From the NCBI GenBank assembly GCA_017469935.1, contig JAFUFL010000006.1, positions 1 to 40,512 of the forward strand: a stretch of 40,512 nucleotides of DNA. The letters run 5' to 3'. A program made the translations under genes and the position numbers. Origin of the DNA: Lachnospiraceae bacterium (lineage in GTDB: Bacteria > Bacillota > Clostridia > Lachnospirales > Lachnospiraceae). Under the pieces are notes generated by a model. The model was not told the origin of the DNA, searched no databases, and worked only from the letters and a program-made list of their open reading frames with translations. Positions 1-40,512 of this stretch are shown here, piece by piece (the stretch's first letter is position 1; each line of letters opens with the position of its first letter).

Positions 1-53
1 AGCGGGAAGCGGCTTCAATTTCCAACAGCCTGCAGTAACAATTCAGCAATAAG

Positions 54-106
54 CATTGTGGAGAGTATTGCTTTCATACAGAGTCATCTTGTGTGCCTCC
101 ACAATG
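54..106. repeat. 10-bp perfect inverted repeat beyond the LRR gene
   Basis: CATTGTGGAG at 54-63 pairs perfectly with CTCCACAATG at 97-106 across a 33-nt loop. It lies just past the stop of the minus-strand LRR gene. No T-run follows on either strand, so it is not a clear intrinsic terminator. It could be a remnant of a small inserted repeat linked to the abrupt end of that gene. Nothing else is recognisable in 1-133. Confidence 0.5.
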
Positions 107-133
107 TTTGTGCTTATAAATTACAATAGGGAA

Positions 134-1765
134 CTAAAGATAATCTCCTATCTCACTTAATCCATTCTTGAGTATTATATTTTTAAGATTTTCACATTGT
201 CCAAATGTGCTATGATAACTATTCCATTCAGAAGGTATTTTTCCACCTGATAATACCTGTAATCCGCTACCCACTGTTATGGTTTCTAAACCGCTGCATT
301 TTTCAAATACACGCTTGCCTAAGCTCGTCACGCTGTCTGGGATTGTTACATTTGTTAAGTTACTGCAGCCGTAAAATGCATAATCTTCAATGTTCGTCAC
401 ACTGTCTGGTATTGTTATATTTGTTAGATTGCTACAGTTGTAAAATGCATGATTTCCAATGTTAGTCACGCTGTCTGGAATAGTTATATTGGTTAGATTA
501 CTGCAGCCACCAAATAAGGCGTTATTAATGCTCATCACGCTGTCTGGAATAGTTATATCTGTTAGATTCCTGCAGTCGGCAAATACACTATGACCAATGC
601 TCGTCACGCTGTTCGGTATTGTTATATTTGTTAGATTGCTGCATTGAGAAAATGCCCTGTCACCAATGCTCGTCACGCTGTCAGGAATAGTTATATCTTT
701 TAAGTTACTGCAATATAAAAATGCATCTTCTCCAATACTCGTCACGCTATCCGGGATTATTATATTTGTTAGATTGCTACAATCAGAAAAAGCACTGTTG
801 CAAATACTCGTCACGTTGTCAGGTATAATTACACTTATATTATTACTACTCCCTACCAGTAGTTGGTGGCAACCAAATTCAAGTATAGCGTTAGGAATCG
901 TTATACTTTCCAGACCGCTGCAGCCGAAAAAGACGTCAAGCCCTATTCTAGTAACACTGTCTGGGATTATAATACTTTTCAAATAAATGCATTGTGAAAA
1001 AGCATAACTTCCTATATCAGTAACTGTATTAGGCAATGAAACACTCGTCATTTTATTCAGTGAATAAAATGCGTAATCTCCTACGCTGGTAATCCCCTCC
1101 TCGACAATGAGCGTTTTTATCTTAGCTCTCTTTGGTGCCCATGGAATACTAGACTCAAAGAAATCATCCATTCCCCCGCTTCCACTAATCGTAAGCGTAA
1201 GATTATCATCCGTCCCTGTCAGCGTCCAAGTCACATTATCTCCGCAAGTTCCAGTGTCAACAACATCCGATGTCTCACCCTCCTTTAGAAGAGTCGAAGC
1301 TTCCTTTACCTCAGCATCTTTTACTCCGATATCTTCAAGTTTCAGTTCGACAGTTTCACTCTCCTGATCCTCGACGACGGTATCTGTTTCTTCTTCACTT
1401 ACGTTTTCTTCCTCAGCAACTACTCCCTCAGTTGTGGATCCTTCTTCCACAGCTTCAGGCACTTCTGTATTGTCCGTATTTTCGCCAGTTTCTTCCTTCG
1501 CCGGAACTTCTTCTGCAACGTCTGCAGACTCTTCCTCTGGAACTTCTTCTACAACCTCTGCCGGTTCCTCCTCTGAAGCTTCCTCCACAGTGGCAGACTC
1601 AGTTGTTTCTTCAGAATCTCTTTCCTCCCCAACAACTGTATCAGCTTCTTCCTGTACCTGCCCGTTCTCTTGTTCCATCGTCTCTGCCGCCATAACCGGA
1701 ACACTACCAGCACTTCCCGATGCCAACACTAACGCCAATAGAAAAGCAATTACCTTTTTCTTCAT
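134..1765 (-). CDS. BspA-like leucine-rich repeat surface protein, apparently C-terminally truncated
   Basis: The 543-residue protein has a clear signal peptide (MKKK followed by a hydrophobic stretch, cleavage near VMAAE). A roughly 120-residue Glu/Thr/Val-rich acidic spacer follows, then about twelve 23-residue BspA/LRR_5 repeats of the type ITIPDSVTSIGDxAFxxCSNL. Such proteins are exported and often bind host or matrix ligands. The start is an ATG behind GGAGGAGCCGAGGGAG. The protein stops inside a repeat (SEIGDYL then stop, where SEIGDYAF is expected) and lacks any anchor or C-terminal domain. The gene may therefore be broken, or may sit at an assembly or recombination point. The DNA repeats are near-identical, which favours slippage. 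The family call is firm; the truncation is inferred. Confidence 0.85.
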   Translation of the reverse strand: MKKKVIAFLLALVLASGSAGSVPVMAAETMEQENGQVQEEADTVVGEERDSEETTESATVEEASEEEPAEVVEEVPEEESADVAEEVPAKEETGENTDNTEVPEAVEEGSTTEGVVAEEENVSEEETDTVVEDQESETVELKLEDIGVKDAEVKEASTLLKEGETSDVVDTGTCGDNVTWTLTGTDDNLTLTISGSGGMDDFFESSIPWAPKRAKIKTLIVEEGITSVGDYAFYSLNKMTSVSLPNTVTDIGSYAFSQCIYLKSIIIPDSVTRIGLDVFFGCSGLESITIPNAILEFGCHQLLVGSSNNISVIIPDNVTSICNSAFSDCSNLTNIIIPDSVTSIGEDAFLYCSNLKDITIPDSVTSIGDRAFSQCSNLTNITIPNSVTSIGHSVFADCRNLTDITIPDSVMSINNALFGGCSNLTNITIPDSVTNIGNHAFYNCSNLTNITIPDSVTNIEDYAFYGCSNLTNVTIPDSVTSLGKRVFEKCSGLETITVGSGLQVLSGGKIPSEWNSYHSTFGQCENLKNIILKNGLSEIGDYL

Positions 1766-1861
1766 CTCCCTCGGCTCCTCCTAAAACCAATGTGCTTCAC
1801 ACAAATACTCATCTATGTTTTCTAACTTAACAGCATTTGCTGTGTCATACTTATATCTTTG

Positions 1862-2797
1862 TCAATCACGATGAAAGATCTTAACTTCCGTAAAGACTTT
1901 CTTGTAATACTCCACATAATCTGTCGGCTTACTGCACGTCCGCACATTAACTCCGCATACTTCCGCCAGCATCCGCTGTGCATCTGGCATGTCGGGTTTA
2001 TAAAGGAATACTTCTCCCTTCCCATTACGCTTTTTACAATCCATCAACCACCACAAATCAAGTTCTGATTGATCCATTCCCTGTCCGACAATGAATATAT
2101 CACCGAAGAGGAGATAATCGACCCAGCTTCTGGGATAAAACTGCCCACCATATCGCTCCGCTATTCTGAATCTCTTTATAGCCTCTGCACTGTAGGACTG
2201 CATTTTACTGAGCAGTTTTCCATAATAGTAGTGCCCGATGATCATGGTATCCGGAAGCGCCGCTTCGCCGTGGATATGCCAGATTGGGACTTCTTCCGCG
2301 CCGCCAGGCAGGAAGATATATTGATATAAGGCGCTGGTCTCCCCTCTCGGTTTATCTTGGCAGGTCTTTCGCCGATATTTTGACGGACGGCGCACTGCAA
2401 CCTGAAAATCCGGACTCAATGCCTTTTCGATCTCATAGCTGTAATTTGTGGTCAGAATTGCATCGAATCCGCATTGAACCGCATTCCTGATCAGCTCCTG
2501 TTCTCCCGGAAGCGGAGATAAATCGATATACTTCTCAGATACTTTTTCCATGCCCTGTGCCACATGGTTTCCCGTAGCGACAATCGCTATCTGCGGGTAG
2601 GGAAGTTCTTTTATCTTTTCCCATTCATCTTCCGAGAAATCACCAAGTGCAATCTCTTTCAGGAGCTTATCCCAGTTATCATTTTCAAAGGCACGATGAA
2701 GACCATTGCCTGTTAACAAAACTTTCGGGACATACTCCGTTTCAAACGGCTGCATATACTGCAGCATTCCCTTGTGTTTATCTTTGCGCAAACTCAT
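1862..2797 (-). CDS. SIR2-like domain protein (possible NAD-consuming defence protein)
   Basis: The 311-residue soluble protein carries landmarks of the SIR2-like fold. There is a glycine nucleotide loop LLTGNGLHRAF near residues 27-37, TTNYSYEIE near 115-123, WHIHGEA near 173-179, and GQGMDQSELDLWWLM near 237-251. SIR2-like domains of this kind occur in anti-phage NAD-depletion systems, but many members have no known role, and no partner ATPase or SLOG protein lies next to it. The assigned ATG is only 2 nt from its AGAGG motif. An in-frame TTG two codons later has better spacing, so the exact start is uncertain. It is divergent from a small ribbon-helix-helix gene, which may regulate it. The domain call is moderately sure; a defence role is inference. 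Confidence 0.65.
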   Translation of the reverse strand: MSLRKDKHKGMLQYMQPFETEYVPKVLLTGNGLHRAFENDNWDKLLKEIALGDFSEDEWEKIKELPYPQIAIVATGNHVAQGMEKVSEKYIDLSPLPGEQELIRNAVQCGFDAILTTNYSYEIEKALSPDFQVAVRRPSKYRRKTCQDKPRGETSALYQYIFLPGGAEEVPIWHIHGEAALPDTMIIGHYYYGKLLSKMQSYSAEAIKRFRIAERYGGQFYPRSWVDYLLFGDIFIVGQGMDQSELDLWWLMDCKKRNGKGEVFLYKPDMPDAQRMLAEVCGVNVRTCSKPTDYVEYYKKVFTEVKIFHRD

Positions 2798-2848
2798 CTC
2801 CTCTCGTCATTTGTTCTGTACTGAATGCCTGCAAGTTATAATCTTACG

Positions 2849-2880
2849 TAATACTACTTTAGCTTATTTAATACTACTTT
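2849..2880. promoter_or_regulatory. Two 12-bp direct repeats between the SIR2-like and RHH genes
   Basis: TAATACTACTTT occurs at 2849-2860 and again at 2869-2880, exactly 20 bp apart (about two helical turns). The site is in the divergent intergenic region 37 bp before the ribbon-helix-helix start. Such spacing suits paired dimers of an RHH repressor, so an autoregulatory operator is plausible. This is inference from spacing alone. Confidence 0.4.
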
Positions 2881-2916
2881 TTCAACTTCGAATAGGGATT
2901 ATTTATAATAAGAAGC

Positions 2917-3090
2917 ATGAATACTCAAAAGCCTTTAAAAAGTAAAGTAAGCATCACACTCGACGAAGAAGTGATCAGGAGAATCAGGGAACTGGCCGAG
3001 GCGGACGACCGCAACTTCAGTCAGTATATTAATCTTGTGCTGAAAAAGCATATTGAGAGCAAGAGCAACTCCGAACGACAGCCGAAATAA
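2917..3090 (+). CDS. Small ribbon-helix-helix (CopG/Arc-type) DNA-binding protein
   Basis: This 57-residue protein begins MNTQKPLKSKVSITLDEEVI, and RRIRELAEADDRNFSQYINLVL follows. A short basic beta strand (KVSITLD), two helices and the turn residues DDRNFSQYI are the ribbon-helix-helix pattern of CopG/Arc regulators and of many antitoxins. The start is ATG at 2917 with only a weak upstream AAGAAG. No toxin-like ORF follows; the next feature is a hairpin. Likely targets are the direct repeats upstream and the divergent SIR2-like gene. Codon use is ordinary and the frame closes cleanly with TAA at 3088-3090. Confidence 0.7.
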   Translation: MNTQKPLKSKVSITLDEEVIRRIRELAEADDRNFSQYINLVLKKHIESKSNSERQPK

Positions 3091-3130
3091 TCCTCGACAT
3101 TCTCCTTCAACAAAATACTCAGAACAGATC

Positions 3131-3158
3131 GGATGGGCAGGCAAGGTGCTGCCCATCC
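3131..3158 (+). terminator. Intrinsic terminator-like hairpin after the RHH gene
   Basis: GGATGGGCAG (3131-3140) and CTGCCCATCC (3149-3158) form a perfect 10-bp stem with an 8-nt loop. GTATGCTTTTCTTT follows on the plus strand, a reasonable though interrupted U-tract. It lies 40 bp after the stop of the ribbon-helix-helix gene. Confidence 0.6.
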
Positions 3159-3172
3159 GTATGCTTTTCTTT

Positions 3173-3304
3173 GAGCCATGCCGACAGTTACGCGTCCATG
3201 GGACGCTCACTGTCGCGGCATTCGCCGTATGTGTCCAGTCCTGCTCCCAGCCGATTATGAGCAAGCTCCCATCGTCTGGGAGCAGGACTGGACACGCATG
3301 GCTC
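3173..3304. repeat. Nested, multibranched palindromic element
   Basis: An outer stem GAGCCATG (3173-3180) / CATGGCTC (3297-3304) encloses two further palindromes. One is CGACAGT/ACTGTCG (3182-3188 / 3209-3215) with an inner GCGTCC/GGACGC stem. The other is a perfect 20-bp arm pair at 3231-3250 / 3276-3295 (starts GTGTCCAGTCC, 25-nt loop). Together they would fold as a three-way junction about 130 nt long. No coding function is visible. It may be a small palindromic mobile repeat or a structured RNA. Confidence 0.55.
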
Positions 3305-3316
3305 ATTGCTACGCAC

Positions 3317-3354
3317 AAAAAATACTCACAGAAGCAAGCCTCTGTGAGTATTTT
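3317..3354 (-). terminator. Terminator of the AAA/nuclease gene
   Basis: Arms at 3319-3335 and 3338-3354 (AAAATACTCACAG... / ...CTGTGAGTATTTT) form a long stem. In minus-strand RNA the single imperfection is a G-U wobble; in plus-strand RNA it is an A-C clash. The minus strand continues into TTTTTTG. Both facts point to termination of the minus-strand gene that ends at 3416. Confidence 0.7.
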
Positions 3355-3415
3355 ATTCTTATGCCTTTCTTTAATGGTGGGCTCTGAGCCCACAAATCGA
3401 ACTTTTAGTAACTGT

Positions 3416-5119
3416 TCAGCCGCCCTTCCTGATCAGGCACTCCTTGCCCCGAAATGCCAATCCGTATCGGAGGATATTCTCTGCCGGTATTCCCCTGGCC
3501 AGAAGAGCTGCGTCATAGTGTCTCTCTTCAATCTGCGCAAGCGCGCTGCGCGCCGTATCCTCCAGCGTCTTTTCCCCGTCTTCCTCATCCAGGACCTTGA
3601 ATTCCATGATGACAGCCTTGCCTCGTGTGTCTTTTGGCTCCATCACCACATCATAACGCCCGTACCCGCTCTCCCGGTTAGATGTCAGGATATAATTACC
3701 CGACTGGCTCACCAAAAGCCCCAGAACAAACCCATGATAGAATCTCTCCGGTTCCGTAATGCCGGGCTTTTTCCCTGTGTCAAAATAACTGAATGTGTTG
3801 AGCGCAACACGATTCATATAGCGATTCATTCCCCGCTCATCTCCGCGAAACATGGCATTCACAAATTCACCAAAAGAATCATCCTCATCGAACCAGTCCA
3901 GGATCAGATTTCTGAACATCAATCTGGTCTCCAGATTTGTGATGGTGAGCGTGTAGAGCGGAGCGCTGTCGATGGATACATCTGCGTAAGACTGATGACG
4001 AACAACTTTTAAATACCCGGATGCGAGCAGAAGGCTCCATACTGCGTCTTTCTTCTTTTCCAGCTGATCAAATATGATCTGTTCATCGATTTGGACAGTC
4101 AGCTCTCCTCCCTTCATAAGGATCTCAAACTGTTCCTTTATGTCACTTCGGCCGCTTCTGATCAGCATCCCGATCAGGCTGTTGCTGCTGGTGTTGGCCC
4201 AGTAAATGCCGAGTGTCCTTTTGTCCAGATAGGACGTGACCGACCATGGATTATAGATATCCGTACTGCTTCCGAAAGTAAACCCGTCGTACCAGCTTTT
4301 AACCTCCTGCTTCTGTGCTTTAGTTGCACCGATTTTATCCAGTGCCCCAAATACTTCTTCTTCCGAAAAGCCGAAGGCGATCTCATATTTGCCGGTAGTT
4401 GACGTGACGACCTCCATATTGTTGAGATCGGAGAAGATTGATTCTTTGCTGACTCTGGTGATTCCTGTGAGCAGCGCTCTCTCCATGGAAGGGTTTGTCT
4501 TAAATGTATTATTGAACATGGAGCGAATGAAAGCTGTGAGCTCATCCCAGTAGCCGCTGATATACGCCTCCTGGAGCGGTGTGTCGTATTCGTCCAACAG
4601 GATCAGCACCTTTTTGCCAAAATACTTCTCCAGAAGCATCGAGAGGAGATTTAAGGAGAATTCCGTATCCACCCGGCTCATCTCCTCGCTGATTCTCCCA
4701 AGAGCCTTTTTTTCATTTTCGTCGAAAATATTGCTCTCATAAAGGAAAGAATTCTCGGAATATACCCGGACGATCTGTTTTTTGATCTGTGCCAGCGCGT
4801 CCGGAAAGGTTGTCCCTTTCACGCCGGCAAATGTCACAAAGATTACGGGATAGGTGCCCTGCAGCTCCCGCATTTTCTCATTCTTCCAAATCTTCTTGCT
4901 CTCGAACAGATCGCTGCGCCCCGCATAGCGGTTCGAGAAAAAGCATTTGAGCATTGACATATTGAGTGTCTTTCCAAAACGTCTGGGCCGCGTGATCAGT
5001 GTCACTGCGTCCTGCTCTTCCCACCACTCGCGGATGAAGTCTGTCTTATCAATATAGAAACTGTCATTTTTGATCAGTGTTTCATAATCCTGAACACCGA
5101 TCGCAACTGTCTTCGCCAT
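3416..5119 (-). CDS. AAA-ATPase-like protein with C-terminal PD-(D/E)xK nuclease-fold domain
   Basis: This 567-residue protein has an N-terminal AAA-ATPase-like region with the P-loop RPRRFGKT (residues 44-51) and the FYIDKTDFI motif before it. A Walker-B-like [12 protein letters not shown] follows, and the C-terminal PD-(D/E)xK domain shows [10 protein letters not shown]...AVIMEFKV. The combination is the AAA-ATPase_like/PDDEXK_9 family, present in many copies in gut anaerobes. Its role is not established; a link to mobile elements or defence is often suspected. I place the start at the ATG giving MAKTVAIG because GGGAG lies 6 nt upstream; the longer frame start lacks a site. It follows the kinase gene by 65 bp on the same strand and ends in a strong terminator. 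Confidence 0.85.
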
Positions 5120-5184
5120 AACTATCTCCCGCTGTTCCCCAAAAGAATGCTTTTGATATTGATTATGTCTATCATAACACAAAG

Positions 5185-7380
5185 TTAAAATTCCGTACTC
5201 ATCATCCCTTCCCAGTAGCCGATCTGTTCTCCGCCATCCGCGTAAATCCAGATCTTATAGGACCGGTCGAACAGATTATAGGTGCTGTCCTCTTCGGAAT
5301 AGTTCGCTTCTGCCGTCTCCCCGCTCTTGTATTCCTTTCCGTCGCTCCAGGTATCAGAATCATTTCCGGTGGGATCGTCAATCCGGAAGGTAATTGTTGT
5401 CGAACCGTCGGGCGGACCGCCGCTCAGCTTTGCCCTTATAAAAGCGGACTGCATAGAACCGAAGGAGTACGCCATGCCTGTGCTGACGGAGACGTGCCAC
5501 TTGTAGATCTCCTCTCGCAAGTCCTCCGCTCCTTCGTAGCCCTGATCCACGAGTTCCGCAATATACTCGTACGTTGTATCGGTCGGCTCCTCCTGTGTAT
5601 TCTCGCAATACTCGTACTGCGTCTCCCGCGCGCGCTCATCCGAGTCTTTATACCCAGGAATGCTCTTATAAGAACTGACTGCAGCCGAATAACTTCCGTT
5701 CTCCGCTTCCCTCGCCGCCTTGCGGTAGATGCTCTCCGAGGCCTTTTCTGCGGCATCCTTATAATCTCCGAGCGCGCTGTATTTTGACGCGGCCTCGTTG
5801 TAATCCTCCTTGGCAAATGCCGCTTCCGCCTCTTCATAATCGGTTTCTTTGATCAGCTCCGAGAGCTCGTCGCTGTTCCAGGCGCCGGCCTCCTGCATCT
5901 GCTCGTAGATCAATCTGGCGTTGCTCCACTGCTGCGCCTTTTTCTCGGCTTCCGCAGCCGCCAGGAACTGTTCATGCGCGGCGTCGAACTCTTCTTTCTG
6001 GCCGGCGCCGCATTTCTCCAAGGCCATATAGGCGTTCGCAATCAGCTTGATTTTCCTGTAGGCTTTGCTCTCCTTGAAGTCCGCCGTATACTCCCGCGCC
6101 TTCTCCAGAGTGAGCGCAGTTCCGGCTTCCCAGTGCTGCTGCGCGTCCACCGCGCCGGCTTCCTTCTGCTCGTAAAGCGCTCCCAGTCCGTCTTCAAACC
6201 TGTCATTCTCGAAATCCCAGCCGGCCATCGCGTAGCTGTGAACCGCCTTCCAGGTCGCCTCCTCCCCATAATGATTTGTCAAAATATCCCTGATCTGATT
6301 GGCATTCTCCGACTTTCCGGCTTTGAAGCACCGCTTCATTACGGCTTCCATCTCGTCACGTACCGCCTGTTTCTGGCCGGCGTTCATTCTTTGATAGGGA
6401 TGCTCCCCGGCAAATTCTTCGACGGCAGTAAGGATCTGCACGTCTTTCACCTCATACTGCTGCATGGTGGACAGCTCCGCGCGGATGGCTTCCTCCTGCC
6501 TTGCCGGGTAGACGAAAAGCCCCCAGACGACTCCTGCAAGGATCAGCACTGCCGCCACGACAGCGCCTGCCAGCGCGATCCTGGCCCGCACTCTGTGGCT
6601 CTTGTTCATCGGGTCAAAGCCCGGGATCTTCTCTAATCTCTGATCAAGCGCTGACGTGTGCTCTCTGATCCTCTGGATCTGCCCCTTCATCTGCGCGGCC
6701 GACGTATAGCGCTTCCTGGGGTCCATCTCCGTCGCTTTCTCGGCGATCCGCTTTGCGTCCACATTGCCGGGCAGCATGCGCTCAATGAGCTTTCCCAGCG
6801 CATAGAGGTCTGTCCTGACATTGGACTGCGCAAAGCCGTACTGCTCCGGAGCTGCAAGCCCCTGCGTGCCGATCATCATGGTGTCCTTATCCTGTCCGGC
6901 GATGTATATTTTGGCGGCGTCGTAGTCGATGATCTTGACGATACGATCGTCGGTCACCATGATATTCGAAGCCTTGATATCCCGGTGGATGATCGGCGGA
7001 TCGGCGGAGTGCAGGAAGGAAAGACCGTCGCAGATCTGCGTCAGGCAATCGATGCGGTCGGCGAAGGCGAGCCCGTTGGTTTCTGATGCGTTTTGGTCAT
7101 TTCCTTCCGATTCACGCAGAATCTCATCCAGCGTCCGGCCCTGGATCAGCTCCTCGATGACAACCAGTTTGTCTCCGTCTTTCCAATAAGCCTGAATGCC
7201 GGCTACGTTTCGGTTCTTGTGCTCTCGCAGATAAGCGTAGACATGTTCATTGTAGACATCCAGCGTCTTTTTAAAATATAATTTCCCTGTGGGGACATCC
7301 CTGACGAAGGATTTTCCGTCTTCCAGGACGCGGATTTCATCGTAGAGTGCGTTTTCGCACAGCTTTTCGAGTTCTGTCAT
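5185..7380 (-). CDS. Transmembrane Ser/Thr protein kinase with extracytoplasmic repeat region
   Basis: The 731-residue protein has a Hanks-type kinase domain at about 10-245. Landmarks are HRDIKASNI (132-140), DYD in place of DFG (152-154), and the APEQYG loop (177-182). The glycine-rich loop is degenerate; the candidate ATP lysine is in KLYFKK. A single membrane span lies at about 268-291. The outer part is helical and TPR-like, with repeated Glu/Ala/Lys motifs such as [29 protein letters not shown], and ends in a beta-rich domain from about residue 635. This is the layout of a sensory kinase watching the cell surface. The start is the ATG behind GGGGGAAA; a TTG four codons upstream overlaps that site. 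Divergent from a helix-turn-helix gene; the AAA/nuclease gene follows on the same strand. Substrates are unknown. Confidence 0.85.
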
Positions 7381-7508
7381 GTTTTCCCCCAATCGACAAG
7401 GATTGTCTCACTTTATCGTATACTATGATTATAGCACGAGTCAGCTTTTCGGATATGCATTGCAGGAAATCTGTGCTGCCGGTAAGCCACTTTAGAGAGG
7501 AAACACAT

Positions 7509-7943
7509 ATGGACGAATCAACCACAAGGAAACTCGCCGACGTACTGTCCGGCATCGATAATACGCGGGACATGGAGAAGTTCATGGAGGAGCCCAAGGT
7601 CGCGGACAGTTTCAAGAACTTCCCGGACTACTTTCGCTCCCTGCCTGCCGCAGCGCAGCTCGAGAGCGGCGAAATTATCAAGAGGAGCGGCCTCGAGCGC
7701 TCCTACTATTATCAGGTGATGAAAGGCACCCGTAGCCCGAGTCGGGACAAAGTGCTGCGCCTGTGCATGGCAGCCGGCCTGAGCCTTCGCGAGACGACCC
7801 GCGCTCTTGAGCTGAGCGGCAATGCGCCTCTGTATCCCAAGAATCGGAGGGATATCATTCTCACAGTGGCGATCAACCAGTCCGCCACTGTGGACGACGC
7901 CAACTTACTGCTCTTCAAGTATGGAGAGGAGCCGCTTGCATGA
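7509..7943 (+). CDS. Helix-turn-helix protein (XRE-like), divergent from the kinase
   Basis: The 144-residue protein has an acidic N-terminal part and then an HTH-like segment, GEIIKRSGLERSYYYQVMKGTRSPSRDKVLRLCMAAGLS (about 62-100). This follows the XRE/Cro pattern of a binding helix, a turn and the RxPSRDKVLRLC anchor. The C-terminal half, LSLRETTRALELSGNAPLYPKNRRDIILTVAINQ, resembles the tail found on clostridial XRE proteins that sit beside Ser/Thr kinases. The start is ATG at 7509 behind GAGAGG. It shares a 128-bp divergent promoter region with the kinase gene, so it may control it or be its substrate. That link is inferred from position only. Confidence 0.75.
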   Translation: MDESTTRKLADVLSGIDNTRDMEKFMEEPKVADSFKNFPDYFRSLPAAAQLESGEIIKRSGLERSYYYQVMKGTRSPSRDKVLRLCMAAGLSLRETTRALELSGNAPLYPKNRRDIILTVAINQSATVDDANLLLFKYGEEPLA

Positions 7944-7948
7944 AAAAA

Positions 7949-7973
7949 AGGCCGCCGCACAGCGCGGTGGCCT
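7949..7973 (+). terminator. Terminator after the HTH gene, probably bidirectional
   Basis: AGGCCGCCGC (7949-7959) pairs with GCGGTGGCCT (7964-7973) with one G-U wobble. It is followed by CTTATCTTTT on the plus strand and preceded by seven A residues, which serve as a U-tract for the minus-strand gene ending at 8000. Confidence 0.75.
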
Positions 7974-7999
7974 CTTATCTTTTCACCGGTTATTCACTT

Positions 8000-9004
8000 T
8001 CACCCTTCAAACGGCACCACATGCGTCACCGCATCCGCAGGCTGAATCCTGCACTCGCCGTTGTCGAGATCGATCAGCACGTACTTGTTGTTGCCCATGC
8101 CAAGTTCCTTCATGTAGCTGAGCTGGCGATGGCCGTGCCTCGTCTCGATTCTCTCCACCAGGTCGTGGTGGTCTTCTTCCTTCAGTGCGTATACCAGATC
8201 CACGCTGGCCGTATCAACGGCACAGATGTCCAGCGATGCGAGAATTCCGATGTTGGGCGTCACAACGGGTGCTGCCGCCACGCCTTCGCAGTCGCAGGAT
8301 ACGGACATGTTGCGCAGGACGTTGATGTAGGCGATGCTTCCGGCAAAATAGTCAATGGTCGCCTTTGTCGACTCCGCCATGCGCTCCATCAGCTCTTCCA
8401 TGGAAATGCCCCACGCGTTTCCGGAGTCTGCCGCGTGGATCCACTTCTTGCCTTCCTTGCCGTCGGCGCAGCCGATGCCGATGTTCTTGTTGGAACCGCC
8501 GAAACCGCCCATGACGTGGCCCTTGAAATGGGTCAGTGCCAGGAAGGAATCGTAGTCCGGCAGGGACTTTCCTACAGACATTTCGGTGAACCACTTGCCG
8601 CCTTTGACGGGAAGCGTCGCCGTGCCGAATTCATCGGTGATGTCCACGGGAGCGAAGGTCCATCCGTTCACTTCAAGAGTCTTGCGGTGTTTCTCGGTCG
8701 TGTCGCGGTCTCCCTCGTAATAGGTGTTTGTCTCAATAATTGTCGCGCTGTCGAATTCCTTCAGCTCTTTGTCAAACAGATTCTGTACCCAGGGTCTGGG
8801 AATGATGTTGGGTCCGTGCTGCTCGCCTGTGTGAAGCTTTACGGCCACTTTGCCGTGCAGCACGCTGCTTACTTTCTTATAGATCTTCTCAAGTCCTTCC
8901 GCAGACAGATCTCTGGTAAAGTAAACAATAGACTCGCATCCGGTCCTGTTCTCATAAGGTACATAAAATTCGCCGCCTTTTCCGGCTGTCATTCTTACTG
9001 CCAT
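8000..9004 (-). CDS. DUF362 domain protein
   Basis: The 334-residue protein matches the DUF362 family in layout. It has an N-terminal segment with VAVKLHTGEQ and NIIPRPWVQNL, a central GGFGGSNKNIGIGCADGKEGKKWIHA, and a cysteine-bearing region SVSCDCEGVAAAPVVTPNIGILASLDICAVD. Family members are cytoplasmic proteins of clostridia and methanogens, often with added 4Fe-4S ferredoxin motifs. None is present here, so iron-sulphur binding is uncertain, although the CDC and later Cys could take part. The start has GAGGAGGT nearby. It lies 62 bp after the cupin gene on the same strand and is probably co-transcribed from the palindrome-controlled promoter at 9.47 kb. Substrate unknown. Confidence 0.8.
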   Translation of the reverse strand: MAVRMTAGKGGEFYVPYENRTGCESIVYFTRDLSAEGLEKIYKKVSSVLHGKVAVKLHTGEQHGPNIIPRPWVQNLFDKELKEFDSATIIETNTYYEGDRDTTEKHRKTLEVNGWTFAPVDITDEFGTATLPVKGGKWFTEMSVGKSLPDYDSFLALTHFKGHVMGGFGGSNKNIGIGCADGKEGKKWIHAADSGNAWGISMEELMERMAESTKATIDYFAGSIAYINVLRNMSVSCDCEGVAAAPVVTPNIGILASLDICAVDTASVDLVYALKEEDHHDLVERIETRHGHRQLSYMKELGMGNNKYVLIDLDNGECRIQPADAVTHVVPFEG

Positions 9005-9066
9005 AGATTACCTCCTCAGAAAATGCACCGGGCCTGTAAAACAAGCCTGTTTTCATTGTCCTCTTC

Positions 9067-9417
9067 TTATGCATACACGATCACCGCCACAAGTTCGACG
9101 ACTTCGTCCGTCTTGTTGGCAATGCCGTGGCTCTCACCTGTTGGACATACTGTCACATCCCCTGCATGAACCGTACGGATTACACCATTGTCGTTGTATT
9201 CAGCTGTGCCCTTGATAATATAGAAAAGCTCCGCATCCTTATCATGAAGATGATAACCGATGCTGCAGCCGGGGTTTAAAGTAATCTTAGCAAAAAGTCT
9301 TCCTTTGCCGTTCAGCTCTTCGGGGCCTGTGATAAAGTTTGTGATCTGCACGGTCCCGTCGCCATCACGCATATGCTCGCGATACTCGATCGCGCAGTCC
9401 TGTCCTTTTCTGATCAT
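9067..9417 (-). CDS. Small cupin-domain protein
   Basis: The 116-residue protein is a single cupin barrel. Motif 1 is PGCSIGYHLHDKDAELFYIIKG, with metal ligands H-x-H and Glu (about 54-62). Motif 2 is AGDVTVCPTGESHGIANK, carrying the second-motif His. Such proteins bind a metal and a small ligand; the reaction cannot be told from sequence. I chose the ATG giving MIRKGQDC because GGAGG lies 7 nt upstream; a longer frame begins inside the operator. The promoter just upstream overlaps a 47-bp near-palindrome, so the gene is probably tightly regulated. It likely leads an operon with the DUF362 gene. Confidence 0.85.
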   Translation of the reverse strand: MIRKGQDCAIEYREHMRDGDGTVQITNFITGPEELNGKGRLFAKITLNPGCSIGYHLHDKDAELFYIIKGTAEYNDNGVIRTVHAGDVTVCPTGESHGIANKTDEVVELVAVIVYA

Positions 9418-9430
9418 GGGAATTCCTCCG

Positions 9431-9477
9431 TATTGTATAACGATAGATACAATTATTGTAACTATCATTATACAATA
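9431..9477 (-). promoter_or_regulatory. 47-bp near-perfect palindromic operator at the cupin promoter
   Basis: TATTGTATAACGATAG... and its mirror ...CTATCATTATACAATA pair at 21 of 23 positions around position 9454. Each half is itself a looser palindrome, TTGTA(T)-n8/10-(A)TACAA, so two operator units sit head to head. On the minus strand a promoter is readable: TTGTCA (9491-9496), an 18-bp spacer, and TATAAT (9467-9472). The palindrome covers the -10 box and start region, as a repressor site would. The regulator is not identified. Confidence 0.7.
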
Positions 9478-9504
9478 CTCAGAAAAATACTGACAATGCT
9501 GTGA

Positions 9505-10260
9505 CTATGAATCTTTTTCCACTTTCTCATAGGTAAACGTATTTAAAAATCGTCTGGCTCTCTCGGTACCCGGATGCTCGAAAAATTCTTCGGGATTTCC
9601 CTCTTCCACGATATTTCCTTCGTCAATGAAGATGACCCTGTCAGCAACCGCTTTGGCGAAGGACATCTCGTGGGTGACAATTACCATGGTCCTTCCCTGT
9701 TTTGCCAGTGTCAGCATGACGTCCAGCACTTCTCTGACCATCTCGGGGTCCAGCGCCGCCGTCACCTCATCGAAGAGTAGCACTTCCGGGTGCATGCACA
9801 AAGCCCGGACAATGGCCACGCGCTGCTTCTGCCCGCCGGAGAGCTGTCTGGGATAGCTGTCTTTTTTGTCGGAGAGCCCGACCCGCTCCAGGAGTTGTAA
9901 AGCCTCTTCCTCCGCCTCCCGGCGGCTGCGCTTCTGGACCAGGACCGGAGAGAGAATGATGTTCTCGAGAATAGTCATGTGGGGGAACAGCTCATAGTTC
10001 TGGAAGACCATACCCACTTTCTGGCGGATGCCTACAATTGAGCGGGCATTTCCGTCCACTTTTTTGCCCCGGAAGGTGATCTCGCCATCCTGTATGGGTT
10101 CCAGCCCATTGATGCAGCGAAGCAGCGTGCTCTTGCCGCAGCCGGAAGGGCCGACGATGACAACAACTTCTCCCTCCCTGACGGCAAGTGAGAGGCCGTT
10201 CAAGACCACGTTGTCTCCAAACTTCTTAGTAATATTCTCTATTTTGATAAGTTCGCCCAT
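9505..10260 (-). CDS. Polar amino-acid ABC transporter ATP-binding protein
   Basis: The 251-residue protein is the nucleotide-binding subunit of a polar amino-acid importer (GlnQ/ArtP/TcyN class). Walker A is [12 protein letters not shown], followed by the Q-loop FQNYELFPH, signature [15 protein letters not shown], Walker [15 protein letters not shown] and the H-loop VTHE. The start ATG ([10 protein letters not shown]) overlaps the stop of the upstream permease by one base (TAATG), so the two are translationally coupled. An in-frame extension upstream lies inside the permease and is rejected. It is the last gene of the operon substrate-binding protein - permease - permease - ATPase. The leader at 12.9 kb suggests a sulphur amino-acid substrate. 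Confidence 0.93.
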
Positions 10261-10934
10261 TAGCTCCACTTCCTTTCCAAATACCGTGAGAACATACTGA
10301 TTGGCCAGCATGCGGCAAAATACAGAAGGAACACACACGCATACACTCCGAAGGCCGCGTGCGGCGAAGATTTGCGGTTGGCCTCGATGATCTGCTGCCC
10401 TACCTTGAGCACTTCCACCACGCCGATCATCATCGCCAGGCTCGTGGTCTTGATCATTCGCGTGACCAGGTTAATGGAGAGCGGAATCAGGCGGCGGAGC
10501 GTCTGCGGGATGATGATGCGGCGATAGATCTGCCCCTCTTCCATTCCCAGCGCTGCCGCGCTCTCATATTGGTGTCTTGGAATACTGATCAGGGCGCCGC
10601 GCACAAGATCCGCCATCTCCGCTGTTCCCCAGAAGGTAAACACAATGATGGAGGCGATCTCTGCCTCGATATTCCAGCCGAACACTCTGGTCGTCCCGAA
10701 GAAGACGATAAAAAGGAGCACCATCTGCGGCATCACCCGCACGATCTCCAGATAGACGCGGGTGACCGCTTTGATCACCGGATTGTCTCCGGCCATCAGA
10801 ACGCCGACGACCAGCCCCAGTACAATGCTGAAGGCCACGGCGATCAGACTGATCCGCAGTGAGATCCACAGGCCGCCCAGAAGGCGCTGCATATTGATGC
10901 CCTTGAAGAGCACGTCAATCCCCAAAGCCTGCAT
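10260..10934 (-). CDS. Polar amino-acid ABC transporter permease (second)
   Basis: The 224-residue membrane protein has the HisM/HisQ-type fold with about five spans. The coupling motif [28 protein letters not shown] matches the EAA loop that docks to the ATPase. It begins 20 bp inside the upstream permease gene and ends sharing one base with the ATPase start, so the three are tightly coupled. Two different permeases imply a heterodimeric channel. Confidence 0.92.
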
Positions 10935-11583
10935 ACCGAAGCCTCCTTTCCAAAATACTTCCCAGCGCGGAGACCGGAAGCAGAATGATGAGGTAGAAAA
11001 CCACCAGCAGCGTCAGACATTCCAGCGTCTTGTAATAGAGGCCGATCAGATCTTTAGCCGTGAACATAAGATCCATCAGGCTGATGGCGGAGAAAACGCT
11101 GGTCTCCTTGAGCAAGAAGATCACGTTGGCCACAAAGGCAGGCACGCTGATGGACACCGCCTGCGGCAGGATGACATGCAAGACCGCCTGCTGCCTGGAC
11201 ATGCCCAGCGACAGCGCGCTCTCCATCTGGATGGGCTCCACTGCTTCCAAACCGCTCCGGAAGGTTTCCGCCATGTAGGCGCCGCCTAAAAGGGCGAGTC
11301 CCAGTACGCCGCAGGGCTCCGCCGGGATCTCCAGCCCAATCTTGGGAAGGCCAAAATACAGAAAGAACAGCTGCACCAGCAGCGGCGTATTTCTGAACAG
11401 TTCGATGTAGATTCCCACTATATTTTGCAAGACCGGAATCCTGTAGTGCCGGATCAGTGCGCACACAAAGCCCAGACCTATGGCGGCCGCAATGCCTGCC
11501 CAGCCGATCCGCAGAGTCAGAAACATCGCGTCCCGGTAAAGCGGCAGATAGGATACGATGACGTCCCATCGCAGTAGTTCCAT
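10915..11583 (-). CDS. Polar amino-acid ABC transporter permease (first)
   Basis: The 222-residue inner-membrane protein resembles GlnP/HisQ-type permeases. It has FRNTPLLVQLFFLYFGLPKIGL after the first span and the EAA-type loop MESALSLGMSRQQAVLHVILPQAVSISVPA. The start has a strong AAGGAGG. It partners with the permease that overlaps its 3' end. The 127-bp gap from the binding-protein gene holds a 13-bp stem-loop that probably sets a lower level for the membrane subunits. Confidence 0.92.
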   Translation of the reverse strand: MELLRWDVIVSYLPLYRDAMFLTLRIGWAGIAAAIGLGFVCALIRHYRIPVLQNIVGIYIELFRNTPLLVQLFFLYFGLPKIGLEIPAEPCGVLGLALLGGAYMAETFRSGLEAVEPIQMESALSLGMSRQQAVLHVILPQAVSISVPAFVANVIFLLKETSVFSAISLMDLMFTAKDLIGLYYKTLECLTLLVVFYLIILLPVSALGSILERRLRYAGFGD

Positions 11584-11604
11584 GATTTCCTCCTTTTTAC
11601 GCAG

Positions 11605-11639
11605 AGTATCCTCAGGCGAGGGGAGTGCCTGAGGATACT
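11605..11639 (-). promoter_or_regulatory. Stem-loop between binding-protein and permease genes
   Basis: AGTATCCTCAGGC (11605-11617) pairs perfectly with GCCTGAGGATACT (11627-11639), loop 9 nt. No U-run follows on the minus strand, so it is more likely an mRNA-stabilising or processing element than a full terminator. Such stem-loops usually let the binding protein be made in excess over the membrane subunits. Confidence 0.6.
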
Positions 11640-11710
11640 GTATCTGTGTGTGAAATTGCCCATATTTCCGTCACAGATTCTACGTCGAAGTAAGATTTCC
11701 GTGCCCGGCG

Positions 11711-12670
11711 TCAGTTCTGCGCGGGCGCTGCCGCCTGACCGCCGCCTTCCACTACCAGCGTCTCCTCAAATTCAGGACCGTAAGTATCTACCAGTGTCGC
11801 TTCATAGTCCGCGTGGAAGAATTTCTCTTCCCCGAGCTTTACAATCTCCTCGTTGAGCCAGTTCAGAAGAGTCTCATTTCCCTTAGTCACCGCCGGCGCG
11901 ATGGTGTCCGCACTGCCCAGTGAATCAATTCCTACCGTATATCCTTCGTTCTCCGCCGCAAAAGCAATGACTTCCGTGTTGTCATTGGCCCACGCCACGC
12001 CGGTTCCGTTTTCAAAAGCGCTCTTAGCGGTTGCATAGGTGTCAAACTTCTGCAGCTTGATCTCCGGGTTGTTCTTAGTCAGATAGGTCTCCGCCGTCGT
12101 TCCGGAGATGACAATGACCTGATCGTCCGCCGTAATCTGAGACAGGTCCGTGATTACCCTGTCGTTGTGGGAGACAACGCCCAGCGCCACGTTCATGTAA
12201 GGCAGTGCGAAGTCAACTTCCTCTGCTCTCTCGGGCGTCACCGTGAAGTTGGCCAGAATGATGTCCACTTTGCCGGTCTGCAGATACTCAATTCTGCTCG
12301 CCGCTTCCGTCGAGACATATTCGAGCTCCACGCCCAGGTCCTGTGCGATCCTGTTGCCGAAATATACGTCATATCCCTGATACTCACCGTTCTCATCTAC
12401 ATATCCAAAGGGACTCTTGTCGGAGAACACGCCGATCGTGATCTTGCCGCTCGCCTGAATTTCCTCCAGGGTTCTGAATCCGGCATTTTCGTTCTCTGCG
12501 GCGTCTGCCGCTTCCGTTCCGGCGGCTTCCGCTTCTGTCTCCTGTGCCTGCGGCTCATCAGCGCCCTGCGCCGCTGTGCCCGATCCTGAGCCGCATCCGG
12601 CCAGAAGCGATCCTGTCAGGATCAGTCCCAGTACTGCGGCGCTTGTCTTCTTAATCCAATTCTTTCTCAT
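11711..12670 (-). CDS. Amino-acid ABC transporter substrate-binding lipoprotein
   Basis: The 319-residue lipoprotein has a signal ending in LTGSLLAGC (lipobox cysteine about residue 26), an Ala/Glu-rich linker, then a type-3 solute-binding domain. Its motifs are GKITIGVFSDKSPFGYVDENGEYQGYDVYFGNRIAQDLG, IEYLQTGKVDIILANFTVTPERAEEVDFALPY and VISGTTAETYL. This is the family binding polar amino acids such as Glu, Gln, Cys or cystine. I start at the ATG giving MRKNWIKK behind AAGGAGGAAGTT. It is the first structural gene after the Cys/Met leader peptide, which makes cysteine, cystine or methionine the favoured ligand. That specificity rests on the leader and not on binding residues. Confidence 0.9.
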   Translation of the reverse strand: MRKNWIKKTSAAVLGLILTGSLLAGCGSGSGTAAQGADEPQAQETEAEAAGTEAADAAENENAGFRTLEEIQASGKITIGVFSDKSPFGYVDENGEYQGYDVYFGNRIAQDLGVELEYVSTEAASRIEYLQTGKVDIILANFTVTPERAEEVDFALPYMNVALGVVSHNDRVITDLSQITADDQVIVISGTTAETYLTKNNPEIKLQKFDTYATAKSAFENGTGVAWANDNTEVIAFAAENEGYTVGIDSLGSADTIAPAVTKGNETLLNWLNEEIVKLGEEKFFHADYEATLVDTYGPEFEETLVVEGGGQAAAPAQN

Positions 12671-12801
12671 AACTTCCTCCTTCTGAGCAAACAACCCCAG
12701 AGGTCATGTGTTCTCCTCGGGTCGCTTATTTTCTCTTTCCTGCTCCGCCTCATCGCATTCCGGAGCCTTGGGAAATCGACCAAATCTGAGCAAATGTAAA
12801 A

Positions 12802-12829
12802 GCCCGGAAGCTTTTACAAACTCCCGGGC
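12802..12829 (-). terminator. Attenuator hairpin before the amino-acid transporter operon
   Basis: On the minus strand GCCCGGGAG (12829-12821) pairs with CTTCCGGGC (12810-12802), 9 bp with one G-U wobble, then TTTTACATTTG. In plus-strand RNA the same pair would be C-A, which supports minus-strand function. The 5' arm is also perfectly complementary to a segment inside the leader peptide gene, so the hairpin can be prevented from forming. Confidence 0.65.
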
Positions 12830-12947
12830 AGATGGCGAATCGTCTCTCTCTTGTTTCACTGAAGATTCTCGATCCTTATATCAGGCATACCGATCAAGGA
12901 CATGAAAGCATGTCAATACGCCTGGCCATACTATGTGCCCGGGAGTT
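12819..12947 (-). promoter_or_regulatory. Antiterminator pairing: leader segment with terminator arm
   Basis: AACTCCCGGGCA within leader codons 18-22 (minus strand, 12947-12936) is perfectly complementary over 12 bp to TGCCCGGGAGTT at 12830-12819, which is the 5' arm of the terminator. The two pairings exclude each other. A ribosome paused on the Cys/Met codons 10-16 would leave or mask the leader arm according to its exact position. This is the arrangement of translation-coupled attenuation. The direction of control is inferred. Confidence 0.6.
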
Positions 12948-12998
12948 AAACATTCGCATACACATCATGCAGTTGTTTCTCCATCTTACGTCAAACAT
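12894..12998 (-). CDS. Cys/Met-rich leader peptide (34 aa)
   Basis: An ATG at 12998 follows AAGGAGAAAGCA, a good ribosome site. It opens a 34-codon frame ending in TGA at 12894. Codons 10-16 read CMMCMRM, and the peptide holds seven Met and three Cys in all, a sharp excess for 34 residues. It lies between a good promoter and the transporter operon, and its codons 18-22 carry one arm of the antiterminator. It is therefore best seen as a regulatory leader that senses charged tRNA for cysteine or methionine, not as a functional protein. No T-box or SAM-riboswitch consensus was seen here. Cys-rich leader frames are known ahead of sulphur genes in other bacteria; this one is not an example I recognise. 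Confidence 0.65.
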   Translation of the reverse strand: MFDVRWRNNCMMCMRMFNSRAHSMARRIDMLSCP

Positions 12999-13082
12999 TG
13001 CTTTCTCCTTCTGCTTTTCCCACATTCACTGCAGGATTCAGTTTCTCTGTCCCTTGGGGACCGCTCAGTTGATCTGTTAAGG

Positions 13083-13111
13083 ATACTATCACTATTAACC
13101 TAGTATGTCAA
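13083..13111 (-). promoter_or_regulatory. Promoter of the leader-transporter operon
   Basis: Minus strand TTGACA (13111-13106), a 17-bp spacer and TAGTAT (13088-13083). The -35 is perfect and the -10 matches at five of six bases. Transcription would start near 13076, leaving about 78 nt before the leader ATG. That leader RNA includes a small GTCCC/GGGAC hairpin. Confidence 0.7.
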
Positions 13112-13155
13112 TGGGTTTTATTTTTATTCTTTATTCCCTTTAGTGCATGCAAAAA

Positions 13156-13175
13156 GCCGCACCCGAAGGTGCGGC
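13156..13175 (-). terminator. Terminator of the DUF937 gene
   Basis: GCCGCACC (13156-13163), CGAA tetraloop, GGTGCGGC (13168-13175): a perfect 8-bp stem followed on the minus strand by TTTTTGC. It lies 26 bp after the stop of the DUF937 gene and upstream of the transporter promoter. Confidence 0.8.
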
Positions 13176-13201
13176 CGATAAAATCACAATATCAGTCTGT
13201 G

Positions 13202-13771
13202 TTATTTTCTGGCATTCAAAAGCGCCTGCAGAAGCGCCGTTCCGTTGATGGCGTCATCCTTCTCATCCTTGTCATCCTTCTGCATGTTTGCAGCTGTTCC
13301 GAGGATTGCACTGAAAATGCCGGGGACAGGGCTTGCCGAAGGTGCAGCCTGCTGTGTCATTGCTGCGCCGGAGCTCGCCTCCGATACGCCGCTCATCAGT
13401 GCGGGAGCCATGATCGCCAGAATCTGGTTGACCTGCTCGGCTGTCAGACCGGACTGCGCAGAAAGGTTGGTTGTAACTTCATCCTGTTTCTTGCCCAGGA
13501 TATGGCCGATGATCTTGCCGCCGTCTTTCTCGTCCGCATTCTTGAGCTGAAGCTGCATCTCCTCCTTATTGTTGTGCTGCGCAAGTGCACCGAGAAGAGA
13601 GCTGACTCCCTCTCCCGAAGACGCGTTCTTGGTCATGTACTTAAGCAGGATCGGAACAGCAAGCATGATAAGCTTTTTAATCTGTTTCTGGGAAAGGCCC
13701 GTCTTTTTGGCTACCTGTCCAAGCGAATTCTTCGCTGTCAAAGCTGTCAACAATAAACTAAGCAGATTCAT
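13202..13771 (-). CDS. DUF937 family protein
   Basis: The 189-residue protein opens with a short hydrophobic stretch (MNLLSLLLTALTAK) and two repeated helical modules. Each contains a GLSxxQ(I/V)xxxLxxxxPxLxxxM pattern, TGLSQKQIKKLIMLAVPILLKYM and SGLTAEQVNQILAIMAPALMSGV. This is the DUF937/YidB-like family, cytoplasmic proteins of unknown function. A Pro/Ala linker and a charged C-terminal tail follow. The start is the ATG with GGAGGGAGG upstream; the longer frame is rejected. It is a single gene between its own terminator and the aromatic operon. Its role cannot be told from sequence. Confidence 0.8.
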   Translation of the reverse strand: MNLLSLLLTALTAKNSLGQVAKKTGLSQKQIKKLIMLAVPILLKYMTKNASSGEGVSSLLGALAQHNNKEEMQLQLKNADEKDGGKIIGHILGKKQDEVTTNLSAQSGLTAEQVNQILAIMAPALMSGVSEASSGAAMTQQAAPSASPVPGIFSAILGTAANMQKDDKDEKDDAINGTALLQALLNARK

Positions 13772-13951
13772 AAATCCTCCCTCCTGTGCCGCCGGGCACA
13801 TCCGGTCCCGCGGCCTGATCTTAATTAGTGTTCCCGCAGAACAGAACGCTCCGCGCTTACCAATATTTTACCGCAACTGCAGCATTTATTCTTCTGTTTT
13901 CTGTCAAAACATTGCAAAACAATACGTTCTTTTTCTCTTCATGTTTGCCGC

Positions 13952-14983
13952 TTACAGCAGCTCCGCCATATCGTAGATCAGCTTCTCCGTCTTCTTCCAT
14001 CCGATGCAGGCATCCGTGATGCTCTTGCCGTAGACGCCTCCGCCCACCGGCTGGTTTCCGTCCTCGATGTAGCTCTCCACCATGAAGCCTTTCACCAGCT
14101 TCTTCACCTTGGGGTTGTAGCGGCAGGAGTGCAGTACTTCCTTGAGGATGCGCGCCTGCTCAAAAGGCTTCTTGCCGCTGTTGGCGTGGTTGCAGTCAAT
14201 CACGACGGCAGGATTCTTCAGTTCCCACTTCTTATAGAGATCCGAGAGATAGAGAAGGTCCTCGTAGTGATAGTTGGGGTGCGTGACGCCCTGCCTGTTC
14301 ACATAACCTCTGAGGATCGCGTGCGCGTAGGGATTGCCGTAGGAATGTCCCTCCCAGCCGCGATAGATGAAATCGTGCTCGTGCTGCGCCGCCATGATAC
14401 TGTTCATCATGACAGTCAGGTCTCCGCTGGTGGGATTCTTCATGCCGACAGGGCACTCGATGGCACTGGCGGTAAGTCTGTGCTGCTGGTCCTCCACGCT
14501 GCGGGCGCCCACCGCCACATAGCCCAGAAGGTCGTCCAGGTACTTGTGGTTCTCCGGATAGAGCATCTCGTCCGCACAGACAAATCCCGTCTCCTTGACC
14601 GCGCGCATATGGAGCTCCCTGGTGGCAATAATGCCCTTGAAGAGGTCGGGCGAAGCATTGGGATCGGGCTGGTGGACAAGTCCTTTGTAGCCGTCTCCGG
14701 TCGTCCTGGGTTTGTTCGTGTAAATGCGGGGAACGATCAGGATCTTGTCCTTAACCTGCTCCCGCAGCGGCACGAGCCTGGAAATGTAGTCGATCACGCT
14801 CTCTTCGTTGTCAGCGGAGCAGGGACCGATGATCAGGACGAGCTTTTCGCTGTCGCCGGAGAAGATCGCCTTGAGCTCCGTGATCGTTCTCTCCACTGTC
14901 TCGGCCATATCGCCGGTCAGCGGATACATCTCCTTGGTCTCCATGGGGATTGGAAGTTTCCGCTTGAAATCCATGTACATCAT
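13952..14983 (-). CDS. 3-Deoxy-7-phosphoheptulonate (DAHP) synthase
   Basis: The 343-residue enzyme condenses phosphoenolpyruvate and erythrose 4-phosphate, the first step of the shikimate pathway. It shows the class-I (AroF/G/H) signatures IGPCSADNEESV, PRTTGDGYKGL, ADEMLYPENHKYLDDLLGYVAVGARSVEDQQHR, PVGMKNPTSGDLTVMMNSI, VIDCNHANSGK and GFMVESYIEDGNQ. The pathway paralogue (Phe, Tyr or Trp sensitive) cannot be told, so I leave the symbol open. The start ATG lies behind AGGAGG, 21 bp after aroB. It is the third gene of a pheA-aroB-DAHP synthase operon, which suggests demand-driven phenylalanine supply. Confidence 0.93.
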   Translation of the reverse strand: MMYMDFKRKLPIPMETKEMYPLTGDMAETVERTITELKAIFSGDSEKLVLIIGPCSADNEESVIDYISRLVPLREQVKDKILIVPRIYTNKPRTTGDGYKGLVHQPDPNASPDLFKGIIATRELHMRAVKETGFVCADEMLYPENHKYLDDLLGYVAVGARSVEDQQHRLTASAIECPVGMKNPTSGDLTVMMNSIMAAQHEHDFIYRGWEGHSYGNPYAHAILRGYVNRQGVTHPNYHYEDLLYLSDLYKKWELKNPAVVIDCNHANSGKKPFEQARILKEVLHSCRYNPKVKKLVKGFMVESYIEDGNQPVGGGVYGKSITDACIGWKKTEKLIYDMAELL

Positions 14984-15004
14984 AGTTTTGTCCTCCTTAC
15001 TGGG

Positions 15005-16018
15005 TCAAAGCCTGACCACCACTTCAATGCCATATCGAAGGACCGCCGGATCGACCTTCTGTATTGAATAAGAGCCTACCGTATCCACACTCACGATGGA
15101 GACGAAGCCGTCGCCCATCTTCTTGTCATGCAGCACGGCCTTGTAGACCTCCTCGGGATCCGCGTGGACCCTCGCCGGAAGGTGCAGCGCGCCGAGTACG
15201 GGGACCAGTCTTGAGCGGACCGCCGGCGAGCACATGGGAATCATTCCCATCGCGACACATTCTCCGTGAAGAAGGCCGGTGACACTCTCGATCCCGTGGC
15301 CGATGGTGTGTCCGAAATTCAATATTTTGCGCACGCCGCTCTCGCGCTCATCCTCTTCGACCACCTTTTTCTTGACCATGAGTGATGCGGCGATCACTTT
15401 CTCGAGGTCGAGGGGTGTCCCGCCTGCCGCGTAATCCTCGAACATGGCAAAGAGGGCCGGGTCCGCGATCAGACCCGCCTTGACCGCCTCCGCGAGGCCG
15501 CTGGACTTCTGCCTGTCGGAAAGGGTATCCAGCGTGTCGGGATCGATCAGCACCTTTTTCGGCTGCCAGAAAGCGCCGACAATGTTCTTGACGCCGCCCA
15601 GGTTCACCGCCGTCTTGCCTCCGATGGAGCTGTCCACCTGGGACAGAATGGTGGTCGGAATGTTGTAAAAGTCTATGCCGCGCATGTAGCAGGCCGCCGC
15701 AAAGCCGCCCAGATCTCCCACGACGCCGCCTCCCACGGAACAGACACAGTCGCCACGCGTAAAGCCCAGTTCCATCATCTTCGTGAGGATTGCTTCCAAA
15801 ACAGCGAAGCTCTTACTGCCTTCCCCTTGCTGTACTGTATAAATATGGGGCTCGCGGCACCGGTCCGCGACCGTCTGCGCGTATTGCGCCGGCACGCCTT
15901 CGTCCGTGAGAATGAGAACTTTCCTGTCCAGGTTCAGCAGTTCTCCTGCTTTCTTAAGACACCCTCTCTCCAGAACGATATCGTAACTTGCTTCCCCAAG
16001 TTCCATGCGAATGATCAT
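15005..16018 (-). CDS. aroB: 3-Dehydroquinate synthase
   Basis: The 337-residue NAD- and metal-dependent enzyme turns DAHP into 3-dehydroquinate, step two of the shikimate pathway. Signatures are the NAD region SVGGGVVGDLGGFAAACYMRGI, IPTTILSQVDSSIGGKTAVNL with the catalytic Lys, KNIVGAFWQPKKVLID, and metal ligands in LNFGHTIGHGIE and LLHGECVAMGM. Its ATG overlaps the stop of pheA by four bases (ATGA), with GGAGGAG just upstream, so the two are translationally coupled. The length is typical of short clostridial AroB. Confidence 0.95.
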   Translation of the reverse strand: MIIRMELGEASYDIVLERGCLKKAGELLNLDRKVLILTDEGVPAQYAQTVADRCREPHIYTVQQGEGSKSFAVLEAILTKMMELGFTRGDCVCSVGGGVVGDLGGFAAACYMRGIDFYNIPTTILSQVDSSIGGKTAVNLGGVKNIVGAFWQPKKVLIDPDTLDTLSDRQKSSGLAEAVKAGLIADPALFAMFEDYAAGGTPLDLEKVIAASLMVKKKVVEEDERESGVRKILNFGHTIGHGIESVTGLLHGECVAMGMIPMCSPAVRSRLVPVLGALHLPARVHADPEEVYKAVLHDKKMGDGFVSIVSVDTVGSYSIQKVDPAVLRYGIEVVVRL

Positions 16019-17127
16019 ATTGACTCTCCTCCCTGCTGCGAATTTCCCGTCGCGGTGTAGCGGCCGACGACCTTGAGCCCGGGGCAGGTACCCCTGAGCG
16101 CACTGATCATGCGGCGGCCGTTTTCGGAGGAATCGTCTCCCTCCACTTCCGCGTAGAAATAGTAGTGCCAGGCCAGGTCCTTCATGGGACGGGACCGCAG
16201 CACGCGCATATTGAAATTGTAGGCGCTGATGACGTTGATGGCCTTGGCCAGGCCGCCCGCCTCGTCCTTCACGGTGAACAGGAGCAGGAAGGCGCCTGCG
16301 TCCCTCTTTCCCATCACCTTGTTCTCGACCCTTGAGAAAACCGCGAACCGGGTCGTGTTGTTCTTGCTCTCGTTGATATCGTGATCCAGGATCTCCAGGC
16401 CATAGAGCGCGGCAGTCTCCTCACTGGCGATGGCGGCAGCGCTGGGGTCACCGTCTTTTGCCACTTTCTGCGCTGCCAGCGCCGTGTTGGCCGTACTGAT
16501 CACATCAAATCCGTTCTTTCTGATATAGCTCCTGCACTGAGAGATGGCCTGGGGATGGCTCAAAACGGTCTTGATATCTGATAGTTTTGTTCCGGGAAGG
16601 GCGAGCAGATTCTGGTTGATGGACAGGTCATAGACGCCGTTCACATACAGGTTTCCGGAGAACATCAGGTCCAGTACCTGTCCGACTTCTCCCGCCGAGC
16701 TGTTCTCGATGGGAAGGACGGCCACGTCGCACTCCCCTTTTTCCACCGCCTCGTAGGCCGACTCAAAGGAAGGGTAGGACTGCAGAGTGCCGTCGGGGAA
16801 AATACGCCCCGCGGCAATGTGGGCAAAAGCGCCCTCGACGCCGCTGTAAGCGACCTTCAGTCCTTCCATCAGATAGTGCTGCCAGCGCTTGCTGACGTCC
16901 ATCGTATCCTGCAGGAAATTCACGTAAAAAGAGCGAAGCTCCGGGTTCTCGATCAGGGCGCTTCTCCCTTTGATCACCCTTGCTTCCTGTTCCTTGTCCT
17001 CTATGGGGAGTCCGCGCTCCTTTTTGTAAGCCGCTATTCCTCTGACCGCCTCCATTCGGCGCTCAAACAGCTTTGCCATCTCCTCGTCGACCTGCCTGAT
17101 TACTTCTCTGCTTTCTTTAAGATCCAT
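16015..17127 (-). CDS. pheA: Bifunctional chorismate mutase / prephenate dehydratase (P-protein)
   Basis: This 370-residue protein has three parts. There is an AroQ-type chorismate mutase (about 1-85; ESREVIRQVDEEMAKLFERRMEAVRGIAAYK). A prephenate dehydratase follows (about 90-270; VAYSGVEGAFAH, VLPIENSSAGEVGQVLD, NNTTRFAVF). Last is a C-terminal ACT domain (about 285-360; TVKDEAGGLAKAINVISAYNFNMRVLRSRP) for phenylalanine feedback. It converts chorismate to phenylpyruvate. I place the start at MDLKESREV, behind GAGGG; an upstream in-frame ATG (MNWQLARAK) has no clear site and lies directly after a stem-loop. It leads the pheA-aroB-DAHP synthase operon. Confidence 0.93.
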   Translation of the reverse strand: MDLKESREVIRQVDEEMAKLFERRMEAVRGIAAYKKERGLPIEDKEQEARVIKGRSALIENPELRSFYVNFLQDTMDVSKRWQHYLMEGLKVAYSGVEGAFAHIAAGRIFPDGTLQSYPSFESAYEAVEKGECDVAVLPIENSSAGEVGQVLDLMFSGNLYVNGVYDLSINQNLLALPGTKLSDIKTVLSHPQAISQCRSYIRKNGFDVISTANTALAAQKVAKDGDPSAAAIASEETAALYGLEILDHDINESKNNTTRFAVFSRVENKVMGKRDAGAFLLLFTVKDEAGGLAKAINVISAYNFNMRVLRSRPMKDLAWHYYFYAEVEGDDSSENGRRMISALRGTCPGLKVVGRYTATGNSQQGGESI

Positions 17128-17160
17128 CTTAGCCCTCGCTAATTGCCAGTTCATTTTGAA

Positions 17161-17189
17161 AGCGCCCCTGTCCACAGAACAGGAGCGCT
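17161..17189 (-). promoter_or_regulatory. Stem-loop in the pheA 5' region
   Basis: Minus-strand AGCGCTCCTGT and ACAGGGGCGCT form an 11-bp stem with one G-U wobble and a 7-nt loop. The plus strand would have a C-A clash at that pair, so the structure belongs to the pheA transcript. TTTC follows, a weak U-tract. It could be a simple attenuator or a 5' stabiliser. No Phe-rich leader peptide was found upstream. Confidence 0.5.
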
Positions 17190-17245
17190 CAGTAAGTCCA
17201 AATCATTCCTCGTCCATTTTAGCACTTTAAACCGCTAACATGACG

Positions 17246-17274
17246 AAAATAGCACTTCTTGATTAGTAAGTCAA
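17246..17274 (-). promoter_or_regulatory. Candidate pheA operon promoter
   Basis: Minus strand TTGACT (17274-17269), 17-bp spacer, TATTTT (17251-17246). The -35 is strong and the -10 matches four of six. A heptamer AGCACTT recurs at 17221 and 17251, 30 bp apart, overlapping the -10; its meaning is unknown. Confidence 0.45.
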
Positions 17275-17339
17275 GCCTTATCTCTCGCGGGTCCTATCCG
17301 CCTTTTACTGTCGGCAAAAGGCCCCTTATTCCGCAAAAA

Positions 17340-17873
17340 TCACTGAATAAAGACGACCGCCGATCTCTTGAACACGGACGCAATCCGCACACAGGCGGAA
17401 TAGATCAGGCCTATGCTGTACAGGTAAACGAGCATGGTCTCGTCCTTGGCAAAAAACAGACTCGCCACAAGCATCAGGATACTCACGATCCCCTGCAGCA
17501 TATTGCTCTTCCAGTGAACGGATTTATAGCGCATTGCCTCGAGCGATCGGAGGATATTGATAACTCCCGCAAAAGCATGGAAGCCGATCAGATAAAGCGT
17601 CACAAAGAATCTCGACTCGTTGGCCATGGAGAGCGTAAACAGGCCGATGTCCAGAAAAGCGGCGCCGATAAACAGGATCAGCTTCCCGCCCACCATACAC
17701 CTGGCCATGGTGAAGTAATAAACAAGCTCCATAACGCCTCTTACGAGCAGTGACGCAGCCAGAATCAGCAGGATGTACACACACCCGTCCTCCGGCTCGA
17801 CGATCAGGCACCCTGCCGCAAGCAGCATTCCCACACCGATGACTATATTTTGAATGCGCTGGAACCTGCTCAT
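17340..17873 (-). CDS. HdeD/DUF308-like small membrane protein
   Basis: The 177-residue protein is almost wholly hydrophobic with six likely membrane spans arranged as three hairpins. These begin IVIGVGMLLAAGCLIV and YILLILAASLLVRGVMELVYYF, with GKLILFIGAAFLDIGLF and MLQGIVSILMLVASLFF later. Length, paired spans and the repeated GI(L/V)xxxxG pattern are those of the HdeD/DUF308 family, whose E. coli founder is linked to acid resistance. Its start overlaps the upstream DUF6765-like gene by four bases (ATGA). It is the third gene of a three-gene operon. Function here is unknown. Confidence 0.7.
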   Translation of the reverse strand: MSRFQRIQNIVIGVGMLLAAGCLIVEPEDGCVYILLILAASLLVRGVMELVYYFTMARCMVGGKLILFIGAAFLDIGLFTLSMANESRFFVTLYLIGFHAFAGVINILRSLEAMRYKSVHWKSNMLQGIVSILMLVASLFFAKDETMLVYLYSIGLIYSACVRIASVFKRSAVVFIQ

Positions 17874-19078
17874 GACTGTGCCTCACTTTTTCTGTTTTTC
17901 AGTTCCTGTTCCACGAACAGAATAAAATCCCGGATCCCCAGGAATTTGCTCTTTCTGTATTCCACCGAGTAACCTGCCAGGAGGTTCCCGGACTTATAGA
18001 TCTGGTCCGTGACCATGCTCTTCTGCGCCAGGGCCGCGCCGAAAAAGTGTCCCAGGAAAGTGTTTCCCTTGTCCTCTTTCTTCGCGTCCGCAAATTCCCT
18101 GCAATAACGGTTTTCGTCAAAATCCGGGATCTCCGCGCCGGAAAGCCTCTCCCCGAGCGCTTTCCATTCCGCACTGGAATCGAGCTGGCGCTTTTCAAGG
18201 ATCGCCCGGATCTCTTCCTCATAAGGAGACACCGTCTCCGTGTCATAGCGCTCCGTCTCGAAGGTTTCGAACTCGCCGCGCAGGTATTTCATCGCGTATA
18301 CCATCTGGCAGAAAGCTTTATAGTAGTCCGACGGGTTGTCCTTGATGATCACTTTGTAATCGTTCCATGCCGGCAGATATTTGTAGCGCATGAAGCTGTA
18401 GTCCGGAAGATGCCCGGCGCGCCCATGCCCCAGGCCCATGACGGAGCTTTCCTGGAGCTGGTAGATCGTGCCCACGTAAAGTCCCTTTTCCGGGTCGTCC
18501 TTTTCGACCGGATTGTGGCGGAACGTGACCCTTCTCTCCTTGAAGTTTTTGCTCCCCGTCTCAGGGTCCGTCGGATTCTCTTCGTCCGGAATCAGTTCAT
18601 AGAACCAGAAATCCGTGTTATTAATGACCTGGGACGGCGTCCCGGCAAAATATTGATGCGCCCATGTGTCCGCGAGAACATGCATGGCAAGACCGACGGC
18701 CTGCAGGCTTTTCTCTTTTGCCAGATTTACGGTCTTTACCAGAAGGTCCCCGTTGGGACCGCAGATCATCTTGTACTTTTCCTTATAGATGTGAGCTCCT
18801 TTTTTTACATCCGCGTGCAGGTCCCGGGGAAGAAAATGAAAAGAGGCCCAGATCCTTGTAATATCCTGAAGACCCAGAATATCCGTGCGCGCATCCGCCA
18901 TTTCGAGCTTGAGCTGGGTAGTGGCCGCGCTGTCCGGCCCATCGATCGTGGAGATAAGCGTTCTCGTGCAGCAGTCCACAAATTGCGCGCTGTAACAGAT
19001 GTCCAGGCACTCCTCATGGGAATAGCCGGCCAGGTATGCCGCACAGTATGTCGCATAATAATGAAAGTCAATCTGCAT
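17870..19078 (-). CDS. DUF6765-like protein
   Basis: The 402-residue soluble protein opens MQIDFHYYATYCAAYLAGYS. HEECLDICYSAQFVDCC follows, and later LAMHVLADTWAHQYFAGTPS. The spaced His/Asp residues (DFHYY, AQFVD, HVLADTWAH) look like a metal site as in zinc-dependent phospholipase-type helical enzymes. The opening matches what I recall of DUF6765; I cannot confirm it by search. No signal peptide is present. It overlaps both neighbours (11 bp with the upstream membrane protein, 4 bp with the HdeD-like gene), so the three are translated together. A second protein with a similar helical metal-site look lies at 27.6 kb. Confidence 0.6.
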   Translation of the reverse strand: MQIDFHYYATYCAAYLAGYSHEECLDICYSAQFVDCCTRTLISTIDGPDSAATTQLKLEMADARTDILGLQDITRIWASFHFLPRDLHADVKKGAHIYKEKYKMICGPNGDLLVKTVNLAKEKSLQAVGLAMHVLADTWAHQYFAGTPSQVINNTDFWFYELIPDEENPTDPETGSKNFKERRVTFRHNPVEKDDPEKGLYVGTIYQLQESSVMGLGHGRAGHLPDYSFMRYKYLPAWNDYKVIIKDNPSDYYKAFCQMVYAMKYLRGEFETFETERYDTETVSPYEEEIRAILEKRQLDSSAEWKALGERLSGAEIPDFDENRYCREFADAKKEDKGNTFLGHFFGAALAQKSMVTDQIYKSGNLLAGYSVEYRKSKFLGIRDFILFVEQELKNRKSEAQS

Positions 19079-19595
19079 TGTTTGTACTCTTTCCTGTAAG
19101 CTCCCGCGTCAGTTTTTTGATCATCCATGCCGACACGATCATCATGATCAGTGTGATCACAGAGGTCAGATCCATAAGCAGCGTTGAGATCAAATCCAAC
19201 CCGTCCGAATCGACGGACAGGATTCCCATTACCCCGAGAAGGCCTATTATTAATTCAACTAAATCCACCAGGCCGACAACGGCAGAGAGACCGAAGAACC
19301 AGGCGCCGGGCATTGCTTCCCCTTTGGCGATCTGCAGCGCTCTCTTTCCGATCTTCCACCGAATCCCCATATCGATGAGGGCCATCGCCAGGGCCGTTCC
19401 GATCGCCATCCCCAGGTCCAGCACTATTCTTTCGTCTTCTCCTGCTCCCGTAAGAACGATATCCTTGACCGGAGTCGCGATCATGAGATACAAAACCGCT
19501 TTGGCCACGCTCCAGATACCGAATCCCATGGCGCCCATGCCGACGACTGCAAGTGTATGCTGATGTTTTCTTAATTCTATTTGTATACTTTCCAT
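19068..19595 (-). CDS. Four-span membrane protein of unknown function
   Basis: The 175-residue protein has four likely membrane segments: TLAVVGMGAMGFGIWSVAKAVLYLMIA, a small-residue-rich LGMAIGTALAMALIDMGIRW, WFFGLSAVVGLVDLVELIIGLLGVMGIL and DLTSVITLIMMIVSAWMI. I do not recognise the family. The start ATG has only a weak GAAAGA site. It is the first gene of the overlapping trio with the DUF6765-like and HdeD-like genes, so the three probably act together at the membrane. Confidence 0.7.
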   Translation of the reverse strand: MESIQIELRKHQHTLAVVGMGAMGFGIWSVAKAVLYLMIATPVKDIVLTGAGEDERIVLDLGMAIGTALAMALIDMGIRWKIGKRALQIAKGEAMPGAWFFGLSAVVGLVDLVELIIGLLGVMGILSVDSDGLDLISTLLMDLTSVITLIMMIVSAWMIKKLTRELTGKSTNNAD

Positions 19596-19899
19596 GTTTA
19601 ATCTTTCACTGTCTTATACAATTCCGCCGGAAGATTACACGAAACACCCGGCCGTCCTTCTGTTTTCGTGTCAAAAACACCCGAATGTTCTCGTTATTCA
19701 TGTCAAATATAACCGAGCTTCGAATTATGGTCAAGCGCCGTACAGCCGGGGAATAAGACATTCCTCCTCTCGCGGGGGCGCTCTGCAGAGAAACAACGCT
19801 CTATTAGTGTTGACTAATAAACGTTTGCAATCGGATAATGACTTAGTGCACAAAATAGAGTGCAAGATGATTCCACCACCCAATGAAAGGAGCAGCACA
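19596..19899. other. Divergent intergenic region before reverse rubrerythrin
   Basis: These 304 bases separate the membrane-protein trio (minus) from reverse rubrerythrin (plus). The only convincing elements are the plus-strand promoter and palindrome at 19802-19839. Two TTGACA-like boxes on the minus strand lack matching -10 boxes. No small gene with a ribosome site was seen. Confidence 0.5.
19802..19839 (+). promoter_or_regulatory. Rubrerythrin promoter with an 18-bp palindromic operator
   Basis: TTGACT (19810-19815), an 18-bp spacer and GATAAT (19834-19839) form the promoter. A perfect palindrome TATTAGT-GTTG-ACTAATA (19802-19819) covers the -35 box. It is AT-rich like the redox-repressor operators of clostridia but does not match the PerR or Rex consensus I know. 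A redox- or peroxide-sensing repressor is a reasonable guess. Confidence 0.6.
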
Positions 19900-20472
19900 A
19901 TGAAATACAAATGCACAGTATGCGGTCACATCTATGACGAGGAGAAGGAAGGCGTAAAATTTGCGGATCTCCCCGAGGATTGGAAATGTCCTTTATGCAA
20001 GCAGCCTAAATCCAAATTTGAGCCCGTCGACGAGACGGCCCAGCTGACCTGGGCTTCCGAGCACAAGATCGGCATCGCATCTGACCTGAGCGAGGATATG
20101 AAAGAATTCCTTCGCGCTGAATTTGCGGGCGAATGCAGCGAAGTCGGCATGTATCTGGCTATGTCCAGAGCCGCGATCCGCCAGGGCTATCCCGAAGTAG
20201 GTGCTTTCTATCGCCAGGCAGCTCTCGAAGAAGCCGACCACGCTTCCCGCTATGCGGAGATGCTGGGCGAGGTAGTTTCCGCCTCCACCAAGGAAAACCT
20301 TGAGGCTCGCGTTGCGGCCGAGAACGGTGCCTGCGCAGGCAAGACCGCTTTTGCCAAGAAGTGCAAGGAGATGGGCCTGGACGCTCTTCACGACAGCATC
20401 CACGAGATGGCTCGCGACGAGGCGAGACACGGCCAGGGCTTCAAAGGCCTTCTGGACAGGTACTTCGGCTGA
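19900..20472 (+). CDS. Reverse rubrerythrin (rubredoxin domain first)
   Basis: The 190-residue protein starts with a rubredoxin module (MKYKCTVCGHIYDEE, then WKCPLCKQPKSKF), giving two CxxC pairs for one iron. A four-helix ferritin-like domain follows with the diiron ligands in FAGECSEVGMY, AALEEADHASRY, ENGACA and MARDEARHG. This domain order is that of reverse rubrerythrins, NADH-peroxidases that remove hydrogen peroxide and oxygen in strict anaerobes. The start ATG lies behind AAAGGAG. It is a single-gene unit between its own palindromic promoter and a strong terminator. Confidence 0.93.
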   Translation: MKYKCTVCGHIYDEEKEGVKFADLPEDWKCPLCKQPKSKFEPVDETAQLTWASEHKIGIASDLSEDMKEFLRAEFAGECSEVGMYLAMSRAAIRQGYPEVGAFYRQAALEEADHASRYAEMLGEVVSASTKENLEARVAAENGACAGKTAFAKKCKEMGLDALHDSIHEMARDEARHGQGFKGLLDRYFG

Positions 20473-20500
20473 AGCTGAGGCAAACGGAGATAAATGAAGT

Positions 20501-20524
20501 AAGGAGCGGGAAATCCCGCTCCTT
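20501..20524. terminator. Bidirectional terminator after rubrerythrin
   Basis: AAGGAGCGGG (20501-20510) pairs perfectly with CCCGCTCCTT (20515-20524), loop AAAT, followed by CTTGTTTTT on the plus strand. It stands between convergent genes and may also serve the LRR gene from the other side, though the minus-strand U-tract is poor. Confidence 0.8.
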
Positions 20525-20558
20525 CTTGTTTTTACAGCCGCTTCCCTATACCGGCTCT

Positions 20559-21965
20559 TCATTCATACTTTACATCTGTATTGGTATCTCTGAATACCCT
20601 CTCTCCCTGCCGGCAGCCCTTGGGCAATACGATCTCATCCAGACTTGTGCAGCCGCGGAAGGCATAGCGGTCCAGATATTTCATTGTCGACGGAATACCC
20701 ACATGGCTGAGCTTGGTACAGTCGCGAAATGCGTTTTCCCCGATCTCTGTATATCCTTCCGGCAGAATAATCTCCTCAAGGAGAGCGCAGCCGCGGAAGG
20801 CCGTTCTTCCGACCGTCCGATTGCCTTTAGACGAATTCTCCCCGCCGACAGAAGCCGGATCGACAAAAGTCACCTTTTCCAGAGCATGGCAGTCGCGGAA
20901 GGCACCGGATCCGATGGTCAGGACCGTGCCCGATATTGTAACACTTTTCAGTCTGAGGCAGTATCGGAACGCATTATCTCCGATTTTATCGGGTCCCTCC
21001 GGCAAAGTTACCTCAAACAAAGGACAGCATCGAAATGCGCTGTCGCCGATATACTGTACGGTGCTCGGGATCGTCACGCCGGTCAGACAGCATCTGTGAA
21101 AGGCATAGTCTCCTATTTTAGTAAGTCCTTCCGGCAGATTGATCTCCCGCAGCTTCACACACTCGCGAAAAGCAGATCCGTTTATTGTCTGTATTGTCGA
21201 CGGAAGCGTCACACTCTTAAGACTCAAACAGTCGCTGAATGCGCGTCCTCCGATGCGGATCACACCTTCCGGAATGACAACTCTTTCGAGGTTTTCACAT
21301 TTTTCAAACGTGCTGCCCCTTATTTCTTTGAGTCCTTTCGGAAGTTCTATTTCGCGCATGGATTTTGTGCCGAAAAAGACAGTTCCTCTGATCTCTGTGA
21401 CCGGCTCTCCTTTATAGGTATCCGGTATCACGACTTTTGATTCTTCATTAATCGCCCTTGTGTAATAGCGAAGGCTGTAACCTGCATTGTTTTTTTCAAA
21501 GATCATATGCGGTTTAAAGTACAAAAGCAATGACAGGAGCAGCGTACCGCCTATAATAGCCGCTTCTATTCCGTACACTTTAAAGGCGTTCCAGCAGTTG
21601 TCGCTCTCGCTCGCCAGCACGCCGTCGATCTCTGCGTCAGGCATCTTCTTTATCTTGTGGAGCAGGGATTTCTCGTTCGTAAAAAAGAGCCAGCTCGTAA
21701 AGAACCAGATTATAGTGATACTTACCAGCAAGGAAGCGCCATAACTAAAGTCATAATTTCGATAAAACGCATAGATACTCAGGATCAAAAAACCGAGGAC
21801 CGCATAGAGAGCTGTCCCAACGATCTTCTTTACAGCGGCATTTTTGTGCATGACTCTCTTTCCGTCCGCCTGATCTTTCACATAAATCCGGATATATGCC
21901 TCCAGAGCCTCTTTCGGTTTATCATAGGTGAGCAGCTCCTCGGTGTAATTCTCCAAGCTAACCAT
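20559..21965 (-). CDS. Membrane-anchored BspA-like leucine-rich repeat protein
   Basis: The 468-residue protein has a cytoplasmic N-terminus of about 45 residues and three or four membrane spans: IVGTALYAVLGFLILSIYAFY, LLVSITIIWFFTSWLFF and AIIGGTLLLSLLLYF. From about residue 180 there are some eleven BspA/LRR_5 repeats such as LPEGLTKIGDYAFHRC and IPSTVQYIGDSAFRCC. The repeats resemble those of the secreted protein at 0.1-1.8 kb but are fused to a membrane anchor and have no signal peptide. It is the last gene of the radical SAM operon, 63 bp after the zinc-ribbon gene, and so may bind or display the modified product. That link is positional. Confidence 0.75.
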   Translation of the reverse strand: MVSLENYTEELLTYDKPKEALEAYIRIYVKDQADGKRVMHKNAAVKKIVGTALYAVLGFLILSIYAFYRNYDFSYGASLLVSITIIWFFTSWLFFTNEKSLLHKIKKMPDAEIDGVLASESDNCWNAFKVYGIEAAIIGGTLLLSLLLYFKPHMIFEKNNAGYSLRYYTRAINEESKVVIPDTYKGEPVTEIRGTVFFGTKSMREIELPKGLKEIRGSTFEKCENLERVVIPEGVIRIGGRAFSDCLSLKSVTLPSTIQTINGSAFRECVKLREINLPEGLTKIGDYAFHRCCLTGVTIPSTVQYIGDSAFRCCPLFEVTLPEGPDKIGDNAFRYCLRLKSVTISGTVLTIGSGAFRDCHALEKVTFVDPASVGGENSSKGNRTVGRTAFRGCALLEEIILPEGYTEIGENAFRDCTKLSHVGIPSTMKYLDRYAFRGCTSLDEIVLPKGCRQGERVFRDTNTDVKYE

Positions 21966-22028
21966 TTCCGTTCCTCTTTCTGTATCGTATTCGTTGTTCC
22001 TTTTCCGCTGCGCTTAAATAATACTGAG

Positions 22029-23123
22029 TCAGATATCCGCCGACATAATATACAGTCTCTGCCTGTAATTGATTCTCTGCCCGCAGTATTCACAGGACTT
22101 TTTCGTCACATCGACCGGCGCTCCGCAGCCGCGGCAGTGAATGATGTTCACGCCCGGATGAAGCTCGTCCGGTTTCACGGTGTTCTCCCGCATCCGGATC
22201 CTGAACTGATTCTCCCGCGCATGAATACGGTTCCCCGTCATCAGGATCCTGCGAAGTCTCACGGCCAGCAGGATGTCCGGCTTCCCGTCCTCTCCTTCAG
22301 TGATTTGGAAATCCGTATACTCCAGAATGTCCGCGTCGACCACATCGCCATCCTTTCCGCTTCCTTTCGGGTCTGTCCCTTCTCCGTCCTGTTCCCTGTT
22401 TTTGTCCGAACAGCTATAGAGCCGGTAATTCAGCTCACTGTGAAGATTATTGTAAAAGGTGCTCAGGGGGATCTCCAGTTCGAGGAGATCTTTTTCAAAG
22501 TTGCGGATCAGCTTCGTCTGCTTCTCGTACTTCTTCTGCGCGAGGCGGGAGATCACAAATGCATGCGTCACAAAGAAGAGATAGAAGATCAGAAGCGCCG
22601 GCGTCACGCCGAATACCACTGCCTTGAGCTTATCAAAAAACAGGAAAGTCCTTCCGGTCGTCCTGACAATGTAGAACGAAACCGGCAGGCAGACCGCCAG
22701 ACACAACAGGAGCACCACCGCGTAGAGCCCCGAATTTTTGGATTCCTTGTCGGCAAAATATTGTCCGCCTTCTTTTCGGTCCGCATATTCAATGTTGTAG
22801 CTTGCTCCGCAGTAAGGGCACCCGTCACTGAAAGCTTCTCCCTTTCCCTCATATCCGCAGTTGGGGCAGGTGCAAGGCTGCGAAGCGGCGCTTCCGCCCA
22901 GATATGTATATTTGATCAGCGGGCTGAAATCCTTCTCCTTATGGATGACCTCTCCGTTCCGGAAGTATTTCTTTTGAAGTATGATCCCGTCTCTCACATC
23001 GTCGTCATGAGAATGATCCGTAGAACGGATCCGGGTCCTGTGATTTTCCCAGAAATCCGTCTGCACACAAAGCCCGTATTTCTTAAGTACTTTAGACTGT
23101 TCTTTTTCTGAAACGAATATCAT
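22029..23123 (-). CDS. Zinc-ribbon membrane protein of unknown function
   Basis: The 364-residue protein carries a four-cysteine zinc ribbon (CPNCGYEGKGEAFSDGCPYCG, about 86-106). Two membrane spans follow, GLYAVVLLLCLAVCLPVSFYIV and VFGVTPALLIFYLFFVTHAFVI, then a helical region and a second ribbon (CRGCGAPVDVTKKSCEYCG, about 332-350). The first spans are flanked by charged segments, suggesting that both ribbons face the cytoplasm. I do not recognise the family beyond double zinc-ribbon membrane proteins. It lies 42 bp after the poly-asparagine gene and 63 bp before the LRR gene, all on one strand, so it is likely part of the radical SAM operon. Confidence 0.75.
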   Translation of the reverse strand: MIFVSEKEQSKVLKKYGLCVQTDFWENHRTRIRSTDHSHDDDVRDGIILQKKYFRNGEVIHKEKDFSPLIKYTYLGGSAASQPCTCPNCGYEGKGEAFSDGCPYCGASYNIEYADRKEGGQYFADKESKNSGLYAVVLLLCLAVCLPVSFYIVRTTGRTFLFFDKLKAVVFGVTPALLIFYLFFVTHAFVISRLAQKKYEKQTKLIRNFEKDLLELEIPLSTFYNNLHSELNYRLYSCSDKNREQDGEGTDPKGSGKDGDVVDADILEYTDFQITEGEDGKPDILLAVRLRRILMTGNRIHARENQFRIRMRENTVKPDELHPGVNIIHCRGCGAPVDVTKKSCEYCGQRINYRQRLYIMSADI

Positions 23124-23165
23124 GCCGCCGTAATCCCCGAGCCGGCTTCCATCGGCCGGCCGCGT

Positions 23166-23576
23166 TTAATTATTATTGTTATTATTGTTAGTATTGTTAT
23201 TATTGTTGTTATTATTGTTGTTGTTGGAACTCCCGCCGCTGTAACTGCTGCTGCTGTAACTGCTGCTGTAGCCGTCTCCGCTGCTGCTTCTGCTGACCTG
23301 TGCCGGCGCGGGCTGCACTTTTTTGACGACAAAGTTCGAATTGCTTGCGATAATATAGGCTATGTCTTCTACATCGCAGCCGATCTTATAGCGATATTTT
23401 CCAATTCCATTTCCGTCAACGATTTCGAAACCTGCTTCCGTTCCTCTTGCGGTGCTGCCGTTCTTTAATTCCTCTAAGATGACTTCCGCGTCTTTTTCTT
23501 CGATCTTATAGTACTGCATGAGTCTCTGTAAGTAAAACCAGGCCATAAATTCATTGTATGTCTTAGGCTTGACCAC
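23166..23576 (-). CDS. Small protein with Ser/Tyr-rich and poly-asparagine tail; candidate radical SAM substrate
   Basis: The 136-residue protein has a folded-looking N-terminal domain (about 1-88; helices YNEFMAWFYLQRLMQYYKIEEKDAEVILEELKNG, then beta-rich YRYKIGCDVEDIAYIIA). A low-complexity tail follows: SRSSSGDGYSSSYSSSSYSGG, then 11 Asn, one Thr and 7 Asn to the stop. The Asn run uses AAC and AAT in mixed order, not a pure triplet repeat, so the residues rather than the DNA seem to be conserved. Its ATG lies 14 bp inside the radical SAM gene, so the two are coupled. A leader-like domain with a repetitive tail beside a SPASM maturase fits a ribosomally made, post-translationally modified product. 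No known precursor family is recognised. Confidence 0.7.
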   Translation of the reverse strand: MVKPKTYNEFMAWFYLQRLMQYYKIEEKDAEVILEELKNGSTARGTEAGFEIVDGNGIGKYRYKIGCDVEDIAYIIASNSNFVVKKVQPAPAQVSRSSSGDGYSSSYSSSSYSGGSSNNNNNNNNNNNTNNNNNNN

Positions 23577-25329
23577 GAATTATCTCCTCCATCTCTTTAG
23601 TTGAAAAATAGTAGAATTCAATGTTTTGAAAGGGCAGGTCCATCGCCTGCATGTGGTAAAACGCGTTATTTTTCTGCTTATTGTAGTGTACGTTTCTAAG
23701 CGCCGTTGTTGTAAAGAATATATTGTTGGCCTCTGTTTTGGAAAGGTACTGCCCATACCGGCGCAAAAAAGGCATGAGGTCGTATTGATAGAAACCTTCT
23801 CTGTCCGACGGCATCTGCGCCAGCACGTCTTTGTAGACTGCCTCGTTGGCTATATGCCTCTGCTTGGTGCGGCCTTCGTCGCCGTAGACGATCATATCCC
23901 CGGAGAGGAGCTGAATGAAGAGCGAATTGTTGGCCGGGTAGTCACTCTGTGCCTCCAGCACTTCCCTGCGGATATAGAGGCTTACATCGCTCTCCTGTGT
24001 GATGCACAGGATCATCCTCTCTCCGCGCAGGATCTGCGACTGCAATCGGTACTCTGTGCCGTCAAGCATCAGCGTGAACGCCTCCGGGTCATAGATATAT
24101 TTGAGCGCGTTATCCGCCTTGATCAGGTCCTGCAGCGGGGGAACTCCCATCGGAATGCGGGGCGGCCGGTAGTCCTCGGCGGTCCGGGGATGCATGAGGC
24201 TCAGGTACTCGTAAACGGTGTACCTGTTTCCCGGATCGGGGCCGTACCGCATCTGTTTATAGAGCTCCTTCTGCAGAAGGCATGTGTAACTTTTCGGAGA
24301 ATGGTACACGTTCTTGACGAAGGGACATCCCGTCTTGCACAGGTATAAATATCCGCAGTCCGCACATTCCGGATCAAAGCCGACCGCGCCGTGCGCTGCC
24401 CTGATCTTGTCCCGGGCCGCCGCCAAAATATCGTCGACCTCATCTTTATAGATATTCCCGTAATAGAACTCCTCGTGCTTTTGTCCACGCACGCAGGAGT
24501 ATATGTCCCCGTTCCTCTCCAGAAGGAAAAATTTGGAACCGCAGTTGTCGCAGTTGGTGCAGTATTCGGGCCCGAATTCCGCAAACCAGGCCGTGTCCAG
24601 GCCTTTCTGCAGCTCCGTTCCTTCAAAGGCCTCCCTGATCTTGCGGTAGAAGTCCACCTGCTCTTCCTGGGACAGCGCCGTGAGAAGGCCTCCGCAGTTG
24701 TAGTCAAACCCGATCATAAAATTGAAATCATTCATATCCAGGCAGGTCTCCCGGTCAAGGAAGCGGATATCCTCGATCATTTCCTCTGTTCTGAGGTAAT
24801 GTTCCCTGAAGATGGTGGATGATACCTTCTTTTTGCCGGGAAGAGACTCCAGAAGCTCTATATTTTGAAGAATGCGCTTCAGCGTCGGCTCTCCGCCTTT
24901 GGTCAGCCTGAACGTGTCGTGGAGCGAGAACGGAAGGTCAAGGCTTCCGCTGACCGACACGCCGTAATCCCGGATCGTATCTATATGACGGCCAAGGTCA
25001 TACAGGTTTGTCTTGATGTGGGGACTCCCGATTCGGAAGCCCGCGCCGGCAATGATCGATTCATTCTCCTTGTAATAGTCGTGTATAAAGGCAATCAGAG
25101 CGCGAAAGTCCCCCGTCGACAGCGTCGTGACTTCTCCTCCGTGCAAAGAGATATTAAAAGGCATGACATCTGCGGCCCTGAACTTATTCACTGCGTACTG
25201 CAGTGTTTCCAAGGGGCCTTTGTCCGATCCGGAGTCCACGGTATTGTCTTCCAGATAGCAGTATCTGCACTGCATGTTGCAGGCCATGGTCGGCACGTAT
25301 AATAAATGGATGAATCTCATGCTATGCAA
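23563..25329 (-). CDS. Radical SAM/SPASM peptide maturase-like enzyme
   Basis: The 588-residue protein has the radical SAM cluster motif CNMQCRYC (Cys 17, 21, 24), the SAM-binding HGGE (63-66) and a SPASM/twitch region. In that region Cys occur at 257, 260, 263, 279, 322, 325, 331, 335 and 350 (CTNCDNC; CADCGYLYLCKTGC), enough for two auxiliary 4Fe-4S clusters. About 230 further residues of unknown fold follow. Such enzymes install crosslinks, thioethers or epimerised residues in peptides or activate sulfatases; no sulfatase is near. The start is probably TTG (25329), 4 nt from GGAG, though an in-frame ATG three codons later is possible. First gene of a four-gene operon. Confidence 0.85.
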   Translation of the reverse strand: MHSMRFIHLLYVPTMACNMQCRYCYLEDNTVDSGSDKGPLETLQYAVNKFRAADVMPFNISLHGGEVTTLSTGDFRALIAFIHDYYKENESIIAGAGFRIGSPHIKTNLYDLGRHIDTIRDYGVSVSGSLDLPFSLHDTFRLTKGGEPTLKRILQNIELLESLPGKKKVSSTIFREHYLRTEEMIEDIRFLDRETCLDMNDFNFMIGFDYNCGGLLTALSQEEQVDFYRKIREAFEGTELQKGLDTAWFAEFGPEYCTNCDNCGSKFFLLERNGDIYSCVRGQKHEEFYYGNIYKDEVDDILAAARDKIRAAHGAVGFDPECADCGYLYLCKTGCPFVKNVYHSPKSYTCLLQKELYKQMRYGPDPGNRYTVYEYLSLMHPRTAEDYRPPRIPMGVPPLQDLIKADNALKYIYDPEAFTLMLDGTEYRLQSQILRGERMILCITQESDVSLYIRREVLEAQSDYPANNSLFIQLLSGDMIVYGDEGRTKQRHIANEAVYKDVLAQMPSDREGFYQYDLMPFLRRYGQYLSKTEANNIFFTTTALRNVHYNKQKNNAFYHMQAMDLPFQNIEFYYFSTKEMEEIIRGQA

Positions 25330-25353
25330 CCGTCTCCTTTTCGACTTTCCTTA

Positions 25354-25422
25354 TTTATAGTAGCACGTTCATCGATATTTTTTCACATTTTGGGCAGTTT
25401 TAATCGGTATCTGGGCAGTTTT
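25354..25422 (-). promoter_or_regulatory. Promoter with LytTR-like direct repeats ahead of the radical SAM operon
   Basis: TGGGCAGTTTT occurs at 25391-25401 and again at 25412-25422, exactly 21 bp apart. That equals a 9-bp site plus a 12-bp spacer, the geometry of LytTR regulators (AgrA/ComE boxes with core CAGTT). Toward the gene lies an extended -10, TACTATAAAT (TATAAA at 25359-25354). No -35 box is present at the right distance, as expected of an activator-dependent promoter. Confidence 0.5.
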
Positions 25423-25456
25423 TTACCCATTATGCTGATATCAATTGCGAAAAACA

Positions 25457-25493
25457 TCCCCTGCCAAAAGGTTTAGCACCTTTTGACAGGGGA
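25457..25493 (-). terminator. Terminator of thrS
   Basis: On the minus strand TCCCCTGTCAAAAGGT pairs with ACCTTTTGGCAGGGGA (16 bp, one G-U wobble, 5-nt loop) and is followed by TGTTTTTCG. The thrS stop is 86 bp upstream. Confidence 0.85.
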
Positions 25494-25578
25494 TACTGTT
25501 TGCCGTTTTGCGTTCTTTCTGCTTTTCGAGACACTGCCGGGACAAAGCCGCTGTCCCTGCCGTGTCCGCCGGTACTTC

Positions 25579-27369
25579 TTATTCCACGGAGTCGATCAGC
25601 TCGATCGAGTGCTCCATGTTCAGCTTCAGGCACATGTCGATGAACTTGTCGAGCGGAACGTCGTTGATCTGCTTGTTGGAGCCGCGCATGTTGATGGAAA
25701 CGGTTCCGTTCTCCGCCTCCTTGTCGCCGAGGACCAGAATGTAGGGATCCTTGTAGTTCTTGAACTTCTTGATCTTCTGCTTCATGTTGTTGTCGGAGTA
25801 ATCGGCCTCAACACGGATGCGCAGCGCTTTCAGTCTGTGTACGACCTTTTTCGCGTACTCATTGTGCTCGGTGCGGATCGGAACGACCGCCACCTGATAA
25901 GGGGACATCCAGAACGGGAATACGCCCTTGAAGTTCTCAATGATGATGCCGAGGAATCTCTCGATGGAGCCGAAGATCGCGCGGTGAATGACCACCGGCA
26001 CCTTCTCGGAGCCGTCCTGTGCGGTATATTTGAGATCGAAGTTTCTGGGCAGCTGGAAATCCAGCTGAATGGTGCCGCACTGCCACTCTCTTCCCAGTGC
26101 GTCCTTGATCTGCAGGTCGATCTTGGGGCCGTAGAAGGCGCCGTCGCCCTCGTTGATCTCGTAGCCGCCCTCGCCGTATTTCTTGTCGAGGATCTTCTTC
26201 AGGACTGCTTCCGCGTCGTTCCAGAGCTCGATGTCGCCCATGAAATCGTCGGGCCTTGTGGAGAACTCGGCTCTGTAGGTGATTCCGAAGGTCTTGTAGA
26301 TCTCATCCGCAATGCTGAGGATATCGTCGATCTCCGCCTCGATCATGTCTTCCGTCACGAATGTGTGGTCGTCGTCCTGACGGAACTCCTGTACTCTGAG
26401 AAGTCCGTTCAGCTGTCCGGTCTTTTCTTTTCTGTGAAGCACATCGTACTCGGAATAACGGATGGGAAGCTCCTTGTAAGAGCGGGGCTTTCTGCCGAAT
26501 TCCATCATGGCGTTCGGGCAGTTCATGGGCTTGGCAGCCATGGTGTCCACTGACTCGACGGTGTACTTCTCATCTTCGTCCTTGCCGGGAATGATGAACA
26601 TGTTGTTTACATAGTGTGCCCAGTGTCCGCTGATGATCCACAGTTTATTGTTGTTGATGACAGGAGCAGAAATCTCCTGATACTCGTGCAGATCCTGTAC
26701 GTCTCTGGAGTACTGCATCAGAGCCTGGTAGAGCTTCCAGCCGCGAGGCAGCCAGTAAGGCATGCCCTGTGCCGTCTCGTTGAACATAAACAGCTCAAGC
26801 TGCGGTCCCAGTTTCTTGTGGTCGCGTTCCATCGCTTCCTTGATCATCTTCAGGTGCTCTTTGAGCTGCTTCTGGTCCGGGAAGGCGTACAGATACACTC
26901 TCTGCATCTGGTCCCTGTGCTCGTCGCCTCTCCAGTAAGCGCCGGAAACCGACTTGACCTGGAAGGCCACGTTCATCAGGAGCTGGGAATTGTCGATGTG
27001 AGGTCCGCGGCAGAGGTCGACGAAGTCCTCGCCGGTGTAATAGACAGTGATCTTCTCGTCATCGGGAAGGTCCTGAATGAGTTCGGTCTTGAACTTCTGG
27101 TCCTTGAAGATCTCGAGAGCTCTCTCCTTGGAAACCTCTTCCACTGTCCAGGCTTCTCTTCTCTTTATGATCTCCCGCATCTTATTCTCAATGGTCTTGA
27201 AATCCGCTTCCGTAATCGCAGTGGGAAGTACAAAATCATAATAGCAGCCGTCCGCAATCTGCGGTCCGATCGCGTACTGCACTTCCTTGCCGTAAATCTC
27301 GATTACTGCCTTCGCCAAAATATGGGCGAGCGAATGGCGGTAGACTTCCAGAAACTGTTCTTTTTCCAT
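25579..27369 (-). CDS. thrS: Threonyl-tRNA synthetase lacking the TGS domain
   Basis: The 596-residue enzyme charges tRNA-Thr. It starts directly in the editing domain (HSLAHILAKAVIEIYG, the HxxxH metal/editing motif at 12-16; HIDN later), without the usual 60-residue TGS domain of about 640-residue ThrS. The class-II catalytic core follows with MPYWLPRGWKLYQAL, MAAKPMNCPNAM and RYSEYDVLHRKEKTGQLNGLLRVQEFRQDD. The anticodon-binding domain (FPFWMSPYQVAVVPI...LVLGDKEAENGTV) comes last. The ATG is 9 nt from AGGAG; the in-frame extension has no site and unlike composition. TGS-less ThrS occurs in several Firmicutes. No T-box leader was seen upstream. Confidence 0.95.
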   Translation of the reverse strand: MEKEQFLEVYRHSLAHILAKAVIEIYGKEVQYAIGPQIADGCYYDFVLPTAITEADFKTIENKMREIIKRREAWTVEEVSKERALEIFKDQKFKTELIQDLPDDEKITVYYTGEDFVDLCRGPHIDNSQLLMNVAFQVKSVSGAYWRGDEHRDQMQRVYLYAFPDQKQLKEHLKMIKEAMERDHKKLGPQLELFMFNETAQGMPYWLPRGWKLYQALMQYSRDVQDLHEYQEISAPVINNNKLWIISGHWAHYVNNMFIIPGKDEDEKYTVESVDTMAAKPMNCPNAMMEFGRKPRSYKELPIRYSEYDVLHRKEKTGQLNGLLRVQEFRQDDDHTFVTEDMIEAEIDDILSIADEIYKTFGITYRAEFSTRPDDFMGDIELWNDAEAVLKKILDKKYGEGGYEINEGDGAFYGPKIDLQIKDALGREWQCGTIQLDFQLPRNFDLKYTAQDGSEKVPVVIHRAIFGSIERFLGIIIENFKGVFPFWMSPYQVAVVPIRTEHNEYAKKVVHRLKALRIRVEADYSDNNMKQKIKKFKNYKDPYILVLGDKEAENGTVSINMRGSNKQINDVPLDKFIDMCLKLNMEHSIELIDSVE

Positions 27370-27588
27370 GATCTGAATCTCCTGTATCTGTATTTTGAAC
27401 GATCGTAGTACGATATCCGCATAATTATACCACAATTCGGAAGATAAGTGTAAAATATCAATGGGACAGAAACGAATATGTACCCGCGCGCGGACAGGAA
27501 GATGCTGCACAGGCACCCTGCCCGCGGCGAGCTGCCTCGTGTGCGCCGCCTCGTGAGCGCCGCCGGGCGGCCCGGAAAGGAGAATGCC

Positions 27589-28401
27589 ATGCCTTCAACC
27601 TACGCCCACTATCGCTTCGGACAGGATGTGCTGGAAGCGCTTCCCGGCAAATACCGGGAGGTTCTGCTGCGGGAGGAGGACCTGTTTAACATCGGTCTTC
27701 ACGGTCCTGATATCCTGTTCTACTACAAACCCTTCACCCATCACCGGATCCACGGCGAAGGCGGCCGCATGCACCGTCTCACGGGAAGGCAGTATTTCTC
27801 GGAAGCGGGAAAGATTTTTCTGGAAAGAGGCCCCCGCACGGCAGACTACGCCTATCTGTGCGGCTTTCTCTGCCATTTTGCCCTGGACCGCGCCTGCCAT
27901 GGCTATATCAACGACCTGGCGGCCAGGGGAGAAGTGTCCCATGCTGAGATTGAGAGCGAATTTGACCGAATCCTGCTCGTGGAAGACGGCATAGATCCCA
28001 TCCGAAGGAACCTTGCGGCCCACATTCACACTTCCCGCAGAGCGGCAAAAGTGATCTCCGCCTATTTCCCGGGCGCGTCGCAGAAAGTGATCCTCGAAGG
28101 AATCTTCTCCTTATGGGGATCCAACCTCCTTCTCACCCTGCCCGGGCATCTGGGATACCGGTGGGTCGACCGCGTCTTGCAAAGGCTCCCGGCTTACAGC
28201 CTCATTCACGGCCACATGATCGACCTGGATCCGAATCCCTTATGCGAGCGCAGTAATTCGGTCCTGCGCGGGAAATATGAAGATGCGGTCAGCGATGCCG
28301 CTCATCTGATCCGCGAATTTCTCCCGGCTCTGCGCGGCCAAAAAGAATGGTCCTCTCTGATGGATTACGATTTTGAGTCGACTCCCGCCTCTTCGAACTA
28401 A
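27589..28401 (+). CDS. Zinc-dependent phospholipase C-like protein
   Basis: The 270-residue protein has no signal peptide. Its helical sequence shows spaced metal-ligand-like residues: STYAHYRFGQDV, NIGLHGPDILFYY, FTHHRIHGEGGRMH, YLCGFLCHFALDRACHGYI and IESEFDRILLVEDG. This is the pattern of the zinc-dependent phospholipase C/S1-P1-like cytoplasmic family common in clostridia, whose substrates are unknown. The start is ATG 27589 with AAAGGAG upstream; an overlapping ATG seven bases earlier is in another frame. A perfect terminator follows within 6 bp. It is divergent from thrS and stands alone. Confidence 0.8.
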   Translation: MPSTYAHYRFGQDVLEALPGKYREVLLREEDLFNIGLHGPDILFYYKPFTHHRIHGEGGRMHRLTGRQYFSEAGKIFLERGPRTADYAYLCGFLCHFALDRACHGYINDLAARGEVSHAEIESEFDRILLVEDGIDPIRRNLAAHIHTSRRAAKVISAYFPGASQKVILEGIFSLWGSNLLLTLPGHLGYRWVDRVLQRLPAYSLIHGHMIDLDPNPLCERSNSVLRGKYEDAVSDAAHLIREFLPALRGQKEWSSLMDYDFESTPASSN

Positions 28402-28406
28402 AGCAA

Positions 28407-28438
28407 AAGGCGTCCGGCAGATACCTGCCGGACGCCTT
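28407..28438. terminator. Terminator after the phospholipase-like gene
   Basis: AAGGCGTCCGGCAG (28407-28420), loop ATAC, CTGCCGGACGCCTT (28425-28438): a perfect 14-bp stem between convergent genes, with A/T-rich flanks that allow use from either side. Confidence 0.85.
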
Positions 28439-28471
28439 CCTTATACCCTTATGATCACCGATCCATTAAGA

Positions 28472-28768
28472 TCAGCAGAACTCAACAAATCTTCTGTCTA
28501 CCCAGCCGGTCTTTCCGCCATAGGAAGCCCACACATAGTTGCCGCTCACTTTGTCAGCCTTGATGCTGAAAACGGTTCCTCTGGAGATGCGGGCGATCTC
28601 GTTCTCATACTTGTAGCTGGGGTGATTACGAAGTGCGAGATAGTTCTTCTTGACGATGCATCTCACGGATCTCCATGCGCTGCGGCTCTCGCCTGCTCCG
28701 CCGTCTACCGCATCAAGCTCTTCCTCTGTAAGGGGGGCGATTTCCAGTTCAAAATTCTTTTCTTCCAT
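28472..28768 (-). CDS. Double-glycine-leader peptide with SH3-like domain
   Basis: The 98-residue protein begins MEEKNFELEIAPLTEEELDAVDGG, then AGESRS. LTEEELDAVDGG is the classic double-glycine leader of peptides cut and exported by C39-peptidase ABC transporters, and is shared with Nif11-type precursors. The rest (about 30-98; YLALRNHPSYKYENEIARISRGTVFSIKADKVSGNYVWASYGGKTGWVDRRFVEFC) is a bacterial SH3-like domain, not a typical bacteriocin core. The start ATG follows AAAGGAG. No exporter or maturase is adjacent; the nearest maturase is 3.1 kb away and on another transcript. Secretion of a cell-wall-binding module by a bacteriocin-type exporter is the likeliest reading. Confidence 0.7.
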   Translation of the reverse strand: MEEKNFELEIAPLTEEELDAVDGGAGESRSAWRSVRCIVKKNYLALRNHPSYKYENEIARISRGTVFSIKADKVSGNYVWASYGGKTGWVDRRFVEFC

Positions 28769-28859
28769 GGCTGTTCTCCTTTGCAATTATAAGTGTAATG
28801 TTTATGCTGCAAACAACTGCTCTTAATTCAAGGCTCGCGGAGAGATCCGCTGCGCCGAA

Positions 28860-29816
28860 TTACTTAACGAGATGGAGCTTATCGATCTCATCGTCGGTCA
28901 TCTTATAGAAGCCTTTGGATTCGATATCCTTCTTCAGACCGCTTGCCCCCAGTACCTGAGGGTAGTGATAGTTGGGAGCGGTAAAGAAGCCTTTTTCTAT
29001 GCACTCCTGGACATGATCGGGATTATCGAGCTCCTTGAGCACGATCATCAGGCGGAAAGAATAACCCACGTCAACGATCTGCCAGTCAGAGCAGGACATA
29101 GAGCTGATTCCGGGATAAGCCTTCTCTATATCAAAGGAAAGCATATCATCCTTTGTGTACCCTGCATCCTTTTTAAAATCATAGATTTCCGCATAGTTGG
29201 TCAATACACCGGATGTGTTCTCGAAGATAATGGCAAAGCCTATTATTCCGTTGTTCTCTCCCAGGCAGTATCCGTTATACTCCTGGTTCTGGCCCTGAAG
29301 AGAGATCTTTCCGTTGAGCGAAGAAGCCTCTTCTCCGCTCAGCCCTTCGAGCGTTTCGACTGCGGGAGCGCTTCCGAGCGCTTCCTGCGCACCTACGCCG
29401 TCGAGCTTCTCCACATCGGAATTCCCTGTTTCTCCGGAAGGCGTAATAACTCCTTCAAACATTGAGCCGCTTGCAAAAGAGCCCGTGCTTTCAGTTGCAT
29501 TGACCTCTGCTGCAGATGCGTCCGCCTCCTGAGCTGCCGCGTCCGCCTCGGGTGCTGCTTCCTGAGCTGCCGCATCCGCCTCGGGTGCTGCCTCCTGAGC
29601 TGCCGCGTCTGCCTCGGGTGCTGCCTCTTGCTTAGCTGCGTCTGCCTCGGGTGCCGCTTCTTCCTTAGCTGCGTCTGCCGCAGGTGCTGCTTCTTCCGCC
29701 GCCGTCTCCGCAGGTGCTTCCGCCTGGCTGCTCGAAGCTGCTGTGCTTCCGCCGCAGGCTCCCAGCATCGCTGTCATAAGTGCTGCGCAAACCATGACTG
29801 CTATTTTACGTCTCAT
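28860..29816 (-). CDS. Secreted lipoprotein with Ala/Glu 11-residue repeats
   Basis: The 318-residue protein has a lipoprotein signal ending MLGAC (Cys 21). An extended linker follows with five 11-residue repeats of the type AAPEADAAAQE (about 43-97), and then a globular domain of about 170 residues. That domain includes QGQNQEYNGYCLGENNGIIGFAIIFENTSG and SCSDWQIVDVGYSFRLMIVLKELDN. I do not recognise the domain. The linker should hold it away from the membrane surface. The start ATG lies behind AGGGAGGA. It stands alone, divergent from the second amino-acid transporter operon, whose binding protein has a similar Ala/Glu/Pro linker. Confidence 0.8.
   Translation of the reverse strand: MRRKIAVMVCAALMTAMLGACGGSTAASSSQAEAPAETAAEEAAPAADAAKEEAAPEADAAKQEAAPEADAAAQEAAPEADAAAQEAAPEADAAAQEADASAAEVNATESTGSFASGSMFEGVITPSGETGNSDVEKLDGVGAQEALGSAPAVETLEGLSGEEASSLNGKISLQGQNQEYNGYCLGENNGIIGFAIIFENTSGVLTNYAEIYDFKKDAGYTKDDMLSFDIEKAYPGISSMSCSDWQIVDVGYSFRLMIVLKELDNPDHVQECIEKGFFTAPNYHYPQVLGASGLKKDIESKGFYKMTDDEIDKLHLVK
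29526..29690 (-). repeat. 33-bp tandem repeats encoding the lipoprotein linker
   Basis: Five in-frame copies of a 33-bp unit encode AAPAADAAKEE, AAPEADAAKQE and three copies of AAPEADAAAQE. Near-identity of the last three copies suggests recent slippage expansion, so copy number may vary between strains. Confidence 0.85.
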
Positions 29817-29966
29817 TTTACTGTCCTCCCTATAAAAAATATGTGAATGATTACAAGTATTATACTATATAATCCTATCACAACTGTTCTGTACCGTCAC
29901 CAGTCAGTAAAAAAATAATCTTCTTATATTCATGCCCGAATAATGCACTGAAATTAAAATTAATTA

Positions 29967-30032
29967 TTGAAGTTGTTTTTCCAAATGCATATAATAGTAA
30001 AAGTTTTTATGAGTTTTACTGTAAAAACTCAT
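29967..30032 (+). promoter_or_regulatory. Promoter and leader hairpins of the second amino-acid ABC operon
   Basis: TTGAAG (29967-29972), 17-bp spacer, TATAAT (29990-29995). Just downstream the leader can form either AGTAAAA/TTTTACT or the stem ATGAGTTTT (30009-30017) / AAAACTCAT (30024-30032), which exclude each other. No ligand-type riboswitch was recognised. Confidence 0.6.
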
Positions 30033-30102
30033 ATTTAGTAAATCACTGCCGGTTTTTTCAAACAATCATCCGCAGTGAGTAAGTTCATAAGGAGGAAACA
30101 CT

Positions 30103-30999
30103 ATGAAAAAGTATTTTGCACTGCTTCTCGCAGGCATGATGGCTCTCTCGCTGGCTGCATGCGGCGGATCTTCCGCTCCTGCCTCTTCTGAGCCCGCTGC
30201 CGAGACCGAAGCTGCCGAGCCCGCTGCAGAAGCGGAAGGCACTGAGGCGGAAGCTCCTGCTGCTGACGCTGCAGAGGCTCCCGCGGCCGACGCTGAGATC
30301 AAGGTTGTCGAGGCCGGCAAGCTCCACATGGCTACCAACGCCGCATTCCCGCCCTACGAGATGATCTCCGACAACGGCGGTTTCGAAGGAATCGACGTAG
30401 AGATCGCTACAGCGATCGCACAGAAGCTCGGTCTTGAGCTGGTTGTCGACGACATGGAGTTCGGCTCTGTCATCACTTCCGTTCAGGGCGGCAAGTCCGA
30501 CATCGCAATGGCTGGTCTGACAGTTACCGAGGAGCGCAAGCAGAACGTTGACTTCACCGAGTCCTATGCGACCGGCGTACAGGTCATCATCGTTCCCGAG
30601 GGATCTGACATCAAGACCGTTGATGACCTTGCAAACGACAAGATGATCGGCGTTCAGGACGGAACAACCGGTTACATCTACTGCTCCGACACTGTTGAGA
30701 ACGGCGGCTACGGAGAGGATCATGTCACTTCCTATCCCAACGGCGCTATGGCGATCGAAGCCCTCAAGGGCGGCAAGGTTGACGCTGTTGTCATCGACAA
30801 TGAGCCCGCCAAGGCATTTGTCGCTGCCAACGAAGGTCTGAAGATCCTTGACACAGAGTACATCGTTGAGAATTACGCGATCGGCATCTCCAAAGAGAAC
30901 CCCGCTCTTCGCGATGCAGTTGACGCTGCACTCAAGGAGCTCATCGCTGACGGTACGGTCAAGACAATCGTTGACAAGTACATCAACGCAGGGGAATGA
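30103..30999 (+). CDS. Amino-acid ABC transporter substrate-binding lipoprotein (second system)
   Basis: The 298-residue lipoprotein has a signal with lipobox LSLAACGG, an Ala/Glu/Pro-rich linker and a type-3 solute-binding domain. Motifs are KLHMATNAAFPPYEMISDNGGFEGIDVEIATAIAQKLGLELVVDDMEF, IAMAGLTVTEERKQNVDFTESY and IGVQDGTTGYIY. The FPPYE and later D residues are those that hold the alpha-amino and carboxyl groups of amino-acid ligands in this family. The start ATG follows AAGGAGGAAACACT. It leads a three-gene importer operon with a strong internal terminator before the permease, so the binding protein is expected in excess. The substrate cannot be told from sequence. Confidence 0.93.
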   Translation: MKKYFALLLAGMMALSLAACGGSSAPASSEPAAETEAAEPAAEAEGTEAEAPAADAAEAPAADAEIKVVEAGKLHMATNAAFPPYEMISDNGGFEGIDVEIATAIAQKLGLELVVDDMEFGSVITSVQGGKSDIAMAGLTVTEERKQNVDFTESYATGVQVIIVPEGSDIKTVDDLANDKMIGVQDGTTGYIYCSDTVENGGYGEDHVTSYPNGAMAIEALKGGKVDAVVIDNEPAKAFVAANEGLKILDTEYIVENYAIGISKENPALRDAVDAALKELIADGTVKTIVDKYINAGE

Positions 31000-31047
31000 T
31001 CTTCCCGATGGCACTTTTACCGGGATCATTACTTTAGAGTAGACAAC

Positions 31048-31095
31048 ATCGCCATGCCCGGTACGGAAATGACCGAAGGGCATGGCGATTTTTTT
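31048..31095 (+). terminator. Internal terminator between binding protein and permease
   Basis: ATCGCCATGCCC (31048-31059) pairs perfectly with GGGCATGGCGAT (31078-31089), with a small CGGT/ACCG stem inside the loop, then TTTTTT. It lies after the binding-protein stop but before the permease, so partial read-through probably sets the subunit ratio. Confidence 0.85.
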
Positions 31096-31189
31096 GAATA
31101 TTCAGCACCCCGGAAAAAAGATCAAAATAAGATCCGGAGAGCTGAATAGTTTTGAACATTTGATCTTATATTCATTCGGAGGTACAAAT

Positions 31190-31909
31190 TTGGGCTCACT
31201 ATTTGAGGATCTGGCCTCGCAATTCAATCAGGCCTTTATTGAAGCGGACAGATGGCAGCGCTATCTCTCCGGTATTGGTATTTCCTTTACTGTCACGCTG
31301 GGCGCGCTGGTGATCGGTATCATCCTCGGCGTTCTCGTCGCAGTCGTCCGCACACTCCACGACCAGCAGAAGGGAAGCGACAGCCATGTGTTGTTGAACA
31401 TCGCCAACGCGATCTGTCAGGTTTATACAACGGTGATCCGCGGAACACCTATGATGGTTCAGCTCCTGATCATGGGCTTTGTCATCTTCAAGTCGAGCCG
31501 CAATCTGGTCGGCGTCGCGATCCTCTCCCTGGGCATCAACTCCGGTGCCTACACGGCGGAGATCATCCGAAGCGGCATCATGTCCATCGATCCCGGCCAG
31601 ATGGAAGCCGGCCGAAGCCTTGGCATGGATTACATCACGGTCATGAAAGATATCATTATCCCGCAGGCCATCAAGAACATTCTCCCGGCTCTGGGAAATG
31701 AGCTGATCACCCTGTTCAAGGATACTTCCCTCGTCACCGTGATCGGACTTACCGACCTCACGAAGGCGGCCCAGCAGATCCAGGCCAAAACATACCAGGC
31801 CTTCATGCCTTACATCGGCATTGCAATCATGTACCTCGTTGTAGTCATGATTTTGACAAAGCTCCTCGGAATCCTGGAAAGGAGGTTGAGAGAAAGTGAC
31901 AGACGCTAA
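31190..31909 (+). CDS. Amino-acid ABC transporter permease (second system), TTG start
   Basis: The 239-residue membrane protein has a HisM/GlnP-type fold: [27 protein letters not shown], the [17 protein letters not shown] motif and an EAA loop [35 protein letters not shown] place the start at TTG 31190 because GGAGGT lies 6 nt upstream. The in-frame ATG at 31082 sits inside the terminator hairpin and would add 36 polar residues not seen in the family. Only one permease is present, so the channel is likely a homodimer, unlike the first system. Confidence 0.85.
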
Positions 31910-32669
31910 GAATACCACTCATACCCCTGTACAGCAGGGAGAAGTCATGATCCATGTGGAAAACCTCAAAAAGTCGTTCGGAAACAACCACGTTCTCAAC
32001 GGCATCACGCAGGATATCCGCAAGGGCGAGAAAGTCGTCATCATCGGTCCCTCGGGATCGGGAAAATCCACTTTCCTTCGCTGCCTCAACCTTCTGGAAG
32101 TGCCCACCAGCGGCCACATCATCTTCGAGGGAACGGATCTCACTGATAAGAATACCGATATCAACGCGATCCGCAGGAAGATGGGCATGGTGTTCCAGCA
32201 CTTCAACCTCTTCCCGAATATGACCGTCCGCAGGAACATCACGCTGGCGCCCGTGCGCACCGGCTTCATGAAGCAGGAAGAAGCGGACATCGAGGCGGAG
32301 CGCCTTCTGTCGCGCGTAGGCCTTCTCGAGAAGGCGGACGCCTACCCGGCCAGCCTCTCCGGCGGGCAAAAGCAGCGTATCGCGATTGTGCGCGCGCTGG
32401 CCATGAATCCCGACATGCTCCTCTTTGACGAGCCCACCTCCGCGCTCGACCCCGAGATGGTCGGCGAAGTTCTCGAAGTTATGAAGGAACTGGCGGACTC
32501 CGGAATGACCATGGCCGTGGTCACCCACGAGATGGGATTTGCAAGAGAAGTGGGAACCCGCGTCCTCTTCATCGACGAAGGCATTGTCAAAGAAGAGAAC
32601 ACCCCTCAGGAGTTCTTTTCCAATCCGCAGAATCCCAGGCTCCAGGATTTCCTGTCCAAGGTGCTGTGA
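31896..32669 (+). CDS. Amino-acid ABC transporter ATP-binding protein (second system)
   Basis: The 257-residue ATPase shows Walker [14 protein letters not shown]-loop FQHFNLFPN, signature [15 protein letters not shown], Walker [15 protein letters not shown] and H-loop [11 protein letters not shown] start at 31896 overlaps the permease end by 14 bp with AGGAGG 10 nt upstream. An ATG at 31947 (MIHVENLKK) has GGAG at better spacing and begins exactly at the family core, so either start is possible. Its last codons lie in a 47-bp unit that is duplicated downstream of the stop. Confidence 0.9.
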
Positions 32670-32740
32670 GGCCGCAGAACCGCAGACTTCAGGATTTTCC
32701 GGCCAAGGTGCTGCGGGGCCGCAGAATCGCAGGCCGCCTG
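32625..32740 (+). repeat. 47-bp tandem duplication of the ATPase gene end
   Basis: A unit beginning CCGCAGAAT and ending near CCAAGGTGCTG runs 32625-32671 (the last codons and stop of the ATPase gene), again 32672-32718, and partly from 32719. The copies differ at several bases and 47 is not a multiple of three, so only the first copy codes. Confidence 0.7.
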
Positions 32741-32777
32741 CAGGCAGGCAGATCTCCGAATATGAGTATAAGAAAAG

Positions 32778-32815
32778 CGCCGTTCGGATGTGCACATGAT
32801 CACATCCGGACGGCG
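32778..32815 (+). terminator. Terminator of the second amino-acid ABC operon
   Basis: CGCCGTTCGGATGTG (32778-32792) pairs with CACATCCGGACGGCG (32801-32815), one G-U wobble, followed by TTGTTTTTT. Confidence 0.85.
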
Positions 32816-32858
32816 TTGTTTTTTGCGCTTTGCTGTATTTTGGCAGAGACTGATTCGT

Positions 32859-33197
32859 TTAGTCGTTCACGAAATCCTGCCTGTAAGGATTGAAGATGTC
32901 AAGAAGGACGCCCGCTTCCTGGCAGACGCAGCCGTGGACCACGTCGTTCATCTTGAGCAGGGTGTCGCCTTTCTTTACAATGCTCTTGACGCCGTCGATC
33001 TCGAACTCGAACACGCCGCTCACGATGTAGGTGATCTGGGTGTGGGGATGGTGGTGGAGGGCTCCGACTGCTCCCTTCTCGAAGGTGTTCTCGACAACCA
33101 TCAGGTCATCGGAGTACGCGAGCACGCGTCTTGTCACGCCGCCGCCCATATCCTGCGGTTTCACGTCCTTGTAGTAAACGTATCTGTCGTTTTTCAC
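32859..33197 (-). CDS. Small cupin-domain protein (KdgF-like)
   Basis: The 112-residue single-cupin protein has motif 1 GAVGALHHHPHTQITYIVSG (metal-binding HHHPH and the Thr/Gln-type fourth position) and motif 2 KKGDTLLKMNDVVHGCVCQEAG. Its size and the ALHHHPHxQ motif resemble KdgF and related pectin-sugar or general small cupins; the substrate is unknown. It starts with GTG, 8 nt after AGGAGG. It stands alone, and a palindromic repeat lies 29 bp upstream, so its promoter must lie in or near that repeat or further toward corA. Confidence 0.8.
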   Translation of the reverse strand: MKNDRYVYYKDVKPQDMGGGVTRRVLAYSDDLMVVENTFEKGAVGALHHHPHTQITYIVSGVFEFEIDGVKSIVKKGDTLLKMNDVVHGCVCQEAGVLLDIFNPYRQDFVND

Positions 33198-33226
33198 TGT
33201 TTTGTCCTCCTTTTAAAAATCCAAGG

Positions 33227-33298
33227 TGTGTCACGGGGACGTATCTACTGACACATTTTGTTCCCAAAATGTGTCAGCGGATACGTCCCCGTGACACA
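33227..33298. repeat. Palindromic element copy 1 (34-4-34 bp)
   Basis: Left arm TGTGTCACGGGGACGTATC...CTGACACATTTTG (33227-33260), spacer TTCC, right arm 33265-33298 complementary except for two central bases. It ends 3 bp before the stop codon of the CorA-type gene. No transposase is present. It belongs to a family with further copies at 34.2, 34.4, 34.5, 38.1 and 39.8 kb. Confidence 0.9.
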
Positions 33299-33301
33299 TT
33301 T

Positions 33302-34228
33302 TTAAAGCCATTTCTTCTTTCGGAACCACAGGACGCCCCCGATCAGGATCGCCGCACTCACCAGGATGACCACCAGATAGCCGTACCTCCAGCGCAGTTC
33401 CGGCATGTACACAAAGTTCATGCCGTACCAGCCGACAATCAGTGTCAGCGGCATGAAGATCACGGTAACGACTGTGAGCACGGTCATGATCCGGTTCATC
33501 CGGATATCCAGCTGGGTTGAGAACATCTCCCGGAGCTGAACGGTGTAGTCCCGCAACTGCTTGACCTGGTCCATGAGGCGCATGACGCGCTCCGTGAACA
33601 GGCGGAAGTAGCGCAGGTTCTCTTCTTTGAAGAATCCGTTTTCATTTTCCTCCAATTCCTGGCCCAAATCAAGCATTTGCTCGTAGTGAATCCGCATATT
33701 CATGAGGAAGGTCCGTATATCATTGAGCCTTTCCGGGTATTTGTCCAGTTCGTTCGCCAGGATCTCGTCCTCGATCATGCCGAGCTCCTGCTCGATCTCC
33801 ACCAGGAGCCGAAGGTCCCGCTCTATAAGAAGTTCAAGAAAATCATACATGAATCGCTCCAGAGACGGAAGCCTCCATCTCTTTCGCCAGGCGATCTTCT
33901 CAATTGTTTTGGCGGTGAACTCGCCTTTTTCAATGAAGACAATTCCTTTTTCGTCCAAGGCGAACGCCAGCTTGTGCGGCGGGCCTCCCCTCTCCGAGCG
34001 GCGCGGCACGTAGAAAGTACCCGTCAGAGAGTCAAAGTTGACGATTGCTTTCGTCTCCAGCACGTCCGAGGGGTCCATGTCCATATCGATGACCATGTCG
34101 AACCGGTCCTTGGTGGCGGCCCAGGTCTCCGGATTTATGACGGCCACGTAGGGCGGATCTCCCGGTTTTCTGTCGTATATCTCCTGTGCGCTGCATGGGG
34201 TGAGCGTTTCTTTGATCTGGTAGTACAT
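33302..34228 (-). CDS. CorA-family magnesium/divalent cation transporter
   Basis: The 308-residue protein has a large cytoplasmic N-terminal domain with long helices (LLIERDLRLLVEIEQELGMIEDEILA; MRIHYEQMLDLGQELEENENGF). Two C-terminal spans flank the pore signature YGMNFVYMPELRW (GMN at about 271-273), and a basic tail FRKKKWL follows. This is the CorA layout, a pentameric Mg2+/Co2+ channel. The start ATG (MYYQIKET) has AGGAG; the longer frame runs into the palindromic repeat and is rejected. The gene is boxed in by palindromic elements: one 3 bp beyond its stop, another 16 bp before its start. Confidence 0.92.
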   Translation of the reverse strand: MYYQIKETLTPCSAQEIYDRKPGDPPYVAVINPETWAATKDRFDMVIDMDMDPSDVLETKAIVNFDSLTGTFYVPRRSERGGPPHKLAFALDEKGIVFIEKGEFTAKTIEKIAWRKRWRLPSLERFMYDFLELLIERDLRLLVEIEQELGMIEDEILANELDKYPERLNDIRTFLMNMRIHYEQMLDLGQELEENENGFFKEENLRYFRLFTERVMRLMDQVKQLRDYTVQLREMFSTQLDIRMNRIMTVLTVVTVIFMPLTLIVGWYGMNFVYMPELRWRYGYLVVILVSAAILIGGVLWFRKKKWL

Positions 34229-34244
34229 ATGGGTTTCTCCTGAG

Positions 34245-34295
34245 TGTGTCACGGGGACGTATCTGCTGACACATTTTGTTCCCAAAATGTGTCAG
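34245..34295. repeat. Palindromic element copy 2, right arm truncated
   Basis: The left arm (34245-34278) is complete, then spacer TTCC and only CAAAATGTGTCAG of the right arm. The outer 20 bp of the right arm are missing and replaced by GC-rich DNA. Confidence 0.85.
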
Positions 34296-34377
34296 GCGGT
34301 CGCGGTTCCCCTGGGTCTGGGCGGGTGCCGCGGGCGGCACTGCCTGGTTAGAATTTTACCATATTTGCCGTGTCATG

Positions 34378-34411
34378 TGTGTCACGGGGACGTATCCGCT
34401 GACACATTTTG
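34378..34411. repeat. Palindromic element copy 3, single arm
   Basis: One complete 34-bp arm starting TGTGTCACGGGGACG, without spacer or second arm. It runs straight into the minisatellite region. Confidence 0.85.
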
Positions 34412-34430
34412 GAGCGGCCTCCGGGGCGAC

Positions 34431-34528
34431 GGTACCCCAGAGGTTGCGGTACCCCAGAGGTCGCGGTACCCCAGAGGTCGCGGTACCCCAGAGGTCACGG
34501 CACCCCAGAGGTCGCGGCACCTCTGGGG
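34431..34528. repeat. 17-bp minisatellite, five copies plus an inverted half copy
   Basis: GGTACCCCAGAGGTCGC and close variants repeat head to tail at 34431, 34448, 34465, 34482 and 34499. The array closes with ACCTCTGGGG in inverse orientation, making a final CCCCAGAGGT/ACCTCTGGGG hairpin that abuts palindromic copy 4. Confidence 0.85.
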
Positions 34529-34529
34529 T

Positions 34530-34601
34530 TGTGTCACGGGGACGTATCTACTGACACATTTTGGGAACAAAATGTGTCAGTAGATACGTCCCCGTGACAC
34601 A
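34530..34601. repeat. Palindromic element copy 4, perfect 34-bp arms
   Basis: Left arm 34530-34563 and right arm 34568-34601 are perfectly complementary over 34 bp around a GGAA spacer. Copy 1 has TTCC there, so the asymmetric spacer reveals the opposite orientation. This is the most intact copy in the window. Confidence 0.92.
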
Positions 34602-34673
34602 ACCTTACGGTATAATGATAACAGTTATTTATAAAAACACGCACGATCAGAAGATCAGAAGAAAGGATACTCC

Positions 34674-36287
34674 GTGAAAAAGACATATGACGTGATCATT
34701 ATCGGCGCCGGCGTCGTCGGAAGCGCCATGGCGAGGGAGTTGTCCCGCTACAAGCTGGATATCGCGGTCCTGGAGAAGAACCTGGATGTGTGCTTTGAGA
34801 CCAGCTCCCGCAACACCGGCGTCTGCCACGGCGGCTTCGCCTACGACCCGGGCTCTCTGAAAGCGCGCCTCTGCGTCGAAGGCAACAGGATGATGGGACA
34901 GCTGTCCGAGGAACTCGGATTCAGCTTCAAGCGCTGCGGCAAAGTCCTGGTCGGCAATACCGACGAGGAATACGAACAGCTGCTGCGCGTCATGGCGCAG
35001 GGTGAAGTCAACGGCGCGACCGGCCTTCGAATGATCGACGAAGAAGAGCTGCACAGGCTCGTGCCCGCCGTCAAAGGCAAGTTCGCTCTCCTGTCCGAGA
35101 ACAGCGGGATCCTGGATCCCTTCATGTTCACCATCGCGCTGGCGGAGAATGCGGCGCACAATGGGGCCGAGTACTTTTTTGACAGCGAAGTGACGGACAT
35201 CCGCCGCGAAGAGGACGGCACCTGGACCATCGTGACCGTTCACGGCCTGTTCCGCTCCCGCTGGGTCGTCAACGCGGCCGGCCTCGGCTGCGGGAAGGTC
35301 TCCGACATGCTCGGGCTCACCGGCTACCGAATCATCGGCTCCAAGGACGACTATATCATCCTGGACCGCCGCCTGGGCCGCCTGGTCCCCATGCCGATCT
35401 ACACCGTCCCCTCCAACACCTACATGGGCATCCACGTCACCATCACCACGGACGGCAACGTGCTGCTGGGCCCGACCGCCGAGGAGACGGACGACCTCTC
35501 CTACTACGGCGTGGAGCAGAAAAACCTCGACTATCTCTACGAAGAAGCGGTCAAAATATGGCCCCACGTCGAGCGCAGCGACTACATCCGCACCTACAGC
35601 GGCATTCTGCCCAAGTGGGTCGACGAAAACGGACAAATTCAGGATTTCAAAATAGAGATCGTCGACAACGTCGCCCCTAACGCGGTCAATCTCGTCGGCA
35701 TCGAGTCTCCCGGCCTGACGGCCTCCGTAGCGATCGCGCGCTACGCGATCTCCATGATGCTGGAGAGGGAGAAATTTGAGGAAGATCTCTCTTTTGACCC
35801 GATCAGGAAGCCGATCCCGCGATTCGAGCAGCTCTGTCCCGCGGAGCAGGCCGCTCTGATCGAAGAGAACCCGGATTACGGCGAAATCGTGTGCCGCTGC
35901 GAAAAGGTCACCCGCGCGGAGATCCTGCAGGCGATCCACAATCCGCTAGGCTGCGCGACCATGGCCTCCGTCAAGTACCGCACGCGGTCCATGATGAGGC
36001 GCTGCCAGGGCGGCTACTGCCAGATGCGCATCAGTCAGATGCTGGAGGAGGAAACCGGCCAGAGCGAGACCGAGCTGGTCTATATGAGGAAGGACGGGCA
36101 TCCGTTCTTCGGAAAAGTGCGCGAGGAAGAAGGCTGGGATCCTGGGGCCGGCGCGGCGGCCGGGAACGCCTCGGGCGCCGAAAGTGCCTCGGCGGCCGGG
36201 TGCTCCTCAGGCGCCGAAAGTGCCTCGGCGGCCGGGTGCTCCTCAGGCGCCGGAAGTTCTGTCACAGGCAAGGAGGTGGCAAAATGA
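34674..36287 (+). CDS. FAD-dependent glycerol-3-phosphate dehydrogenase-like oxidoreductase (GlpA-type) with BFD [2Fe-2S] domain
   Basis: The 537-residue flavoprotein has an N-terminal FAD motif VIIIGAGVVGSAMARELSRYKLDIAVLEK and the family's RNTGVCHGGFAYDPGSLKARLC. A C-terminal BFD-type [2Fe-2S] domain (CRCEKVT near 407-413, CQGGYC near 444-449) follows. The last 45 or so residues are Ala/Gly/Ser/Glu-rich with a 12-residue repeat and look unlike the enzyme. With the next two genes it forms the GlpA-GlpB-DUF1667 set of clostridia, held to oxidise glycerol 3-phosphate or a related hydroxy acid anaerobically; the substrate is not proven. It starts with GTG after AAAGGA. Its stop overlaps the next ATG (ATGA). 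Confidence 0.88.
   Translation: MKKTYDVIIIGAGVVGSAMARELSRYKLDIAVLEKNLDVCFETSSRNTGVCHGGFAYDPGSLKARLCVEGNRMMGQLSEELGFSFKRCGKVLVGNTDEEYEQLLRVMAQGEVNGATGLRMIDEEELHRLVPAVKGKFALLSENSGILDPFMFTIALAENAAHNGAEYFFDSEVTDIRREEDGTWTIVTVHGLFRSRWVVNAAGLGCGKVSDMLGLTGYRIIGSKDDYIILDRRLGRLVPMPIYTVPSNTYMGIHVTITTDGNVLLGPTAEETDDLSYYGVEQKNLDYLYEEAVKIWPHVERSDYIRTYSGILPKWVDENGQIQDFKIEIVDNVAPNAVNLVGIESPGLTASVAIARYAISMMLEREKFEEDLSFDPIRKPIPRFEQLCPAEQAALIEENPDYGEIVCRCEKVTRAEILQAIHNPLGCATMASVKYRTRSMMRRCQGGYCQMRISQMLEEETGQSETELVYMRKDGHPFFGKVREEEGWDPGAGAAAGNASGAESASAAGCSSGAESASAAGCSSGAGSSVTGKEVAK
36174..36257 (+). repeat. 36-bp tandem repeat encoding the tail of the GlpA-like enzyme
   Basis: A 36-bp unit starting GGCGCCGAAAGTGCC occurs at 36174-36209 and 36210-36245, with a third partial copy. 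It is in frame and encodes GAESASAAGCSS twice. Confidence 0.85.
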
Positions 36288-37663
36288 TCGAGAGACGCTA
36301 TGTAGACGCCCTGATCGTCGGCGGAGGACCGGCAGGCCTCGCTGCCGCAACCGGGTTGTGGTACAGTGGGATCCGCGATATTTTGATCGTGGAAAGGGAA
36401 AAACACCTCGGAGGTATCCTGCGCCAGTGCATCCATGACGGGTTTGGCCTGACGCAGCTGGGCGTGACGCTCAGCGGTCCGGAATATGCGCAGCATTATG
36501 TCGACGACGTGGAGCGCATGGAAATCCCTTATATTACGAATGCGACTGTGCTCTCTGTCACTCCTTCGCGGGTTGTCACAGTCGTCTCGCGCGACGGGCT
36601 GGTCGAATATGAGGCAAAAGCCGTCATTCTGACGATGGGATGTCGCGAGCGCACGCGCGGCGCGCTGGCTATTCCGGGCGAGCGGCCCACGGGCGTGTTC
36701 ACTGCAGGGGTCGCGCAGGCCTACATCAACCTGTACAACCGCATGCCTGCGCGCGAGGTCATCATTCTCGGCTCCGGCGATATCGGCATGATCATGGCGC
36801 GGCGCCTGACACTGGAAGGGGCGCATGTGCAGGGCGTTTTCGAAGTGATGCCCTATGCGGCAGGGCTGCCCCGCAATGTCGAGCAGTGCCTCAATGATTA
36901 CAATATTCCGCTTTATCTGTCCCGCACAGCGACGAAGATCCATGGGAGCGGCCGCGTGACCGGGGTCACCATCTCTGAGGTGGACGCCCACGGGAAGCCG
37001 ATCCCGGGCACGGAAAAAGAATATGCCTGCGACACCGTGATCCTCTCTGTGGGCCTGATCCCGGAGAATGAACTCTCCCTTGATGCCGGCGTGGAACTGG
37101 ATCCGCACACGCGCGGCGCCTTTGTGGACGAGCACTACATGACCGGTGTGGAGGGGGTCTTTGCGGCGGGCAATGTTTTGCACGTGCATGATCTGGTGGA
37201 CTATGTGTCCCTGGAGGCGGAGCGCCTGGCGATGTCCGCGGCTGCCTACATCAAAGACGGCTCGCTTCCCGCCTGTCCGCTCGCAGTGGAGTGCGGCGAG
37301 AATGTCGGGCATGTCATTCCGCAGAGGGTCAGCGGAACGAGCGGCTTCCAGCTCTCGCTCCGCGTCCGGGGGCCTTTGCGCAGCTGCACGATCAAAGTCA
37401 CGCAGGATGGGCGCGAAGTGTTCTCCCACAAGATGCGCAAGGCGATCCCTGCGGAGATGATCCGGCTCGAGATTCCGGCGGCCGGGCTGTCCGCGTCGGG
37501 TGACCTGATGGTAGAGGCGATGGGGCAGGTTGAAGACGGCGGGGCGTCCGGTGCGGCCGGTTCTGCGGACTGCGGCGCGGTCGGTTCTGGTGATTCCGGT
37601 GCGGCCGGTTCTGGTGATTCCGGTGCGGCCGGTTCTGCGGATTATGCTCCGGAAGGGAGGTAA
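36284..37663 (+). CDS. FAD/NAD(P)-dependent oxidoreductase (GlpB-like partner)
   Basis: The 459-residue flavoprotein has a first dinucleotide fold ALIVGGGPAGLAAATGLWYSG, the family motif GGILRQCIHDGFGL and TMGCRERTRGALAIPGERPTGVFTAG. A second fold VIILGSGDIGMIMARRLTLEG and the FAD-closing FAAGNVLHVHDLVDYV follow. This is the pyridine-nucleotide-disulphide-type subunit that accompanies GlpA-like enzymes in clostridia. From about residue 425 a Gly/Ala/Ser/Asp-rich repetitive tail replaces normal sequence. The ATG has AGGAGGTGGCAAA upstream and overlaps the preceding stop; the DUF1667 gene follows after 2 bp, so all three are co-translated. Confidence 0.88.
   Translation: MIERRYVDALIVGGGPAGLAAATGLWYSGIRDILIVEREKHLGGILRQCIHDGFGLTQLGVTLSGPEYAQHYVDDVERMEIPYITNATVLSVTPSRVVTVVSRDGLVEYEAKAVILTMGCRERTRGALAIPGERPTGVFTAGVAQAYINLYNRMPAREVIILGSGDIGMIMARRLTLEGAHVQGVFEVMPYAAGLPRNVEQCLNDYNIPLYLSRTATKIHGSGRVTGVTISEVDAHGKPIPGTEKEYACDTVILSVGLIPENELSLDAGVELDPHTRGAFVDEHYMTGVEGVFAAGNVLHVHDLVDYVSLEAERLAMSAAAYIKDGSLPACPLAVECGENVGHVIPQRVSGTSGFQLSLRVRGPLRSCTIKVTQDGREVFSHKMRKAIPAEMIRLEIPAAGLSASGDLMVEAMGQVEDGGASGAAGSADCGAVGSGDSGAAGSGDSGAAGSADYAPEGR
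37543..37650 (+). repeat. 24-bp tandem repeat encoding the tail of the GlpB-like enzyme
   Basis: A 24-bp unit starting GGTTCTGGTGATTCC is repeated exactly at 37583-37606 and 37607-37630 within a longer Gly/Ala/Ser coding stretch, giving GSGDSGAA twice. Degenerate copies flank it. Confidence 0.8.
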
Positions 37664-37665
37664 TT

Positions 37666-38064
37666 GTGAAAAAAGAATACATCTGTATCATGTGTCCGAA
37701 CGGGTGCCGCGTCGAGGTGACGTATGAGCCTGCATCGGCTCCCGGCGAGGCGCCGGAGATTATATCCACATACGGCAACCTGTGCCCGCGCGGCGCGGGG
37801 TACGCGCGCCAGGAGCTCATCGACCCGCGGCGCATGATCGCCACATCGATCCTTGTGGAGGGCGGCGAGCTGCCTTTGGCCAGCGTGCGCCTGACTGCCC
37901 CGATCCCCAAGGACCGCCTCCTGGACGCGGTGGCTGAAATCCGCAAAATTAAAATGACCGCACCCGTGAAAGCGGGTACGGTCGTCATTCGTGATCTTTT
38001 GGGACTTGGGAGCGATGTGATCGTGACAAAGACGGTAGATGTGTCACGGGGACGTATCCGCTGA
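37666..38064 (+). CDS. DUF1667 protein, C-terminus supplied by a palindromic repeat
   Basis: The 132-residue protein has the DUF1667 zinc/iron-sulphur-like N-terminus YICIMCPNGCRVEVTYE and then GNLCPRGAGYARQELIDPRR, with four conserved Cys. It ends in PVKAGTVVIRDLLGLGSDVIVTKTVDVSRGRIR. This small protein always travels with GlpA/GlpB-type flavoenzymes and may bind a cluster for electron transfer. It starts with GTG behind GGGAGG, 2 bp after the previous stop. The last seven residues (VSRGRIR) and the stop codon are read from the palindromic element that begins at 38040, so the native 3' end has been replaced. Confidence 0.88.
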   Translation: MKKEYICIMCPNGCRVEVTYEPASAPGEAPEIISTYGNLCPRGAGYARQELIDPRRMIATSILVEGGELPLASVRLTAPIPKDRLLDAVAEIRKIKMTAPVKAGTVVIRDLLGLGSDVIVTKTVDVSRGRIR

Positions 38065-38237
38065 CACATTTTGGCGGATGTGACAGGGGGACGTATCAAC
38101 TGACACATTTTGTGTCAGTTGATACGTCCCCGTGACACACTCTCAGCTGACACATTTTTGTGTCAGCTGATACGTCCCCCTGACACACTTCTCAGCTGAC
38201 ACATTTTTGTGTCAGCTGATACGTCCCCCTGACACAC
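38040..38237. repeat. Compound palindromic array (copy 5)
   Basis: A single full arm (38040-38073) is followed by a compact palindrome with a TTTT loop (38079-38139). Two identical 49-bp units follow (38142-38190 and 38191-38239), each a hairpin CAGCTGACACA/TGTGTCAGCTG plus one outer arm. The last unit reaches the stop codon of the MATE gene. The array therefore fills the whole space between two convergent genes. Confidence 0.88.
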
Positions 38238-39632
38238 TTACACCGTGATGTCTCTGATCCAGATTCCTTTGTTGACGAGTGTGAGGCCGATCACTACTTT
38301 GACCAGTTCAACCGAGCACACGGCCGCATACATCGGCAGGATCGGCACCTGCGTGTAGTGGGCCAGATAGAAGGCGGCCGGAATGGATGCCGCCCAGCAG
38401 AAGCACGAGTCGAACAGGAAGGTGATGAATGTTTTGCCGCCGGAGCGGATGATGAAGTAGGAAGCGTTGTTGAACGCGTGGACCGGCATGAAGCAGGCCG
38501 TCACGCAGATCAGGCCGGCGGCCAGCGCGCGGATCTCGTCCGTCGTGTTGTAGATCTTCGGGAAAATGCCCGAGATCGCAAACATCAGGCTCGCCGAGAT
38601 CAGACACAGGAAGACAGAGAAAAGGGTCAGTTTCCAGGCCTCTTCCTTGAGCTCCCGGACCTTCGAGTCGCCCCATTCGCCCAGCTTCTGCCCGATGATG
38701 ATCGCGGTCGCGGAGCCCATCGCGATAAACGCGACGTTGAAGACGTTGGCAAGCGTCTGCGATATGTTAAACGCCGAGACCACCGAAAGTCCACGCACAC
38801 TGTAGCACTGCGTCAGCATGGCCTGCCCGCCGGACCACAGCGCCTCGTTGAGGAGAAGCGGCATCCCTTTTTGTATGCAGCTCAGCGTCAGGTCCGCCGG
38901 CACGTACAGGCTTCGGAGCGCGCCGACCACAAAAGGCACGCGCTCCGCATGCTTTTGCGCCCAGATTATGATGTATGTGAGCTCCACAAATCTTGAAATG
39001 ACGGTCGCGATCGCCGCCCCGACGACGCCCAGCGCGGGCGCGCCAAGTTTCCCGAAGATCAAAATATAGTTGCCCACCAGGTTGACGCCCACCGCCAGAA
39101 AAGACGCGATCATAGGCGCCACCGTCTCGCCGTGGGACCGGATTGTCGTACCGTAGGCTTGCGTCAGCGCAAAAGGAAGAAAGCCGATGCACATCACACC
39201 CAGATAACTGCGGGCCGCCTGCATCGTGGCTTGCACCGAGCCTCCGCCGCCGTCCTCGTGCAGATACAGATTGATCAGCGGTTCGCCGTAAGAGGCGAAG
39301 ACGGCGATTCCGATCAGAACCAGAAGCACAGACGTTATGATCTGCAGCCGGAACGTTCTGCGGACGCCTTCGTGATCTCCCTTGCCGCAGTACTGCGCGG
39401 TGAAGATGCCGATTCCGGAAAGTCCCCCGAATACACACAGGTTCCACACAAATAAGAGTGAGTTCACGATCGACACCCCCGTCATCGGGTCTGTGCCGAT
39501 GCGGCCCACCATGATATTGTCCAGCATATTTACAAAGTTCGTGATGCCGTTCTGCAGCATGATCGGCAGTGCGATCATCATCGTGTGGCTCACGAACTCT
39601 CTTTTAAACATAGCGCGTAATATTTTCATCAT
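38238..39632 (-). CDS. MATE-family efflux transporter
   Basis: The 464-residue integral membrane protein has about twelve spans in two pseudo-symmetric halves. The first half opens HTMMIALPIMLQNGITNFVNMLDNIMVGRIGTDPMTGVSIVNSLLF and the second opens CIQKGMPLLLNEALWSGGQAMLTQCYSVRGLSVVSAFNISQT. These are typical of MatE/DinF-type cation-coupled exporters of drugs or metabolites. I start at ATGATG (39632) after GAAAGG; an upstream TTG frame is unlikely. Its stop codon lies at the very edge of the palindromic array. The MerR regulator is divergent, and could control it. Confidence 0.88.
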   Translation of the reverse strand: MMKILRAMFKREFVSHTMMIALPIMLQNGITNFVNMLDNIMVGRIGTDPMTGVSIVNSLLFVWNLCVFGGLSGIGIFTAQYCGKGDHEGVRRTFRLQIITSVLLVLIGIAVFASYGEPLINLYLHEDGGGGSVQATMQAARSYLGVMCIGFLPFALTQAYGTTIRSHGETVAPMIASFLAVGVNLVGNYILIFGKLGAPALGVVGAAIATVISRFVELTYIIIWAQKHAERVPFVVGALRSLYVPADLTLSCIQKGMPLLLNEALWSGGQAMLTQCYSVRGLSVVSAFNISQTLANVFNVAFIAMGSATAIIIGQKLGEWGDSKVRELKEEAWKLTLFSVFLCLISASLMFAISGIFPKIYNTTDEIRALAAGLICVTACFMPVHAFNNASYFIIRSGGKTFITFLFDSCFCWAASIPAAFYLAHYTQVPILPMYAAVCSVELVKVVIGLTLVNKGIWIRDITV

Positions 39633-39768
39633 TTCTGACCTTTCAAGACTCGCAGAACTTCCCACCTGGGGTAAAACTTGTCTTTCCATTTCCGGCAAAA
39701 TGGCCGATACTTACTATAGCATCGGCTGTAATGGAATTCTATCTTAATTGTTATTATTTTTGCGAGGG

Positions 39769-39839
39769 TGTGTCATGGGGACGTATCTACTGACACATTT
39801 TGGGACAAAATGTGTCAGTAGATACGTCCCCGTGACACA
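39769..39839. repeat. Palindromic element copy 6 (34-3-34 bp)
   Basis: Arms 39769-39802 and 39806-39839 match with a single change (CATGG for CACGG) around a spacer reduced to GGA. It sits between the MATE and MerR promoters. Confidence 0.9.
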
Positions 39840-39855
39840 AAATTTCATTTTCCTG

Positions 39856-39886
39856 TTGACCTTCCAGTCTGTGGAAGGTGTAAAAA
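39856..39886 (+). promoter_or_regulatory. MerR-type promoter with 19-bp spacer and dyad operator
   Basis: TTGACC (39856-39861), a 19-bp spacer and TAAAAA (39881-39886). Most of the spacer is a perfect dyad, ACCTTCCA-n5-TGGAAGGT (39859-39879). An overlong 19-bp spacer filled by a dyad is the hallmark of MerR-activated promoters, in which the regulator twists the DNA. It precedes the merR-like gene, so autoregulation is likely. Confidence 0.75.
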
Positions 39887-39911
39887 GGAATCAGAAACGA
39901 GGTACAAAGCC

Positions 39912-40512
39912 ATGAAGATCAACCAGGTAGAGGAACTCACCGGCATTCCCAAAAAGAATATCCGCTTTTATGAAGAGCAGAAGCTGATCAGCCCGCAGCG
40001 CAATTCCGCCAACGGCTACCGCGAGTACTCGATGGAGGACGTGGCCCTGCTTGGCAAGATCAAGCTTTTCCGAAAACTGGGCATCCCCATCGAATCGATC
40101 CGGAAGATGGAGAGCGGCGAGCAGCAGCTGGACGACTGCCTTTACAAAAAAGTGCACGAGCTGAAGGCCGCCCGGCAGAGCGCCGAGCAGATGCAGATCG
40201 TCTGTCAGGAGATCCTCTCGAAGCAGGCCCGCTTTGACACTATTAATTCCGATATCTACCTGGAGGAGATCGAAAGGCTCGAGAAAGGAGGAACGCAGTT
40301 CGTGAATGTGGAGCAAAAAGACAAAAAACAGTCCACCGTCATTCCGATCATCTTTGCGGGACTTATCGTCCTTTTGATGATCGTCCTGACCGCGCTTGTG
40401 TGGTACTTGAATTCGATCGATCCGGCGCCCTTCGGTGTGGTACAGGTCATCACACTGGTCGCGCTGGCGGTATGTGCGGGCGTCATTATCGCCTGCAGGG
40501 AAAGAATTAAAG
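39912..40512 (+). CDS. MerR-family regulator with C-terminal membrane spans (partial at window edge)
   Basis: An open frame of at least 200 codons begins at ATG 39912 (KINQVEELTGIPKKNIRFYEEQKLISPQRNSANGYREYSMEDVALLG) and runs past the window end without a stop. The winged helix-turn-helix and IRFYEEQ are classic MerR. A coiled dimerisation helix (ESIRKMESGEQQLDDCLYKKVHELKAARQSAEQM) follows. In place of a sensor domain there are two membrane spans, IPIIFAGLIVLLMIVLTALVWYL and VVQVITLVALAVCAGVIIAC. A weak GAGG site precedes the start. Membrane-tethered MerR proteins are unusual and may sense envelope-acting compounds. The dyad promoter just upstream is its likely target. Confidence 0.85.
   Translation, partial: MKINQVEELTGIPKKNIRFYEEQKLISPQRNSANGYREYSMEDVALLGKIKLFRKLGIPIESIRKMESGEQQLDDCLYKKVHELKAARQSAEQMQIVCQEILSKQARFDTINSDIYLEEIERLEKGGTQFVNVEQKDKKQSTVIPIIFAGLIVLLMIVLTALVWYLNSIDPAPFGVVQVITLVALAVCAGVIIACRERIK

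Follow-up and report, generated by a model that had tools for sequence, protein, structure and literature searches.

A 40,512-nucleotide stretch of a Lachnospiraceae genome (the whole of it called the window below) carries an operon in which a radical SAM/SPASM enzyme is encoded beside a short protein ending in a tract of Asn, and we asked what the enzyme does to its neighbor. Since members of the enzyme family are encoded near proteins ending in Asn runs, comparison of their loci suggests that the enzyme probably modifies such C-terminal runs of its partner proteins by oxidation.

The operon and its enzyme family

The window operon consists of four open reading frames, all on the minus strand (Table 1), with intergenic gaps of 42 bp and 63 bp. 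Their coordinates bore out the first-pass annotation, which had described four same-strand genes in tight order and a 136-residue protein overlapping the enzyme gene by 14 bp. Its count of 18 Asn in the tail of this protein also holds, while the run is not unbroken, one Thr lying inside it. The ATG at 25320 is the more likely start of the enzyme, rather than the TTG at 25329, because a 92% relative starts there. The zinc-ribbon gene of the window and the LRR gene of locus L032 lie under longer antisense open reading frames.

Table 1. Coordinates of the operon genes and of the parts of their products in the window
Feature	Position	Strand	Description
Radical SAM/SPASM enzyme	23563..25329	-	588 aa with the TTG start; 585 aa with the ATG at 25320, which is likelier
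Enzyme domains			Residues 1-350, radical SAM and SPASM; about 360-588, domain without Pfam match above cut-off
Asn-tailed partner protein	23166..23576	-	136 aa, GTG start, 14-bp overlap with enzyme gene
Partner, variable N-terminal domain	23313..23576	-	Residues 1-88; from alignment
Partner, Ser/Gly/Tyr-rich linker	23226..23312	-	Residues 89-117; from alignment
Partner, C-terminal Asn tract	23169..23225	-	N11-T-N7; proposed target, kept in relatives
Double zinc-ribbon protein	22029..23123	-	Two TM-like segments; frequent partner
BspA-type (LRR_5) repeat protein	20559..21965	-	Three TM-like segments; frequent partner

Profile searches placed the window enzyme among the radical SAM proteins (PF04055, 39.3 bits, cut-off 29.5) and the SPASM proteins (TIGR04085, 44.8 bits, cut-off 27), the Pfam SPASM model PF13186 giving 21.2 bits, just below its cut-off of 21.5. 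The CxxxCxxC motif is present with C17, C21 and C24 invariant, and the SPASM pattern CX9-15GX4C - CX2CX5CX3C - C is found as C263-x10-G274-x4-C279, C322-x2-C325-x5-C331-x3-C335 and C350, all of its Cys being invariant. Alignments of 72 and of 18 sequences agree on C17, C21, C24 and eight further invariant Cys, and exactly 11 Cys are invariant across the aligned gut and phage enzymes, which is presumably the number for one radical SAM cluster and two fully ligated auxiliary clusters, the ligands being assigned from the anaerobic sulfatase maturase. All 11 are assignable by spacing to clusters, and a lineage-specific Cys may still serve as H donor. According to PMC5682303, a conserved Cys outside the clusters is the H donor of the YydG-type radical SAM epimerase.

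A PDB profile search with the window enzyme gave matches to the radical SAM/SPASM part only, and no NCBIfam equivalog model reached its cut-off among the best 25 of 49 matching families. Neither PqqD nor any other RRE family was among the Pfam matches of the enzyme, of its C-terminal part or of the small proteins at the sequence level. The enzymes appear to form one radical SAM/SPASM family, defined by a common C-terminal domain of about 230 residues.

Asn-tailed partners in gut and rumen genomes

The search of genome_contigs yielded 99 relatives of the window enzyme, 80 of which were kept. A complete neighboring small gene is present in 64 of the 80 loci, and without exception its product ends in an Asn tract whose longest run is of 5-20 residues. 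Of the other 16, nine reach the tract at or beside the contig end (in L066 the open frame has two further codons, TF, after 8 Asn and before the contig ends), in one (L047) the reading frame is broken at the tract, and six are not judgeable (L035, L041, L046, L108, L109 and L111). The expectation that a small Asn-tailed gene always accompanies the enzyme is thus true wherever judgeable, and no enzyme of the kind that would speak against it, standing without the small gene, was found. The association also holds in the genus of the window, where the enzyme occurs in 5 of 62 genomes and exactly those five have an (AAY)9 run (Fisher p 1.7e-7, calculated with the table entered as 5/0/0/56, of which the last cell should be 57).

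No other open reading frame with at least 40 codons before the tract and an end of at least 5 Asn was detected in the 1.13 Mb of the 80 loci, and none of 25 short loci surrounding other SPASM matches contained an (AAY)5 run in an open reading frame of at least 30 aa. Two additional Asn runs, one each in genomes G775 and G777, were considered as second targets and rejected, each lying inside an unrelated protein; genome G783 has Asn runs on both strands.

Bacteria of gut and rumen, from several phyla, carry the enzyme, as do some phages, and the operon is present in Bacillota, Bacteroidota, Actinomycetota and genomes reading TGA as Gly, nearly all source genomes being metagenome bins. Intermediate full-length members of the family were not found in 398 genomes of the phylum (E 1e-20), in 247 genomes of the class of the Bacteroidales genome (E 1e-15) or in 149 genomes of the class of the Slackia genome (E 1e-20).

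The window partner belongs to no NCBIfam or Pfam family, and when all 69 small proteins were compared with NCBIfam, two isolated weak matches came up and were judged to be chance. Over the full alignment of the small proteins the mean column identity is 26%, residues 1-88 of the partner being the variable part. The proposal that the first ~88 residues are a recognition leader was not sustained, as this domain is variable and phage fibers without it stand beside relatives of the enzyme. Ser and Tyr, counted in the first-pass annotation as part of the modified core, both vary in the linkers, and Tyr is absent from many of them.

The tract itself is nearly uniform: 864 of 870 codons in 65 genes encode Asn (479 AAT and 385 AAC), which disposes of the possibility that the tails are of random composition. 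Switches between the two codons number 446, as against 397 +/- 13 in shuffled tracts, and the longest run of one codon is 3.08, as against 4.07 +/- 0.15. The effect is strong only in AT-rich genomes; at GC over 40% the tract has AAC fractions of 0.52 and 0.58 and the gene of the enzyme 0.52 and 0.62. The codon order resists slippage and, as the mixed AAC/AAT codons had first suggested, supports selection on the Asn residues.

By tblastn, the LRR protein is encoded next to the enzyme in 73 of the 79 loci that could be evaluated, versus 1 of 1076 background points, and the zinc-ribbon membrane protein is near it in 41 of 64 evaluable loci. Both are frequent, not universal partners. In most relatives the LRR gene lies upstream of that for the enzyme; in the window it lies downstream. 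All four genes (LRR, enzyme, small gene and zinc-ribbon) are also found together at locus L054 in the complete genome of Lachnospiraceae bacterium GAM79 (AP018536.1). No protease gene was among the recurrent neighbors in the clusters seen.

Phage relatives and tail fibers

A first scan of IMG/VR for close relatives of the window enzyme found none. PHROG 1802, annotated as 'radical SAM domain-containing protein', gives full-length matches to the window enzyme (E 5.6e-32) and to the phage enzymes of L190 (1.5e-49) and CAM-P21 (6.4e-142), and the alignment of the phage relatives extends through the C-terminal domain. In Campylobacter Mu-like phages full-length relatives of the enzyme are located two genes after the tail fiber, and all 11 IMG/VR contigs of the Campylobacter type that carry the phage enzyme have, two genes upstream of it, a fiber ending in NN followed by Y, F or S.

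Among sibling fibers having one N-terminal domain in common (30 loci, two dropped because the contig ends inside the fiber; the L223 fiber is short, 197 aa), an NNNNY or GNNF end occurs in 9 of 9 with the enzyme and in 0 of 19 without it, absence of the enzyme being unproven in L215, whose contig ends 569 bp after the fiber, and weak in L211 (827 bp). The sample is small, with four tip types beside the enzyme and related contigs. Comparison of these fibers shows the Asn end and the enzyme to be lost together, as comparison of the gut loci shows them to be paired, and the fibers offer the strongest, independent support for the pairing in sequence data. Since they have Asn ends without a leader-like domain, the feature common to the partners is the C-terminal Asn run. 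Two observations count against a modification of Asn runs by the whole family: phage contig L190 has no fiber ending in Asn, only a 34-aa open reading frame ending NNSNH, and the lengths differ, at 5-20 Asn for the tract of the gut proteins and 2-4 Asn, followed by Y, F or S, for the run of the phage fibers.

Proposed function, rival explanations and known systems

The enzyme would bind the exposed C-terminal Asn run together with the Ser/Gly/Thr just before it, generate a 5'-deoxyadenosyl radical and abstract H from Asn, at C-beta or C-alpha. The leftover electron would pass via two auxiliary [4Fe-4S] clusters, and the net oxidation could give, for example, dehydro-Asn or a cross-link of neighboring residues. 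The pairing, the selection on the tract and the ligand pattern are evident on comparison; we infer that a modification occurs, that it is on Asn and that it is oxidative. The target would be the tail fiber tip in Campylobacter Mu-like phages and a dedicated small soluble protein in gut bacteria. Our guess is that the LRR and zinc-ribbon membrane proteins may bind or display the small protein, and the role of the product is likewise a guess.

A different use of the Asn run, as a docking signal for an enzyme that modifies nearby Ser, Thr or Gly such as the preceding SGGSSS stretch, is unlikely. Ser, Thr or Gly do precede the run in gut proteins and phage fibers alike, and the closest characterized profile relative, the anaerobic sulfatase maturase, oxidizes Ser or Cys. 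However, a run of as many as 20 Asn in which substitutions are very rare is beyond the need of a docking tag, and the position of the maturase's catalytic Asp is occupied by Val in the window enzyme and by His in the phage enzyme. The proximity of the LRR protein in 73 of 79 loci could instead point to a membrane target, LRR or zinc-ribbon, with the Asn-tailed protein as adaptor; we regard this as improbable, since within the sensitivity of tblastn 6 of 79 loci are without the LRR and 23 of 64 without the zinc-ribbon protein while the Asn-tailed gene is in all judgeable loci, and neither membrane protein is listed beside the enzyme in the annotated phage regions read.

It is very improbable that the tract is a functionless trinucleotide microsatellite next to an unrelated maturase. 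Asn runs can arise by slippage, and unrelated Asn-rich open reading frames were found in 6 of 117 genomes of the order, but AAT and AAC are interleaved here, the tract is 99% Asn at the protein level and present in every complete homologue from several phyla, and in phage fibers it is tied to the enzyme.

Oxidative modification of the Asn run itself is the reading that we consider likely. For its widest form we see about an even chance: one family would build an undescribed oxidized or cross-linked poly-Asn end, on the phage tail-fiber tip and, in unrelated bacteria of gut and rumen, among them a TGA-as-glycine lineage, on a dedicated cytosolic protein tied to an LRR protein of the membrane that acts as sensor or in display. 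If true, no homopolymeric target and no receptor-binding tip finished by a radical SAM enzyme would have preceded it, and protein ends would be modified in a new way whose recognition rule, the C-terminal Asn run, is very simple. It would mean that phages can chemically finish their fiber tips with a radical enzyme, and it would show what an operon conserved in gut and rumen bacteria is for.

The literature search found no description of an enzyme/Asn-run system. The core of the anaerobic sulfatase maturase (anSME; TIGR03942, PDB 4k36-4k39) aligns with window residues 11-359, and the invariant Cys count of the window family fits the two auxiliary clusters. The window enzyme scores only 83.4 bits against the TIGR03942 cut-off of 349.45, however, and so falls outside the equivalog; it has the additional C-terminal domain of ~230 residues, and its operon encodes an Asn-ended protein and no sulfatase. 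The residue aligned with Asp277 of anSME, which we take to be the catalytic Asp after the CX9-15GX4C motif, is V280 in the window enzyme and H in the phage enzyme.

Weak matches to the radical SAM/SPASM part were also given by the cyclophane (triceptide) maturases YhhB and AmcB and the darobactin and dynobactin maturases, far under whose cut-offs the window enzyme scores. Some of these enzymes use Asn as a cross-link partner, but they need an aromatic residue near it and the gut Asn tracts hold none. The His-Xaa-Ser, GrrM Gly-rich repeat and CXXX repeat systems likewise pair a SPASM enzyme with an adjacent small gene whose C-terminal part is repetitive; they differ in that the proposed window target is a homopolymer of Asn with neither Cys nor aromatics inside, and in that the window family also stands beside phage tail fibers. 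PHROG 1802 gives no function or target for its members; the reading proposed here would explain this orphan phage family, and its link to an Asn-ended fiber tip is new as far as the literature was searched.

The operon and its occurrence across genomes

The arrangement described in the first-pass annotation, a SPASM enzyme, a small gene with an Asn tail and two membrane-protein genes, was confirmed: on the minus strand of the window, the gene for a radical SAM/SPASM enzyme overlaps by 14 bp that for a 136-residue protein with N11-T-N7 at its C-terminus; a double zinc-ribbon membrane protein is encoded after a gap of 42 bp, and a membrane protein of the LRR_5 type after another of 63 bp. The first ~350 residues of the enzyme are those of a SPASM enzyme (TIGR04085, 44.8 bits, cut-off 27; Pfam Radical_SAM, 39.3 bits, cut-off 29.5; Pfam SPASM, 21.2 bits, slightly below its cut-off of 21.5), and a Pfam search of residues ~360-588 gave nothing above cut-off. 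No NCBIfam equivalog came near its cut-off among the best 25 of 49 matching families (best 83 against 349 bits), and searches at E 0.01 assigned the small protein to no family of NCBIfam or Pfam. The table also lists features elsewhere in the window.

Coordinates of features in the window
Feature	Position	Strand	Remarks
Radical SAM/SPASM enzyme	23563-25329	-	
136-residue Asn-tailed protein	23166-23576	-	
104-aa ORF	28472-28786	-	LTEEELDAVDGGAG, resembles a double-glycine leader; what follows looks SH3-like, judged from the sequence by impression; nothing in Pfam matched
Adjoining ORFs with SIR2_2, AAA-ATPase_like/PDDEXK_9 and protein kinase domains	1862-7392	-	Domain matches; possible defence or toxin-antitoxin-like region
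Second LRR_5 protein	134-1765	-	Signal-like N-terminus; away from the operon

A single scan of genome_contigs yielded 99 enzyme relatives, 80 of which were retained (L032-L111); those aligned were 50-92% identical to the window enzyme. A complete small gene was found in 64 of the 80 loci, and without exception its product terminates in an Asn tract (longest run 5 to 20) followed by at most one residue, the gene starting -68 to +37 bp from the enzyme end in the 62 loci read in the standard code. Among the remaining 16, nine contigs stop at or two codons past the Asn run, the reading frame of L047 is broken at the tract, and the other six could not be judged. Metagenome contigs often stop within the (AAY)n tract (L033, L034, L044, L048, L049, L051, L055, L089), so that the target gene is cut off and easily missed in many assemblies.

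Full-length enzyme relatives occurred in 5 of 117 relatives of the window genome, all in its genus (62 genomes, its own included), and within the genus (AAY)9 was found in the same 5 genomes and no other; in six other genomes of the order, the ORFs with (AAY)9 have no relationship to the small gene. In the RF39-like order, to which the genome of locus L053 belongs, the enzyme was present in 13/241 genomes (one a contig-edge fragment) and an Asn-tailed ORF in all 13, some of these loci duplicating those of the scan. The family is rare elsewhere (2/295, 2/398, 2/149 and 1/247 genomes, each figure including the centre genome). Twenty-four of 27 whole genomes of relatives contained (AAY)8; of the others, one has the tract truncated by a contig end (G759) and two have tails of 5 and 6 Asn (G763, G771). 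Two of the 27 (G775, G777) carry an extra Asn run within unrelated proteins, and in G783 runs occur on both strands. At L186 in G775, which also has the system, a 517-aa protein unrelated to the small protein contains 14 Asn in its middle part. Around unrelated SPASM matches, covered for only ~1.5 kb per side, (AAY)5 in an ORF of at least 30 residues occurred in 0/25 loci, and the 1.13 Mb of the 80 loci held no other ORF (at least 40 codons before the tract) ending in five or more Asn.

The LRR_5 membrane protein adjoins the enzyme in 73/79 evaluable loci, window included, against 1/1076 control points on the same contigs; it lies upstream in 71 and downstream in the window and L032. The zinc-ribbon protein was found within 1.8 kb downstream of the enzyme in 41/64 loci, window included. 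By Kyte-Doolittle analysis only, two TM-like segments were present in 41/42 complete zinc-ribbon proteins and none in 53/54 small proteins and 71/75 enzymes. One or both membrane proteins are missing from several loci, so the core of the system is the enzyme with the Asn-tailed protein; as a guess, the role of the membrane proteins may be to bind the product, to sense it or to display it.

Selection on the tract, spread and genetic code

Alignment of the small proteins revealed a mean column identity of 26%, the Asn columns being best conserved and the rest variable. Analysis of 65 tracts (from 62 loci plus the window, L004 and L005) showed that 864 of 870 codons specify Asn (479 AAT, 385 AAC), with more alternation than in shuffles (446 AAT/AAC switches vs 397 +/- 13) and a shorter longest same-codon run (3.08 vs 4.07 +/- 0.15). 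In 32 loci with GC <32% the AAC share was 0.36 in the tract vs 0.11 in the enzyme gene; at GC >40% this excess was absent (0.52 vs 0.52 and 0.58 vs 0.62). The Asn tract is under selection, and its codon pattern is the one that a requirement for Asn, combined with avoidance of slippage in the DNA, would produce.

A quick tree places Bacteroidota (7) and Actinomycetota (2) inside a well supported Bacillota group, which is no proof of transfer because the titles are those of metagenome bins. The genomes of loci L095 and L104 read TGA as Gly: in L074, taken as reference, Gly stands opposite 15/16 of the in-frame TGAs of their two enzymes, and reading TGA as sense raised coding coverage to 86% (from 7%) in one and to 71% (from 5%) in the other, four controls remaining almost unchanged. 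No release factor 2 was found above cut-off in either genome, nor in one of the four controls (G1420). SR1/Gracilibacteria likewise use TGA for glycine. Both loci nevertheless carry this operon, and the identity of their enzymes to the one from a Bacilli-like bin, 75-77%, suggests transfer into a code 25 lineage.

Phage relatives and tail fibres

PHROG 1802 covers window enzyme residues 12-576 (E 5.6e-32), and the Campylobacter phage CAM-P21 encodes a full-length relative (31.7%, E 7e-85) in which the C-terminal domain is also alignable. The phage is Mu-like and carries this gene in its tail module, two genes downstream of a tail fibre ending in ...SGSTNNNNY. Each of the 11 Campylobacter-type IMG/VR contigs with this enzyme encodes, two genes upstream of it, a protein that ends in NNNNY (7), GNNF (3) or GNNS (1), despite differing fibre bodies. 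The enzyme gene seems frame-broken in L154 and L199, yet the fibre end is still GNNS or GNNF.

Fibres were also collected by their common N-terminal domain (28 IMG/VR loci and two named records; two stop inside the fibre). All 9 with the enzyme downstream end in NNNNY or GNNF, against 0/19 in which no enzyme was found, one contig (L215) stopping too early for absence to be certain (Fisher p 1.4e-7, on contigs, which are non-independent); by eye there are 4 tip types with the enzyme and at least 5 without. Tip and enzyme therefore travel together. The 97-kb phage contig L190, for which IMG/VR contains no further member, has an enzyme 38% identical to that of CAM-P21 and no fibre ending in Asn; upstream of this full-length relative lies a 34-aa ORF ending in CTNNSNH (L190:7274-7378), which is no more than suggestive.

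Recognition, chemistry and comparison with known systems

The phage fibres and the gut partner were not found to belong to any common family. What they have in common is an end of Ser/Gly/Thr plus Asn, and recognition would therefore more likely take place at the C-terminus than in the N-terminal domain. The observed pairing of SPASM enzyme and Asn tail stands, and the reading of the tail as the core is strengthened; the assignment of the first ~88 residues as recognition domain gives way to the Asn end.

Alignment of the gut and phage enzymes revealed 11 invariant Cys. Their number suits the ligand roles of anaerobic sulfatase maturase, in which a radical SAM cluster is accompanied by two auxiliary clusters, both fully ligated. 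The catalytic Asp of the sulfatase maturase is not kept in the window enzyme or the phage enzyme. In YydG a Cys acts as H-donor, according to PMC5682303; no invariant Cys is left over here for such a role, and plain epimerisation is therefore less likely. Oxidation, to dehydro-Asn or a cross-link, fits better as the predicted chemistry.

Radical SAM genes are known in group II/T4-like Campylobacter phages, where PMC2853527 and PMC12398825 interpret them as metabolic. The literature consulted, which included PMC8743553 but few subscription journals or preprints, described neither a radical SAM enzyme that targets an Asn run nor the phage enzyme. A SPASM enzyme with a repetitive target encoded next door is of an already known kind; this system is set apart by the proposed Asn target, the tail-fibre setting and the C-terminal domain of the enzyme.
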